Assembly: GCF_022669015.1 (NCBI RefSeq)
Contig: NZ_JAKKSL010000005.1
Location: 62,001-126,000, forward strand
DNA length: 64,000 nt
Direction of reading: 5' to 3'
Origin: Colwellia maritima
Lineage (GTDB): Bacteria; Pseudomonadota; Gammaproteobacteria; Enterobacterales; Alteromonadaceae
Shown: piece after piece, positions 1 through 64,000 of the stretch
Position numbering within the stretch: the stretch's first letter is position 1
How the letters are laid out: the number at the start of each line of letters is the position of its first letter
Made by a program: the position numbers and the translations under genes
The notes under the pieces: model-generated
The model's database searches: none
Seen by the model: the letters and a program-made list of their open reading frames with translations, nothing else
Told to the model about the DNA's origin: nothing

Positions 1-140
1 ATAGGTTAAAATAACAATATGACAAGAGTGATTTATTAAAAATAATTGATTGTTTAATGCTTTTATAAAAATAAAATCATATAAAACAAAGAGGGAGCAT
101 GTTTTTACTAAGTTTATTATTTTTACGTTGTTTATATCTA

Positions 141-160
141 GTTGTATGATAACATATAGC
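141..160. promoter_or_regulatory. Putative GntR operator, kduD operon
   Basis: The near-palindrome gttgtatgataacatatagc lies about 40 bases before kduD. It shares the pattern TGTA-n-GAtAwCwTAtA with four other sites before genes of the same locus (8797, 12677, 21122, 24464). The two FadR-type regulators at 6985 and 7910 are the natural candidates to bind it. Binding is inferred; the sequence similarity is seen directly. Confidence 0.6.
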
Positions 161-198
161 TAGTTAGAATTTTTCATATATAGATAATTGGAAACAAA

Positions 199-964
199 AT
201 GCAAAATGAACTTTTTTCGTTACAAGGTAAAACTGCCTTGGTTACAGGTGCTAGCAGAGGCTTGGGTCAAGCAATTGCAATTGGCTTGGCAAAATCTGGT
301 GCGACGGTTATTTGTGCTAGTTCAAGTGATGGAGGTAGTATTAAAACTGTAGCATTAATAGAAGAGGTCGGCGGTACTGCTTTTGCTTTAGCCGCAGATT
401 TATCAAGTGAAAGTCAAGTTTCAGAGCTTGCTAAAAATGCTTTATCAATAACAGGTAAAGTCGATGTATTAATAAATAACGGTGGTACTATTTCACGGTA
501 CCCGGCAATTGATTACCCACTAAATGAATTTAAAAATGTTATAGATGTTAATTTGAATTCAGTATTTCAATTAAGCCAGTTAATTGGTATCGAGATGATT
601 AATAATGGTGGCGGCAAGATAATTAATATTGCTTCGATGCTTTCATATTCTGGAGGAATGACAGTACCGGCTTATACAGCAAGTAAACACGGCGTCGTTG
701 GTATTACGCGTGCTTTGGCAAATGAGTGGGCAAGTAAAAATGTTCAAATAAATGCGATAGCACCCGGATATTTCAGAACGGATAATACCCAAGCATTGCA
801 AGATGACGCAGAACGAAATCAGCAAATACAAGCGCGAATCCCTCTTTGGAGAATGGGGAGTACCTGAGCAATTAGTTGGCGCTGCAGTTTTTTTATCTTC
901 TCAAGCAAGTGATTACGTAAATGGCCATGTTTTGGCTGTCGATGGTGGTCGGTTAGCCCGTTAA
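199..964 (+). CDS. kduD: 2-deoxy-D-gluconate 3-dehydrogenase (KduD), frameshifted
   Basis: This SDR family protein should interconvert 2,5-diketo-3-deoxygluconate (DKII) and 2-keto-3-deoxygluconate in the cytoplasmic uronate pathway. The nucleotide-binding motif TGASRGLG is near residue 17 and the catalytic YTASK sits near residue 159. The C-terminus [19 protein letters not shown] is typical of KduD. The frame breaks near base 852 in a run of T; removing one T joins RIPL to [15 protein letters not shown] and gives a protein of about 254 residues, the usual family length. The ATG at 199 has a GGA-type ribosome site upstream. kduI follows after 17 bases, so the two are probably co-transcribed. 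Confidence 0.88.
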
Positions 965-981
965 TTTAAAGGAATTTAGTA

Positions 982-1825
982 ATGACTATTACATATGAAA
1001 CACGTTATGCAATTGGGCCTAATGAAGCAAAGAAATTTACCACTGAAGAATTACGCGAGGCTTTTGTTGGTGAAAATTTATTTGAAGATAACAAAATAAA
1101 TCTAATTTATACCCATTACGATCGTTATATTGTTGGTGGTGCGATACCTACAGATAAAGCGCTTACTTTAGACTCTATTGACCCACTGAAGAGTGAAACC
1201 TTTTTATCTCGTCGTGAATTAGGTGCTGTAAATATTGGTCAATTTGGTATTATTATTGTTGATGGCCAAGAATATAGTATAGGCCACAAAGAAGCCTTAT
1301 ATATTGGTTCAGGCACTAAAGAAGTTATTTTTAAAAGTGTAGATGCTAAAGCACCTGCACGTTTTTATCTAAATTCAGCACAAGCATTTAAATCTTTCCC
1401 AACTAAAAAAATTACAATGGCTGATGCCAATGTTTTACATATGGGATCACAAGAAACATCAAACGAAAGAACAATTGCACAATTAATCGTTCAGGGGGTT
1501 GTTGATACTTGTCAGCTACAAATGGGGCTTACTTCTCTTAAACCAGGGAGTGTTTGGAATACTATGCCTGCGCATCAACATGACCGTCGTATGGAGGCTT
1601 ACCTTTATTTTGAAGTAAAAGAAGATCAAGCTGTTGCTCATTTTATGGGTGAACCAAAACAAACACGCGTTATTTGGGCAGGTAATGAACAAGTGATGAT
1701 TTCTCCAAACTTGGTCAATCCATTGTGGCTCAGGTACCTCAAATTACTCATTTATTTGGGGAATGGCAGGTGAAAACCTAGATTACAATGATATGGATAA
1801 GTATCAAGCGTCTGAACTTCGTTAA
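982..1825 (+). CDS. kduI: 5-keto-4-deoxyuronate isomerase (KduI), frameshifted
   Basis: This cupin-fold isomerase converts 5-keto-4-deoxyuronate (DKI), formed from the unsaturated uronate that lyases release, to DKII, the substrate of KduD. The motif [18 protein letters not shown] near residue 193 carries the metal-binding His and Glu residues expected in the family. The frame is lost near base 1711: removing one T from AACTTGG restores [21 protein letters not shown], which matches the family's C-terminal region, and the protein ends at 1825 with about 280 residues. The gene follows kduD directly. Confidence 0.88.
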
Positions 1826-1843
1826 TAGTAACGGCTTGATATT

Positions 1844-1880
1844 GAGTTGATGTTTAGTTTAGGCATTTAAACATCAACTC
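1844..1880. terminator. Hairpin after kduI
   Basis: A perfect 13-bp inverted repeat (GAGTTGATGTTTA and TAAACATCAACTC) with an 11-base loop lies 18 bases after kduI. There is no strong T-run right after it, so it may be a processing or weak termination hairpin between the kdu genes and the TRAP operon. Confidence 0.5.
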
Positions 1881-1974
1881 ACTTTGAGTTTTAAAGCTCG
1901 AAATAAAAATAAAATTATAAAAATAAAACACAAATTAAATAACTAATAAAAACGAATATGGGGAATTTATCGTT

Positions 1975-2954
1975 ATGGTATTTATTAGGTATGTAAAAGT
2001 TGCCGTAATAATTTTTACCGTGTTACTTGTTGGTTGTGATAAAAAAAGCAGCAAAACGGTACTACGAGTAGGACATACATTAGATACTAAGCATTCTGTA
2101 CATAAAGCATTAGAGTTTATGTCAGAAAGATTAGAGTATTATTCTCATGGTGAAATGAGTCTTAAGTTATACCCCAATGGTACCTTAGGTTCAGAGCGTG
2201 AACTTGTTGAGTTGCTCCAAATCGGTAGTTTAGCTATGACAAAAGTCTCTGCTGCTACTTTAGAAAGTTTTGTTGACGATATGCGTTTGTTTGGTTTGCC
2301 TTATGTTTTTTCTAGTAGAGAACATCGTTGGAATATATTACAAAGCGATATCGGTGAAGACATATTACATGCACTACAACCCGCAAAACTGTATGGTTTA
2401 GGGTATTTTGACGCAGGTAGCCGTAGTTTTTACTCTTGCGATAAAATGATACGTAGTCCTGAAGATGTTAAGGGCTTAAAGATACGTGTTATGAATAGCC
2501 AAAATGCCGTTAAAATGATTGATGCCTTTGGCGGCGCTGCAACACCAATTAGTGGGGCGAACTGTATGCCGCGTTGCAGCAAGGTGTGGTTGATGGTGCT
2601 GAAAATAATCCTCCTAGTTTTTATTCTGCTCGACATTATGAAGTATGTAAAAATTTCTCTCTTAATGAACATACCTCTATTCCTGATGTAATGGTTATCA
2701 GCCAACATATTTTTAGTCACTTATCTGAACAAGAACAACACTGGTTAAAGTTAGCCATGACAGATGCCGTGCAAAAACAAAAAACATTATGGTTAGAAGC
2801 TGAAAACTATGCTTTAGCGGAAATGAAAAAATCTGGTTTAAATGTACATTATCCAGATAAAAAACCTTTTATGGATGCGGTAGCTCATTTGCATGATGCT
2901 TATAAAGGTTCAATCGTAGGTCAGTACCTAATGCGTATTAAGGCTAAACAATGA
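1975..2954 (+). CDS. TRAP transporter substrate-binding protein (DctP family), frameshifted
   Basis: This is the solute receptor of a TRAP transporter, here likely for uronates or unsaturated oligouronides. The N-terminus has a lipobox (LLVGC, Cys near residue 21), so it is probably a tethered lipoprotein. The DctP fold is seen in GHTLDTKHSVHKALEFM, the GLKIRVMNS segment and LQQGVVDGAENNPPS. The frame breaks near base 2553: one missing base in ISWGELYAALQQG gives ISGANCMPR. The two halves join into about 326 residues, the usual length. The stop overlaps the start of the small permease gene (ATGA), which shows translational coupling. Confidence 0.88.
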
Positions 2955-3451
2955 AAAATTTAAATAGTTGGTTTACCAAAGCAATAAGCTATTTGGTTGT
3001 TATCCTAATGGTTTCTATTGTCGCAACTGTGTTGTGGCAAGTGTTTTCTCGTTATGTACTTTTGTCTCCTAGTTCGGGGTCTGGCGAAATATCTCGATTT
3101 TTGCTGATTTGGCTAGGTTTATTAGGGTCAACTTATTGTTATCAACAAAACTCACACCTAAGTTTAGATATTTTAGCTCGTAAACTTAGTGCTCAAAAGC
3201 AGGCTTATTTAGCGCGTTTTGTTCATCTTATGGTGTTTTTGTTTTCATTAACTGTACTCGTTGTGGGTGGTGTTAATCTCGTTACTACAACATTAGATCC
3301 TGTTCAGCTCTCTGCGGTTTTAGGCGTTAAAATGGCTTATGTTTATAGTGTTATGCCATTAACTGGCCTTATTTTTTGTACAACAGCTTTAGAAAAACTC
3401 TTTTTTATTAAAAATGAACAGTTTATTTCACCTAAAGCTATAGGAGAATAA
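2951..3451 (+). CDS. TRAP transporter small permease (DctQ family)
   Basis: This 166-residue inner-membrane protein has four predicted hydrophobic helices, and the segment FSRYVLLSPSSGSGEISRFL fits DctQ subunits, which pair with DctM. Its ATG overlaps the stop of the binding-protein gene and dctM starts 3 bases after its own stop, so the three subunits form one operon. The frame is intact. Confidence 0.9.
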   Translation: MKNLNSWFTKAISYLVVILMVSIVATVLWQVFSRYVLLSPSSGSGEISRFLLIWLGLLGSTYCYQQNSHLSLDILARKLSAQKQAYLARFVHLMVFLFSLTVLVVGGVNLVTTTLDPVQLSAVLGVKMAYVYSVMPLTGLIFCTTALEKLFFIKNEQFISPKAIGE

Positions 3452-3454
3452 AGT

Positions 3455-4753
3455 ATGGAATTTAGTGGCTTAATCTTAATTTTAGTGTTTTTTCTTTTAC
3501 TCATACTCAATGTACCCATTAGTTTTTGTATTGGTATATCAACGGCAGTTGCAATGCTATTTAGTATTGATTTTATTCCTGCTACAACAACTATTTCTCA
3601 ACGTATGGTGGGAGGATTAGATAGTTTTGCTTTATTAGCAATACCCTTATTTGTTTTATCAGGATTACTCATGGGGCGCGGTGGTGTTGCCCGAAAACTT
3701 ATCGATTGCGCTATGGCTCTTATTGGTATGTTACCTGGTGGTTTGGCATTAGTTAATGTTATGTCTTGTACATTGTTTGGGAGTATTTCTGGTTCAGCTG
3801 TTGCTACAACAAGTGCTATTGGTAGCTTCATTATTCCTGAAATGGAAAAAAAGGGGTACGACCGAAATTTTGCAACGGCGGTTACGGCCTGTGCTTCAAC
3901 AACCGGCATGATTATTCCACCAAGTAATATATTAATCATTTATGCTATTGCTAGTGGCGGAGTATCTGTTTCTGCATTATTTGTAGCGGGTTATTTACCT
4001 GGTTTACTATTAGCTTCGCTACTTATGATTGTATGTGCGGGCTATGCCATAAAAAAAGGTTTTCCTACGGAAGCACGATTACCTTTATCTTTTATTGTTA
4101 AGAAGGTTATTGCTGCAGTACCAAGCTTAATGCTGATTTTTATTATTATTGGTGGGATTTTAGGTGGCATTTTTACAGCCACAGAAGCAGGGGCTATTGC
4201 TGTTTTTTATTCTTTAATTTTAGCGGTACTTGTCTATAAAGAAGTTAAAGTGGGTGAACTTAAAGAAATACTACTTAAAGCAGGTGAGATATCTGCAATT
4301 GTTTTATTACTTATTGCGGCCTCTTCTGCCATGTCATGGATGTTGTCTTATGAAAATATACCTGAAATCATCAGTAAAACGTTAATGACAATCAGTGAAA
4401 ACCCTTTAATTATTTTATTAATTATTAATTTAATATTAATTATTGTTGGTGCTTTTATGGACATGACTCAAACCGTATTAATATTTACCCCTATATTTTT
4501 ACCCGTTGCTGAAAGTCTAGGTATGTCGCCTCTACACTTTGGCATTATGATGGTGTTAAACCTTTCTATAGGTTTGTGTTCCCCTCCTGTTGGTGCCGTG
4601 CTCTTTGTGGGGTGTTCTGTTGGGAATACCACCATTGATAAAATTATTAAACCTATGGTGCCTTTATATATAGCGATGTTTATAGCACTAATGTTAGTTA
4701 CCTATATCCCGGCAATTAGCGAATTTTTACCAAAAGCTTTTGGTTTATATTAA
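3455..4753 (+). CDS. TRAP transporter large permease (DctM family)
   Basis: This 432-residue polytopic membrane protein is the transport channel of the TRAP system and uses a sodium gradient in known members. DctM hallmarks include GLLMGRGGVARKLID near residue 71, FGSISGSAVATTSAIG and PPVGAVLFVGCSVGN near the C-terminus. The frame is intact. Its position between the kdu genes and kdgK supports a uronate-type substrate, but the exact ligand cannot be read from sequence. Confidence 0.92.
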   Translation: MEFSGLILILVFFLLLILNVPISFCIGISTAVAMLFSIDFIPATTTISQRMVGGLDSFALLAIPLFVLSGLLMGRGGVARKLIDCAMALIGMLPGGLALVNVMSCTLFGSISGSAVATTSAIGSFIIPEMEKKGYDRNFATAVTACASTTGMIIPPSNILIIYAIASGGVSVSALFVAGYLPGLLLASLLMIVCAGYAIKKGFPTEARLPLSFIVKKVIAAVPSLMLIFIIIGGILGGIFTATEAGAIAVFYSLILAVLVYKEVKVGELKEILLKAGEISAIVLLLIAASSAMSWMLSYENIPEIISKTLMTISENPLIILLIINLILIIVGAFMDMTQTVLIFTPIFLPVAESLGMSPLHFGIMMVLNLSIGLCSPPVGAVLFVGCSVGNTTIDKIIKPMVPLYIAMFIALMLVTYIPAISEFLPKAFGLY

Positions 4754-4773
4754 AAAAATAAAGCGAGATCAAA

Positions 4774-5718
4774 ATGATTAATTTTAAAAAAATTTTTATT
4801 CTAGCCAGTGTTGTTAACACATTATCTGCGTGTGGTTTAGTGGATAGTTCAACGACACAAAATAACAATTCAAAGCAAAATACAGAAAATGTAACTGAAG
4901 CAAATCAAGCAACGACTTTTGCTCGTTTTGTACCCGAAAGAAATGATGACTTTGCTTGGGAAAATGATTTAGTTGCCTTTCGTGCCTACGGACCATTTGC
5001 GCGAGAATTTGCAGAAAACGCGGGGCTAGACTGTTGGTTGAAACGCGTTAAAACGCCTATCATTAATAAGTGGTACAAACAAGCATTAGAGCAAGACATG
5101 ACATACCACAAAGACTGGGGTGAAGGACAAGATAACTATCACGTTGGGTCATCTGCGGGTTGTGGTAGCTCGGCGCTGTGGTTAAACGGCAAGCGCGAGC
5201 CGTTAGAGACTTTCACACAATGGAAAATTCTAGAGCAATCGCCAGAAAAAACACGTTTTGTATTATCGTATAAACGTGTCATTGCTGATGTTGAATACCA
5301 AGAAAAGAAAGAAATAGAAATAAAACTAGGACATAGAGTATTTAAAGCAACATCTACTTTTTGGAAAGATGGTGAGTTAGCTATTAATTTACCTATTAGT
5401 ATTGGTTTAACCACTCACGATGAGGCGGCAATTTCTAATTGGGATAAACTGACGGGTACCGTATCTACATGGGAAGTTATCGAAGGTTATGGTTTAGGCA
5501 CAGGTGTAGTGGTTAACCCTAAACGTGTAGATGAATATAAGCTTATTTCTAGTTTAGGACAAAAAGATGCGGGTCATATACTTGCTATTACAAAAACGGA
5601 TAATAAAGGGCAGGTAACTTATTACGCAGGTTACGGTTGGGAAAAAGCAAGAGAAATCACCCGTTTTAGCCAATGGAAAACTTACTTAAAAAGCTTTGCT
5701 AAACAGGCGAGTTTTTAG
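4774..5718 (+). CDS. DUF4861 family lipoprotein
   Basis: This 314-residue exported protein has a lipobox-like LSACG near residue 20. It matches the DUF4861 family, with FAWENDLVAFRAYGP near residue 50 and VGSSAGCGSSALWLNGK near residue 125. The family is found in pectin and other uronate utilisation loci of marine bacteria and Bacteroidetes. Its biochemical role is not known to me with certainty. The frame is intact. It lies 20 bases after dctM and probably belongs to the same transcript. Confidence 0.8.
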   Translation: MINFKKIFILASVVNTLSACGLVDSSTTQNNNSKQNTENVTEANQATTFARFVPERNDDFAWENDLVAFRAYGPFAREFAENAGLDCWLKRVKTPIINKWYKQALEQDMTYHKDWGEGQDNYHVGSSAGCGSSALWLNGKREPLETFTQWKILEQSPEKTRFVLSYKRVIADVEYQEKKEIEIKLGHRVFKATSTFWKDGELAINLPISIGLTTHDEAAISNWDKLTGTVSTWEVIEGYGLGTGVVVNPKRVDEYKLISSLGQKDAGHILAITKTDNKGQVTYYAGYGWEKAREITRFSQWKTYLKSFAKQASF

Positions 5719-5730
5719 TTAATAAAAGCA

Positions 5731-5769
5731 GGTCATACATGCAGTGATTTCAATACGACATGTATGATC
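5731..5769. terminator. Hairpin between the DUF4861 gene and kdgK
   Basis: The arms GGTCATACATG and CATGTATGATC pair over 10-11 bp around a 17-base loop, 12 bases after the DUF4861 stop. No strong T-run follows. The right arm also resembles half of the GntR operator motif of this locus (TGTATGAT), so a regulatory role is an alternative. Confidence 0.4.
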
Positions 5770-5836
5770 TAATCCTCCTTATTTACTATTTATGTCTTTA
5801 ATCCTGCACATTTACAATAATGATTAATCTTAATTC

Positions 5837-5870
5837 AACTGAACATAAGTTGTAGGACTTATGTTCAGTT
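5837..5870. promoter_or_regulatory. Perfect 14-bp inverted repeat before kdgK
   Basis: AACTGAACATAAGT and ACTTATGTTCAGTT are exact reverse complements separated by TGTAGG. The element ends 14 bases before the chosen kdgK start. It could be an operator or an attenuating or mRNA-stabilising hairpin. It does not match the GntR site seen elsewhere in the locus. Confidence 0.5.
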
Positions 5871-5884
5871 CATGTGAGAAAATA

Positions 5885-6817
5885 ATGAAAAAAATGTTAA
5901 CTATTGGCGAAGGTATGCTTGAACTTCGCATGAACGAAAATGGCAGTATTGAAAGTAGTTTCTTTGGTGATACATTAAATGCTGCCATCTATGCAAAACG
6001 ATTTACGCCGTCATTAGATGTTTCTTGGTTTTCAGCTATAGGAACCGATGAATTTAGCCAGAATATGATTACGTTTTTAAGTACCGAAGGTATTAATACC
6101 AACTGGCTCTATGAAAGCAAGGAGGCATTGCTTGGTATTTATAATATCCAAACAGACACCTTTGGTGAACGAACATTTAATTACTGGCGTAGTAACTCAG
6201 CAGCAACAAAAATGATGCGGCTAATGAAACAAAAAGATACCGTTCAAAAAATAGAACAATTTGATTTGGTTCTATTTACAGGATTAAGTTTAGCCATTTT
6301 AAATGATGAGGATAAAAAAAGTTTACTTGAATTACTTCAATTACTTAAAGCATCAGGCGCTAAAATAGCTTTTGATCCTAATTACAGAGAACGTATGTGG
6401 CATACTAAAGAAAATGCTATTACATGGTTTGATATAGCATTTTCTATCAGTGATATAGTGTTACCTGGATTAGATGAGATGCAAGAGCTTTACTCAACAC
6501 ATACACATGATGAAGTGAACGACTATTTGAAATTACTAGGTTGTACTGAAATTATCATCAAATGTGGTGCTGATGGTGTTGTTGCATTTGTTGATAATCT
6601 TGAAAATTGTCACATACCGTTTAAAGCTGCTGCTATTCAAGTTGATTCAACCGCTGCCGGAGACTCATTCGCAGGTACATATTTAGCTGCAAGGGCAAAT
6701 GACTTGTCAGTACAGGATGCAATTAAAGCCGCAGATATGGTTGCTCGATGTGTGGTTCAACATCCGGTGCTATTATAGATAAGTCTGAATATGCGAAAAT
6801 ATCTGTAAATAATTAAA
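5885..6817 (+). CDS. kdgK: 2-keto-3-deoxygluconate kinase (KdgK), frameshifted at the 3' end
   Basis: This PfkB-family sugar kinase should phosphorylate KDG to KDG-6-phosphate for cleavage by an aldolase not found in this window. The start MKKMLTIGEGMLELR at 5885 is preferred, because an upstream in-frame ATG at 5861 lies inside a perfect hairpin. The PfkB signature with catalytic Asp is DSTAAGDSFAGTYLAA near residue 250. One missing G near base 6763 turns VQHPGAIIDKSEY into VQHPVLL-stop; bridging it ends the protein at 6817 with about 310 residues. The gene completes the KduI-KduD-KdgK route. Confidence 0.87.
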
Positions 6818-6984
6818 TTGTGTATTTGTAATTAATGGCTTTCTTGTTGGAAGCTCTAAATTAATAAGTATATAAATCGCATTGTGGTAGTCGGTAGGAT
6901 ATACCTAAAAGCATTATCAAACTGAAATCATTAACGTATTGTGGGTGCTATAATACCTTTAACGCATGAATGAAACGTAAAAAT

Positions 6985-7721
6985 TTAAGTGCTTGCAGTA
7001 ATCATTTTATGTCTTTGTATACTGTTTTTTAAGTGAGATTTTACGGCCGCACTTGCTAACTCAGCATCTTGATATTCAATCGCCTTTAGTATTTGCATAT
7101 GCTCGGCTTGTAAAGTTGCTAGAAAGTCAGCTCTTTTGCATGCTTTATCGTTTGAAGTAATAATTTCTCGCGCGGGGATAATTGTTTGAGAGCCAATATA
7201 CTCAATAAAACGAAAGAAATAAGTATTCCCAGAAGCCAATGCGATCGCGCGATGAAAGTTAAAATCTTCTTCTATAGCATTTTCACCGGTTTCTATTTTA
7301 ATGTTCATGTCTTGAAAACAATTAGTTATGTGCGTCATTTGTTCTGTTGTTCTTTGCATTGCGGCCATCGAAGCCATTTCAATTTCTACAGCCATTCTCA
7401 ACTCAAGTATTTGTACAGCGTCTACGACACATTCCATTTCAAACTGAGTTATTTCGAAAGAACCACTTTTCGGTGTTTTTGTGACAAAAACACCGACCCC
7501 TTGTGGCTTTCTACTAGTCCTTCTGCTTTTAATTGAGCAATAGACTCTCGGACAACACTTCTACTAACACCTGCTAAGGCTTCGATTCTTTTGGAAGAAG
7601 GAAGTTTTTCGCCGACCTTAAAATCGCCCGAGATTATTTTATTTCGTAATGACTCAGCAAGATCGTTTGTAAGGCTATTTGATTTTTTCATTTTATTCAG
7701 GTTGAAACTTTGTATGCTCAT
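6985..7721 (-). CDS. FadR-type GntR regulator 1, frameshifted
   Basis: A GntR winged-helix domain (LAESLRNKIISGDFKVGEKLPSS, then SRSVVRESIAQLKAEGLVES) is followed by an FCD ligand-binding domain (EEDFNFHRAIALASGN, EHMQILKAI, VKSHLKNSIQRH) with the metal-binding His pattern. One missing G near base 7495 breaks the frame inside KGVGVFVTKTPKSGSFEI. The bridged protein has about 245 residues and is a clear paralog of the intact regulator at 7910. It probably responds to a uronate pathway intermediate and controls this locus (inference). Confidence 0.85.
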
Positions 7722-7860
7722 GTTGTATTCTTATAATATAAGTTATGTAAAATCAGTTTAACAGCTATTAAGAAGTAGACCAATACAAATTAAAACTTAA
7801 AGTATAAATAAAGAAGCAATAAAGTAGGTATAAAAGAGGGTGTTGGCGATTGTATAAGGC

Positions 7861-7883
7861 GGTTGAACCAAAATGGTTCAACC
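7861..7883. terminator. Hairpin between the two GntR genes
   Basis: GGTTGAACCA and TGGTTCAACC form a perfect 10-bp stem with a 3-base loop, 27 bases past the stop of the regulator at 7910 on the minus strand. No T-run follows on the minus strand, so termination strength is uncertain. Confidence 0.45.
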
Positions 7884-7909
7884 AAGAATAAAAGTTAAGT
7901 AGTTGGCAT

Positions 7910-8644
7910 TTAAGAAGAAAGAGATTGTTCTATTTGGCAATGGCGTTTAATACTATTACTCAAATGGGCTTTAGCGGAGGCTTTTGCTAGCTCACTGTCT
8001 TGAGATTGAATTGCTCTAGCTATTTGACGGTGTTCTTCTTGAATGACAATTAAAAGTCCATCACTGCCTGAGTCCTTTTCATATTTCGTAATGATCTCTC
8101 TAGCGGGAATAACACCTGAACCAATATAGTCTATAAAACGAAGAAAGTATGGGTTACCTGATGCTTCAGCAATTGATTTATGAAATGCGAAGTCTTCAAT
8201 TATGGCTACTTCTCCAGCCGCTATTTTAACTTCCATAGCTTGCATGCAAGTTAATATATTTTCCATTTGTTCATCCGTTCTATTTTTTGCTGCCATCCCA
8301 GACATTTCAGCTTCAACAGACATGCGAAGCTCTAGAATTTGAATTGCATCATGGATTGATTCAAATTCAGAGCTATCTATTTTAAAAGACTTATTGGGCT
8401 GTATAGATGTTACAAATACACCTACACCTTGGCGACTATCGACTAAGCCTTCCGCTTTTAATTGCGCGATAGCTTCGCGTACTACACTGCGACTTACACC
8501 CGCTTGGTTTTCAATTACCTTAGAAGAGGGCAATTTATCACCAGTTTTAAATGTCCCACTTTGAATTTCATCCCTTAAAGACTTTACTAATTCATTGGTT
8601 AGGCTTAAAGATTTTGGTACTTGGTTAAGTGTGAAAGACGTCAT
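7910..8644 (-). CDS. FadR-type GntR regulator 2
   Basis: This intact 244-residue transcription factor has an N-terminal winged helix (LVKSLRDEIQSGTFKTGDKL; SRSVVREAIAQLKAEGLVD) and a C-terminal FCD domain (EDFAFHKSIAEASGNPYF, EEHRQIARAI, AKAHLSNSIKRH). It is closely similar to the frameshifted paralog just downstream at 6985, so the pair arose by tandem duplication. It is transcribed away from the first sulfatase, and an operator-like site sits between them, which would allow autoregulation. Confidence 0.9.
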   Translation of the reverse strand: MTSFTLNQVPKSLSLTNELVKSLRDEIQSGTFKTGDKLPSSKVIENQAGVSRSVVREAIAQLKAEGLVDSRQGVGVFVTSIQPNKSFKIDSSEFESIHDAIQILELRMSVEAEMSGMAAKNRTDEQMENILTCMQAMEVKIAAGEVAIIEDFAFHKSIAEASGNPYFLRFIDYIGSGVIPAREIITKYEKDSGSDGLLIVIQEEHRQIARAIQSQDSELAKASAKAHLSNSIKRHCQIEQSLSS

Positions 8645-8796
8645 ATCTGATAACTTATCTCTAAAATAGATTCCCCAAATTCTAGCAAACTTAAATATTT
8701 AATTCTATTGAAATTTAATCAACTTAATATTTATTAAAGTTTTGATAATTAACTTTAAATTTTTGTTTGTAATAACTTAATCTAAACTAGTAAATG

Positions 8797-8816
8797 AATG
8801 TAGGATATCATATAAC
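8797..8816. promoter_or_regulatory. Putative GntR operator, regulator 2/sulfatase 1
   Basis: The site aatgtaggatatcatataac lies in the 222-bp divergent region between the GntR gene and the first sulfatase gene. It matches the shared locus motif with the core GATATCATA. Binding is inferred. Confidence 0.6.
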
Positions 8817-8866
8817 ATGTATCGACATCTGTTTTATGAACAGTGAAACTAAGTAGGAATTAAAAT

Positions 8867-10427
8867 ATGTATATAAACGTTAAAATGAAAACTATTATTA
8901 CTGTCTTATTAATCATTGCTGTGATGAGTTGCACTAAGTATTCAAGAATAAACAGCAAAGACGAAACGTCCAACAAAGCAAAAAAACCGAATGTGGTTAT
9001 TTTATATGTTGATGATTTAGGCTACGGCGATATAGGCAGTTATGGATTAAAAGGAGCAACTACGCCTAATATAGATCAACTAGCAGCAAAGGGTATTCGT
9101 TTTACAGATGCTCATTCATCAGCAGCAACCTGTACACCTTCTAGATACTCTCTATTAACTGGGCAGTATGCTTTTAGAAACAATGCGGCTATCTTACCTG
9201 GTGATGCCCCGTTAATTATTGATCATACAAAACCTACATTGCCGAAAATGTTTCAAAAAGCAGGTTATAAAACAGCGGTAATAGGTAAATGGCATTTAGG
9301 TTTAGGCAGTGGCAACGTTGATTGGAATAAACCTGTATCGCCGGGGCCATTAGAATTAGGATTTGATTATAGTTTTTTATTGCCGGCAACTGGAGATCGA
9401 GTACCTACTGTTTATCTTGAAGGTCATCACGTGGTCGGATTGGATCCAAATGACCCCATTACAGTTAGTTATGAAGCGCCTATTGGTGAACGTCCGGTTG
9501 GTACACTGCACCCCAAATTATTAAAGCAAACGGCTGATTTACAACACAGTGCCTCCGTTGTAAATGGTATTAGTCGTATAGGTTGGATGGTGGTGGAAAA
9601 AGCGCAGAATGGGTGGATGAAGAGTTTTCTCATGTTTTTACAGATAAAGCTATTGAATGGATAGAGGCAAATCAAGAGGAACCATTTATGTTGTTTTTTC
9701 CTTTTCATGATATTCATGTACCAAGAGTGCCGAATAAAATGTTTCAAGGAAAAAGTAGTATGGGACCAAGAGGAGATGCCATCGTACAAATGGATTGGAT
9801 GACAGGGCGGATTATTAATAAGTTAAAATCACTTGGTCTATACGATAACACTCTTATCATTTTCTCAAGTGATAACGGTCCGGTTTTGGATGATGGTTAT
9901 GCAGACCAAGCTGTTGAATTAGTCGGTGAACATGATCCTTCTGGAATATATCGAGGGGGAAGTACAGTGCATATGAAGCAGGAACACGTGTTCCTATGAT
10001 TGTCACTTACCCTAATGGTATTAAAAATTTAGGTGACAGCAACGCACTCATTAGTCATATCGATTTCTATCGTTCACTTGCTAATTTTATTGGTGTTGAG
10101 CTTTCTAATACTGAAGCTATTGATAGTCAAAACGTTATTGATGCTTTGTTAGATTCCTCCAAAAGTGCCCGTAAAGTTATGTTAGAAGAATCTTTTACTT
10201 TGGCACTTAGAGAGGGGGATTTTAAATACATTGCCCCGTTTGAAGGTAATACCCCTGATTGGTTAATGAATAAAGCCGTTGAGAGTGGACTAAAGCCAGA
10301 AGGGCAATTGTTTGATTTAAGCTCGGATGCCACAGAAAATATTAATATTATTGATAAAATGCCGGAACGAGCAAGAGCTATGCAAACTAAAATTGAGGCA
10401 ATAGTTTCACAAAATTCTTATAAATAA
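8867..10427 (+). CDS. S1-family sulfatase 1, frameshifted
   Basis: A type I sulfatase expected to remove sulfate from a carbohydrate in the periplasm. It has a lipoprotein-like leader (IIAVMSC, Cys near residue 22), the metal-binding VDDLGYGD near residue 48, the formylglycine site CTPSR (Cys near residue 89) and GKWHLG. The downstream part has the SSDNGP motif. The frame breaks near base 9590 (between ISRIGWM and GGGKSAEWV) and again near base 9965 (before TRVPMIVTYPNGIK). The bridged product has about 520 residues, normal for the family. The sulfatase subfamily and sulfated sugar cannot be assigned by eye. Confidence 0.85.
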
Positions 10428-10436
10428 ATGGAACAA

Positions 10437-10465
10437 CAGAGTGACTTAATGTCACTCTGCTTTTT
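10437..10465 (+). terminator. Rho-independent terminator of sulfatase 1
   Basis: CAGAGTGAC and GTCACTCTG pair around TTAAT and are followed by CTTTTT, 9 bases after the sulfatase stop. It also faces the end of the convergent esterase gene. Confidence 0.85.
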
Positions 10466-10513
10466 AAACTATTTTCTATTTTCTATTTACTTTTTGAGTG
10501 ACGTTTTTAATTA

Positions 10514-12490
10514 CTATTTGAAACAGTTATCCGTCATCACATATTCGAAAGGGCTAGCAGGAAAACCCTCACTATTAAATAAGCTTGCAATAGGGTTATC
10601 TGCCCATGCGTACCTCACTGAGCAAACCTTGCCAATATTTACAGGGCTCAGGATTACACTATTATTATGTACTTCAGCATGAATGTTGTGATAAATGCCA
10701 TCTGTACCTGCAATTTCAAATCCTAATAACTTGCTTTGTGCTTTAGTTAAAAGTGAGTTTTGGCTATCATTATGAAGTGTTAAGTTATGATGTGACGTTA
10801 AATGATTATCTGTATGTGAAAAGTTTGCAATCAAACTGTTTTTTTCTTGTCTTATTGTCGAGGTAATGGGGCCAGAATAAGATTTATTACCACCATAAGT
10901 CTTAGTTTTAGCGATACTTGCCAAACGATTCCCAACCACTTTTTTGTTGCGTGGATGTACATCTAAACTATTACCAACATCAATAGTGACAGCCATACCC
11001 GTATTGGATAATGCTAATGTATTGAGTTGAGCATTTCTTATTTGAGCCCAACCACTTTCTTTCGGATAATCTATTCTTTCCTTATAATTGGCTAATTGAA
11101 CATAATAAAAAGGTAACTTGGTCTGTTGCCATTTATTTCGCCACTTGTTATTAAGTTTTTAAATTGCGCCTGGTATAAGTCAGCTCTAGAAGTATTTGAT
11201 TCACCTTGATACCAAATAACCCCCTTTATCTTAAAATTTATTAATGGATGAATCATCGCATTATATAAAACACTATGACTTCCCTGGTAGCGGGTAACTG
11301 ATACTAAAGGCTCTTCTAATGTGTTATTGGTTCGCCAATCGCCTGTTAAGTTGATTTTTTGCTGACCGTTAATAATATAAAGTTGTTCTTTTAAACCAAA
11401 GCGTTTGAAATTACTCCAATCATTTGCGGTTCGTATTGCAATGGTATTATCACCATTTTTTAGTGTGCCACCGGAATTGTTATTGTACCTAACGTCGGTG
11501 TGCTGCGCGTTTAAAAATACGTTTGTTATTAATAAATACTTCAAAATAATTCGGGTATAAACCAAATGATAATAACGAAGGTTCTTTGATTGAAATGTTG
11601 GAAAGGTAAAGTTTTTTCCGCATCCATACTATGTTATCACCTTGATATTCTCCGGGTAAACTTGTAAGTTGCCAAGTGCTATCATCATACTGCTCTGAAC
11701 CTGTTTGTAACTCTTTGAATGCCTTTTCATTATGTAATTGTTGTTGTCTACGTTTGTTATTGTTATCTGATAATTGTACTTTGTTTTGCCAATTATCTTT
11801 ATCTAAGTATGTTGTATTTGGATACTCGTGAGGCAAATTTTTAACAATAGAATTTGGAGTCCAAGCTTCAATTGGCGTACCGCCCCAAGCACTGTCAATA
11901 ATACCAATAGGTACATCAGTATCGAGGTGAATAGCTTTGGCAAAATACCAAGCAATCGCTGAAAAATCTTTTACTGTATTTGGTGTGGCGGATAGCCATT
12001 TTTTTTCAAGGGTTAACGTAGTTTTTGGTGTCGGACTAATAGTATTTTTCACTTCCAAAAAACGTATTAAAGGTAAGTTTGCTTGTAGTGACTCATCCTC
12101 CCAATTATCGGTAGACCAAGATAGTTTCCACTCCATATTTGATTGTCCTGACGCAATCCAAACATCACCAAAATAGATATTACTAATTTCTTTTTCTTTT
12201 TTTTGAGAAGTCACTTTAATAACATGTGGTCCACCTACAGCTTGAGCAGGTAAATTCACTTCCCAATAGCCTTGTAAGTTAGACATACCTTTCCATTCCG
12301 ATTTATCCAAGGTGACTGTAACAGGGGTACTAGGGGCAGCTGATCCTGATATCAAAAATGGTTTGTCACGCTGAATTATCATATTGTCTTGAAATAGATT
12401 GGATAATGTTATGGCTGTTGTACTGAATGACAATAAACTTAATGTCACCAATAGGGATAAGCAGAATGATTTAATTAAAGCGTTATTCAT
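10514..12490 (-). CDS. SASA-type sialate O-acetylesterase-like protein, frameshifted
   Basis: This exported esterase probably de-acetylates the algal polysaccharide or its oligomers. A signal peptide occupies about the first 26 residues. The SGNH/SASA hydrolase motifs are SGQSNMEW near residue 115, DSAWGGTPIEAW near residue 200 and, after the breaks, WYQGES and DVGNSLDVHPRNK, which carries the catalytic Asp/His block. The frame breaks near bases 11500 and 11090. The bridged protein has about 655 residues, the usual family size. The C-terminus matches the family pattern (GFEIAG, VRYAWADNP, GFPASPF). The name sialate is historical; in this context pectin-like or other acetyl groups are more likely. 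Confidence 0.82.
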
Positions 12491-12676
12491 ATTTCTCTCA
12501 ATTATTTCTAATTAACGTTATATACAGTCGCTAAATGATATGTAGTTATGGTTGCCCGCTAAGAAACTAGCTTCTACAAGATAGTAATGAATAACCAAAT
12601 ATTTAATTAACCAACGTTCTTTTTACTTATTATTGAAGCGATTCAATTATCAATTAATAATTTGTTATCATTAGTT

Positions 12677-12696
12677 GATGTATGATATCTTATATC
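12677..12696. promoter_or_regulatory. Putative GntR operator, esterase/beta-helix pair
   Basis: The site gatgtatgatatcttatatc lies in the 403-bp divergent region (12491-12893) between the esterase and the beta-helix gene. It matches the locus motif. I see no gene in this intergenic stretch. Confidence 0.58.
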
Positions 12697-12893
12697 TAAA
12701 TTGATCTTAATGACAATCAAATTTGAGGTGATAACGCAGTTTTATGGCTTGTTATGGATAGGGCTATTCTTGCTTGTATGATAACTTACGTGTGTTTATT
12801 GAATTATCATATGGTTTTATCATTACGTCATTTAATCTGTTTTTATCACTTAATTTAAGCGTGTTTTTCAACTGTTTTTCATAAGGAAACATC

Positions 12894-14578
12894 ATGAAAT
12901 ATTTGTTATGTGTATCTACCCTTTTTCTGATCAGTTCATGTGGGGAGTCATCGATAGCAAATAATAGCACTTCAGCTAATGTATCTATTCCTGCGGTAAA
13001 CTCTCTACCACCATGGCAACATTATCTACCAAAAGGCAACGGGCAATCTTTATTAGATTTTTCGGCTGTTGGTGTCAATTACTCAGAATCTGGCATTCCT
13101 ACATTAGCTTTACCTATTTTCAACGTCGTTGATTTCGGTGCTGTACCTAATGATGAGATTGAAGACTTAGAAGGTATCCAAAAAGCCATAGCCGCTGCTG
13201 AAAAAGCAGGGGGAGGGATTGTAAAATTTCCGGAGGGTCGTTTTTTGATAAATGAAGTTGAAAACCGTCGTACAGGCATTCTAATTAGCGCTTCTCGGGT
13301 TATTCTACAAGGCAGTGGAAATAGTGTAGATGGAACCGACTTATTTATGAAATATCCACTTGCTCCACAAGATCCACAAAAAAAGTGGACAGTACCGGCA
13401 ATGATTAGATTCCACCGCATGATACTTCAGCACCATCTTCGAAAGGTATAGGAAAATATATAGCAGAATCTGTCATTGTAGAGGATTCAAAGCAAAATGA
13501 TACCTTTGTACTAGTGCAGGACACCTCAAAATTTAATGTTGGCGATGTTGTGACATTAGACATGCAAAACCCTAAAGCCAACGATGATTTTCTCGATGGA
13601 AAACAACCAAGAGATATTTGGGAAGAGGTTATTGATAAAGGTGTAAAAGCGTCAGAAACACTCGAAATTAAAGAGATTAACGATAATAAAATATTTTTTG
13701 AACAGCCTTTAATTACACGTATTAATAAAAGCTATGGTTGGAAAATTCGTTCAATTTACACCATCAAGAATGTAGGTATTGAGAACTTACGGTTTACTGG
13801 CAACTTTAAAGAGACATTTGCTCATCATAAAAATGCAACACATGATTCTGGATTTACAGCGGTTAATTTAAATAGAACAACACATTCTTGGGTTCAAAAT
13901 GTTGTTTTTCGAAATGTCTCTGTCGCCGCGAGCGTCTCAGGCGGTATAGCTAATACCATGATGCTTAACGTTATTGAAGGAAATAGAGGGCATGCCTGCT
14001 TTAATATCACCTTTGGTACGCGTAATTTAACCGCGTTGAATATAGATATAACAAATAAGGGGCAATGGCATGGGCCAGGCGCATCACACCTTTCCGTTGG
14101 TAATGTAATTTGGCGCTTTAATAGCCCTAAGTCACGGGGGATAGATTCGCATGGGTTATTTCCACGCTTTACTCTCTATGACAACGTTACAACGTATGGT
14201 TTTGGTGGTTGGGGAGGTAATTTCAAAAACTTACCAAACCATTTAGAAGGACTAGTCTTGTGGAATTTTGTACAAACTGGCGATACCGTTGGTGAATGGC
14301 ATGAGGGTAACTTTAATTTCTGGGATACCGACAAACCTAAAAGCCAACCCTATACCTTTTTTACTGCCGTAAACCCGATACTTATCGGTTATGAAGGTAG
14401 TGCGAATGGTGTTGTTAGTGAGCATATGAAACATGTTAATAGTTTCGGTAAAAATGTTGATTTAGATTCATTATACGAGTCTCAGTTACAGCATCGAATT
14501 GGGCATACACCGTCTTGGATTATCAGTGCTTTATCGAAATGGCAACGTCTACTGGCTACATATTCAATAGAAAATTAA
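12894..14578 (+). CDS. Right-handed beta-helix lipoprotein (DUF4955-like), frameshifted
   Basis: The protein starts with a lipoprotein signal (LFLISSCGES, Cys near residue 16). The segment IFNVVDFGAVPNDEIEDLEG near residue 75 is the N-terminal cap of pectate-lyase-like beta helices. Later segments resemble DUF4955-type proteins of polysaccharide loci. The frame breaks near base 13420; shifting it restores IRFHPHDTSAPSSKGIGKYI, giving about 560 residues. A second, longer paralog lies at 17826-21072. Lyase or glycosidase activity on a uronate polymer is plausible from fold and context, but I cannot point to a proven catalytic residue. Confidence 0.72.
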
Positions 14579-14665
14579 CCTTATACCTAACAAGTAAAAC
14601 CTAAAACAAATTAAAAAGCACACTTAATCTACTACTACTAAATAGTACTGTCAGGATAGTAACTT

Positions 14666-16079
14666 ATGAAATTAACAATACCATTATATACTTTTTTTAT
14701 ATTAGTCATGGGGTCATTAGCTCCATACAGTGTAGCTAAATCTATTGATGAAAAGCCTAATGTACTCGTTATTATTGCTGATGATGCAGGCTTTGGTGAT
14801 GTAGGTTATAACGGAGCTGAAATTAATACGCCGACACTTGACGGCTTGGCGAATGACGGCGTTCGTTTAAATAATTTTTATACGTATTCTACTTGTACTC
14901 CCTCTCGCGCTGCTTTTTTTACGGGTCAAGCGCCAAGTCGTTTTGGTTTACTTTACCCTATCATGAAAGAAGATAAGGTTGGCTTGCCGAAAAATCGTAA
15001 AATTATGCCCGCGTTATTTAAAGAAAATGGTTATCAAACAGCTTTAATTGGTAAATGGCATCTTGGTGAGGAAGACGGATTTGCCCCGTTAGATAAAGGC
15101 TTTGATTATCATTATGGCATTCGTGGCGGTTGGATTGATCATTATACTCATCATAATCCAGAACACGGTCATGATTGGTACCGAAACAATAAGCAAATTA
15201 AATTACCTCAAGAACATGCAACCGATCTCATCACTAAAGATGCATTATCTTACTTACAAAATTTGAACACTAAAAACAGCAAGCCCTTTTTTTTAACGTT
15301 AAGTTACACCGCACCACATGTACCTATACAGGTTGATCCAAAATGGATTAAACCTTATGAAACCAAAGATTGGTAATAAAACTCGACTTGGCTATGCAGG
15401 CATGATGACTCAACTGGATGACTCAGTTAATCAGGTAATTACTCAGTTAGCTACTTTGAATATGTTAAAAAATACTATCGTTGTTTTTTTTAGTGATAAT
15501 GGACCATCTGCGCCAGGTAAAAAATGGTATATCCGGCCTGAGTTTCATCATGTTAATTTTTACGGCAATGAAGGGATTTATGGATTAGCAGGAGGTCATA
15601 AAGGATGGAAAGCACAACCTTACGATGGCGGAATGCGCACACCTGCATTTGTTTATTGGCCAAAAAATTTAAGTAAAAAGCAAATAGACTCTCCAATTAT
15701 CATTCAAGACCTGTATCGTTCTTTAGCATCAATTACTCGTCTCTCTGGCGTGCCTAAAGCCATTGATGGTGATGGGCGAGACATGAGTAATACGTTAACG
15801 ACTGGAAAATCTGACCGTACCAGTTAAATTTTATTGGCGTACAGGTAAAAATGTCGCTTTGAGATTGGAAGAATGGAAACTCGTCATTCACGAAAATACG
15901 CCCTACGCAAAAGGTATGAAACCAGAGCTCTATAATTTACTTAATGATCCGCTGAATCTGTTAATCTGGCAAGTAAAAAACCGAATGTATTAGCTGATTT
16001 ACTCAGTGTATTAAAAGTTGAATATGATAAAGATCCTGAGCCATACATTAATCCTGCCTTGTTAATAAAAGGTCGTTAG
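14666..16079 (+). CDS. S1-family sulfatase 2, frameshifted
   Basis: A second type I sulfatase, with a signal peptide of about 24 residues, the metal site IIADDAGFGD near residue 36, the formylglycine motif CTPSR (Cys near residue 77), GKWHLGEEDGFAPLDKGFDY and FFSDNGPSAPG. The frame breaks near bases 15365 and 15815 and again near 15950. Bridging runs through VPVKFYWRTGKN and ENLYNLL-type residues to the stop at 16079, about 470 residues. It follows the beta-helix gene by 87 bases and may share its transcript. It differs clearly from sulfatase 1, so the two probably attack different positions or sugars. Confidence 0.83.
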
Positions 16080-16162
16080 GCAAAGACGTTTCATTTCTTG
16101 AAAAGAGAAATGATGCAATCGTTCAATAATTTAATACAAGGCTTGGTTATAAGGGGAGTTCT

Positions 16163-17377
16163 GTGAGGTTTACTATATTTATTCGTTTTGTCGTCGTAAT
16201 GAGCAGTCTGTTTATAAGTGGTATCTGTGTATGTAACAATATCGAACCCGTTACAGTGATGGAGAGTTTTGAACAAGGTATTCCAGATGGATTGTATGCC
16301 ACTGGCGGTAAACTAAGTTTAGATTCTAAACGTATGAAGCACAAGGCAACATCACTACGTTGGGATTGGGTTGGCAATGATCGATTAATCTTTGATACAC
16401 CACTGGGTTACCACGAACCCCGTGATTTAAAAACAATTGATAAAACCGGTCGAGACCAATACCTATTTAAAAACTACTGAAAATTATCAAACAGTTAATG
16501 CTCTTGAGACAAGCCACATTAGAGTAAATATTCAAAATAATATTGTACTTACTTTACCTCCACTTTCTACCGGGTTACCAAAAGCAGGTAAAAAGATTGC
16601 AATAACGCCACCTGAGTACGAGGGGACCCGTGTCTACCACACAGCTTACTTACCTGAAAATTGGTCTCAAGAGAAAGTTCATCAAGGACAAACCTGGCCA
16701 ATTATTTTTGAATATACGGAGAATAAATATCCTAAATCGGGTTCTACCGGTGAAGTAAAAGATGCAGCATTTGGTTTTGGTTTAAGTGCAGGTAAATTTA
16801 TTTGGATAAGTTTGCCATACATACATTCCAATAAGATGGAAAATCAACTCACCTAGTGGGGTAATAAAGAAGCTACCGTAAATTACGCTAAGATCAATGT
16901 ACCAAGAATTATCAAAGAGTTTGACGGAGAATCGCGCGCGGTTTTTCTCTGTGGTTTTTCTCGAGGAGCTATTGCTGTTAATCACTTGGGATTACATGAC
17001 GATGAAATTTCTAAACTATGGACTGCGTTTATTGTGCATGATCATTTTGACGGTGAACAATAATGGTTAGGCACTAGTTGGGGGTCACCCTATGAAAAAT
17101 ATGTTCGAGAGTCATCAGTACGATTACAGCGCGTAAAAGGACGTCCTTATCTAATAACAAGTGTTCCGCCCATGGTCACACTACAAAAAGATTTGTAGAA
17201 TCGCAGTTAGGTACTACTAATAATTTTACCTATTTGAATGTTAATACAAAAAATATTTTTGGTCATTTCCCCAATTCAATTGCTAAAAGTGGACATACGG
17301 ATAGGCGGCCTTTAGTGCCAAGTTATTATCGTACTAACGCTTGGCATTGGTTGAATAGTCAAATGACGCTGAAATAA
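16163..17377 (+). pseudogene. Remnant: lyase N-terminal domain joined to a degraded esterase
   Basis: The first 90 residues (signal peptide, then MESFEQGIPDGLYATGG and HKATSLRWDWVG) resemble the N-terminal domain of chondroitin-type lyases (Lyase_N). Near base 16440 the frame and the similarity change. From there the locus reads as an alpha/beta hydrolase with VYHTAYLPENW, WPIIFEY, FIWISLPYI and the nucleophile motif FLCGFSRGAIAVN. The second part contains two in-frame stops (TAG at 16854 between QLT and WGNKEATV; TAA near 17060 between FDGEQ and WLGTSW) and a frameshift near 17172. In-frame stops cannot come from homopolymer indels, so this locus looks truly decayed. Confidence 0.65.
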
Positions 17378-17764
17378 GTGCATACGTTGATTAGTCGCTT
17401 ATTACTAACAGAAAGTAAATAAGTTTGTAATTTCAGCGCAGATAGATCAGTTTGATACTCGACACACAAACCGCGCTTTGAGGTTAATTCAGCTTATTAA
17501 TCTTTTTCTCACTCCTTTATAATGGACCCACTTTGCAGTTTGACTATACCTATTCTAGTAAATTATTACCGATAGAATGCTTTGCCTAGTTTTATTTCCC
17601 TAATACCATAAGCCCAAACATTTAATACAAGGATATAAATATTATATTTTTGTTTTCTATTGATAAGTTATTACGTTTCGACGAAAGGCTGAGCATTAAC
17701 GTTAAGCATCACTTTAATAAACCTATATATGTATAAGGGGGGCAATGTTTACAACTGACATAAA
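17378..17764. other. Intergenic stretch without visible genes
   Basis: About 390 bases between the decayed esterase and the terminator of the convergent beta-helix gene. I see no convincing coding frame, RNA gene or repeat in it. Confidence 0.5.
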
Positions 17765-17802
17765 AAACTGCCTGTAATCTGATAAAAGATTGCAGGCAGT
17801 TT
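17765..17802 (-). terminator. Rho-independent terminator of the large beta-helix gene
   Basis: A 16-base arm (AAACTGCCTGTAATCT) pairs with AGATTGCAGGCAGTTT around a 6-base loop, with one G-T pair. On the minus strand the stem is followed by a run of T, 24 bases after the stop of the gene ending at 17826. Confidence 0.88.
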
Positions 17803-17825
17803 CTGTGCTTTTTACTCATTAAAAA

Positions 17826-20800
17826 TTAATTTTTGAACAACCTTCTTATTGATAAAATGGTTAAAAGGAATAATGAATAAGCCATTGAACCACCTGATGA
17901 ATTTGTTTCTTCTTGTACAGGAAGAGTCGGCGATATAATAATTGTTACCTTATCTGTTGATGTCAGTTCGCCATCACCTGATGTTAAAGATAAAACGTAT
18001 TTTCCTGTAGCTGCGAACGTTGCCGTCGTTACACCTGAAGATTTATCGGCAAAGGTAACACCTTCAGGTCCAGACCATATACAAGTAACCACGTCTGTTG
18101 TAGGTAAGTCATCGTCAGTACATTTACCGCTTAAGTTAACACTATTATTTGGAGATACAGCTACTTGGAGTGTACCAAAGCATTAACAGTGGGGGCTTGG
18201 TTGGTAATAACATCAATACTTGTGTCACCCTCTTGATAACTTTTCCAAGTGATATTGTCGATAGCTATCGTGTTATTACTTTCATTTTCAGATGCACCTC
18301 TTAAGCCAATAGTGAAGTCTCCAGAAATATTGATATTATCAAATTCAATTAAGTAAGCGTTAGGACCTGTATGACTAGAGGTAGCAACTACTTCACCATT
18401 AATTAATAACTCCAAGTTACGTTCGATCCCAAGATCAAATAAATCGATAGCTTCCACAGAGAATGAGCGAATACCGCCAGAGATAACACCCGACTGTACA
18501 GCAACAAATCTATCTGTTGGTTTACCTAGAAAGTAAATTTGTGAAGTTGAATTAAGATAATCTTTTACACCTTTCACATCTTTAACTGTCCACTCTATAT
18601 TATTAGCCCCTATATATGTTAGAGGATCATGATTTTCAGGCCACCTTCATAAGGTAGGTTAGTAAATGTTTCTCTATTTTGTTCTTCTATTGATGTAATT
18701 ACTGTTGTTGCAGTAAAGCCACCATCATTAGTTGTGGCTGTAATAGTTGCATTACCGGCCTGAAATCGCGGTGACGATACCAAAGAGAATCAACCTTTGC
18801 AATAGCTTCATTACTTGAAGACCAAGTGACTGATGTATCAGTAGCAAACGAAGGTGTTAGCATTGGTGTAAGTGTTATTTGCTTACCCGTAATCAGTTGT
18901 TCACCTTCTGAAGAAAGGGTAACCCCAGACACCAGTATGCCTGCACTATACCAATCAGTTTTTAGTGTGTTGAATTGTGTTTTTGCGTCTGTAGTCCAGT
19001 TGGATGTCTCACTTCCATATGGCTTCCATGTAATATTATCTATTGCTACAGAGTTATTAGCATCTCCACTGGCGTCGGTACTTAAATTTTTAAGTGCTAA
19101 AGTGAAGTCTCCTGAGATATTAATATTATTAAATTCAATGGTATACGGTTCACCACCTGTATGAGAATAAGTACCAACAGAGGTATCATTGATAAATAGT
19201 TCAACAATGCGTTCATTACCTGCGTCCCATTTATCAATAGCATCAATAGTTAAAGAGCTTATACCACCAGTAATTGTGCCAGACTGTAGGGAAACATCTC
19301 TCTCTGCAACAGGTTGGGCTGCTTGTCCTTGGAAAAGAATTCCTTGAGTAGAGTCAATATACCCCGGAGCAAGACTTTTAACATTTTGTTTGAAAGACCA
19401 TTCAATACCGTTATCACCAACAAATGTTTCTTTGTTCGACCAAACACTGTCATATTTGTAAATGTTTCTGATTTTTCAGAAGGAACTTCAAATACTAACC
19501 TATGCTCTAATTCAGCTTCGTAAAGCGACTCTGGTATCACTTTAGTACCCGTGCTTTCTTGATATTTTAAACTTGTTTCATCAAAGGTCGTTTCATTGCC
19601 GTGGTAGCCAACAATAATAGGACTAACTAACGTTGGACCACAATAATTACCAAGACAATCGCCTGGCCAAAAGTTAATTGGATCTGTTTGTGTTGTTTCT
19701 GTTGCTGATTGGTTCCATAGGATTAAACCAGTTAGGTGATTAGGAAGATTAACAACATTACCACCAATACTTGATATACCCGTACTTGCATAGTTATCAA
19801 CTAAATTGGTACGTGGTTGATTCGCATGTAAATCCCAACCACTCCCTTGTTCTGATTCTACACGCCAAGTGACGGAACCATTACTACCACCTGATATATC
19901 AGCACCATGGAAAGTACCATTATTCGTGTTATCCCAAATTAAACCTTGTAAAACACGGCTTGAATTTCCACCAATATTACCGATAGTATGACCCGCATTA
20001 CCGTCGATTAAAATAGTATGAATACTTGAAGCGTATGCTAAGCCCATTCCTGCTGCTTTGGTTACATTGGTAAAACGAGAACGAGTTACCCATGAATCAG
20101 CAACACGAACCATATCGACCCCATTCCAAGCATAATCGTGAATATAATCTTTATGATGAACAAATGGGTCAGTGAAATTGGCTTTAAAATGAATATCTTC
20201 AAAGCCAACATTTTCTAATAATGTATAAGCATTAGCGGTCCAGTTCATTGTTGACTTAATATCATCAACAATGGGATCTTTCAGGGTGACAGTATTTTCA
20301 ATAAGATCAATGGACACTATTTCATGAAATTCGCTTAATTCAATACCTTCATTGTTGATAACTGTCCACAAATCACGAGCGTCTTTATTATCAAGGTAAT
20401 CAGCATTTGCCGAAGTATTAGCTTTCATGATTAATCTAATATGTTTTTTGTCAGTGAATACACTTGCATCAGCAACATGTATCACTTTACTTCCTCGGCT
20501 TTCATCTTGAGTGATGGTGGTTGTAGCGCCGTTTTCTGAAGGAGTAGAGAAAGTGAACATACTGGGCGTATTCCAATTACTCGCGCCTTCTGGCAATAAC
20601 ATGTGATTTACCATTTTTACCACGGTACCGCCCGGTGTTGAACCACTTCCTTTTAGTATGATATTTGAGGCGCTTATTTGTATTGTACTCGTATTTTCAG
20701 CATCAGTATTTACTAAAAATTCACCAAAGCAGGAAACATGACAACACCACCGCCATTTGCTTCAGCAGCGTTGATTGCTTGTTGAATAGCGTCTTGATCA

Positions 20801-21072
20801 GACAGCATATCGTTAGCAATGGCACCGAAATTAACGATATTGAAAACATCTAAACCGTTATGATTTACCGGTATCGGTTGTTCACCAAGTTTATAACCCG
20901 CGTAAGAATAATCAGGCATTAAAGGAATTGACTCATCTGCAATAGTCCCAATGTATTTTTGCCAAATTTTGGCATCTTCAGCGTATGCTGCCCCGGCTGA
21001 AGCTATCAAAATTGCACTGGTCAATAGTATCGTTTTTTTTATTTTTAAATGTGTTAGCTTGTTTTTATTCAT
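17826..21072 (-). CDS. Multidomain beta-helix protein with GlyGly-CTERM tail, multiply frameshifted
   Basis: A bridged product of about 1080 residues. The order is: signal peptide (about 31 residues); beta-helix region with FNIVNFGAIANDMLSDQDAI near residue 80, similar to the protein at 12894; a carbohydrate-binding-like domain (YTIEFNNINISGDFTLAL); a Big_2 Ig-like domain (VTLSSEGEQLITGKQITLTP); a second copy of the binding-like domain (YLIEFDNINISGDFTIGL); a PKD-like domain (ATGKYVLSLTSGDGELTS); and a tail SSGGSMAYSLFLLTILSIRR ending in basic residues. The tail fits GlyGly-CTERM sorting signals cleaved by rhombosortase. Breaks lie near 20710, 19450, 18770, 18640 and 18165. Likely a surface-released polysaccharide-degrading or -binding protein. 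Confidence 0.75.
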
Positions 21073-21121
21073 TTGCTTCCCCTCATGAGTATTTATTTTA
21101 CATAGTTATAATACAACCTAT

Positions 21122-21141
21122 AATGTAAGATATCATACAAG
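21122..21141. promoter_or_regulatory. Putative GntR operator, large beta-helix gene
   Basis: The site aatgtaagatatcatacaag lies about 50 bases before the start codon at 21072 on the minus strand. It is the most symmetric of the five motif copies (TGTAaGATATCaTACA). Confidence 0.62.
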
Positions 21142-21388
21142 TTGAGGGCGGGCAACTTGTAAGATAAGTTGTGTTTTTAAGCTATTTAACCAGGAATTGG
21201 TTTAAGATATTTGTAACTATTTGGAATACAGAACAACATGTATTAAGCCGATTTCAGGTTATTTGCTAGGGGAGGAGGTTGTTTATCAATGTGTAGCGAT
21301 ACTTTTTGGTATAAAATAATGAACGCATAAAAGAAAGCTGAATTAAGTTAAATCAAACGAGAAGAAAATATTGTCCATAGCATAAAAA

Positions 21389-21418
21389 AGGTGAGCTTTC
21401 ATAATGAAATACTCACCT
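21389..21418 (-). terminator. Rho-independent terminator of the TonB receptor gene
   Basis: On the minus strand AGGTGAGTATTTCAT pairs with ATGAAAGCTCACCT and is followed by six T. It lies 39 bases past the receptor stop codon at 21457. Confidence 0.85.
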
Positions 21419-21456
21419 CTATTTTTATGGTTAATTTATTTAGAAACGTTGTCTAT

Positions 21457-24357
21457 TTAGAAGCTAACTCTTACACCGGCAGAATAACGAGTTCCAGTGT
21501 CAGTTATGCTGATCGTACGGTTTTTATATACCGAATACTTGTAAGGGTCTTCGTCGAGTAAATTAATGACATCAGCAAACACTGAAACATTATCTGATAT
21601 GTCATAACTCATTGATGCATCTACTTGGCCGTAATCATCTACTTTCATAGGATCGCCCCAAGAACAGGTGTTACAAGTGGTATAACCTTCACGCCAATTG
21701 TAAGCAATACGAACTTGGATTTTATCATTTTCATAAAATCCGATAACGTTATATGAGGTTTCAGACAGTCCATTTAACGAAACTTTAGATGTACTAGTTT
21801 CATCAGCTGCGGCTGTGGTGTCTAAAAGAGTATAGTTAGCTTGTACCCCAAAACCTAACGGAAAATTATGTAGCACTGATAATTCAAGGCCATTTACTTT
21901 AGCCGACTCTGAGTTAAAAGGTGATGTTTGTTGGAATTCACGGTTTACTTTGCTAATCGAATCATATAATTCAACATCTTGTGTTTGAGAGATAATATAA
22001 TCTGATAAATTTTTAACAAAATAAGTACCGCCAACATAACTTTCTTCAGCATAATACCACTCTAAGGCTAAATCTATATTATTGGAGGTATACGGTGATA
22101 ACTCTGGGTTCTGACCTTTGATCGTACCATTAAACTCTGTACCACCTTGGCCATCAGATATTGCCGAAGCACTTATGGTTTGTCCAGAAATCAATTGCCC
22201 CATACTTGGACGAGTTAAAGATTTAGAATACGCAAATCTTGCAACTAAATCATCTGTAACGCTCCATTTCAAGTTAAGGCTTGGTAATAGCTCAGAATAA
22301 CTACCTTTGGCATTAATAGCATCACTACTATTTATATAAGAGGTATATGAACCTGTGCCAGGTATTTCTTCCATACCAACAAACTCTTGCCCAACACTGA
22401 TTGAAGTAGTATCAGTTTTTACATAACGTAAACCGATGTTACCCGACCAAGATTTACCTTCAAAGTTTGCTTCAGCATAAGCAGTCCATGTTTCTTCGCT
22501 AACAACCCAAGATTTACCCGCTTCATATACTGGGGTGTATGGACCGTATTTACCGCCTGCAGGATTAAACGCAAAACCGGCTTCAATTTTTGCTAGTTGA
22601 TTAGCAACAGCGGCATCAGCAGCAGCTTGGGCTTCAGCTTCACTGCCATAAGTTGGATCACCATTACTAAAGTTATTCATGATTTGCTCTCCAATATGGT
22701 TCGCATTTCCTTTTGCTTCATCACTAATAAGGTAAGTGAAGATATCATCAGGATTATACGTTAACCAAGAGTTTACAAAACCACCTTGATCATGATCGGA
22801 TAAAAAACCGCCTTTAGGAGTAACTTTATAGAATAAAGACTCAGGAACATTGGCATAAAAACCAGGATATAAGCCTTTAACTACTTGTGTCCATGGTGTT
22901 TCATAGCGATCTTTACTTTTCTCACGGTCAGAATAATAAACACCTGATTTAATTGAAGTTAGTAAGCCGTAATCTTCTGTTACCCATTCTGAATCTATTC
23001 TTAGTTCTGTAATTTTATCGTCTGCATTATTACTAGTTAACGAAACATTATTCGTGTGGTATTGACCAAGATCACCATAGAAATTTGCATCATTAGTTTC
23101 CCAAATGAAAGAGTCACCTGTGTCTTGCCAATGAGCCGGTGTTTGTGTTGGGTTAGATACGGTGATGTTAGGGTTATTAGCAGAGCGGGCTTTCGCTTTT
23201 GATGTATGAAGATCCGCAACTATATTGAAATTATCAGTCACAGACCAATCAATATTTAAACCAAACATACCAGTAGAACTATCGCGATCATTATCCACAA
23301 ATTGTGCACTATTCCATTGACCAATCGGTAACTGTTTACCATTATCGTAAAGTTGAAAAACACCAGGGGATACGTATGGTTTTACTGAACGATCAAATTC
23401 TGTGACGGTACCATTTTCATCAACCACAGCATTATATTGTGGGTTTGAATAATAACGACTCAGTGTATGACCTGCTTTTTGAGCCGTTAGTTGAGAATAT
23501 AAAGCATCGGCAGTAACTAGCACGTCTTCTGTCGCTTGCCATTGAGCAACTAAAGTACCGCCAATACGTTCCCTTTGAGCCAACTCATAGCGTTGAAATG
23601 CGGACTGTGGACGACGATATACATCTTCTGTAAAGTCAGAGTCAGGGCCGCCTAATTGAACATTACTATTTCTGAAATTATCAGAGCCCGCTTGGTCCAT
23701 TCTGCTGTCACGTCTTTGATAAGCAAAAGAGCCTAAGATACCAAAGTCGTTATCGAAATTTTGGCTTAACAAAGCAGATACATAAGGATTTGTACCATCG
23801 GCTAATGTATCGTATACCGCTTTCGCTGATGCAGCACCTCTTTGACCTTCAAAATCAAATGGTTTTGCCGTTTTAACATTAACTGTACCCCCTAAACCAC
23901 CTTCAAGGGTTTCGGCACGTTGTGTTTTATAAACATCTGCACCACTAATTAATTCCGATGCAACCAAGTCGAATGAGAAGCCTCTACTATCATCATCTGT
24001 TGGCATGGTGCGGCCATTAAACAAAACGTTATTGAATTGTGGTCCGAAACCACGAATTGATATCTTTTGTCCTTCACCTGATTCACCACGATCTATTGTT
24101 ACACCCGTAATACGCTGTAACGATTCGGCAACATTTTGGTCTGGAAATTTACCAATATCTTCCGCAGAGATGCCATCAATAATATTTTCTGCATTACGTT
24201 TGTCAAACAGAGAGCGAACTAAACTTCCACGAATACCTGTAACTTGAATTACTTCAATTTCATCTACTGTATTCTTAGCCGCATCATCGGCAAAGGCCGG
24301 AGTGGCAGATAATGCTGTCAATATCGCCAATGTTAAACTACTTGCTTTAAAATTCAT
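21457..24357 (-). CDS. TonB-dependent receptor 1 (polysaccharide-type)
   Basis: An intact 966-residue outer-membrane transporter. It has a 23-residue signal peptide (ATPAFADD), a TonB-box-like segment (IEVIQVTGIRGSLVRS), a plug domain with GKFPDQNVAESLQRITGVTI and ISIRGFGPQFNNVLFNGR, and a barrel ending in the aromatic C-terminus ITDTGTRYSAGVRVSF. The plug signature is that of the large receptors common in Alteromonadales and Caulobacter carbohydrate loci. Import of oligosaccharides released by the enzymes of this locus is inferred. An operator-like site precedes it at 24464. Confidence 0.93.
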   Translation of the reverse strand: MNFKASSLTLAILTALSATPAFADDAAKNTVDEIEVIQVTGIRGSLVRSLFDKRNAENIIDGISAEDIGKFPDQNVAESLQRITGVTIDRGESGEGQKISIRGFGPQFNNVLFNGRTMPTDDDSRGFSFDLVASELISGADVYKTQRAETLEGGLGGTVNVKTAKPFDFEGQRGAASAKAVYDTLADGTNPYVSALLSQNFDNDFGILGSFAYQRRDSRMDQAGSDNFRNSNVQLGGPDSDFTEDVYRRPQSAFQRYELAQRERIGGTLVAQWQATEDVLVTADALYSQLTAQKAGHTLSRYYSNPQYNAVVDENGTVTEFDRSVKPYVSPGVFQLYDNGKQLPIGQWNSAQFVDNDRDSSTGMFGLNIDWSVTDNFNIVADLHTSKAKARSANNPNITVSNPTQTPAHWQDTGDSFIWETNDANFYGDLGQYHTNNVSLTSNNADDKITELRIDSEWVTEDYGLLTSIKSGVYYSDREKSKDRYETPWTQVVKGLYPGFYANVPESLFYKVTPKGGFLSDHDQGGFVNSWLTYNPDDIFTYLISDEAKGNANHIGEQIMNNFSNGDPTYGSEAEAQAAADAAVANQLAKIEAGFAFNPAGGKYGPYTPVYEAGKSWVVSEETWTAYAEANFEGKSWSGNIGLRYVKTDTTSISVGQEFVGMEEIPGTGSYTSYINSSDAINAKGSYSELLPSLNLKWSVTDDLVARFAYSKSLTRPSMGQLISGQTISASAISDGQGGTEFNGTIKGQNPELSPYTSNNIDLALEWYYAEESYVGGTYFVKNLSDYIISQTQDVELYDSISKVNREFQQTSPFNSESAKVNGLELSVLHNFPLGFGVQANYTLLDTTAAADETSTSKVSLNGLSETSYNVIGFYENDKIQVRIAYNWREGYTTCNTCSWGDPMKVDDYGQVDASMSYDISDNVSVFADVINLLDEDPYKYSVYKNRTISITDTGTRYSAGVRVSF

Positions 24358-24463
24358 GAGTTCTCCCTAATGTATTTTATTTTAATTATTTATTTCTTAA
24401 TATCTGTCTCTAAAATCATTGTAAGTGGATAGATGATTGCTGCTTTAACTATACTTACTTTTA

Positions 24464-24483
24464 CTTGTAAGACAACATATAAC
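24464..24483. promoter_or_regulatory. Putative GntR operator, TonB receptor 1
   Basis: The site cttgtaagacaacatataac lies about 107 bases before the receptor start. It matches the locus motif with two substitutions in the core (GACAACATA). The rest of the 751-bp divergent region (24358-25108) is AT-rich and shows no gene. Confidence 0.55.
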
Positions 24484-25108
24484 TCTACAGAAGTTTTTAT
24501 AACAATCAAGCTTTATTAGAAATATAGTAGTGAATTTTTTTACCTAAATCATTAATAGTCTGTTTTATAATGATTTTATTATTAAAAATTTTTAAATATG
24601 CATCATGCTGTTTATTTTTGTAGCATTTTTCATTCTACTATTTATTGAAGATAAATAGCTAAGTTAACCATATTGATTAAGTGTTATCAGCTTATTTGGG
24701 GATTAAAAGTATAAGGTTTTATTGTTGTAAATTAATATTAGTTATTATTTATCAAAGGATTAATGTCGATGTTGGTGTGTTTTTTTCTTTTTGATGTACA
24801 GTACTTGTTTATAAAGTGTTACTTAAATAAAGGGTCTATTCACCTTTAGTTTTATAGGTTTCATCATTCGTTTACGATAACGCTACGTAATATGTCTTCT
24901 TGTAATACATGTTAGGGGTGTTATTATACTTTGACTTAATTAATGGTTAATGCATTTTATAACAAGACTGGAGCAAATTTTAGCTGATATTTTAATTAAA
25001 GTATTATTAATCAGTGGTTTATTGTTTTTTTGTCAGAGCGGTATGCTTATGTATTTAGCTAATTGAGTATAGTAACTCATATAAAGAATTATAATTAAAG
25101 GTGAATAA

Positions 25109-26685
25109 ATGACGAGTTTTACAACTAAATTGGGTACGTTAGACACTACCATTTTTATTGTCTATGTTATAGGCCTACTATGCCTTGCTTTGTGGATTTC
25201 TCGCAATGAAAAGAAAGGGGGAGTGAATACAGAAGATTATTTTTTAGCTAGTAAGTCTTTACCTTGGTGGGCAATAGGCGCTTCTTTAATTGCGGCTAAT
25301 ATTTCAGCTGAACAAATTATTGGTATGTCAGGTTCGGGGTACGCCATTGGTTTAGCAATTGCGTCTTATGAATGGATGGCAGCAATAACCTTGGTCTTAG
25401 TCGGTAAATACATGCTACCTATTTTTTTAGAAAATAAAATATTCACTATGCCTCAATACCTTGAACAACGATTTGATAACAAGGTAAAAACCACCATGGC
25501 TATATTTTGGTTAGTCGTTTACACTTTTGTTAATTTAACCGCGGTATTATGGTTAGGCGGCATGGCTATCGAAACAGTGGCGGCGTCGATTGGATGTTCG
25601 GCATGATATTTCTAGCCGTATTTTCTGTTGCATACTCTTTATATGGCGGTTTAAAAGCGGTTGCTTTTACCGATATATTACAAGTTGTGTTATTGGTGTT
25701 TGGTGGTTTATTGTTGAGCTATTTATCGTTAGATGCCGTTGCTGATGGAAAAGGTGTTTTAGGCGGCTTTGGTATTCTTACAGACAAAATGCCTGAGCAT
25801 TTCGACATGATACTCAGTTCTGAAAATGCACATTACATGAGCCTACCTGGTATTTCCGTATTAATTGGTGGTATGTGGGTAATGAATTTTAGTTATTGGG
25901 GATTCAACCAATATATCATTCAGCGTGCTTTAGCGGCGAAAGATATTAAAGAAGCACAAAAAGGTATTGCTTTTGCTGCTTACCTTAAACTATTAATGCC
26001 CGTTATTGTTGTATTACCAGGCATTGCCGCTGTTATTCTTTATCCTAGTTTAACGACACCCGATCAAGCTTACCCCTCAATGATGGCACTTATGCCGGTA
26101 GGTATTAAAGGCTTAGTTTTTGCGGCTTTAGTTGCGGCAATTGTTTCGTCACTTGCTTCCATGACCAATAGTATTTCAACTATTTTTACCATGGACATCT
26201 ACAGTCGATTCAAACCGAATAAGAGTCAACGTCATTATGTACATATTGGGCGTATTGCAGCGTTAGTTTCGTTATGTATTGCTTTAATTGTTGCTCAACC
26301 ACTTCTGGGTAAGTTTGACCAAGCCTTCCAATATATCCAAGAGTTTACGGGGTTCTTTACGCCAGGTATCGTGGTGATATTTGTAATGGGGATGTTCTGG
26401 AAACGTGCTACTTCAATGGGGGCATTTTCTGGGGCGATAGGCTCAGCCGTATTTTCGTTAATACTTAAATTTGTTTGGCCCGAATTACCTTTTATGGATC
26501 GTGTTGGTTTAGTCTTTTTACTTTGTTTGGCACTTTGTTATTTTGTTTCTATTGCAGGTAAACCTAATACAAATGACAGCAGTGTTAGTTTAGAACAAGT
26601 GAGCTTTTCAACAACTAAGTCATTTAATGTTGCGGCTGCCGGTGTTGTGCTCATTCTAACGGCTTTATATGCCACTTGGTGGTAA
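25109..26685 (+). CDS. Sodium:solute symporter (SSS family) 1, frameshifted
   Basis: A polytopic sodium-coupled transporter of the SGLT type. The N-terminal half has EDYFLASKSLPWWAIGASLI near residue 42 and NISAEQIIGMSGSGYAIG; the second half has YSLYGGLKAVAFTDILQVV and TNSISTIFTMDIYSRF. The frame breaks between 25575 and 25600 after WLGGMAIETV. The bridged product has about 525 residues, normal for the family. The start at 25109 has AAGGTG upstream. It probably imports mono- or disaccharide uronates for the locus; the ligand is not visible in the sequence. Confidence 0.87.
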
Positions 26686-26753
26686 TTAGGTAACTGAATG
26701 AGATCGGTTGAGTGTGTTCGAGTGTGATTATTGACACTTGACAGACTTAGCAA

Positions 26754-26793
26754 ACGGCAAGATATCAGGCTTTACTAGCTTCGCTCTTGCCGT
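26754..26793. terminator. Hairpin after symporter 1
   Basis: ACGGCAAGA and TCTTGCCGT form a 9-bp stem around a 22-base loop, 68 bases after the symporter stop. The flanks CAA and TTG extend the pairing imperfectly. It is a possible terminator. Confidence 0.4.
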
Positions 26794-26911
26794 ATTGCTT
26801 TAAAGTCAACAAGTTAGAACACATCACTGTGCTAAAAACACTCATGCTAATATTCATCTTTTATATCAACATTTTTTATATGTATAATTTAAAGCTTATC
26901 TATCTCTTCTT

Positions 26912-27768
26912 TTAAGTGTGCTCAACAACCAATTGATTTTGAGTGCCAAGTCCCTCAATACTCAATGTAATTTTATCACCTGGTTGTAAATATAAAGGTG
27001 GTGTTTGCCCTAAACCAACACCAGTAGGAGTACCTGTTGATATAATATCGGCCGGTTGTAAACTCATAAATTGGCTTAAGTAACTCACTATATAAGCAGG
27101 CTTGAATACTATGGTTCTACTATTGCTATTTTGAAATGTTTTTCCGTTAACCGCTAAATGTATAGATAAATTATTAGGGTCTTTTACTTCATCACTCGTA
27201 ACTAACCAAGGACCTATCGGGCCAAAGGTATCGCAACCTTTACCTTTATTCCATTGGCTTCCTTTTTCTAATTGAAACGTACGCTCCGACACATCATTAC
27301 AAACACAATACCTGACAATATAATCACCACAACTTTTGCTACGCTAACATAAGAAGCATGTTTACCAATAACAATAGCAAGTTCAACTTCCCAGTCTAAC
27401 TTATCACTGTTTCTAGGTTGTACTATGTCATCATTAGGGCCAAAAATTGCACTCGTAGCTTTAGTGAATACTTCTGGCTCGTCTGGAATTGTCATACCCG
27501 ATTCGGCAGCATGGTCAGCATAATTAAGACCAATACATAGAGACTTACCCACATTGCTAACACAAGCGCCTAGTCGAACATTAGGGCTAACAATAGGAAA
27601 ACTTGATAAATCTAACGCTTGAATGCGTTGTAAGTTATCACGTGATAATGTCGCGCCATTTATATCACTAATAACGCCACTTAAGCTTCTAATGTCGCCA
27701 TTATCATCCATAATGCCTGGCTTTCCCCTACTATCCTTGCCGTAATATAAAATAACACAGTAATGCAC
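26912..27768 (-). CDS. Fumarylacetoacetate hydrolase family protein, frameshifted
   Basis: The FAH fold is seen in GLNYADHAAESG, EPEVFTKATSAIFGPNDDIV, DWEVELAIVIGKHA, CNDVSERTFQLEKGSQWNKG, KGCDTFGPIGPWLV and IISTGTPTGVGLG, which carry the metal-binding acidic residues. One extra base near 27330 breaks the frame just before CNDVSERT. Members hydrolyse or decarboxylate 2,4-diketo acids, for example 2,4-diketo-3-deoxy-L-fuconate or -rhamnonate, or act on aromatic ring-cleavage products. A GTG at 27768 is the most likely start I see, and it would overlap the end of the MFS gene. The N-terminus is therefore uncertain. Confidence 0.8.
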
Positions 27769-28880
27769 CCGCAATACAATACAGTGATAAGTACATAAAT
27801 AACGCCTCATTGCTGAAAAAAGTCATTGAAAATGAGGCAACAATCGGACCTGAAAAACCGCCAATAGCATAAGCGAGCATAAGCGCACTGCTAGAGGCTA
27901 CTGCTTTATCATCAGTGAGTTGAGCATAGGTTGCGGCCACACTAACCGGATATAAACACGCAATAGGCGCTCCCAAAGACAATACCCAAAATAGGCAAAG
28001 GCACTAGGGTATTTAATGCTAATAATAGCTGCGCAGCACCCGCTGTTAGTATAAGTAAAACAATTAAAATAGCTTCTCTAGAATACTTATCCGCCAACTT
28101 GCCAATAGTGCTTTGCAATAACACCCCTGAAAATACCATTGCTGACATAAAAAACGAAATATCTATGGTCGATACTTGCATGTTATTTGCGTAAATCGGG
28201 GCAAGATTAAATACAGTACCAATGGCATTACCAAGACACACAGCGCCAATAATCCCACATGGTGAAATTTTGAATAACGCGAAAAGCTTTACTGGTGTAT
28301 TGAATGTTAAAGCAGGGTTTTCTATTCTGATCAGCGTTATTGGAACTAGTGCACAGCAGAGTAATAATGCAGCGATCAAAAAAGTAGCAGAAAAATTGCC
28401 TGGTATCAGGTTTATCATTAATTGACCTGTTCCCATGGCAAAATAAAAAATGACTTGATGAAGTGCCATTAGTCGACTTCTATTTGCGTTTTGACTCAGA
28501 GTATTAAACCAACTTTCTATCACAATCAGCATTACTGCAGCTGATAAGCCACTTACTATCCTGAGTAGAGCATAAAATACCACAGACTGAGTTAAACTAT
28601 GCATTATTGCAGCGACTATCGCTATCGCACCAAACCCTGCAAAGGCTCGAATATGTCCTACCCGCGCAATAACCTTTTTCCCTTGGTAACTTCCAACAAC
28701 TAAGCCGATAGAATAGAGTGCCATTATCTGACCAACAGTATTAGTCGATATTTCGTTACTTGAAAGACTTAAGGGCAGGGTAATACCCAATAAACTAATT
28801 GCCTGCATCTGAGCAAACAAGCTCACCAGTAGGGCTATAATAGTAACTAACGTAGTTTTATTGTTAACGTGGTATATCAT
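27731..28880 (-). CDS. MFS transporter (YcaD-like), frameshifted
   Basis: A protein of about 380 residues with roughly 12 hydrophobic helices. The N-terminal half contains YSIGLVVGSYQGKKVIARVGH, a typical MFS loop, and IVSGLSAAVMLIVIESWFN, as in the YcaD group. The frame breaks near base 27970 (SAYCVFISG before GAPIACLYPVSVAAT). It starts at 28880, 53 bases from a perfect TGACTTCGAAGTCA palindrome. It would move a substrate or product of the cluster across the inner membrane. Confidence 0.8.
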
Positions 28881-28932
28881 GATGAATTATTTATAAGTGG
28901 CTCTTAATGTATGTTGTTTATAATACCTCTAG

Positions 28933-28946
28933 TGACTTCGAAGTCA
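28933..28946. promoter_or_regulatory. LacI-type operator, MFS/FAH unit
   Basis: A perfect 14-bp palindrome TGACTTCGAAGTCA, with the central CG usual for LacI-family sites, 53 bases before the MFS start. The same sequence occurs at 36611 and 39009 before other genes of the cluster. Confidence 0.75.
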
Positions 28947-29076
28947 TTGATTCAGATCATAAAGCATGCAATCCAAGGGAAAAGCCACAGAACACAGTCT
29001 TTCTTGGAATAAATGTTAGAATTGTCACAATAATCACTTAAATTTAGTAATTATAATGGTTGAAATACCTAACTAT

Positions 29077-29090
29077 TGACCACGAAGTCA
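29077..29090. promoter_or_regulatory. LacI-type operator variant
   Basis: TGACCACGAAGTCA matches the palindrome at 12 of 14 positions and sits midway in the 508-bp divergent region 28881-29388. Together with the sites at 28933 and 29275 it could support looping. I see no gene in this region. Confidence 0.5.
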
Positions 29091-29274
29091 CAAATATAGT
29101 TGATTTTTACAATTTATTTTAAAAATTATTTAATTGTTTTTACTGATAGCGAATTTGTTTTAAGTTATTGTTTTACAGTCGTTTGTTTGTGTGGTTGTGT
29201 TTTTGATCGAATATAAACTAAAGCTAGGTTAAAAATTATACGTAAAGATAAAGGTTGTATGCTTGACATCAAAA

Positions 29275-29288
29275 TGACTTCGAAGTAT
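29275..29288. promoter_or_regulatory. LacI-type operator variant before TonB receptor 2
   Basis: TGACTTCGAAGTAT matches the consensus at 12 of 14 positions and lies about 100 bases before the receptor start. Confidence 0.55.
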
Positions 29289-29388
29289 AAGTATAAGGGT
29301 GGGTAGTATGAATAATAAATAACCCACCAATGACACTAATTAAAATAATACGCACTTAACTTCATAAGTGAAAGAAGAGGGTTTATAC

Positions 29389-31775
29389 ATGAAGCCAGTT
29401 ACAACAAGAAAACTCATTAAATCGGCTATTGCATTGGCTGTTATCAATGCTTGCTTAAGTCAAACTGCTCTTGCAGAGGAAGCTGCGAAAGCTGAAAGTT
29501 CAGGTAGAATTGAAAAAATAACGGTTACAGCTAACCGACATGCGCAAGATTTACAAGAAGTGTCATCTTCAATTACCGCATTAGGCGCAGACGATGTTGA
29601 ACGTGCGGGCATTATTGATATAACTGGTTTGCAGCAAGTTGTCCCCGGGTTAAAAGTAGGTAGCTCAGGTGGTGAAGTTAGACCTGCCATGCGCGGAGCA
29701 CGTACTAACGAGGTAGGTGTTGCAGGTACAGGTATCGCAGAACAAATTATTGGTATTTTCCAAGATGGTATTTACGTACCAACAACAACTGCGGGTATGG
29801 GCGCATTTGTTGATATTGAACGCATTGAAGTATTGCGTGGTCCTCAAGGTACACTTTACGGCCGAAACACCTTTGCCGGTAGTATTAACGTTATTACTAA
29901 CCGTCCAAATATGGACGAAATAGAAGGCAATGTTAAAATTACCACAGGCGCATACAATCGTAGCGCATACGAAGGCGTATTAAACCTCCCGTTAACCAAT
30001 AATTTGGCAACTCGTGTCGTCGTGGCTTCAGACCGACATGATGGCTACATTGAAAACCATGTTATACCAGGCCCATCAGATGATCTACGTGAGAAAAATT
30101 CTTTCTATGCTCGCTCTGTAACTCGATATGAACCTAGCGACAATTTCAATGCTACCTTCCGCCTAGATTATTCAAAAAAAGATGCTAACTCAGAAGCTAT
30201 TTGGGGTTATCAACAAATAGCAGGTTATTCGTTAACTGAAACTAGCCCTGGTATTTATGATCCAAATGCCACGGTAACTCAAGGTCATACTTACCAACCG
30301 GCTGATGTTGAGCGTGATGATATTGGTCCATACGACGTATACCGAAATGCAATGTCTCTTGATAAACAAGAAGCATTTTCTGCTACGGCAACGTTAGAAT
30401 GGTACACAGATGTCGCTGATTTTAAATGGACATCAAATTACTCTGAGTTAAGTGGTAAACAGTACTATGATAGTGACTTTAGTGATGGCGGTTTAGATTT
30501 TGTTGGTGGCTTTGGTCGTCAAGATGACCAAAAAACGATTTCATCAGAATTACAAATCTCTTCAAATCATGAAGGGCCTTTACAGTGGATTGCGGGTTTA
30601 TATTACTTCGACCAAGAAGCTGATTGGGAATGGTTATCAAGTGCGGATACTACCGGAAATGGCGTACCAGATTCCGTTGTAGTGCCTAGTTTGGGTAACC
30701 CAGATCATGACCCTCATACATCAGATTCAATCGCCGTGTTTGGTCAATTACGTTATGAAGTTTCAGACGATCTACGTTTAGTGGGTGGCTTACGTTATAA
30801 CAAAGACGAAAAAAGCTTCACCGGTGATAGCATTCCTGACTGGGATGATTCAGCAGTATTGTGGAAAGCAGCGCTTGAATTCGACCAAAGTGATGATTTA
30901 ATGTTTTACGCGTCAGCTGCTACAGGTGTTAGAACCGGTGGTGCTAACGATGCACGGGTTGTTGCTCGTGGTGCTGAGCCGCTTTACGACAATGAAGAAG
31001 TTATGTCGTATGAAGTCGGGATGAAAAGCACATTACTTGATGGTGATATGCGTCTAAATATTTCAGCCTTCGTTAACGATTATGACGATGTAAAAGCACA
31101 GTTATTTGCAGTTGCTTGTAGTGATATTACCACTGGCGACACTGTATTGCAGTGTCTTGAAGCAGGTGAAACACAAAGTTTTGAATACTACGAAAATGGT
31201 GGAAGCATCGAAACTCAAGGTATAGAGATGGATCTACAATGGTATCCAACTGATAGCTTATCCATTAATGGTACATTTACTTGGCTTAATGCTGAATTTT
31301 CAGATGACTATGCGGTAGGTAACGACCAATTACGCCCTTTACTTGGTTTAGGTAACTTTGAAGGTCGTCAAGATATCAACGACAATAACAGCCAATTTAG
31401 TTTCGGCCGATTTGGTCTCCTGCTATGGCACCAGAATACACCATAGGCTTATCAGCTAATTATGAAATTGAACTAGAAAACGGTGGTGCTTTAATACCGC
31501 ATATTCAAGTTAGCTACTCAGACGACTATTACGCGTTTGATATTAACACACCAGAAACTCGCGTTGATGCTCATTCAATTGTTGATGCACGCGTTGCCTG
31601 GATCGTTAATGAAAATGTACAAGTAGACTTCTTTGTTAAAAACTTAACAGATGAAGAAGTATTAACACGTGCTGTTATTCATTCTCAAATCAAAGATGGT
31701 CAACCAATGAACTCTGTTCAAGCGAACTGGAACGACCCAAGAACATGGGGTATAAGTCTTAAATATACTTTCTAA
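29389..31775 (+). CDS. TonB-dependent receptor 2, frameshifted near the end
   Basis: An outer-membrane receptor of about 795 residues. It has a signal peptide (CLSQTALAEE), a TonB-box region (RIEKITVTANRHAQDLQEV), a plug with GLQQVVPGLKVGSSGG and IEVLRGPQGTLYGRNTFAG, and a barrel ending in RTWGISLKYTF. The ATG at 29389 is chosen because GAGG lies at good spacing before it. The frame breaks near base 31420; the bridged reading continues as SPAMAPEYTIGLSANYEI. The FecA/siderophore-like architecture is common in receptors for small hydrophobic or aromatic compounds, and differs from receptor 1. Control by the LacI regulator is inferred from the upstream palindromes. Confidence 0.88.
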
Positions 31776-31796
31776 ATAATGACTTGAGCCTTACAT

Positions 31797-31827
31797 TGCA
31801 GAGCTTCTACTTCATAGGAGCTCTGCA
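31797..31827. terminator. Hairpin after TonB receptor 2
   Basis: TGCAGAGCT and AGCTCTGCA pair over 9 bp with a 13-base loop, 22 bases after the receptor stop. Only a weak AT tail follows, so read-through to the next gene is likely. Confidence 0.45.
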
Positions 31828-31895
31828 AAATAATCTACGGATTATATCCAATTATTTCAAACACTTCCTAAACTATATAAACAAAAGGGGACAAC

Positions 31896-32311
31896 ATGTC
31901 CAACAATCACGACACTGCGATGCAATTTTTTGATGCCTGTGAAACAGGTAAAGGTGGGAACTTTGTAGTGAGTTCTGTCACCCTAATGCAACATTCTCAT
32001 CACAAACCGCTGTATTAGCCGATATATCAACTTTAGACGCCTATTGTGAATGGATGAAGAACTTATTAATTCCGATTCCTGATGGTCAATACGAACTTAA
32101 ATTTTTTGCTGCTGATGAAGCCAGAAACTCTGTGTTAGGTTATGGTGTTCTTCATGGAACCCATACAGGTGAAGGTGGACCCGTACCGCCAACGGGTAAC
32201 AAGCTCACCGCGGATTATGTCTATCATATGGAATTTGAAGCGGGTTTAGTTAAGCACGTTACCAAAATATGGAACGATACTATTAGTCTCCAACAATTAG
32301 GATGGAGCTAA
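31896..32311 (+). CDS. Small SnoaL/NTF2-like protein, frameshifted
   Basis: About 138 residues forming one SnoaL-like cone domain: CHPNATFSSQ, then IPDGQYELKFFAADEARNSV and a final strand KIWNDTISLQQLGW. The frame breaks near base 31957; adding one T restores KGWELCSEFCHPNA. The ATG at 31896 has AAAAGGGG before it. Members of this fold act as small cyclases, isomerases or dehydratases. It is the first of six related-fold proteins in this cluster. Confidence 0.75.
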
Positions 32312-32335
32312 ACATTAGTAAAATGTTTCGCCAAA

Positions 32336-32373
32336 AATACCAACTCCACCAACTCCTTAGTTGAGTTGGTATT
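32336..32373. terminator. Hairpin after the small SnoaL gene
   Basis: AATACCAACTC and GAGTTGGTATT form a perfect 11-bp stem, 24 bases after the stop codon, followed by CTTT. A terminator is likely. Confidence 0.6.
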
Positions 32374-32486
32374 CTTTAGCTTGGTAGTAAGTTGAGTAGG
32401 TATAACTAGCTCGCCAATTTCAATTTGCTCAATTTGGCTAGTAACTGTATAAATCACATAAACCACATAAACCGTAACTTAACGAG

Positions 32487-32690
32487 TTATTTCCCCCCGA
32501 CTTTCTCTTTGTCTTTCTCTTTCTCTTTCTCTAGCTCTTCTATTTGTTTATTTATGGCTTCGGCTTCAAAAGTTAATTGTGAATAATTTCTGATATCACC
32601 ATTTCTTTGGGCTTGCATCGCTTGTTCTAGCTTAGCGTCATAAAGTTTATTCAGTTTTTTGCTTGGGTCTGATTTTAAAAAAGAAAACAT
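32487..32690 (-). CDS. DUF6435 family small protein
   Basis: An intact 67-residue charged protein (MFSFLKSDPSKKLNKLYDAK, AMQAQRNGDIRNYSQLTFEA) that fits the DUF6435 family of marine gammaproteobacteria. It ends in a lysine/glutamate-rich tail coded by a simple AGAAAAAG-like repeat. Function is unknown. It is not obviously linked to the surrounding catabolic genes. Confidence 0.8.
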   Translation of the reverse strand: MFSFLKSDPSKKLNKLYDAKLEQAMQAQRNGDIRNYSQLTFEAEAINKQIEELEKEKEKDKEKVGGK

Positions 32691-32943
32691 TTAATGTCTC
32701 GATAGCGTCTCGATAGCGGCAGTTAACTAACAATACGGTTCAACTAGCAATAAAGTTCAACTACCATAACAGATTACTTATGCTGAGAATGAAAATTTCG
32801 GGTTTAGATTCTTCTCAAAATCACTTCTCTGTGGTTAATAAATTTTATAAAAAGTAGGATTTTTTAGGAGGGGGCTTACATATATACCATATATATCGCG
32901 CTAAATTAAGAACGATATATATGTAATGTTGTGTTTCGTTTAT

Positions 32944-33816
32944 TTACACAAACGGATAACTCAGACCATATTGTTTGTATAAAGCCAACCAGTCTATTTG
33001 TAACTGCTCTTCAACAATACGTTTGTTTTCAATCATAAGCACTGAAATAACCGGTACACGAATACGCTTTATTTTACCATTATCAATATAGTCACCATCA
33101 ATATGCCATTTTACCGCAAGCGAGTTTTCATCTTTATCAACACATATGTTTTCTAACTGGCAATAGCTGCGGTTCATACGATTATGTACTTTTAATTGAA
33201 AATCACGCAGTTGTTTAAAACCTTCATGTGAGCCAAAGCCCGCTATTTGTATTTGTGCAGTATCGCTATAAATGCTTTTAAAGCCGACAAGTTGTTTTTC
33301 TTGCCATATATTCCACCATTGATTTACCGTATCACTAATGTGGCTAGGCAAATTACATACATCGTTAGGTATCGCATGATAACTTTTAGGATGTAATTGA
33401 TGATCAAACTGACTCAGCAATAAAGGATCTGGTGTCGGTAGGGCATTTATTAACACACTAGGCTCTTGTTGTAATAACCTAGCAAGTGCCAAAGTATCTA
33501 CAACACAATGTAAACGTTTAATGTGCTCGTTGTTATGTTCAAAGAAAAAGGTTAGCGAAACATATTCGTTTTCAAGTGCTGATTCTTTAGATAGCTCTAC
33601 ATATAACGCTGAAAAATTATCACCTTGAATTTCGTGACGTTTAGTGACTTGTAAAAAACCAAATTGCTCTAAGCTTTTAAGCCAAAGTTTATTTATTTGC
33701 ATACTGCCATAAGCGGTAAAATCGTGCTGTTTCCAAGCGGTACTGTGCAAAATACGAGACGATAACTGTGCTAAATCACCTTCGGTGTATAACGCGATAA
33801 GTTGATTAAACATCAT
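32944..33816 (-). CDS. SnoaL/NTF2-like protein (bidomain)
   Basis: An intact protein of about 290 residues. The C-terminal half is SnoaL-like (WWNIWQEKQLVGFKSIYSDT, SHEGFKQLRDFQLKVHNRMN, LAVKWHIDGDYIDNGKIKRI). Its start overlaps the stop of the upstream paralog (TAATG), so the two are translationally coupled. The function is unknown. Small-molecule isomerase, cyclase or hydratase activity is possible for the fold. Confidence 0.7.
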   Translation of the reverse strand: MMFNQLIALYTEGDLAQLSSRILHSTAWKQHDFTAYGSMQINKLWLKSLEQFGFLQVTKRHEIQGDNFSALYVELSKESALENEYVSLTFFFEHNNEHIKRLHCVVDTLALARLLQQEPSVLINALPTPDPLLLSQFDHQLHPKSYHAIPNDVCNLPSHISDTVNQWWNIWQEKQLVGFKSIYSDTAQIQIAGFGSHEGFKQLRDFQLKVHNRMNRSYCQLENICVDKDENSLAVKWHIDGDYIDNGKIKRIRVPVISVLMIENKRIVEEQLQIDWLALYKQYGLSYPFV

Positions 33817-34927
33817 TAAACTCCTTGTGCTAATAATGGTAGTGAATGACCCGATTCGCGAATCATATTAGCGTATAAAGAAATTTCATCGAACACGGTA
33901 ACTTCTTTAATTATTTTCTGATTTCTTACGCGCATATGGGTACAACCTAATACAAAAAAGCGGTTACCTTTTAATGATGATAATCTGTCGATATGCGGAT
34001 TAAACGTTCCCGCTACCGACCATCTAATAGCAATATCAATTGTGTCGTCATCAAAGCCTGTTACGCCAATATGGTCAATCGTCATTTTGGCATCTGGGCA
34101 TTGTGCTAACCACTGAATCAACGTACCGCTAATTTGAGCTAACCCTGTTGACTGCCTACCTCCTGGCCATTGGTGCGCCGCGGCAACATGATAAAAATCA
34201 GTTAAGGTTGAAAATTGTTTTTGATTGAATATGGTTTGTGCCCAAGCATGAACAAAGCTTTCTGTTGTCCAACTACTTTCGGTAAAGCTAAGTTTTGTTC
34301 TGTGTTTTGCTTCAAGTACACGATTGTATTCACTGTTATACCACTCGTTAAAGGTATCGTTAGGTGTAATAGCTGAAAAATGAATAGCAGCATCAATAAG
34401 ATCAAGACCTAATTGGCTGATCAAAAAACTGTTATCTCGTACTAACCATTCTTTAATGATTTTGTTTTCAAAACAAACACAGTCCGCAATTGTGGTAACT
34501 CGTCCTGTTTTATTGGTTGCCAAGCCAAAATCAGAGTTACCGGTATTAGTCATGATACTGGTGATCAAATGCGAAGAATAATAAGTTTGATCTTCTTCTT
34601 CCTTCCAAATCACATTTTCGCCAATCAAGCTTCTATCAGGAAAAGCCGCGATGGTTTTTAACGTGTTTTGAACCACTTGTTCAACACACTCCGAATAACC
34701 GCCTAAGGTAAAAACCGGGCAAATATCGCCATAGTATTGATAACAAAGACCAACATTTTTTTGCTCCCAAATTCTATGGGTTATACGAATGATATAGTCA
34801 ACAATATCAATAAATTCTTCATCAAACCGAAGCCTAGGGTTTGTTGTTTTTTACCCGATGGCTCTAACAGCTTAGTCAAAGGCTGCCAATGAACTTGGGT
34901 GATTGTATTTTTAGGTGTAGAACGCAT
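33816..34927 (-). CDS. SnoaL/NTF2-like protein (bidomain), frameshifted
   Basis: About 370 residues when bridged. The N-terminus (MRSTPKNTITQVHWQPLTKL) is in another frame and joins near base 34840 to RLRFDEEFIDIVDYIIRI. Both halves carry SnoaL-like strands, e.g. GRVTTIADCVCFENKIIKEW and VTGFDDDTIDIAIRWSVAG. It lies just downstream of the SSS symporter gene on the same strand, 17 bases away, so transport and conversion are probably co-transcribed. Confidence 0.7.
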
Positions 34928-34944
34928 TATGTTACCTGTTGTCC

Positions 34945-36555
34945 TTAAATAAATAACTCAAAGGAAAATAAAAAAATGAGTGTGAAAACAAAGAAGCCAA
35001 AGAGCGCGTAGCACACCTTGTCTACTTTACCTGGTACTAAATTCCAACCATTTTCAGTAGTAGGAGATCCGCTATCAGCAAAGGCTTTCACTTGGCCCTT
35101 TATGCTATAAGGAGAGTATTCTGCTTGCTTTCCATCAATGGCAATACTCGCGATGATAGTGACAACAACGTTTACAAAAGCGCCAATCGCTGCATACCAC
35201 GGCCAAGCTACATCGGTATAAATAGCGGTGTAAGCTACCGCAATTACGCCAACCAAAGTACCCACCAATAAGCCACGCTCGCTTGCATGTTTTGAAAAGA
35301 AACCTAAACCAAACATACCCAGTTGCGCACCCACAAAATAAGAGCCTACTTTACTCAACACTTCTAATATCGAGCCCGTGCTATACAAGTGGTACATAAT
35401 GGCGGGCACAATAATAATTGCAGCCCAAAATACGGTGAACCAACGCGACACATTAAGGTAATGGTCATCACTTTCATTAGGTTTGAAATACTTTTTATAG
35501 AAATCTAACGTAGACACGGTCGATAAAGAATTAAATGCAGAATCTAAACTCGACATTGAAGCTGCCATTACCGCAGAAGCAATAATCCCCATTAATCCTG
35601 GCATGCCATATTCAGCGGCAAACTTTAAGATAATAGTATTTTCATTCTCGAACGGCTGACCTTGATAGTGGTTGTAAAACAGAATACCCATGATGATAAA
35701 AAAGAAATAAACGAAGAAAGCCAGAAACCCCATCAATAAGTATGATTTTTTCGCATCACCAATGTTTTTGGCCGCTAGCGTGCGCTGAACCATCATTTGG
35801 TTCGTACCATAAACGGTAATATGGTAGAGCGACATAGCAAAAATGCCTGACCAAACCGTGGTTACATTGCTTAAATCAAAATCAAAATTAAGGGGAGACG
35901 TTTTACCTTGCGCTTTTAATTGAGCTAAGCTATCCATTACAGGCACGGTACTGCTATCAAGCAGCGCATACATAATAATACCCGCGCCAAGTAACAAAAT
36001 ACCCGACTGAATAACATCGGTCCAAATAACGGCGGTAATACCGCCCATTACAGTATAAATTAAGGCAATAATTGTGACGATGATAATGCCGGCAATTTCA
36101 GGAATACCCGTGATAAAACTCAGTACTATTGATGTAGCGTACAAAACCGCTGCAGAGCTCATGGTTTGCGATATTAACCAAATACCCGACACCAAAGCAC
36201 GGGCTTTTTTACCAAATCGTTTCTCTTGGTATTCATAAATTGAAGCACAACCGGCGTTATAAAAAAACGGAAAGAAAAAGGTAATAACAACAATAATAAC
36301 CGGCGGGTAATTTAGGTGAATCGCAATAACAGATAAGCCATCCTTGTATGCCCATGCGGGAGCACCAAGAAAAGTCATCGCACTAACATAAGTCGCAAGT
36401 ACTGAAATACCAATTGCCCACCAAGGCGTTTGTTTTTGACCTAAATAAAAATCATCAGCAGTACTCACTTTTTTACTTATTACATAACCTAGTAAAAGAT
36501 TTGCTAATATATAGACTATTAAAATAGTCCAATTGAGGGGGCCAAATTCAGTCAT
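34945..36555 (-). CDS. Sodium:solute symporter (SSS family) 2
   Basis: An intact 536-residue inner-membrane transporter. SSS features include ADDFYLGQKQTPWWAIGISV near residue 33, YTVMGGITAVIWTDVIQSGI and SSLDSAFNSLSTVSTLDFYK. It starts 56 bases from a perfect TGACTTCGAAGTCA palindrome. It heads an operon with two SnoaL-like genes. The ligand is unknown, and it differs from the symporter of region 1. Confidence 0.92.
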   Translation of the reverse strand: MTEFGPLNWTILIVYILANLLLGYVISKKVSTADDFYLGQKQTPWWAIGISVLATYVSAMTFLGAPAWAYKDGLSVIAIHLNYPPVIIVVITFFFPFFYNAGCASIYEYQEKRFGKKARALVSGIWLISQTMSSAAVLYATSIVLSFITGIPEIAGIIIVTIIALIYTVMGGITAVIWTDVIQSGILLLGAGIIMYALLDSSTVPVMDSLAQLKAQGKTSPLNFDFDLSNVTTVWSGIFAMSLYHITVYGTNQMMVQRTLAAKNIGDAKKSYLLMGFLAFFVYFFFIIMGILFYNHYQGQPFENENTIILKFAAEYGMPGLMGIIASAVMAASMSSLDSAFNSLSTVSTLDFYKKYFKPNESDDHYLNVSRWFTVFWAAIIIVPAIMYHLYSTGSILEVLSKVGSYFVGAQLGMFGLGFFSKHASERGLLVGTLVGVIAVAYTAIYTDVAWPWYAAIGAFVNVVVTIIASIAIDGKQAEYSPYSIKGQVKAFADSGSPTTENGWNLVPGKVDKVCYALFGFFVFTLIFLFSFELFI

Positions 36556-36610
36556 ATATACATCTCTTGTTGTTTATGCGTTGGAGTTCTTATTATAAAT
36601 TTACATAGTT

Positions 36611-36624
36611 TGACTTCGAAGTCA
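36611..36624. promoter_or_regulatory. LacI-type operator, symporter 2 / SnoaL gene
   Basis: A perfect TGACTTCGAAGTCA in the 272-bp divergent region between the symporter (minus) and a SnoaL-like gene (plus). It lies 56 bases from the symporter start. Confidence 0.75.
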
Positions 36625-36827
36625 AATAAGAATAGCATTGTTTAAAATAATTTGAAAGTCAATATTGCAAAGAACAGTAGATTACATGCCCGTTAATAGT
36701 GTAATAGTCATGTCTTAAGTCAGTTTTGAATCAGTTTATTATCAGTTTTTTTAACGTATAATTTATGTAAAGTAGTTGAATTTAATGAAAATACAACGGC
36801 ACCTAAAGATAAAGGAGAACACCAGTA

Positions 36828-37837
36828 ATGAGTATTGAGTCGCAAAATAAAGAGCTAATTTTAGCGTATTATGACGCGTTAGAGCAGTCAAACTCCGAAA
36901 CCATTGGTGAAGTATTATCTCACTATATGAGTGACGATTGTCAGTGGTATGGCGTACATCCGTTTAACGAGCAAAAAGGACCCGAAGCAGTAAACCAAGT
37001 GTTTTGGCAACCATTTTTACAAGCCTTTAAAAATGTACAACGTCGTCAGGATGTCTTTATGGCCGGGGTTAGTGGCAATGATGAAGCTAACTGGGTTACC
37101 AGTATGGGACATTTTATGGTGCAATTTGACCAAGACTGGCTAGGCATACCACGTTCAGGTAAAGTTGCCATGGTTCGATACGCTGACTTCAACTGTATTG
37201 AAAATGGCAAAATAGTCCGTTCTGGTTTTTTCTGCGACATTATTAGTGTGATGCATCAAGTGGGTATAAATCCTTTACCGCAAGCCACAGGGCATTCGTT
37301 TATTTATCCGGGGCCAAGAACGCACGATGGCATTCAGTTAGACGATAAGGATCCTGCTGAAGCTGAAAAAACCATGGCATTACTCAATCAAATGATTGAA
37401 GACTTCTCACAACTAAACCAAACGGCTAATGATAATTATCCACCTGAAATTTTAGAAAAAACCTGGTCGAAAGATATGGTGTGGTATGGCCCGACAGGAA
37501 TAGGTGCAACTTATTCTATCCCTAAATTTCAAGAACAGCATTCTTACCCGTTTAGACAAGGACTAAAAGATAAGGTATTTAATGGTCATATTTGTCGATA
37601 CGCAGAAGGAAACTACGCGTGTTTCTTTGGCGGCCTAATTTAAGTAGTACGCCTATTGGTGGCTTTTTAGGTTTACCGGGCGGAGAGGTTCGTGCGGATA
37701 TGAGGGTAGTTGATGTTTATCGTCGAGAAGGGGATAAACTAATGGAAAACTGGGTGTTAATTGATCTTCCTTATTGGTTAAAACAACAAGGACTAGATAT
37801 TTTAGAACGAAGCCGTAAAATTAATAATCCAAGTTAA
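36828..37837 (+). CDS. Double SnoaL/NTF2-like protein, frameshifted
   Basis: About 336 residues with two SnoaL-like halves. The first has GPEAVNQVFWQPFLQAFKNV; the second starts near residue 220 with MVWYGPTGIGATYSIPKF and ends in RREGDKLMENWVLIDLPYWL. The frame breaks near base 37640 (ACFFG then WPNLSSTPIGGFLGLPGG). It shares the motif W-Y-G-P-x-G-I-G and an ENWV-x-I/V-D strand with the proteins at 37980 and 39137, so these three are paralogs. The start follows AAAGGAG. Confidence 0.75.
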
Positions 37838-37928
37838 CAGCTGCCTGCAGGTATTTTTTAATTAAAGTTAAAGTTCAAATTAAAGCTAAAGCTAAAGCTA
37901 AAAAGTAAACAATAAAAAATCAAACAAT

Positions 37929-37956
37929 AAAAAGGAAGCTCATTAGCTTCCTTTTT
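37929..37956. terminator. Bidirectional terminator between convergent SnoaL genes
   Basis: AAAAAGGAAGCT and AGCTTCCTTTTT form a 12-bp stem with a 4-base loop and A/T tracts on both sides. It lies between genes ending at 37837 and 37980. A short TAAAGC hexamer repeat precedes it (37879-37900). Confidence 0.85.
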
Positions 37957-37979
37957 CTTATATAACCGAACAGTAGTGG

Positions 37980-38948
37980 TTAAGTATTATCCCCAAGCTG
38001 CTCTTTCATCATTGCAAACACATCAAGCCCCATTTGCATACACATATCAATAATGTCAATCGCAACCCAGTTCTCTTTAAGTAAATCACCTTCACGGCGC
38101 CAAATATCCATTACTCTTAACGATAACTGTTTATTACAAGGAGGTAAGCCCAACCAACCGCCTACGCTATGTGTACCATGCATATGTGGCCAACCACCTG
38201 TCGCAACATAATTACCGTCAGCAACCAAAGTCGCCTTATGGTCAACATCTCTATCAGGAAAACTAAAAACAAATGGCCCTTGATGATCTCGTCTAAAACC
38301 TTCAATACCGCGTGTTGTTCCTATGCCCGGCCGGGCCATACCACATAAAATCAGGGTGCCAGTAGTTTTCTAACTTCATGCTTGATAATGACTTACCGTC
38401 AAAACGGCCTAACTCATCAAGCATATCAAGTATTAATTGTTTAGACTTTTGTGCAGCGTCTGCACTACTTTCTGCTCTCGCTATACCATCCATTGTTGTT
38501 GGTGGCATGATTAATCCGCTATGGCCCAAACTCTTTCTTAACGGATTCACACCTACTTGGTTCATAGCATCAAGAAAATCGACAATAACATAACAGGTTT
38601 TAATTTTGTTATTATCTAACTGCACAAGCTCGGTATAACGTAAATATAAGGTTTTATTGTTGGCAGGTATTCCCCAAAGCGGTTGACTTAACGTGCCAAC
38701 AAAATACCCGGTACTTGCTATCCAATCGTAACCTTCATATTCACTTTGCACATTAATAAAAGGCTTACGCTCTATATCGGGTAGGGCATTTACCAAAGGT
38801 TGCCAAAAAGACGACAATACGTTTGCTGAGCCTACTATCGTATTAACAGGAGCGCTTACATGCCACGCTACATCATCGTGAATATATTGTGCTAAATTGG
38901 CAGGGGATGATTTGAGTTGTTGATACAACTTATCAATAACGGTTGACA
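37980..38948 (-). CDS. Double SnoaL/NTF2-like protein, frameshifted
   Basis: About 323 residues. The first domain has SFWQPLVNALPDIERKPFIN, the second FMWYGPAGIGTTRGIEGF and RREGDLLKENWVAIDIIDMC. The frame breaks near base 38330 within the WYGPAGIG motif. The ATG at 38948 is chosen because GGAG precedes it at 6 bases. The start lies 61 bases from a perfect palindrome at 39009. Paralog of the genes at 36828 and 39137. Confidence 0.75.
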
Positions 38949-39008
38949 TAATTTTCTCCACTAAAATAAGTTTTACTTGAAATACTTCGAACTTAGGGTA
39001 TCATTTTA

Positions 39009-39022
39009 TGACTTCGAAGTCA
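39009..39022. promoter_or_regulatory. LacI-type operator between divergent SnoaL genes
   Basis: A perfect TGACTTCGAAGTCA between the SnoaL-like genes starting at 38948 (minus) and 39137 (plus). A weaker TTCGAA-centred half site lies nearby at about 38984. Confidence 0.75.
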
Positions 39023-39136
39023 TCATGTTTGGTGTTGCTTTGATAATAATGGTAATGTGTTTAAAATTTGCTTATATATCAATGTTTTTGGCGAAAAATA
39101 AATGCATAGCGTGTGCTTACATATAGGAAAATACTA

Positions 39137-40148
39137 ATGTCTCAAAATTTACACAGTGTTAATAAGCAGGTAATAAACCAACTTAGCCAAGCATTATATA
39201 ACTATGACAATCAGGCTGTTCAACAGGCCATCAATAAAGTGTTTTCGCCCAAGGCTAAAATACAATTGTCATACCCTTTTGAAACATTAGCAGGGCCAGA
39301 CAACCTATATAACGATATTTATACACCGCTGAAACATGCAATACCTGATCTTGAGCGCCGTGAAACCATTGTTATGGCAGGCACAAGCGAAGATAACAGC
39401 GAATGGGTAGGGTGCTGTGGTTATTATACGGGTAGCTTCGAAAAAGGCCGGTTAGACATTCCGCCCACAGGTCATCAAGTGTCTATGCGTTTTCATGAAT
39501 TCTACCGTATAGAAAAAGGCACTGTTGTTGAAATGCAAGCCATATGGGACATTCCAGAAGTGATGATGCAAGCCAAAGCTTGGCCTATGGTGCCTAGCTT
39601 AGGGCGTGAATGGCATGTACCAGGGCCCGCAACACAAGACGGACTAAGTATTGTGCCTGACAGTAAAAAAGCAGCATTAAGTACAAAGTCTGGTTGCCGA
39701 TATGTGTACATCACTAGGTAATTACGCCACCGGTGGTGTTGACGCAATGGCGCTAGATAACTATTGGCACCCTCGTTGTAGTTGGTATGGTCCTTCGGGA
39801 ATTGGAAGTGCAAGAGGAATAAAAGGTTTTCGTAACTGGCATCAAATTCCCTTTCTTAACGGTATGCCAAACAGAGTAGGTGATGTTGGCAAAGGTTATA
39901 TCTTTGGTGATGGCGACTACGTTGGCTTTACCGCGTGGCCAGGTATGCAAATGACCATTAGCAATGACGGTCGGCTAGGTATTGCCCCATCAAACCAAAG
40001 CATTACCATGCGCAGTTTAGACTTTTGGCGATGTGAAAAAGGGCTAATTCGTGAAAATTGGGTTTTAGTTGATTTACTCCATGTATACCATCAATTAGGC
40101 GTTGATGTTTTGGGGCGCATGAAAGAGTTTAACAAAGCACGTTGTTAA
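39137..40148 (+). CDS. Double SnoaL/NTF2-like protein, frameshifted
   Basis: About 337 residues. The first domain has YNDIYTPLKHAIPDLERRET, the second NYWHPRCSWYGPSGIGSARG and CEKGLIRENWVLVDLLHVYH. The frame breaks near base 39695 (after KKAALS). The ATG at 39137 is preceded by AGGAAA at good spacing. It is the third member of the WYGPxGIG group, and its divergent partner at 37980 shares an operator with it. Confidence 0.75.
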
Positions 40149-40193
40149 TTAGCAGTTGAGTTATAAAAAATAAATAAAAGATGAATGAGCAAT

Positions 40194-40220
40194 AAAAAGG
40201 CGCTAATCAAGCGCCTTTTT
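40194..40220. terminator. Bidirectional terminator
   Basis: AAAAAGGCGCT and AGCGCCTTTTT form an 11-bp stem around a 5-base loop. It separates the convergent SnoaL-like gene (ends 40148) and aldolase gene (ends 40251). Confidence 0.9.
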
Positions 40221-40250
40221 TACATAACGAATGACTATTTGCTATTGTTA

Positions 40251-41023
40251 CTACTGCTCAGCTTGTTTTATGGCATCAGCAAACTTTTGTTGTAGTTGTT
40301 GCGCACCACTTAGCATAAAACCATGATCCGAACCCAGTAAAAACAAACTAACCCCCAACGAAATCCAACGGGGAAGCTCACTTAAATCAGCAACAAACAT
40401 TCCGCAATTTTTACCATACTTATTCGCCGCATTAACAACCTTTTCTACGGCGGCTAATACGTCAGGATGACTTGCATTAGTTTGATCTAAAGCAACGGTT
40501 AAATCCATTCTACCAATAAAAATACAATCTATACCTTCCACTTGGCATATGGCATCAATATCATCAACCGCTTCTAAATCTTCAATTTGAGCAATAACAC
40601 AGGTTTGATTTTGATTGTTTGCTAAATTGTCAGCAATTTTTTTAGTTGTATAACTTGACAAAGCGAGTAGAACCCGCATAACCTCTACCATCAGGCCCGT
40701 AAAAGCACTTTTTTACCACTCTACGTGCATGCTCAGCATTTAAAATGTGTGGCAAAACAATACCGTCGGCACCCAAATCCAGTGCATTTAAAAGCGTAGA
40801 ATTTTCCGTATTAGGCACACGAATTACCACAGGCATTTGTTGAGACTTTGCCGCTAATACACACGTATCAAGATCAGCACGATCAAACGGCGCATGCTCA
40901 GCATCTAAGCACAAAACGTCAAGGTTTGTATGAGCCAAACACTTCGGTGTTATGAAAATGAGGGGTTTTAATAAAAGTACCAATTAATGGTTTCTTTTGT
41001 GCTAAAGATTGTTTTAAAAACAT
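40251..41023 (-). CDS. HpcH/HpaI family aldolase, frameshifted
   Basis: A class II aldolase of about 257 residues that would cleave a 2-keto-3-deoxy or 4-hydroxy-2-oxo acid into pyruvate and an aldehyde. Family motifs are LCLDAEHAPFDRADLD, VVIRVPNTENSTLLNALDLG, GADGIVLPHI, the metal-binding VIAQIEDLEAVDDID and IFIGRMDLTVALDQ. The frame breaks near 40965 (after FIKTP) and near 40675 (after GYAGSTRF). The start is an ATG at 41023. The aldolase fits a pathway in which a sugar acid or similar compound is oxidised, dehydrated and then split. Confidence 0.82.
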
Positions 41024-41077
41024 AAAAATTACCTAATCGTTTGTGGTCAATAATAAACAGGAAAAATGAATGAGAAT

Positions 41078-41130
41078 GTCATCATTGTCATCATTGTCAT
41101 CATTGTCATCATTGTCATCATTGTTATCAT
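41078..41130. repeat. 9-bp tandem repeat (ATCATTGTC)
   Basis: About five to six copies of a 9-base unit fill the gap between the aldolase and hydrolase genes; the last unit is degenerate and touches the hydrolase stop codon at 41127. Such a length-variable repeat may change spacing between the two genes. No spacer structure is present. Confidence 0.85.
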
Positions 41131-41834
41131 AATGAGTCTGATAAATACCACTGTGTTAATAAGTTTGAAACGTGCTCGGCTTGTTCTAATGGCGAAAAAT
41201 GACAACACTCATCAAGCAATGCCAAGTGACTTTTTGGCAGATTGTCGTGCATCATTTGTTGATGCTCAGCAGGGCATATTTTATCTTGTCTACCACCAAT
41301 AATCACAATATCGCTTGTAAGGCTTTTAAGTACCGACAGTGCGTCTGGTCTATCTTCTATCGCCCTTACTTGCGCAGCAAAACAATCAGCGCCTAACGTA
41401 GTCGCCATGTCTAAAATTAACTGTTCATGGGGCTTTGTGTGTTCGAACAAATAATTTGGTAAAAAGGTATCGGTTATTAAATCTACCAATTTTCCCGATT
41501 TCGCTTGTTGTATTTGTGCGCCCCGAGCCGCTTTACGCTCGGGCAGGTCGGCATGACAATTACTGTTAACTAAAGCAAGTTTCGCAATAAGTTGCGGATG
41601 TGTTTTAGCTACTTCGGCCGCCACTATGCCGCCCATTGAAAAACCAACGATAGCACACGGGTTACCTTTGGTTGCAGTAATAACCTTGTTAGCCATTTCA
41701 GAAAGAGAGTGCTCAGTTGTAAATTGTACAACTGAAATATCATTACAAAATTGTTGTAAATGTTGAATTTGTTGTGAAAACATAGCACCTGTACACAAGG
41801 TGCCAGGTAAAAATAATATAGGTAATTGAGTCAT
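41127..41834 (-). CDS. Alpha/beta hydrolase
   Basis: An intact protein of about 235 residues starting MTQLPILFLPGTLCTGAMF. It has the oxyanion segment LPGTLC, the nucleophile elbow GFSMGG (Ser near residue 84), an acidic residue in GGRQDKICPAE and the catalytic His in DECCHFSPLEQ. It could hydrolyse an ester, lactone or thioester in the pathway of this cluster. A weak ribosome site precedes the start, and an upstream in-frame start at 41873 cannot be excluded. Confidence 0.82.
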   Translation of the reverse strand: MTQLPILFLPGTLCTGAMFSQQIQHLQQFCNDISVVQFTTEHSLSEMANKVITATKGNPCAIVGFSMGGIVAAEVAKTHPQLIAKLALVNSNCHADLPERKAARGAQIQQAKSGKLVDLITDTFLPNYLFEHTKPHEQLILDMATTLGADCFAAQVRAIEDRPDALSVLKSLTSDIVIIGGRQDKICPAEHQQMMHDNLPKSHLALLDECCHFSPLEQAEHVSNLLTQWYLSDSL

Positions 41835-41903
41835 CTTTAATCGCTTCGTATAAATTGCTTTATCAAGGCACACTACTCAATTACTTAGAATAATGTGCGT
41901 TAA

Positions 41904-42911
41904 TTAGGAACGCTTTACCGAATTCCCTTTAATCAAGGTGCCCGTTAATACACGAGCTTCAGGCGGAGAATCAGCGTTTTCAATGTGCTCTATTAGCATG
42001 TCTACGGCGGCCTTAACCAATTGCTCTACCGGTTGTTTAATGGTAGTTATTTGGTAACTCTGCCAAAACGAAGAAGCGATGCCGTCAAAACCTACAACAG
42101 ACATATCGTTTGGAATATGAATGTTGTGGTTTTCTCTTATTTCGTCAATTACACCTATCGCCATCGTATCATTACTACATACAACAGCATCGGGAGCAGG
42201 GTTCTTTTTCAACCACTGAGCAATACAATCTCTGCCCGACTGATAAGTGTAATCACCATAAAGAACTTGAACATTTTTTTCGCCTGATTTCTTCAGTAAA
42301 TCAAGGGCAATTTCTCTACGTTCATTGGCTACATCAGAATCTACAGGTCCTGAAAGTACTAAATAAGACTGAGGATTATTCAGTTTTAATTCAGCAAGCA
42401 GTTGTTTAATGCCTTGTTCGTGATTACAACAAACCGTATTGGTTGAAGCATCAGGAACATTACGGTTATAGAGCACAACCGGTACTTTATGTTGCTCAAA
42501 TTGTGCCAAACGTTGGCTTTCAAAATGAGCAGCAAGAGCGATAACGCCATCGACTTGGAAGGTCCAGATTTGTTCAAATAAATCATCTACACCTGCGGCA
42601 TCATCTAAGGTAAATAATAAAACTCGCTTATTACGAGCCGCAAGTTGTTTACTCACTTGCGAAAGTACTTCAGGATAGTTTTCGTTAGCACGGGATGAAA
42701 CAATAACCGCAACCATGCCAGATTGCTTAGTAATAAGCATTCTAGCAATAGCGTTTGGTCGGTAGCCCATTTTATTTGCCGTTGCCATCACTTTATCTCG
42801 CGTTTTTTTCGACACACTTAAACCCGGTCGAAAAACCCGTGATACTGCTGATTGAGACACACCTGCTTCGCGTGCCACGTCATAAGAAGTTACTTTTTTA
42901 TTTTTATACAA
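41904..42911 (-). CDS. LacI-family transcriptional regulator
   Basis: An intact 335-residue regulator. The N-terminal helix-turn-helix is TSYDVAREAGVSQSAVSRVF with the hinge YRPNAIARMLITKQSGMVAV, followed by a periplasmic-binding-like effector domain (NDTMAIGVIDEI, DMSVVGFDGIASSFW). It is the only regulator in region 2 and is the likely protein that binds the TGACTTCGAAGTCA sites. Its effector would be a pathway intermediate. Confidence 0.92.
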   Translation of the reverse strand: MYKNKKVTSYDVAREAGVSQSAVSRVFRPGLSVSKKTRDKVMATANKMGYRPNAIARMLITKQSGMVAVIVSSRANENYPEVLSQVSKQLAARNKRVLLFTLDDAAGVDDLFEQIWTFQVDGVIALAAHFESQRLAQFEQHKVPVVLYNRNVPDASTNTVCCNHEQGIKQLLAELKLNNPQSYLVLSGPVDSDVANERREIALDLLKKSGEKNVQVLYGDYTYQSGRDCIAQWLKKNPAPDAVVCSNDTMAIGVIDEIRENHNIHIPNDMSVVGFDGIASSFWQSYQITTIKQPVEQLVKAAVDMLIEHIENADSPPEARVLTGTLIKGNSVKRS

Positions 42912-42931
42912 TGCTTATCCTTTATATCTTC

Positions 42932-44192
42932 TCAAACGGATATCTGCCTGTTCTTTATGCCCAAGCCAAAGCCTTCAACGGCACAAAGCCTTGAACAATA
43001 TTCGCCAACGATAACAGAGGCTTCTTCCGTTGCACTTTGGAACGTGCACGTTTTAATGAATTTACCTACCCATAATCCGCCAGTATAACGCGCCGCTTTA
43101 CGAGTTGGAAGCGTATGGTTAGTACCAATACATTTATCACCATAAGACACATTGGTTTCAGGCCCTAAAAACAAAGCGCCAAAGTTACGCATGTTTTCTT
43201 TAAAATACGGCACATTTTGAGTCATTATTTGCACATGTTCAAACGCTAGGTCATTGGCAACTTCAACCATTTCTTCATAAGTATCGCAAACAATCACTTC
43301 GCCATATTCACGCCATGCTGCACCTGCAACTTCTGCGGTTGGTAAAATAGTTAGGCGGCGTTCAACTTCTTTAATCGTATCGTTTGCTAGTTTTTCACTG
43401 TTTGTTAATAAAATCGCAGGAGACGTTGGACCATGCTCTGCTTGACCAAGTAAATCAGCAGCACATAACTCACCATCAACACTTTCATCCGCAATAACCA
43501 GTGTTTCAGTTGGGCCGACAAATAAATCAATACCAACACGACCAAATAACTGACGTTTAGCCTCGGCAACAAACGCATTACCCGGGCCAACAATCATATC
43601 AACCGGAGCAATTGTTTCTGTACCAATCGCCATGGCAGCAATAGCTTGAACACCACCAAAACAATAAATTTCATCAGCACCGACTAAATCCATAGCCACA
43701 ACAATAGCGGGCGAAGGCGTACCATTAAACGGCGGAGCCGCAGCAATAACACGTTTAACACCAAGCAACTTTAGCCGTAACAACACTCATGTGAGCAGAA
43801 GCAACTAAAGGGTACTTACCCCCAGGTACATAACAACCAACACTTTCCATAGGAATATGTTTATGGCCTAACGTAACACCAGGAATCGTTTCTACTTCAA
43901 CATCTTTCATTGAATCGCGTTGAATTTGTGCAAAGTTTCGTACTTGAGTTTGCGCCCATTTAATATCTTCAATAACACTGTCTTCAACTTGCTCATAACA
44001 TTTGGCAATATCATCCTTACTCAACCTAAATGACTCCGGATTCCATTTGTCGAATTTCTCAGAATATTTTGCTACTGCACTATCACCATTACTCTCAATA
44101 TCTTCAAGAATAGTTTCTACTGTACTTTTAACTTGCTGTAAAAATTCCTTTTTTTCGCCTTCTTGTTTGCCTTTTTTTAAGTAGTTTATCAT
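42932..44192 (-). CDS. Histidinol dehydrogenase family protein, catabolic type, frameshifted
   Basis: About 420 residues of the HisD fold. Motifs are [69 protein letters not shown] with the catalytic Glu-His, and [17 protein letters not shown]. The frame breaks near base 43765 (after VTAKVA). No other histidine genes lie nearby, so a catabolic NAD-dependent alcohol oxidation is more likely. HpsN, the sulfopropanediol 3-dehydrogenase, is a known example of such a HisD relative. Which alcohol is used here is unknown. Confidence 0.82.
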
Positions 44193-44273
44193 TATTTTAT
44201 CTCCGGTTTGTTTGGTTTTAACAAAGTTTTATTTTTAACATTTACTTGAATATGACTAAATCTTACGTAATAA

Positions 44274-44287
44274 TGACTTCGAATGCA
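44274..44287. promoter_or_regulatory. LacI-type operator variant, HisD/SDR
   Basis: TGACTTCGAATGCA keeps 12 of 14 consensus positions, with two bases swapped. It lies in the 117-bp divergent region between the HisD-like gene (minus) and the SDR gene (plus), 23 bases from the SDR start. Confidence 0.55.
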
Positions 44288-44309
44288 AACATTAAGTTAG
44301 AGATATTTT

Positions 44310-45053
44310 ATGACGGGTTTTAATCACGAATTGTTTATTAATAAAACAATACTCATTGCAGGTGCAGGTAAAGGAATTGGCTTAGCATGTGCGCAAATGG
44401 CGGCGGCTCATGGTGCAAATGTCATTGCAGTGGCCAGAACACAGGCAGATCTTGATGAACTAGCAAAGCAATACCCTAACAATATAACGCCTTGGGTAAT
44501 GGACGTAACCAGTGAATCGTTTTTTGAAAGCGTAAAAGCACTTCCGGTTTTACACGGCTTAGTAAACAACGCCGGCATCAATAGGGTGGGACCAATGGAA
44601 GAACAACCTAACGAAAACATCGATGCGGTTATCGATTTAAATATTCGTACCCTCTATAAAATATCGCAAGCAGCAATTACACCAATGAAGCGGGCAGAGA
44701 GTGCATCAATCGTAAATATGTCTTCCCAAATGGGGTTTGTTGGCTCGCCAAATCGCACCTTATATTGCATGAGCAAACACGCAGTTGAAGGGGTTACCAA
44801 AGCGATGGCCGTTGAATTGGCAGAGCATAATATTCGTGTGAATACCGTTGCACCAACCTTTGTGTTAACACCAATGACAAAACCCATGTTTGAAGACGAA
44901 TCGTTCAAGCAGTTTGTATACGGCATGATCCCCCTTGGCCGTTTAGGAAAAGTTGAAGATGTAGCAAACAGCTGTACGTTTTTACTCAGTGATTTAGCGT
45001 CAATGATCACAGGCACAAGCATTAAAGTTGATGGCGGATGGACCGCTCGTTAG
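44310..45053 (+). CDS. SDR family oxidoreductase
   Basis: An intact 247-residue NAD(P)-dependent dehydrogenase. The cofactor motif AGAGKGIG is near residue 17, NNAGI near residue 88, and the catalytic Tyr-Lys pair in YCMSKHAVEG near residue 152. Its C-terminus SMITGTSIKVDGGWTAR is typical. It may oxidise or reduce a hydroxyl of a sugar acid or similar compound. With the FAH hydrolase and aldolase it would fit a non-phosphorylating keto-deoxy acid route (inference). Confidence 0.88.
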   Translation: MTGFNHELFINKTILIAGAGKGIGLACAQMAAAHGANVIAVARTQADLDELAKQYPNNITPWVMDVTSESFFESVKALPVLHGLVNNAGINRVGPMEEQPNENIDAVIDLNIRTLYKISQAAITPMKRAESASIVNMSSQMGFVGSPNRTLYCMSKHAVEGVTKAMAVELAEHNIRVNTVAPTFVLTPMTKPMFEDESFKQFVYGMIPLGRLGKVEDVANSCTFLLSDLASMITGTSIKVDGGWTAR

Positions 45054-45097
45054 CCATGGCAACGAGCGAACATCATTAAGTATTACACCGACTATTA

Positions 45098-45149
45098 CCT
45101 CGGCAAACAGCCTCGGTAAACAGCTCAGGCAAACAGCCTCGGCAAACAA
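45098..45149. repeat. 13-bp tandem repeat, four copies
   Basis: Four near-identical units of CCTCGGCAAACAG (third unit CTCAGGCAAACAG) lie between the SDR and bicupin genes and end just before the bicupin ribosome site. They lengthen the leader of the bicupin gene. Confidence 0.9.
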
Positions 45150-45162
45150 CAGGAAAATTAAA

Positions 45163-46160
45163 ATGACACTTAAAAAACGATTAATCAGATATACAGACCT
45201 AAAACCATGTACCAATGCGTTTATTGATACACGTAGCCCAGGTAGTGATAAAAAAGAAAACTTCACTTTAATAGGCCCAGGTGTTGCTGAAAACCCAGAC
45301 CAACACGTACATATTTCAATACCGCATGGCTTTAATATTGGTGGCGCACGACAACCCAGTGGTTGTTTAAACTCACAACATAGCCACCTTACAGAAGAGG
45401 TTTTTGTTATCCACAAAGGCACATGGGCCTTTTTAAGTGGTGTGAACGCGGATGACGGTAAAATTATATTAAATGAAGGAGACATTATCTCTATCCCCAT
45501 GGATATCTTTCGTGGTTTTGAATGTATCGGAGATGATATTGGTTATTTGTATGCCGTACTGGGTAGTGACAACCCAGGCAGAGTTTTATGGGCACCTAAA
45601 GTGTTTGATCTTGCGAAAGAATATGGCTTAGTTTTATTAGAAGATGGCAGCCTAGTTGATACAACCCTAGGTGAAAAAATTCCAGAAGGTAAAAAACCAA
45701 TGGCCGTAACCTCTGCCGAACAAATCGCAGAGCATCGCGTGGTAAATAGTGAAGAGATGAAATCTATTGTACAACGAACAGCAACGTTCAAATGGGCAAA
45801 AAATAAAGGTTTGGCACAGTTTAACGGCGTAGAAGAGGTTGCTTTAGTTGGGCGGCATGTCCTAACGAAGATTTACCCGCAGGAAAACTAGACAGATTAC
45901 ATGGTTTTGTTGTTCGCGGACTGAAGTTAGCACCGGGCGCAAAAGTGAATGCCCATATTCGCTATGAAGAAGAAGTTGTTTTTGTGCATCAAGGTGAAGT
46001 AACCATGAACGTAGACGGTGAAAACCTCACGTTAGGTAAGGGCGATACTTTCACTACACCCATTGAAGCAACCCGCAGCTTTGAAAACCAGGGTGATAGT
46101 GAAACTATTCTGTATATCACGCGCCGTAACGATCAGCCGAAAGCGGCAAAGTTTCTATAA
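45163..46160 (+). CDS. Bicupin domain protein, frameshifted
   Basis: About 332 residues with two cupin barrels. The first has HSHLTEEVFVIHKGTWAFLS with metal-binding His/Glu; the second has RYEEEVVFVHQGEVTMNVDG. The frame breaks near base 45865, and bridging reads NEDLPAGKLDRLHGFVVRGL. The ATG at 45163 follows AGGAAA. Bicupins include ring-cleaving and diketone dioxygenases and sugar isomerases, and the sequence does not decide between them. The stop codon lies inside the first unit of a tandem repeat. Confidence 0.75.
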
Positions 46161-46240
46161 ACAATAAGTTATAAACAATAAGTTATAAACAATAATTTAT
46201 ATACAAGAACTTATAAACAAGAACTTGTAAACAAGAACCT
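46157..46240. repeat. 14-bp tandem repeat, six copies
   Basis: Six units of ATAAACAATAAGTT with gradual drift to GTAAACAAGAACCT keep an exact 14-base period. The array begins at the stop codon of the bicupin gene. There are no spacers, so it is not a CRISPR array. Confidence 0.9.
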
Positions 46241-46288
46241 GTGAACAGATAGACAAAAGTAATCACTGATTAATGGCTAAGTTATACC

Positions 46289-46315
46289 CGTTTCATTAAT
46301 TAGTGATCTATTTTA
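46289..46315 (+). repeat. Dispersed short repeat, copy 1
   Basis: cgtttcattaattagtgatc and the following ATTTTA recur at 56827-56855 in the same orientation and, inverted, at 47219-47241. Copies 1 and 2 flank the DUF2982 gene as inverted repeats. Confidence 0.65.
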
Positions 46316-46333
46316 TATTTATACGTTGAAGAA

Positions 46334-47011
46334 CTATCCCGCGTAATTTTCACTGTACCGCTTACATTGTTTCAACAATTGGCAAAAGTCTCCTAACTCA
46401 CGATCCGTGCTCGATTCAGGAAGATAAAGATGATAACCAATGGCGCGTTGTAATATTTGGCAATGATGTAAAAAAGCGGCTATCGGTCCTTTTATTACGT
46501 TGCCTGAGCTTAATACAAAAGGATCAAAATTCAGCTGAGTGTCTTCCAGTGTTAGTAGCTGATGTTTAAGTGCAAAGCTTAACAAAGGGCGCTGTTCATG
46601 AATTAATCTGTTGGCTAACCTCGGAGAAATCTGTTCAACCAATTCCTCTATATTTTTTAGTCGAATACCTATATAGGTTAATTCAACAGTAGCTAAACCA
46701 ACTACCTCTCTGATCGTATTAATATTGTGTATCTGTTGCCAACTTAACGTCCATTTTCCATGGCGATGATTGTATCGTAAATAGTGCGGTGTAATCTCAA
46801 AACTGAGCTCAGGCTCAGAGTGCTTTAATACCCCAGTAAACAAAACAACAATACTAAGTAAATAACAAAAAACCAATACTAAATGATGAGTTCGCCAATA
46901 ATACTGACTAACAACCATTAAAGAAAAAATCATCGCTACAGCAAGTAATATTAAAAAAACTGCATGATGATTGGCTTTGGCTTTAATATTTATAACAGGT
47001 ATAGAGGTCAT
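46334..47011 (-). CDS. DUF2982 family membrane protein
   Basis: An intact 225-residue protein with two N-terminal membrane helices (about residues 16-36 and 44-62) followed by a PH-like cytoplasmic region (LSFEITPHYLRYNHRHGKWT). It fits DUF2982, found in Shewanella, Colwellia and relatives. Function is unknown. Inverted copies of a short dispersed repeat lie on both sides of the gene. Confidence 0.78.
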   Translation of the reverse strand: MTSIPVINIKAKANHHAVFLILLAVAMIFSLMVVSQYYWRTHHLVLVFCYLLSIVVLFTGVLKHSEPELSFEITPHYLRYNHRHGKWTLSWQQIHNINTIREVVGLATVELTYIGIRLKNIEELVEQISPRLANRLIHEQRPLLSFALKHQLLTLEDTQLNFDPFVLSSGNVIKGPIAAFLHHCQILQRAIGYHLYLPESSTDRELGDFCQLLKQCKRYSENYAG

Positions 47012-47218
47012 ATAAAACCCGTTAAACTCACTAATTTTTCACACATCATACCAAAAATAATACCAAAACGAATTCATAAAAATAAAAAAAATGTACTATC
47101 ATCAATCACAGAAATAACGACTAACGAAATAAAATCTGCTCGCTTTTTACGCAACTTATTCTGTTATGCTAATATAATACTAATCTCACTAACAATGTGA
47201 TCATTTCTACATATAAAC

Positions 47219-47241
47219 TAGATCATTAATTAATGAAACTG
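47219..47241 (-). repeat. Dispersed short repeat, copy 2 (inverted)
   Basis: TAGATCATTAATTAATGAAA plus CTG is the reverse complement of the repeat at 46289, with few differences. Confidence 0.65.
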
Positions 47242-47282
47242 ATGAATTGCAAAACACCACCTTCTCGATGGAAATTACGTTA

Positions 47283-47624
47283 ATGCTTGAAATTACTCAA
47301 TCACAAATTGACCAATTTAATTTAATAATGTTTAATCAATTTGTTGAAAAAACCAAGTTACATTTACATGAACTTTTTCCAGAAAAAATGGCGTTATTGG
47401 ATGAAGACATTATTCATGAAAAAATAATGTCTGGTAAAGCTAAAGCCAAAATATATAGCATTACCTCCGAACGAGACGTAGTATTATTTATTGCTTTATC
47501 AATTGTGCTTGGCGATAATTTTGACGAAGCACAAGAAAATCAATGGATACAAGCTATATTGGTAAATTCTACACTAATGCAACAGGAAAAAATGGATCTG
47601 ATTTACGCAAGACTCGACGCGTAA
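47283..47624 (+). CDS. Small helical protein of secreted-effector type loci
   Basis: An intact protein of about 113 residues (start MLEITQSQIDQFNLIMFNQF; an upstream in-frame start at 47247 is possible). The pattern F-V-E-K-x-K-x-H-L-x-E-L-F-P then ITSERDVVLFIALSIVLGDN resembles small proteins that sit in type VI secretion effector operons next to VgrG or effector genes. That link is from memory of the family and from context. It lies 18 bases before the next gene and is probably co-transcribed. Confidence 0.55.
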   Translation: MLEITQSQIDQFNLIMFNQFVEKTKLHLHELFPEKMALLDEDIIHEKIMSGKAKAKIYSITSERDVVLFIALSIVLGDNFDEAQENQWIQAILVNSTLMQQEKMDLIYARLDA

Positions 47625-47642
47625 ATAGCTAGGGAATGTAAA

Positions 47643-48797
47643 ATGGGGTTATTATCTGACATATTAGCAAAAACCAAAAAGGCTTTTAGTAGTAAAAAAG
47701 TTGCGCAAAGCACAGAAGAGTGCCCGCTGAAAAAAACGGGTGTATTAGTCACAGTTGTTAAACAAGAAAACAACCAAACCATAGCCGATGCAACGGTTGA
47801 TATCAGTGGTAAAAGCCCTTTTACCAAAAAAAGTGATCCTGACGGCGTTGCACTATTCAAACCGGTAGAGCCTGACGATTACAAAATAGACATAACCCTA
47901 CCCGCAGCAATTAAAGATGATTATGATATTGTAGAAACACAATCACAGTCAGTACCGTTAGGCAGTTGTCCGATACATATTGTATTTGTTAAAAAACGAG
48001 CAAAACTCAAAGTTAAAGTATTTGAACAAACCGACACTACTCAATTTATTGGAAATGCAACGGTATCAATAGAAGGTACCGAAACATACCCCTCACAACA
48101 AACCGCAGAAACAGACGGCATAGCGGATTTTGGTAAAGTGAAGGCTGATACATACAAAATAACCGTCACGCTTTCCAGTGAAGACGCCAAAATTTACAGC
48201 GAGCCCAAAGCACAAACCATTACCTTACAACCTGCTGACGAAATAACCCAAGACATAGAAATCAAGAAAAAACGAGTTGCATTAAAACTCGTATTAACCA
48301 GTTGGGACTTTGCCACAGGTACAGATATACCAAAAGCCGGGCTTACTTGGGAAATGAAACAACCCGTAGCAAAAAGTGGTATTACCCAAGCTGATGGCAT
48401 TATTGATGTTGAAGTACCCGACGGCACTACCGCCGCCGATTTAGAAGTAGAATGGCGATCAGTTACACCTAAAGTTACCCAAGCCGTATCGTCACCTGTT
48501 GTTGTAGACGATTACCCGCAAAAAGTGCAACACGCACAATGGGAAGATGAATACACAGACAAAGTGATTCCAGACAGCGCTGACGATATTGCTAACTGGT
48601 CATTTACCGTTGTTCCACATGCCAGTATCGACAATGACGGTGGCGCAATAAAACGCTTACACAACCTAGGTTTTGACAGTAACGCAATAAGTACCGCCGT
48701 GCGCGCTTATCAATACTCATACCTTAAAAACGCAACAGGATCTGGCGTAATTGCAGACATAAAGCCAGACATTATTAAACGACATGACAACCCGTAA
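47643..48797 (+). CDS. Protein with repeated Ig-like (CnaB/SpaA-type) domains
   Basis: An intact 384-residue protein without signal peptide. Two related domains (about residues 35-110 and 118-200) share the pattern T-x-x-D-G-x-A-x-F-x-x-V-x-x-D-x-Y-K-I: DPDGVALFKPVEPDDYKIDI and ETDGIADFGKVKADTYKITV. A third similar region follows to about residue 285. The C-terminus (GAIKRLHNLGFDSNAISTAV) resembles peptidoglycan-binding helices. Absence of a signal with Ig-like repeats would fit cargo of a one-step secretion system. The metzincin gene starts 9 bases downstream. Confidence 0.6.
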   Translation: MGLLSDILAKTKKAFSSKKVAQSTEECPLKKTGVLVTVVKQENNQTIADATVDISGKSPFTKKSDPDGVALFKPVEPDDYKIDITLPAAIKDDYDIVETQSQSVPLGSCPIHIVFVKKRAKLKVKVFEQTDTTQFIGNATVSIEGTETYPSQQTAETDGIADFGKVKADTYKITVTLSSEDAKIYSEPKAQTITLQPADEITQDIEIKKKRVALKLVLTSWDFATGTDIPKAGLTWEMKQPVAKSGITQADGIIDVEVPDGTTAADLEVEWRSVTPKVTQAVSSPVVVDDYPQKVQHAQWEDEYTDKVIPDSADDIANWSFTVVPHASIDNDGGAIKRLHNLGFDSNAISTAVRAYQYSYLKNATGSGVIADIKPDIIKRHDNP

Positions 48798-48806
48798 GGC
48801 CAATCA

Positions 48807-51293
48807 ATGAAAATAGACTCAACTATTGCTATCACTGATGACGGCAAAACTAACCATAACAAATTACGATTGCCTGAATGGGAACTTACTGATTTATATT
48901 TAAAAACAGCAAGTAAACGCAGTAAGTGTTATCGGCCTGTTGATGCACCAATATCAAATACAGCAGCATTAGGCATTGACGAACTCAACTTCGCGCCCGA
49001 AAAAGAAGACATAGAAATACACTACGACATTAACGACCCTACGGCGCAAATTAAGAGCGGAAAACTTGAGCTTTTCTGTCGTTTTAACAAAAAACCGTTA
49101 TGGTCGATAGATCTAGAAAAATTAGGTGAAGAGTGGTTAAAACATGGTAAACATACCGTAAAGTGGGACGGTAGAATCATCAATAGCAACACCCCCATAA
49201 CAGGTAAAATAACAGATCACAACATTGAGCATAGCATCACCGGCCAAACTCCCGATCTTAACTATGACAAAGCAGCCTTTCCCGATGGTTTTATCACGTT
49301 AGAGCATACACCTTATAAATTACGATTAACCTTAACACCAAAAAACGCTAAAATAATCGGTAACCCTACTAGCAGTTGGACCTATTTTCATATTTTAATT
49401 AAAAAAATGGAAATTAAACTCGCAGAAGAAGCGATGATTCCTGCGGCAACGGTTGATGACAAAAGACACAAAATGGATAAAGCCCTCAGAACGGTAATAG
49501 AGACAGACGGCGGTGTACCCGCAACAGGGCAAACACGAAAAATTAACCTCATTAGCAACTTGTATAAAACCTCAAGTGCAGAAATGAATGATAATTCAGC
49601 GTTCAACCTCTACAAAACGCTTTGGGATGAAGGCGCACAAATTCCATTAATACTCGATGTTTACATTGCCGACTCAACAGGAGCCGAAGTTAAACTAGTT
49701 GACTCAACCAAAGGGGCTGTTGTCCTAGGTAACACTAAATTTTTATGGGATTGGGAAGACCCCACCGAAGATGTCGCAGGGCAACAAAATGCAACCTCAC
49801 CGTACGAAGCAAAACCAAAGGCATTTATAGAATCAGCAATAGACTATTACAAAGCGGGAACCGACACCACACGCGCCGCCGATGATCATACCTACCCCAA
49901 AGGCGATAACTGTCATGCAGACCGAGGAGGCAAGCGTGGGCCCGGCGCTAAATCTATCGCACCTGATCAAACCGGTTATGACCCAAAAGACACGCTTGAC
50001 GTGGGTAAATTTCCATTTAAAGTTGAAGCTTGCAAAAACCGAAAATGGGCAGCTTTTAGTTACGGGTGGAGTAAAGGCAAACTAAAAGGTCAAACCGGCA
50101 TTTTATTTCGTCCTAGCCGTATGGCCGGCGACAACTATAACTTAACGGTTTATTTAGCAAACGACGTATCCGCCAAAGACACCTGGGTATTAGATGATAA
50201 AACCGAGCCTTTACCGGCGTCACCAAAAATTAAAGTAAGCACAGGCACATGGCAAGTTTGGCGAGAAATGCACCTATCGCGATATGTCCGTAAAAAGAAC
50301 TCAATAGCAGCCTATTTACCCACTAATATTGGTGCTGTGCAAAGTATTTACGACGACGCTTACATCAGCGTAGTAGATAAAATTGACCCGACTAAAAACA
50401 ATTATGTTATTAATGACCACCGCAAAGCCGATGGTAACGCGGTTGACTATAACGCCTTAGCGGTTGCTAAAATCAATGCGGCAAATAACCCACATTTTGT
50501 TAACGACAGATGCATGGACAGATCTGCTGATCATGGTGCAGAAGATTCAGGTTTAAAAACGTATGCATACGACAAATTTGTGCAGAAACTACATTTATTT
50601 TTGCATCCCGGCATACCGGCCGCTGCAAACGACATATCGTCGATGGCGGCAGCAAATGGCATGTCAGTGACAGGTTTATCAGAAGCCATCGGTTCCGCTA
50701 ATTTTGGCCCACCGCCACATGCAGGGGCAATAGCAAGGTTAGTGGTAACAAAAAACTTTTTAGTTAATAACGACTTTGAACGCAACACAAAATACAGCCG
50801 TTGGTTAGACCGACAATGTTTTGGTGTATTAAGAGCCATGGTAGGTGATGGCGCTAACTTAGGTCTTATTTCTGGCGCTAAAACGGGTGAAACCCCTGGT
50901 GCCGACGATGGTGTAACTGTAGTACACTTCAACTATTCTAATACCTACTTAAGAGACTTAGTTGCCGCGGGTGTTGGCGTGGGAATGATTAACGGCGCAG
51001 CAATTGGCACCGATTCGCATCGTAAAGCCTGTGTATTCATTTTTACCAACGCCATGCTAGACACTTTCTGTCACGAAATTGGTCATCACATGTTTTTACC
51101 ACATGCCCGATACTCAACCAGTGCGTCTGTACCTGGCGGCGCACAACCTAACAGACATGACGACACCGACGCTAACTGCTTAATGAGTTATAACCGGCCA
51201 CGCCATGCATTTTGCGGACTATGCCAACTAAGACTACGAGGATGGGACGCCACAGCATTAAACAAAATCAGTGCAAGTAACAAAAAAACGTAA
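48807..51293 (+). CDS. Large protein with C-terminal metzincin-type protease motif
   Basis: An intact 828-residue protein, no signal peptide. Near residues 756-766 it has HEIGHHMFLPH, which fits HExxHxxxxxH zinc proteases, and a Met-turn-like CLMSY follows at about residue 791. The N-terminal region (KPLWSIDLEKLGEEWLKHGK, then FPDGFITLEHTPYKLRLTL) resembles domains of type VI effector proteins. Cys-rich patches occur near the protease end. It forms an operon with the genes at 47283, 47643 and 51343. The protease reading is from motifs; delivery by a secretion system is inference. Confidence 0.65.
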   Translation: MKIDSTIAITDDGKTNHNKLRLPEWELTDLYLKTASKRSKCYRPVDAPISNTAALGIDELNFAPEKEDIEIHYDINDPTAQIKSGKLELFCRFNKKPLWSIDLEKLGEEWLKHGKHTVKWDGRIINSNTPITGKITDHNIEHSITGQTPDLNYDKAAFPDGFITLEHTPYKLRLTLTPKNAKIIGNPTSSWTYFHILIKKMEIKLAEEAMIPAATVDDKRHKMDKALRTVIETDGGVPATGQTRKINLISNLYKTSSAEMNDNSAFNLYKTLWDEGAQIPLILDVYIADSTGAEVKLVDSTKGAVVLGNTKFLWDWEDPTEDVAGQQNATSPYEAKPKAFIESAIDYYKAGTDTTRAADDHTYPKGDNCHADRGGKRGPGAKSIAPDQTGYDPKDTLDVGKFPFKVEACKNRKWAAFSYGWSKGKLKGQTGILFRPSRMAGDNYNLTVYLANDVSAKDTWVLDDKTEPLPASPKIKVSTGTWQVWREMHLSRYVRKKNSIAAYLPTNIGAVQSIYDDAYISVVDKIDPTKNNYVINDHRKADGNAVDYNALAVAKINAANNPHFVNDRCMDRSADHGAEDSGLKTYAYDKFVQKLHLFLHPGIPAAANDISSMAAANGMSVTGLSEAIGSANFGPPPHAGAIARLVVTKNFLVNNDFERNTKYSRWLDRQCFGVLRAMVGDGANLGLISGAKTGETPGADDGVTVVHFNYSNTYLRDLVAAGVGVGMINGAAIGTDSHRKACVFIFTNAMLDTFCHEIGHHMFLPHARYSTSASVPGGAQPNRHDDTDANCLMSYNRPRHAFCGLCQLRLRGWDATALNKISASNKKT

Positions 51294-51342
51294 CAAACAT
51301 AACAACCTTAATCACAGTAAAAAACAGAACGAGTATCAGTTA

Positions 51343-52863
51343 ATGAACATAACCAGAATACTTTTCGCCATGTGCCTTGTTATCAGTATGCAAGGCTGTA
51401 CAAACAACAAAGATACAAACGACAAAGATACAAACGACAAAGAACAGTATACAAAAGCGACCATTAGCAAGGAAAAAAAGACTATGTTAAGCATCAACCT
51501 TTCAAGTATGCAAACTGAGTTTGTAGAAGGTGACGAAATAACCGTAACCGTAACCACCGAAAATAACGGCAGTAACCCTATTGATATTCCTGACTTTAAC
51601 GCCGACCCTGCCAATGGATTATCATTTGAATTAACATTACCTGACAACACTACCCAAACGCTAACGTTTAACAGAATGCTAACATTAGGCGGTACTGCGC
51701 CAGGGGCAAAAACGTATACACTCAACGCTAACGCACGATTTTGGAGTGGCTTTAGTATTGATGAACAGGCTGAAATAGATCAAAAAGGTCAATATCAACT
51801 TACCGCAACACTTACCGTTGCCGGTACACCACACAAAACAGCGCCATTAATATTTACGGTATCACCACGACAAGTTTCATTAACCAGTGCTGCTACAGGG
51901 TTAATTATTCAAGGTACAGAAGCAGGAGGAGAATTAGCCTATGTTCAGCAAAACGGCAACTCAAATTTAATTTACCGCTTAAACTTTTATGAAACAACTC
52001 ACGTACAAGAAATTGGTTACCGCGCCAGAAGCTTAATGTACAAACAAGCTGAAAACATAGACCAAATATTTATACCTGAAAACGACAGCAGCGTAATGAG
52101 CGAAATGTCGCGGTGGATAGTGTGGCGCAGTGACAACGTAATCTCAGCGTTTAATGACATGAGCAGCGAACCTACAAAATGGCAAGCCCCGGCTCCTATT
52201 GATCACATCATTACGAACGTACATAAAATAACCAATGGCCCAGTACAAATAGGTGCGGTATCTAAAACCGACAACACCTTTTGGTTACTCAATGCTAACG
52301 GCGGTATCGGCAATCCCAACCCCGCCTTAAATGTGCAGTTTCAAACCACATTACCGGTATTTCCTGACGAAGCATTAATCGTCATACCCGCCCATGGTAT
52401 CAACGCAGATCAGCATCTTGTTTTAGTAAACACACAAGCACAAGACACAGAGTTACAGCGTGCCACCATAACAGCAGAAGGGTTAGCAGCATTTGATCAC
52501 CTAACTATTGCCAACGAAACACTCGTTACGGCAATCAAGCCCAACGCAGTAGTTAACAACGACGCAAGTGTTACCGTAAGCCTGATCACCAGTAAGCCAA
52601 TAGCCAATGGCATTAATTTAATTCTGAATACCGTTAACTACCAACAAGGTAAAGCGCCAGAAATAATAGAAAAAAGTCAAATTGGTCACATAAAATCAAT
52701 TGCAGCCTTAAAACAAGGCCTATTAATGTATTCAAAGCAGGGGGCTAATCAACGGTTAGATTTAGTGGTAGAACTCGCCAACGGTAACGTAGTAAAACTA
52801 GCAAATAACCAATTTACCCCCCTTTGGTCTTTGGTAAGCCAACAACCCCAATACAACTTATGA
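51343..52863 (+). CDS. Lipoprotein with Ig-like N-terminal domain
   Basis: An intact protein of about 506 residues with a lipobox (VISMQGC, Cys near residue 18). A linker coded by 15-bp repeats (NKDTNDKDTNDKE) precedes an Ig-like domain (FVEGDEITVTVTTENNGSNP) and a long C-terminal region of beta-propeller-like repeats (e.g. VQIGAVSKTDNTFWLLN). It lies 49 bases after the protease gene. A periplasmic immunity or accessory role for the protease is possible but unproven. Confidence 0.6.
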   Translation: MNITRILFAMCLVISMQGCTNNKDTNDKDTNDKEQYTKATISKEKKTMLSINLSSMQTEFVEGDEITVTVTTENNGSNPIDIPDFNADPANGLSFELTLPDNTTQTLTFNRMLTLGGTAPGAKTYTLNANARFWSGFSIDEQAEIDQKGQYQLTATLTVAGTPHKTAPLIFTVSPRQVSLTSAATGLIIQGTEAGGELAYVQQNGNSNLIYRLNFYETTHVQEIGYRARSLMYKQAENIDQIFIPENDSSVMSEMSRWIVWRSDNVISAFNDMSSEPTKWQAPAPIDHIITNVHKITNGPVQIGAVSKTDNTFWLLNANGGIGNPNPALNVQFQTTLPVFPDEALIVIPAHGINADQHLVLVNTQAQDTELQRATITAEGLAAFDHLTIANETLVTAIKPNAVVNNDASVTVSLITSKPIANGINLILNTVNYQQGKAPEIIEKSQIGHIKSIAALKQGLLMYSKQGANQRLDLVVELANGNVVKLANNQFTPLWSLVSQQPQYNL

Positions 52864-53133
52864 GCGCTATAGAAAGCACTTATATTTTGTATTACTCCGA
52901 TGAACGAGGACATTACTTTGAACCGCTGTAAAAAAACAAGGATAATCAAGGCGTTTAACTTTACATTCTTGCACACTTGCAGATTGAACATAATGTAGTT
53001 AAATGCCATCATGTGCATAACTGTCATATACGTAACTGTCATCAAATTAATATGATCAGTATTTATAGTGATTAAACTAATAAATAACGCAATAAATAAG
53101 TAATAAATAAAATAATAATTAAAGGACCATCAA

Positions 53134-54081
53134 ATGCTCGCCATCATTCTATTTTCAGTCATCGTGCTTTATTTTTTCTACCGTGGCTACCGTCTCGGCT
53201 TAGGTTTAGTGCTTGCCCGGGTGGTAAGTGTTGTAGGAGCCTATTATCTAGCCGTAACATTTGCCGATAACGGTGCAGCAATAATTAGTGAAAATTCAGC
53301 GTTAGAAGGGCTTGTAGCTTACTTTATTGCCGGGTTTGTCATCTTTGTAGTTAGTTCAATCATCATCTCAATTATTCTACAAATAGCCTTGGGCGCACTG
53401 GGAAAAGCAACCGATGGCAAATCAAAATTACCGTTACTAGGTGGCTTTGCTAATGGTTTGCTAGGGGCTTTTGTGGGCTTAGCCTTAGTTTGGTTTTTCA
53501 ATATGGCAAACACCGCACTAACCAATGGCGAAATGCCAGAAGATAATCTCATCAATAATTGGTCACAAAAAATCATGGGAGACTCTATCGATACCGCATT
53601 ATCAATGCAATTTCCACAAGCACCGCAATTAGTAGGTATAGCCTCATATGTCTTAAAAAACCAAAGACGTGGTGTAAAAGACGGTATGACATTAGCTAAT
53701 GATCCTGATGTACAAACCCTAGTCAATAGCCGAAAAGTTCAACGCATGGTACAAAACAGAGATTTAATTGGCCTAATGACCGCCAAAGAAATTGACGACG
53801 TGCTTGAAGACAAAACAGTACAACGTATTTTAGAAGAAACCAATGTACTTGGAGACATCGATGTAACTGATAAAATTGCCGTTAAAACACGACTCACCCA
53901 AGAAGTCATGACCACACTCGTGCGGGTTGAAGTAATCAAGCAAAACCCACGTTTTAAACAACTAACTAACGACCCAGAGCTACAACGCATGATAAGAAAC
54001 AATGACGTTGTTGGTTTAATGAGTAGCCCAAAAGTGAAAGAAATTGCTGACATAGTAATGGACTCAGGCATCATTAAATAA
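53134..54081 (+). CDS. CvpA family membrane protein
   Basis: An intact 315-residue protein. Four membrane helices fill the first 135 residues, with the CvpA-like YRGYRLGLGLVLARVVSVVG. The C-terminal half is helical and contains two related blocks, DPDVQTLVNSRKVQRMVQNR and DPELQRMIRNNDVVGLMSSP. CvpA homologs support colicin V production and envelope homeostasis in enterobacteria. Here it precedes an ABC exporter by 45 bases, which suggests a linked export function (inference). Confidence 0.78.
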   Translation: MLAIILFSVIVLYFFYRGYRLGLGLVLARVVSVVGAYYLAVTFADNGAAIISENSALEGLVAYFIAGFVIFVVSSIIISIILQIALGALGKATDGKSKLPLLGGFANGLLGAFVGLALVWFFNMANTALTNGEMPEDNLINNWSQKIMGDSIDTALSMQFPQAPQLVGIASYVLKNQRRGVKDGMTLANDPDVQTLVNSRKVQRMVQNRDLIGLMTAKEIDDVLEDKTVQRILEETNVLGDIDVTDKIAVKTRLTQEVMTTLVRVEVIKQNPRFKQLTNDPELQRMIRNNDVVGLMSSPKVKEIADIVMDSGIIK

Positions 54082-54126
54082 GCTAAGCAATAATCACTAC
54101 ATAACAACATTAAGTAACAAAACCTA

Positions 54127-55806
54127 ATGACCTTTTACCATTTTTTTAGTTTACTTAAAAACCACAAGCTACCGTTACTTGTTGCCATAGCCTTAATGGT
54201 AATTGAAAGTATCGTTAGCTTGTCTGTTCCTTGGTTTGCCGGTAAATTTTCAGAGTCAGTTCTCGATGGTAAAACCCTATTCAACCTCAGTTACATACAA
54301 ATAGCGCTACTATGGTTATCGCTGTTTGTGCTTCAGGCGCTATTACGGTTTTTATCAACCTACAAAGTTAACTTTATCGGAGCGCAAATGCTCACCGAAC
54401 TCAGTTGTCGTTTGTATGATCATATTCAATTATTACCCGTTAAATATTTCAGTAACACCAAAAAAGGCGAAACCCTTGCACTGTTAAGTAACGACGTTAG
54501 CATCATTAGTTATTTTCTCTCTGGCATACTCACTGGCCTTGTACCCGCCACCCTTATTTTACTTGGGGCACTTATTTTAATGGCGACAATAAACACCACT
54601 ATCACCTTAATAATAATGTTGATGGTGCCGGCATTTTTTGTGGTAGTAAAATTACTCGGTAAAGGTATTCGCCCAATTAGTGAAAATCTAGTACAAAGGC
54701 AAGCAGATGGTGTTGCCATTGCCAGTGAAAACTTAAGTATTATTAAGCTAGTAAAAGCCTTTTCAAGGGAAAAAAGCGAATCTAATCGGTTTAAAAGTAA
54801 CGCTCATGAAATTCAAAAGCTAAGAAAAAAACAACTAAAAATCCAAGCCATTTTATCGCCGGTGCTGCAATTACTTGTTTCTACAGGAGTGTTAGTGGTT
54901 GTAGTGGTGAGTGCCATGCACTATCAGTCGGGCAACTTAACCATGCCTGATTTAATCACCTTATTAATGTACGGTATGCTGTTCGCCAGACCCATGAGCA
55001 CGTTAGCTAATTTATACGGACAAACACAGCAAGCCCTGGGTTCGTCAAAACGGTTAAATAACGTATTCAACATTTCACCCGAGCCAAACAATCATGCTGA
55101 AGAAGACAATAGTGAAAACCAACTTCATGGCAATATCACTTTTAACAAAGTAGATTTTAGTTACGAACCAAACGAACCCTTGCTTAACGATATCAATATA
55201 ACTATTCAACCCAAGCAAAAAGTATTGATTTTAGGGCCAAATGGCACAGGAAAATCAACATTATTACACCTATTGGTAAGATTTATAGAGCCAACCTCGG
55301 GTGAAATAACCATAGGCGAACAGCCACTAAACCATTTTAGATTGTCAACCGTACGCAACAGTGTTGGGTTAGTCTCGCAAGACATCGCCTTATGCAGCGG
55401 TTCAATAGCCGACAACATTGCTTTTGGTTATCCACAAGCTAGTTTTGCTGAAATAGAAAACGCCGCTAAAAAAGCAGGTGCTCATTCGTTTATAACCGCA
55501 TTAGAAAATGGTTATAAAACCCAAGTAGGAGAAAATGGCGTGCTACTGTCTGGCGGACAAAGGCAACGTATATCATTAGCCAGAGCGTTAATGACCGAAC
55601 CGTCAATTTTATTACTAGACGAACCAACCTCAATGATTGATAGTGAAGCAAAAACTAGCTTTAAAGACAGCTTTAACGAGGTTTTAAAACATAAAACTGT
55701 TATTATGGTTAGCCATGAACATCACTTGGTTGATATAGCTGATCATGTGTATGAAATGAAAAATCATCAATTAGTCGCGGTTAATCCAAAAGAAAATTGT
55801 GAATAA
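54127..55806 (+). CDS. ABC exporter, fused permease and ATPase
   Basis: An intact 559-residue type I half-transporter. Six membrane helices lie in residues 1-300. The ATPase domain has Walker A GPNGTGKST, signature LSGGQRQRISLARAL, Walker B ILLLDEPT and the switch His in VSHEHH. There is no N-terminal peptidase domain. Next to the PqqD-like and B2-like genes it could export a modified peptide, as lasso-type transporters do. Confidence 0.9.
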   Translation: MTFYHFFSLLKNHKLPLLVAIALMVIESIVSLSVPWFAGKFSESVLDGKTLFNLSYIQIALLWLSLFVLQALLRFLSTYKVNFIGAQMLTELSCRLYDHIQLLPVKYFSNTKKGETLALLSNDVSIISYFLSGILTGLVPATLILLGALILMATINTTITLIIMLMVPAFFVVVKLLGKGIRPISENLVQRQADGVAIASENLSIIKLVKAFSREKSESNRFKSNAHEIQKLRKKQLKIQAILSPVLQLLVSTGVLVVVVVSAMHYQSGNLTMPDLITLLMYGMLFARPMSTLANLYGQTQQALGSSKRLNNVFNISPEPNNHAEEDNSENQLHGNITFNKVDFSYEPNEPLLNDINITIQPKQKVLILGPNGTGKSTLLHLLVRFIEPTSGEITIGEQPLNHFRLSTVRNSVGLVSQDIALCSGSIADNIAFGYPQASFAEIENAAKKAGAHSFITALENGYKTQVGENGVLLSGGQRQRISLARALMTEPSILLLDEPTSMIDSEAKTSFKDSFNEVLKHKTVIMVSHEHHLVDIADHVYEMKNHQLVAVNPKENCE

Positions 55807-55848
55807 TGTTTTGTAGAAAACCCATTAATATAAAGGAAATTAAGTTAA

Positions 55849-56130
55849 ATGAGCGAAGTTAGCTACCAATTGGCCGAAAATGTGCTTTTTCAAAAAGTAG
55901 CAGATGAAACCGTAATACTTGAACCAAATACAGGCGAATATTTCACGCTTAATGCTATTGGTACTTTTATGGTAGAGCTTTTTCAAGCAGGGCATACCCA
56001 AACCGAAGTGATCAATGCCGTACTTGAAAAATACCAAGCAGAGCAAGCAGAAGTTACCCAAGACATTAACGAGTTAGTAACACAAATGCTCAAACAAGGT
56101 TTATTAATCATTGCTGAGCCGCAATCATAA
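55849..56130 (+). CDS. PqqD family protein (RiPP recognition element)
   Basis: An intact 93-residue protein with the PqqD fold (VADETVILEPNTGEYFTLNA, then GTFMVELFQAG and a winged-helix end). In RiPP pathways such proteins bind the leader peptide and present it to the modifying enzyme. It follows the exporter gene by 42 bases and is followed by a lasso-type B2 protein. Confidence 0.85.
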   Translation: MSEVSYQLAENVLFQKVADETVILEPNTGEYFTLNAIGTFMVELFQAGHTQTEVINAVLEKYQAEQAEVTQDINELVTQMLKQGLLIIAEPQS

Positions 56131-56186
56131 ATTCACATGTTTATGTAATGTAGGGTTGGACTTCAGTCCGCCAAAAATGTTTAATC

Positions 56187-56297
56187 ACTTCTCGGTGAAG
56201 TGCGAAGCACCTCGGTGTACTCTGTGGTGAAAAATGTAGGTTGGGCTTTAGCCCAACAAGGGGCAATAAATTACCCCCTACAAGGGGCTAAACAACG
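56187..56297. repeat. Interspersed repeats between pqqD-like and B2 genes
   Basis: A partial copy of the CTCGGTG element (56187-56230) is followed by the palindromic element GGTTGGGCTTTAGCCCAAC with GGGGCAATAAATTACCCC (56235-56297). The second element recurs at 57070 and 61867. The insertion may have separated the two RiPP-like genes from a tighter operon. Confidence 0.8.
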
Positions 56298-56319
56298 TTA
56301 AGGAACCCGCACGTTTATC

Positions 56320-56823
56320 ATGTCTGTATTCACAAAACTATTCTCACTGTCTAAAACTGAGTTAAGTATTTTACTTGAAGCATGGTGGGTGTTTTTAAAG
56401 TGGGATTGGTTAATTTCATTTACACAATACAGTAATTGGCAAAACAATTGGCAAAACAATTGGCAAAACGAAATCGCAAACCTGTCAGGCACAAATAATA
56501 GTGTTATTCCTGACAATAAACAGGCAGACAAAACATCGTTAGCGCAAGTTGCGTTAGTGATCCAACTTAGTGAAAAAGTCGCTCGTCATCACCTTCGTAA
56601 AATGAACTGCCTACGCCGCTGCTTAACGCAAAAACAAATACTTAAAAAACGCGGTTACCCAACACAAATGCACATTGGCGTCGCCATCAACAATGAAAAG
56701 CTCAAAGCCCACGCCTGGTTAACCTACCAAGGTAAAATTATCAACGACAGTAATGACGTAACAACACGTTACAGTGAATTAAAAGCGCAAAACCAACACG
56801 CGATCCTACAAAGCTTTAAATAA
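56320..56823 (+). CDS. Lasso-peptide B2-like leader peptidase
   Basis: An intact 167-residue protein of the transglutaminase-like B2 family that removes leader peptides in lasso pathways. The expected catalytic set is seen: Cys97 in NCLRRCLTQKQILKKRG, His131 in KAHAWLTYQG and Asp143 in IINDSND. A 12-bp DNA repeat gives NWQNNWQNNWQN near residue 39, an unusual insertion. The nearest ribosome-site-like AAGGA is 15 bases from the ATG, so translation may be weak or the start may differ. No lasso cyclase (asparagine synthetase-like) or precursor gene is visible. Confidence 0.75.
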   Translation: MSVFTKLFSLSKTELSILLEAWWVFLKWDWLISFTQYSNWQNNWQNNWQNEIANLSGTNNSVIPDNKQADKTSLAQVALVIQLSEKVARHHLRKMNCLRRCLTQKQILKKRGYPTQMHIGVAINNEKLKAHAWLTYQGKIINDSNDVTTRYSELKAQNQHAILQSFK

Positions 56824-56826
56824 TAC

Positions 56827-56855
56827 CAGTTTCATTAATCAAGTGATCTATTTTA
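56827..56855 (+). repeat. Dispersed short repeat, copy 3
   Basis: CAGTTTCATTAATCAAGTGA and the following TCTATTTTA match the repeats at 46289 and 47219. Confidence 0.65.
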
Positions 56856-56912
56856 AACAAGTAGAAACGTTCACACAGCGGCGGTTAAATTGTTTTTAAA
56901 GATAAAAGATTA

Positions 56913-57063
56913 TTCACCACCGAGAACACAGAGACGCTTCGCTACACAGAGAAGAGATAAGAAAAGGTCAGAAGAGATAGTGATCAGGGATTTAAGAAGT
57001 TTTTTATCTTTGTTTTAATGTCTTCTCAGTGAAGGCCTAAGGCCCTCGGTGCTCTCGGTGGTC
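56913..57063. repeat. Interspersed CACCGAG element, copy A
   Basis: It begins TTCACCACCGAGAACACAGA and ends CTCGGTGCTCTCGGTGGTC, so its ends are imperfect inverted repeats. The interior differs from the other copies. Related copies lie at 60546, 60739 and 61694. The right part (from about 57008) is also the left edge of the 4.8-kb tandem duplication. No coding frame is present in 56824-57280. Confidence 0.8.
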
Positions 57064-57069
57064 AAAAAA

Positions 57070-57131
57070 TGTAGGTTGGGCTTTAGCCCAACAAGGGGCA
57101 ATAAATTACCCCTACAATGGGCTAAACAACG
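57070..57131. repeat. Palindromic GGTTGGGC element
   Basis: Contains two palindromic arms, GGTTGGGCTTTAGCCCAAC and GGGGCAATAAATTACCCC. Copies lie at 56235 and 61867. Confidence 0.8.
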
Positions 57132-57280
57132 CGTTCATCACTAACCTTTACAGAATCGTTATAGATTGTCTAATTTACTAAATGCTTTAAAAAAACCAAC
57201 TCCAAACTTCAGAAAATCAATAATTTACTTCCTTTGTTTTATCAGATAATATCGCTTTAAATATTCAGCAAGGATAGCCA

Positions 57281-57931
57281 ATGAATAACCGCAGAAAAAT
57301 CGCGTCACTTTCTCGCCCTCATTTTACATTGTTATTACTAATTTTGTGCTTACTTGCTTACCCTATGATAAGTCAAGGAGTAGATATGTTTGGTTGGTTT
57401 AAAAAACAAGACGTATTTTTATGTTCAGAAGTCAACGGCGTGGTAACTGAAAATGGGAAACCTGTTGCCAATATAGAAATTACTCGCTCATTAATGTATA
57501 TCGATGCAAAAGATCATATTGATGTTGCCATTACTGATGATACTGGTCATTTTCATTTCCCGCAAAAGAGCATTCGCTCATCCATTCCCAGTAAACCGTT
57601 TTCTGAAGATAGGGTATCGCAACAAATTACTATTAACCGCGAAGGCACGCTTATTCTGTTATGGGGAGCAACTCATGTGGGGATTACGGAAATACCTGAA
57701 TTTTACAAAAAATTGGCTTTTTTAAATTGTGAGTTGAGCAATAAGCGAGCTGATTTTCAATTTAAAAATAATATCCCTAGTAATCGTGAACATATGGCTT
57801 CTAGCATTTGCCGTTGGGATGACGATTACATGCCTTTCTGGCTTTATGATGGTGAAAAAGAATACCGTATACATGACGGTGATTTTAATAAACTAACTGA
57901 ACAATATACAGGGAAGAAGGTTAAACTATGA
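57281..57931 (+). CDS. DUF6795-like exported protein, copy 1
   Basis: 216 residues with a signal anchor (about residues 14-32) and a domain of beta-sandwich type (CSEVNGVVTENGKPVANIEI), which I read as DUF6795-like. The C-terminal half has ICRWDDDYMPFWLYDGEKEY. A ribosome site AAGGA sits 8 bases before the ATG in a leader shared by all four copies. Its stop overlaps the next ATG (ATGA). A possible immunity or partner protein of the lipase toxin in this array. Confidence 0.7.
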   Translation: MNNRRKIASLSRPHFTLLLLILCLLAYPMISQGVDMFGWFKKQDVFLCSEVNGVVTENGKPVANIEITRSLMYIDAKDHIDVAITDDTGHFHFPQKSIRSSIPSKPFSEDRVSQQITINREGTLILLWGATHVGITEIPEFYKKLAFLNCELSNKRADFQFKNNIPSNREHMASSICRWDDDYMPFWLYDGEKEYRIHDGDFNKLTEQYTGKKVKL

Positions 57932-58245
57932 CATACGATAATTTAGCACAAGGTTTTATTCTTCAATTTACCGTAGTACCATTTTGTGCTGTTGCTTTTT
58001 TTGTATTAACAATTATGATCACAAGTAAATATTTTACTTCATATTTTGTTGTCGACATTCTTATGAACGTTGGTATTTTTACGTTTCCACTCTCGTGGTT
58101 CATAAGTGTTTTTATGATTTACAGCTCCCATATACCAAGTAAAGACACCTATAATCTACTATGGCATGGGTTTCCTTTTGCCGTCGTTTTTACCGCCTCT
58201 ATATTAGTGGGGATTTATATAAAAATTATTAAAAAAGTCTCCTAA
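57928..58245 (+). CDS. Small membrane protein, copy 1
   Basis: 105 residues with three predicted membrane helices (FILQFTVVPFCAVAFFVLTI, a second near residue 45 and a third near residue 82). It overlaps the stop of the DUF6795-like gene by 4 bases and is therefore translationally coupled. Copy 2 at 62726 is nearly identical. I do not recognise a family. Confidence 0.75.
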   Translation: MTYDNLAQGFILQFTVVPFCAVAFFVLTIMITSKYFTSYFVVDILMNVGIFTFPLSWFISVFMIYSSHIPSKDTYNLLWHGFPFAVVFTASILVGIYIKIIKKVS

Positions 58246-58461
58246 ACCTTAATTTTAATATTAGAAACAATAAATATATAATCCTCTTTAAGCTAAGTAA
58301 AATATTATTGCGGTTAGTTGTTAATATAGCAGGGGGAGTTATTACTCTGCAATTAAAGCGCAATTTAGATTGAAAATACGAGTGATACATTGCGTAAGTA
58401 GGTATTTACTTTTTCAACTCTAACAGATAATATCGCTTTAAATATTCAGCAAGGATAGCCA

Positions 58462-59112
58462 ATGAATAACCGCAGAAAAATCGCGTCACTTTCTCGCCCT
58501 CATTTTACATTGTTATTTCTAATTTTGTGCTTACTTGCTTACCCTATGATAAGTCAAGGAGTAGATATGTTTGGTTGGTTTAAAAAACAAGACGTATTTT
58601 TATGTTCAGAAGTCAACGGCGTGGTAACTGAAAATGGGAAACCCGTTGCCAATATAGAAATTACTCGCTCATTAATGTATATCGATGCAAAAGATCATAT
58701 TGATGTTGCCATTACTGATGATACTGGTCATTTTCATTTCCCGCAAAAGAGCATTCGCTCATCCATTCCCAGTAAACCGTTTTCTGAAGATAGGGTATCG
58801 CAACAAATTACTATTAACCGCGAAGGCACGCTCATTCCATTATGGATCGCAACTCATGTGGGTATTACGGAAATACCTGAATTCACTAAAAAACTGGCTT
58901 TTTTAAATTGTGAGTTAAGCAATAAACGAGTCAGTTTTCAGTTTAAAAATAGCAACCCAAATAATAGAGAATACCAAGCCTCTAGCGTATGTCGGTGGGA
59001 TGAAGACTACCTGCCTTTTTTACTTTACGATGGGGACAATCAGTATATCGTTGAAAATGGGGATTTTAATACACTAACGGATCGTTTTACAGGAAAGGAA
59101 GTCAAACTATGA
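58462..59112 (+). CDS. DUF6795-like exported protein, copy 2
   Basis: 216 residues. The first half is almost identical to copy 1, but the region from about residue 125 differs: IPLWIATHVG, then ASSVCRWDEDYLPFLLYDGD. The leader with AAGGA before the ATG is identical to that of copy 1. Its stop overlaps the lipase ATG (ATGA), so it is coupled to the toxin-like gene rather than to the small membrane protein. Confidence 0.72.
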   Translation: MNNRRKIASLSRPHFTLLFLILCLLAYPMISQGVDMFGWFKKQDVFLCSEVNGVVTENGKPVANIEITRSLMYIDAKDHIDVAITDDTGHFHFPQKSIRSSIPSKPFSEDRVSQQITINREGTLIPLWIATHVGITEIPEFTKKLAFLNCELSNKRVSFQFKNSNPNNREYQASSVCRWDEDYLPFLLYDGDNQYIVENGDFNTLTDRFTGKEVKL

Positions 59113-60257
59113 ATAAAACAATATCCTTGACACAGCAGCAAGTGTTGCTGATAGAGTCTATGATATAAGAAAGTCACAAGGTTTTGCCGATGAATTTCAT
59201 CTTGATTTTATACGTAATTTTAAAATCACCAACAGCCAAATACAAGGAATCAGCGGCGGTCTAGTTAATCAGTTGCTTAACCGCAGTACGGGCTTTGCTT
59301 TAACGGCAGAGGGTACTTCCCCACAATTTTTAAATCACCATATTATCGGTATTCGTGGCACTAAATTTTCTTCATTTGCTGATTGGTTAACTAACCTCAA
59401 TGTAGCCGTTACCCTTGGCCCTAAAAACCTTGAGGTACATTCAGGCTTTCAAAAAGCCTTCAGCAGTATGCGCCCAAGACATTTAATCAATATATAGCAA
59501 AGCACAACCCCAGTTGTTTGCATGTAATAGGTCATAGCTTAGGCGGTGCCATTGCTGAGTTAACTGCTATTTGGGCAAGTGCACGTGGTATTAAAACTAA
59601 GCTTTATACCTTTGGCGCACCACGCGTGGTGCTTACAAACTCTATTCACAGTGCAGCGATGAATGTTGACCATTATCGGGTAACCCATGGTGCTGACCCT
59701 GTGCCTTGTGTACCTGTTTGGCCATTTACTCATACCGTAGGTGAATATCAAACCGCGATGAATGGGGGATCTTTTTTTGCTCTTTCTGCACACTCAATGG
59801 CGAAGTCGGCACCTGGTTATGTTAACACTGTCAATGCCTATAAAGATTACCGAAGTATGGATAGCGCACTTAAAACACTGCACTATAAACACACCGTGCT
59901 TAAATATGAGCAGCGCCATAACGCGTCATTTTCGCAGCGCCGGCAACAAATTATTACCGATGCGTTAATCACACTCTTAAAGAAAAGCGGACAGTATGCA
60001 CTTATTCCGGGCAAGCTGCAGCGAGTGTTGGCTTGTCCTTTTATGATGTACTAGCACGTTGTTTACATGAGTCTATTGTAAGAATTCCTGATGCAGAAGA
60101 AGCATTAAGGGGACTATTAGGACATATGCTTGTATTTGTAGGTAAAGGGGCGCAAGCGGTTAAGGAAATGACGGTTAAGTTTATTCGTTGGGTATTAGGC
60201 TTGATGATAAAAACGTTATATACCACAGCAAAACAAGCGATTGATCGTATATTTTAA
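59109..60257 (+). pseudogene. Class 3 lipase, copy 1, frameshifted
   Basis: A lipase of about 382 residues when bridged. It starts MNKTIS and soon shifts frame (near 59130) to VADRVYDIRKSQGFADEFHL. It continues HHIIGIRGTKFSSFADWL and VIGHSLGGAIAELTA (nucleophile Ser in GHSLGG), then GADPVPCVPVWPFTH and a helical C-terminus. Further breaks lie near 59470 and 60020. Three breaks in 1.1 kb, against none in the preceding 12 kb, suggest real inactivation, but errors cannot be excluded. Lipase_3 enzymes are known antibacterial effectors of type VI systems (Tle2 group). Confidence 0.7.
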
Positions 60258-60341
60258 TCCTAGAAATAATTGTTCAATTTACTCTTCAATACATACTCGC
60301 TGAATAGTCGTTGGTTAGGTACCAAACCAACGGCTGTTTTT

Positions 60342-60533
60342 ACCAGAAAAGCCTTAAGCGAATTTGTTAATGGAAAAGTTAAATGTTCGCACGCTATGGC
60401 AAGGCGTTTATCCGAAGCTACAGGAACAGGCGTTGCAATATGGATCAATATGCAAGCAAAATTGGATACGTGGGAAGCGGAGAATATGGAATTACTTGGT
60501 GATCCTATCGTACCTTTACCCCTACAAGCGTAA
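60342..60533 (+). pseudogene. Truncated HigA antitoxin copy
   Basis: The last 64 residues of HigA (TRKALSEFVNGKVKCSHAMA to VPLPLQA) are repeated here almost exactly as in the intact gene at 61384, offset by 1147 bases. The first third of the antitoxin and the toxin gene are missing. It is followed by a CACCGAG repeat, as is the intact copy. Confidence 0.85.
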
Positions 60534-60545
60534 TAAACCTAACTT

Positions 60546-60712
60546 ATTCACCACCGAGAACACTGAGACAGGTTCTATGCTCCTGCAGAACCTAAGTGAC
60601 CTACATCCATGTAGGCCTCGCTACGCTACACAGAGAAAAGATAAGAAAAATAAATACTTTGTTTTAATATCTTCTCGGTGAGGCCGAAGGCCCTCGGTGC
60701 CCTCTGTGGTCA
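60546..60712. repeat. Interspersed CACCGAG element, copy B
   Basis: About 167 bases, beginning CACCACCGAGAACACTGAGA and ending in CTCGGTGCCCTCTGTGGTCA. It includes the internal palindrome CCTACATCCATGTAGG. It directly follows the HigA remnant. Confidence 0.82.
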
Positions 60713-60738
60713 AACTGTTTTTTAAAGATAAAAGATTA

Positions 60739-60903
60739 TTCACCACCGAGAACACAGAGACAGGTTCTATGCTCCTGCAGAACCTAAGTGACCTACATCC
60801 ATGTAGGCCTCGCTTCGCTACACAGAGAAATGATAAGAAAAATAAATTCTTTGTTTTAATATCTTCTCGGTGAGGCCGAAGGCTCTCGGTGCTCTCTGTG
60901 GTC
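60739..60903. repeat. Interspersed CACCGAG element, copy C
   Basis: A second element in the same orientation 26 bases after copy B, nearly identical to it. Both lie in the 523-bp gap 60534-61056 before higB, which shows no gene. Confidence 0.82.
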
Positions 60904-61056
60904 AAATTGTTTTGTTTTTAGTTCAATTAATTTGTGAAATGCTTTGATTATAGTATTTCGTAACGTGATGGGTTGCAGTAAAACTACTTTTAATATAATC
61001 TAATACGTATCTAATAACGTAAATTAACACTTGTACTGGAATGCGAGGTAAATTGT

Positions 61057-61362
61057 TTGGCGATTAAAAGCTTCACTCACAAAGGACTGAAAAAATTCTT
61101 TTATAAAGGTGACTCAAGTGGGCTTGCACCGCATCATGTTCAAACAATTAGCTTTATTTTAGATGCTATTGACTCATCGCATCACCCTAGAGACTTAAAA
61201 GCAATTTACCAATACAAGTTTAATGAAAAACAAGGGTCAGGGAAGGGCGTATATAGCATAGAAGTTAATGGGAATTGGCGGATCACATTTCAGATAGATG
61301 ACGATGGGGCTATTTTATTGGATTACCGTGATTACCACGGGAAAAATATTAAGGCTAAATAA
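61057..61362 (+). CDS. higB: HigB-type toxin (RelE/ParE superfamily)
   Basis: A 101-residue protein with the HigB pattern KSFTHKGLKKFFYKGDSSGL, HPRDLKAIYQYKFNE, GVYSIEVNGNWRITF. Family members are mRNA interferases that cleave ribosome-bound mRNA. The start is TTG with GAGGT 7 bases before it, and no in-frame ATG lies near. The antitoxin gene starts 21 bases downstream, the usual toxin-first order of higBA. Confidence 0.87.
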   Translation: MAIKSFTHKGLKKFFYKGDSSGLAPHHVQTISFILDAIDSSHHPRDLKAIYQYKFNEKQGSGKGVYSIEVNGNWRITFQIDDDGAILLDYRDYHGKNIKAK

Positions 61363-61383
61363 AAATTTCTTTAGGAGTTGAAA

Positions 61384-61680
61384 ATGACCCAAACTAGAAA
61401 ACCTTCTCACCCTGGAGAGTTTTTCAAATTTACTATTCTCAATGAAAGAGGTATTTCAATCACCTCAGCTGCGAAAAGTTTAGGTATAACCAGAAAAGCC
61501 TTAAGCGAATTTGTTAATGGAAAAGTTAAATGTTCGCACGCAATGGCAAGGCGTTTATCCGAAGCTACAGGAACAGGCGTTGCAATATGGATCAATATGC
61601 AAGCAAAACTCGATACGTGGGAAGCGGAGAATATGGAATTACTTGGTGATCCTATCGTACCTTTACCCCTACAAGCGTAA
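61384..61680 (+). CDS. higA: HigA-type antitoxin
   Basis: A 98-residue protein with an XRE-type helix-turn-helix (ISITSAAKSLGITRKALSEF, then HAMARRLSEATGTGVAIW) typical of HigA. The ATG at 61384 has AGGAG before it. It should neutralise HigB and repress the operon. A truncated copy of its 3' part lies at 60342. The module sits between CACCGAG elements B/C and D. Confidence 0.88.
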   Translation: MTQTRKPSHPGEFFKFTILNERGISITSAAKSLGITRKALSEFVNGKVKCSHAMARRLSEATGTGVAIWINMQAKLDTWEAENMELLGDPIVPLPLQA

Positions 61681-61693
61681 TAAACCCATCCTA

Positions 61694-61860
61694 TTCACCA
61701 CCGAGAACACAGAGGCAGGTTCTATGCTCCTACAGAACCTAAGTGACCTACATCCATGTAGGCCTCGCTACGCTACACAGAGAAAAGATAAGAAAAAATA
61801 AGCTCTTTGTTTTAATGTCTTCTCAGTGAAGGCCTAAGGCCCTCGGTGCTCTCGGTGGTC
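61694..61860. repeat. Interspersed CACCGAG element, copy D
   Basis: Nearly identical to copies B and C in its left part. Its right part, from about 61805, matches copy A at 57008 and continues into the second unit of the 4.8-kb duplication. This makes it the likely recombination junction. Confidence 0.82.
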
Positions 61861-61866
61861 AAAAAA

Positions 61867-61929
61867 TGTAGGTTGGGCTTTAGCCCAACAAGGGGCAATA
61901 AATTACCCCCTACAATGGGCTAAACAACG
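61867..61929. repeat. Palindromic GGTTGGGC element, copy 3
   Basis: Same two palindromes as at 57070, one base longer in the C-run. It belongs to the second unit of the tandem duplication. No gene is visible in 61861-62078. Confidence 0.8.
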
Positions 61930-62078
61930 CGTTCATCACTAACCTTTACAGAATCGTTATAGATTGTCTAATTTACTAAATGCTTTAAAAAAACCAACTC
62001 CCAACTTCAGAAAATCAATAATTTACTTCCTTTGTTTTATCAGATAATATCGCTTTAAATATTCAGCAAGGATAGCCA

Positions 62079-62729
62079 ATGAATAACCGCAGAAAAATCG
62101 CGTCACTTTCTCGCCCTCATTTTACATTGTTATTTCTAATTTTGTGCTTACTTGCTTACCCTATGATAAGTCAAGGAGTAGATATGTTTGGTTGGTTTAA
62201 AAAACAAGACGTATTTTTATGTTCAGAAGTCAACGGCGTGGTAACTGAAAATGGGAAACCCGTTGCCAATATAGAAATTACTCGCTCATTAATGTATATC
62301 GATGCAAAAGATCATATTGATGTTGCCATTACTGATGATACTGGTCATTTTCATTTCCCGCAAAAGAGCATTCGCTCATCCATTCCCAGTAAACCGTTTT
62401 CTGAAGATAGGGTATCGCAACAAATTACTATTAACCGCGAAGGCACGCTCATTCCATTATGGATAGCAACTCATGTGGGTATTACGGAAATACCTGAATT
62501 CACTAAAAAACTGGCTTTTTTAAATTGTGAGTTGAGCAATAAGCGAGCTGATTTTCAATTTAAAAATAATATCCCTAGTAATCGTGAACATATGGCTTCT
62601 AGCATTTGCCGTTGGGATGACGATTACATGCCTTTCTGGCTTTATGATGGTGAAAAAGAATACCGTATACATGACGGTGATTTTAATAAACTAACTGAAC
62701 AATATACAGGGAAGAAGGTTAAACTATGA
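62079..62729 (+). CDS. DUF6795-like exported protein, copy 3 (mosaic)
   Basis: 216 residues. The N-terminal two thirds (LFLILCLL; IPLWIATHVGITEIPEFTKK) follow copy 2. The C-terminal third (RADFQFKNNIPSNREHMASS and PFWLYDGEKEYR) follows copy 1. This mosaic shows recombination within the gene. It sits exactly 4798 bases from copy 1, with the same leader, and overlaps the small membrane protein gene by ATGA. Confidence 0.72.
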   Translation: MNNRRKIASLSRPHFTLLFLILCLLAYPMISQGVDMFGWFKKQDVFLCSEVNGVVTENGKPVANIEITRSLMYIDAKDHIDVAITDDTGHFHFPQKSIRSSIPSKPFSEDRVSQQITINREGTLIPLWIATHVGITEIPEFTKKLAFLNCELSNKRADFQFKNNIPSNREHMASSICRWDDDYMPFWLYDGEKEYRIHDGDFNKLTEQYTGKKVKL

Positions 62730-63043
62730 CATACGATAATTTAGCACAAGGTTTTATTCTTCAATTTACCGTAGTACCATTTTGTGCTGTTGCTTTTTTT
62801 GTATTAACAATTATGATCACAAGTAAATATTTTACTTCATATTTTGTTGTCGACATTCTGATGAACGTTGGTATTTTTACGTTTCCACTCTCGTGGTTCA
62901 TAAGTGTTTTTATGATTTACAGCTCCCATATACCAAGTAAAGACACCTATAATCTACTATGGCATGGGTTTCCTTTTGCCGTCGTTTTTACCGCCTCTAT
63001 ATTAGTGGGGATTTATATAAAAATTATTAAAAAAGTCTCCTAA
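62726..63043 (+). CDS. Small membrane protein, copy 2
   Basis: 105 residues, identical in protein sequence to copy 1 at 57928, with at least one silent difference (base 62860 region). Three membrane helices. Coupled by ATGA overlap to the DUF6795-like copy 3. Confidence 0.75.
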   Translation: MTYDNLAQGFILQFTVVPFCAVAFFVLTIMITSKYFTSYFVVDILMNVGIFTFPLSWFISVFMIYSSHIPSKDTYNLLWHGFPFAVVFTASILVGIYIKIIKKVS

Positions 63044-63259
63044 ACCTTAATTTTAATATTAGAAACAATAAATATATAATCCTCTTTAAGCTAAGTAAAA
63101 TATTATTGCGGTTAGTTGTTAATATAGCAGGGGGAGTTATTACTCTGCAATTAAAGCGCAATTTAGATTGAAAATACGAGTGATACATTGCGTAAGTAGG
63201 TATTTACTTTTTCAACTCTAACAGATAATATCGCTTTAAATATTCAGCAAGGATAGCCA

Positions 63260-63913
63260 ATGAATAACCGCAGAAAAATCGCGTCACTTTCTCGCCCTCA
63301 TTTTACATTGTTATTACTAATTTTGTGCTTACTTGCTTACCCTATGATAAGTCAAGGAGTAGATATGTTTGGTTGGTTTAAAAAACAAGACGTATTTTTA
63401 TGTTCAGAAGTAAACGGCGTGGTAACTGAAAATGGGAAACCCGTTGCCAATATAGAAATCACTCGCTCATTGATTTATACCGATGAAAAAATACATCGTG
63501 ATATTGCCATTACGGATAACACTGGGCATTTTTATTTTCCCCAAAAGAGCATTCGTTCATCCATTCCAAGTAAACCATTTGCCGTTAATAGAGTGTCTCA
63601 AGAAATATTTATTGATCGCAAAGGTACGCTTGTTCCATTTTGGGTCGCTACTCATGTTGGCATTAAAGAAATGCCTGAATTTACCAAAAAATTGGCTTTT
63701 TTGAACTGTGAATTAACCAATCAACGAGTGAGTTTTCAATTTCAAAATAATCACAATGAACACCTTGATCATATGGCGTCTAGTATCTGTCGTTGGGATG
63801 AAGATTATATCCCTATATGGCTTTTTGAAGGTAATGAAAAAAAATACGAAATTCACGATGGTGACTTTAATAAATTAACAGAACGTTTTACAAACAAGGA
63901 AGTTAAACTATGA
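63260..63913 (+). CDS. DUF6795-like exported protein, copy 4 (most divergent)
   Basis: 217 residues. The first 71 residues equal copy 1, but after that it diverges strongly (IYTDEKIHRDIAITDNTGHF; VPFWVATHVGIKEMPEFTKK; EDYIPIWLFEGNEKKYEIHD). Conserved Cys positions and the ICRWDED core are kept. Its stop overlaps the start of a second lipase gene, which parallels copy 2 with lipase 1. Confidence 0.72.
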   Translation: MNNRRKIASLSRPHFTLLLLILCLLAYPMISQGVDMFGWFKKQDVFLCSEVNGVVTENGKPVANIEITRSLIYTDEKIHRDIAITDNTGHFYFPQKSIRSSIPSKPFAVNRVSQEIFIDRKGTLVPFWVATHVGIKEMPEFTKKLAFLNCELTNQRVSFQFQNNHNEHLDHMASSICRWDEDYIPIWLFEGNEKKYEIHDGDFNKLTERFTNKEVKL

Positions 63914-64000
63914 ATAAAACAATAACACCAAGTACCGCGGCAAGTGTTGCTGATAGAGTCTATGATATAAGAAAGTCAAAAGGTTTTGCCGATGAATTTC
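63910..64000 (+). CDS. Class 3 lipase, copy 2, cut by window end
   Basis: The first 30 codons read MNKTITPSTAASVADRVYDI and RKSKGFADEF in one open frame. The same region in copy 1 is frameshifted. Overlap with the preceding stop (ATGA) indicates coupling. The rest lies outside the window. Confidence 0.65.
   Translation, partial: MNKTITPSTAASVADRVYDIRKSKGFADEF

Follow-up and report, generated by a model that had tools for sequence, protein, structure and literature searches.

A lasso-peptide locus with a near-invariant core and an adjoining PEP-CTERM gene in Colwellia maritima and its relatives

We analysed a stretch of 64,000 nucleotides of Colwellia maritima (the window), which corresponds to bases 62001-126000 of contig C5 in a genome of 5.2 Mb. 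Table 1 lists the features of a locus that begins in the window and runs on past its right edge. The continuation was taken from L008 (C5:126001-145000), where an L008 position plus 64000 gives the extrapolated window coordinate.

Table 1. Features of the locus in the window and in the adjoining sequence L008
Feature	Position	Strand	Profile match or remark
D: ABC exporter, 559 aa	window 54127..55806	+	PF00664, PF00005
B1: PqqD-type leader recognition element, 93 aa	window 55849..56130	+	PF05402, 58.5 bits (cut-off 23.4)
Palindromic-repeat stretch between B1 and B2, taken as insertion	window 56131..56319	.	29-nt repeat
B2: leader peptidase, 167 aa	window 56320..56823	+	PF13471, NF033537
Stretch between B2 and cyclase, window part, outside the pathway	window 56824..64000	.	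DUF6795 genes, apparently broken Lipase_3 frames, HigB/HTH pair; runs on to L008 2321
C: cyclase, 634 aa	L008 2322-4226	minus	NF033535, PF00733
PEP-CTERM protein	L008 4598-5323, likely start about 4655	plus	TIGR02595, PF07589
A: precursor, 55 aa	L008 5329-5496	plus	leader NF033521
K: HprK-like kinase	L008 5579-6598	plus	
AbiEi/AbiEii pair, inserted	L008 6706-8243		
W: WcaJ-type sugar transferase gene, cut short	L008 8317-9566 (window coordinates 72317-73566)	plus	broken into two frames
N: nucleotidyltransferase	L008 9855-10973	plus	NTP_transf_5

An earlier note on this DNA, made from the letters alone, had described an exporter, a PqqD-like protein and a B2-type peptidase standing in a row. 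All three genes are present as described, with matches to the expected profiles. The profile searches proposed there for the two small proteins recovered PqqD for B1 and Transglut_core3 for B2 (PF13471, 63 bits, cut-off 26), and B2 also scored 57.2 bits against the lasso_biosyn_B2 model NF033537 (cut-off 33). The best NCBIfam lasso model for B1 gave 58.9 bits, which is under that model's cut-off of 70. At E ≤ 0.001 B1 and B2 are the sole PqqD and Transglut_core3 matches genome-wide. The residues Cys97, His131 and Asp143 of B2 are unchanged in 22 of 22 aligned B2 sequences, the window's B2 included. A solved-structure search with B2 returned no usable match (best E 0.79, a dehydrogenase). The order of exporter, recognition element and protease had been called unusual, but D-B1-B2 turned out to be the normal order in the loci of the family. 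Immediately ahead of D the window encodes a CvpA protein (53134-54081; PF02674, 36.1 bits, cut-off 29.3). We rejected it as a part of the system, as no CvpA-like frame was seen ahead of D when the ORF lists of two congeners, G014 and G015, were inspected by eye. Further upstream, at window 47643-51293, a protein with a weak carboxypeptidase-regulatory-like match precedes one of 828 aa that matches Reprolysin weakly; none of these matches reaches the cut-off.

A search of the whole genome for a lasso cyclase and a short precursor, as the earlier note had advised, located both on contig C5. The cyclase frame lies 2.3-4.2 kb past the right edge of the window (Asn_synthase match at C5:128400-129503) and the precursor lies 5.3 kb past it. 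The reported absence of these two genes is literally true within the window, but both are present on the same contig and their apparent lack is an effect of where the window ends. The cyclase scored 113 bits against PF00733 (Asn_synthase), over the cut-off, and 226 bits against NF033535, a lasso cyclase model whose cut-off of 525 it does not reach; its solved-structure matches are an amidotransferase and asparagine synthetase B. The other Asn_synthase matches of the genome are one of 20.7 bits on contig C1 and two pieces on C2, and we take the C2 pair for an ordinary asparagine synthetase. The precursor has a leader ending in ...YTKPVLKNAGSLAELTQ and the core GFSGSIPDEQGGHTKRNPFQG; against NF033521 its leader scored 24.6 bits, above the cut-off of 19. 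With a full-length lasso-type cyclase and such a precursor in the genome, the lasso reading of the trio is upheld and the suggestion of a different peptide-maturation system falls away. A reduced lasso locus, also suggested, was rejected in view of the cyclase and precursor on the same contig. The note had further envisaged an ordinary lasso locus with both genes just outside the window in one operon. Both genes are indeed just outside, but by strand the genes of the window genome form three units: D-B1-B2, the cyclase on the opposite strand, and PEP-CTERM, precursor and kinase. A real two-locus case is present in G889, a genome of another order, in which PEP, A, K and W stand together and are separated on the same contig from D-B1-B2 by about 25 kb and from C by about 35 kb.

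The congener G014 has the gene order D-B1-B2, the cyclase tail-to-tail at a distance of 33 nt, PEP-CTERM, A, K, W and N, with a Wzz-type gene near the locus. Both G014 and G015 carry orthologous loci without the inserts of the window genome. B2 and the cyclase are about 9.5 kb apart in the window genome compared to these 33 nt, and because of this difference we conclude that the locus is a complete lasso-peptide pathway which has been pushed apart by inserts and is not reduced. Inserts separate B2 from C and K from W; the latter two genes are about 1.7 kb apart. The palindromic repeats that had been noticed before the protease gene are real: a 29-nt stretch occurs at 56236, 57071 and 61868, i.e. 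three times in the window compared to 0 expected copies. Since B1 and B2 have overlapping frames in both congeners, we regard the repeat before B2 as an insertion in the window genome. The DUF6795, lipase, HigB/HTH, Fic and AbiE genes are absent at these places in G014 and G015 and were rejected as parts of the pathway. They include a repeat array at window 57223-63913 with four DUF6795 copies (93-99% alike over 300 nt; spacing 1181, 3617 and 1181 nt) and with broken-looking Lipase_3 frames and the HigB/HTH pair in between. The array continues past the window with a further Lipase_3 frame and the Fic gene and may be an effector/immunity or defence island.

The B2-cyclase junction was measured in 19 relatives (18 of the 23 loci introduced below and G1128) and is shorter than 100 nt or overlapping in 12 of them. 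Among the seven longer junctions, that of G015 holds a YhaV/PrlF pair, those of three genomes of one genus an IS200-like transposase with repeats (identified by profile in one and by eye in the others) and that of G267 RelBE-like and polysaccharide genes (by eye); the junctions of G272 and G278 are longer without any named gene. The junction of the convergent B2 and cyclase genes is thus a recurrent insertion site (L016 7381-8839, L043 7742-8849, L045 7206-9003, L054 10252-16590). Could the locus of the window genome nevertheless be reduced or degrading, with peptide production lost? The two wide gaps and the broken WcaJ-type gene would be in line with this, and the latter may reflect local decay of the pathway or frameshifts of the assembly. 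However, the frames of D, B1, B2, C, PEP, A, K and N are full-length, no gene is split by the large insert, whose neighbours are convergent, and the broken-looking lipase frames could likewise be an assembly error. We consider a loss of production very unlikely.

To describe the distribution in relatives we used the cyclase within the genus and the family. In the genus 6 of 39 genomes matched at 1e-20. The matches were strong in the window genome, G014 and G015 (59-100% identity) and weak in G029, G007 and G001 (24-31%), which were not counted as orthologues. In the family the cyclase matched in 22 of 395 genomes at 1e-60, from 8 of 52 genera. These 22 and G015 give 23 cyclase loci, the window's own included, some of which stop at contig ends. 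Using tblastn we detected PEP and A in all 23 loci, K in 21 (missing from 2), B2 and W in 20 each and D in 18. N was clear in 7 loci, with one more weak match (G057), and is missing from 15. D and B1 matches are neighbours in 18 loci; in all 23, the precursor and a PEP-type gene are on the strand opposite the cyclase. While the family count rests on the cyclase, the counts for order (2/394 genomes), class (4/369) and phylum (6/344) rest on the precursor profile and on evenly drawn genomes, each draw including the window genome. Outside the family the core was found only in G889 and in G1128, which is one of 2 matches among the 11 genomes of its family. The matches in G987 and G793 (class) and in four genomes of the phylum search are weak (E 8.8e-6 to 8.7e-4) and mainly cover the leader part (model positions 4-42 of 54); inspection by eye suggests that G987 and G793 have lasso-type loci of another kind. 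The plasmid search gave two matches of 30% identity or less. A different lasso-type locus was seen by eye in another family (L068 7622-9761), with an NTP_transf_5-like gene, a PqqD-like protein and two precursor-like frames; no PEP-CTERM gene was noticed there up to the contig end about 270 nt further. Multi-member genera were kept monophyletic in 4 of 6 cases in the cyclase trees, 3 of 6 in the PEP trees and 3 of 5 in the K trees; either the trees are weak or descent within genera accounts for only part of the inheritance. The alignments contain partial frames for W of the window genome, for D of G889 (cut at the edge of the stretch taken) and for C of G1128 (in-frame TAA).

We then compared the precursors with the other proteins of the locus. 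Lasso precursors are characterized by a YxxPxL-type leader, a penultimate Thr, a core that starts with Gly and an Asp or Glu at positions 7-9, and all of these features were observed. In the precursor alignment A1 the Tyr and Pro, the Thr at −2, Gly1, Asp8 and Glu9 are invariant in 26 sequences, and the NF033521 leader was matched in 26 of 26 precursors at E ≤ 0.01. Lasso cores are usually regarded as variable. The core set comprises 28 precursors, 26 from the 23 loci and those of G889 and G1128 of another order. Their 21-residue cores reduce to 14 distinct sequences with a mean pairwise identity of 0.890; for the last 19 leader residues the value is 0.652. For the proteins we obtained the following means: 0.614 for W, 0.488 for D, 0.419 for K, 0.408 for C, 0.394 for B1, 0.384 for N (pulled down by the weak match in G057), 0.379 for PEP and 0.349 for B2. 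Invariant in all 28 cores are Gly1, Gly4, Ser5, Pro7, Asp8, Glu9, Gly11, Gly12, Lys15, Arg16, Asn17, Pro18, Phe19 and Gly21. At identical core residues 51% of the codon pairs differ synonymously, and therefore the conservation is one of the protein and not the result of recent copying. We also computed the best window of 21 columns for each protein. It stays below the core for D (0.841), C (0.775), B1 (0.671), K (0.651), B2 (0.582) and PEP (0.553), whereas W reaches 0.920 and 13 of its 447 windows reach 0.89 and are as conserved as the core.

The second characteristic of these loci is the gene ahead of the precursor. In the window genome the product matches TIGR02595 and PF07589 over the cut-off, and the proteins encoded ahead of the precursors share a homologous domain of about 150 residues (alignment A2, 25 members). 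Pfam and NCBIfam have no model for this domain; each library gave one weak match in 1 of the 25 members. The proteins show a signal-like N-terminal stretch, a hydrophobic C-terminal helix and a basic tail, and by eye the tails of several relatives read PAP, SAP or SEP and not PEP. A PEP-type gene lies directly upstream of 28 out of 30 precursors, a set that includes G025 and the second contig of G272. The two exceptions are both extra copies: G373b follows a masked N stretch, which was left out of the PEP alignments, and G272b has no PEP-like frame upstream. From the PEP stop to the precursor start we counted −41 to 30 nt (26 pairs). G272 has an extra PEP-A pair on another contig and G373 has two pairs. 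Two genomes carry three precursor copies each, some with their own PEP-CTERM-type gene (L049 4014-6833; L050 13287-14123; L115 9382-10189), and one PEP-precursor pair is on a different contig from the lasso enzymes. The PEP-domain profile matched 30 of 395 family genomes, among them every one of the 22 cyclase carriers. Another of the 30 is G025, which has PEP, A, K and W at a contig end. In 6 of the 30 genomes the PEP domain occurs without a nearby precursor, twice next to a W-type gene, and in G170 the contig ends right after the PEP gene; for G079 and G117 the loci examined span about 3.4 kb. Precursors lacking a PEP gene are thus very rare, whereas PEP genes do occur without a precursor. 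The exosortase PF09721 was found in the window genome with a partial match over the cut-off (positions 2-225 of 254), and an exosortase is present in 23 of 25 carrier genomes scanned compared to 18 of 18 congeners without a cyclase match; none was found in the carrier G176 (99% complete). Sorting is possible in most carriers, but exosortase is no marker of them.

One explanation for these patterns is an ordinary antibacterial lasso peptide with a conserved target, for which the PEP-CTERM protein would serve as surface immunity or as a decoy capturing the peptide. Many studied lasso peptides are antibacterial, the exporter adjoins B1 in most of the loci, and the PEP homologues without a nearby precursor, together with that of G170 at its contig edge, could be orphan immunity genes. 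However, an arms race would predict diversification, and none was seen in the core over 10 genera and two orders. The WcaJ-type polysaccharide gene that follows in 20 of 23 loci also argues against it, and we consider this explanation unlikely. The near-invariant core, the exporter and the adjoining polysaccharide genes would also suit a signalling lasso peptide, an autoinducer controlling exopolysaccharide production, with a PEP-CTERM protein that is co-expressed and does not bind it. In the ORF lists of three loci we noticed no sensor or receptor gene, and the lone PEP-A pair on another contig of G272 better fits a physical pair; we regard a signal as quite improbable.

For the tailoring genes we observed that the K residues H130, K151, D168 and D169 are invariant in 23 of 23 sequences. 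Going by the alignment to the HPr kinase 3tqf (a weak match, E 0.9), they would correspond to the published His-Lys-Asp-Asp motif. All 28 cores end in Gly and none has a paeninodin-type C-terminal Ser, which is why Ser5 (28/28 cores) or Thr14 (27/28) appear to be the best candidate sites of modification; position 3 is Ala in 17 of the 28.

Taking these results together, we think it somewhat better than an even bet that the locus encodes a complete lasso pathway for a conserved, non-diversifying peptide that acts with the PEP-CTERM protein encoded upstream, at the cell surface or in the exopolysaccharide matrix. This reading builds on the genes themselves, on B2 and K with their catalytic residues intact, on the little-changed core and on the gene pairing; its chemical steps follow the analogy of known families. 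B1 would bind the leader of the precursor at the motif YTKPVL and B2 would cleave the leader after ...LTQ. The cyclase would then join Gly1 to Asp8 (or Glu9) of the 21-residue core so that the predicted ring traps the tail, and D would export the lasso product. K, plus N where present, would probably put a phosphate and then a sugar on a conserved hydroxyl, Ser5 or Thr14. The peptide would be made together with the PEP-CTERM surface protein; the pairing of the two genes, including the extra PEP-A pairs of G272 and G373, is what suggests export by D and joint action at the surface. More speculatively, and on balance unlikely, the predicted lasso knot could be a fixed part of the surface that is phosphorylated by K, receives a sugar from N or the WcaJ-type transferase and is bound by its own PEP-CTERM protein, and would anchor or prime extracellular polysaccharide and not act as a diffusible antibiotic.

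Few lasso peptides have been assigned a native role, and little is known of what exosortase cargo does. A near-fixed core whose enzymes have drifted to about 40% identity, almost always preceded by a surface gene of one family, is well suited to testing whether such a peptide has a housekeeping role. The conserved peptide and the adjoining surface-protein gene hint at structure or signalling and not at an ever-changing antibiotic. The partnership, if true, would tie exosortase sorting to a ribosomal peptide, and with a precursor this short, one PEP-CTERM partner and few genes, knock-out and binding experiments are straightforward.

A full-text literature search, with supplements and most subscription papers outside its scope, returned no paper on the pairing of a lasso precursor with a PEP-CTERM protein, and the core strings NPFQG and PDEQGG gave no full-text match. 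In the literature searched we found no description of a lasso family that combines a near-fixed core with a paired PEP-CTERM protein. The paeninodin/pseudomycoidin-type clusters, as far as the available parts of PMC9266682 describe them, share with the present loci the split B1/B2, the cyclase, an HprK-like kinase with His-Lys-Asp-Asp and, in some loci, a nucleotidyltransferase. There the C-terminal Ser, reported as extremely conserved, is phosphorylated by PadeK, and the addition of hexose to it requires PsmN, whereas the cores here end in Gly; the near-invariant core and the PEP-CTERM gene beside the precursor are features of the present loci that are absent from those parts. The Bacilli lasso clusters in capsular polysaccharide loci and the linear polyphosphorylated peptides (LPPs) share an RRE, an HprK-like kinase, an NTP transferase and an MsbA-like exporter with our loci, and their leader motif [Y/W]xxPx[L/V/I/F/A] resembles the leaders here (PMC13381572, in the sections available). 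According to the same sections the LPPs have no cyclase, an SpI-type peptidase and highly variable C termini, in contrast to the cyclase, the B2 and the near-fixed core found here, and LppK phosphorylates Ser3 of the core in this polysaccharide-locus family, a position taken by Ala in most of our cores. By its description the PEP protein can be likened to PepA of Aquincola, a PEP-CTERM protein of floc formation that is thought to be part of the extracellular matrix and affects bound and soluble polysaccharide; the portion of PMC9850573 available mentions no lasso peptide. With PEP-CTERM/EpsH (exosortase) sorting, as presented in the accessible part of PMC1569441, it shares the signal-like N-terminus, the C-terminal hydrophobic helix with a basic tail and the occurrence of an exosortase in nearly all carriers, but it differs in having a scarcely modelled domain of ~150 residues and in being paired with a lasso precursor.
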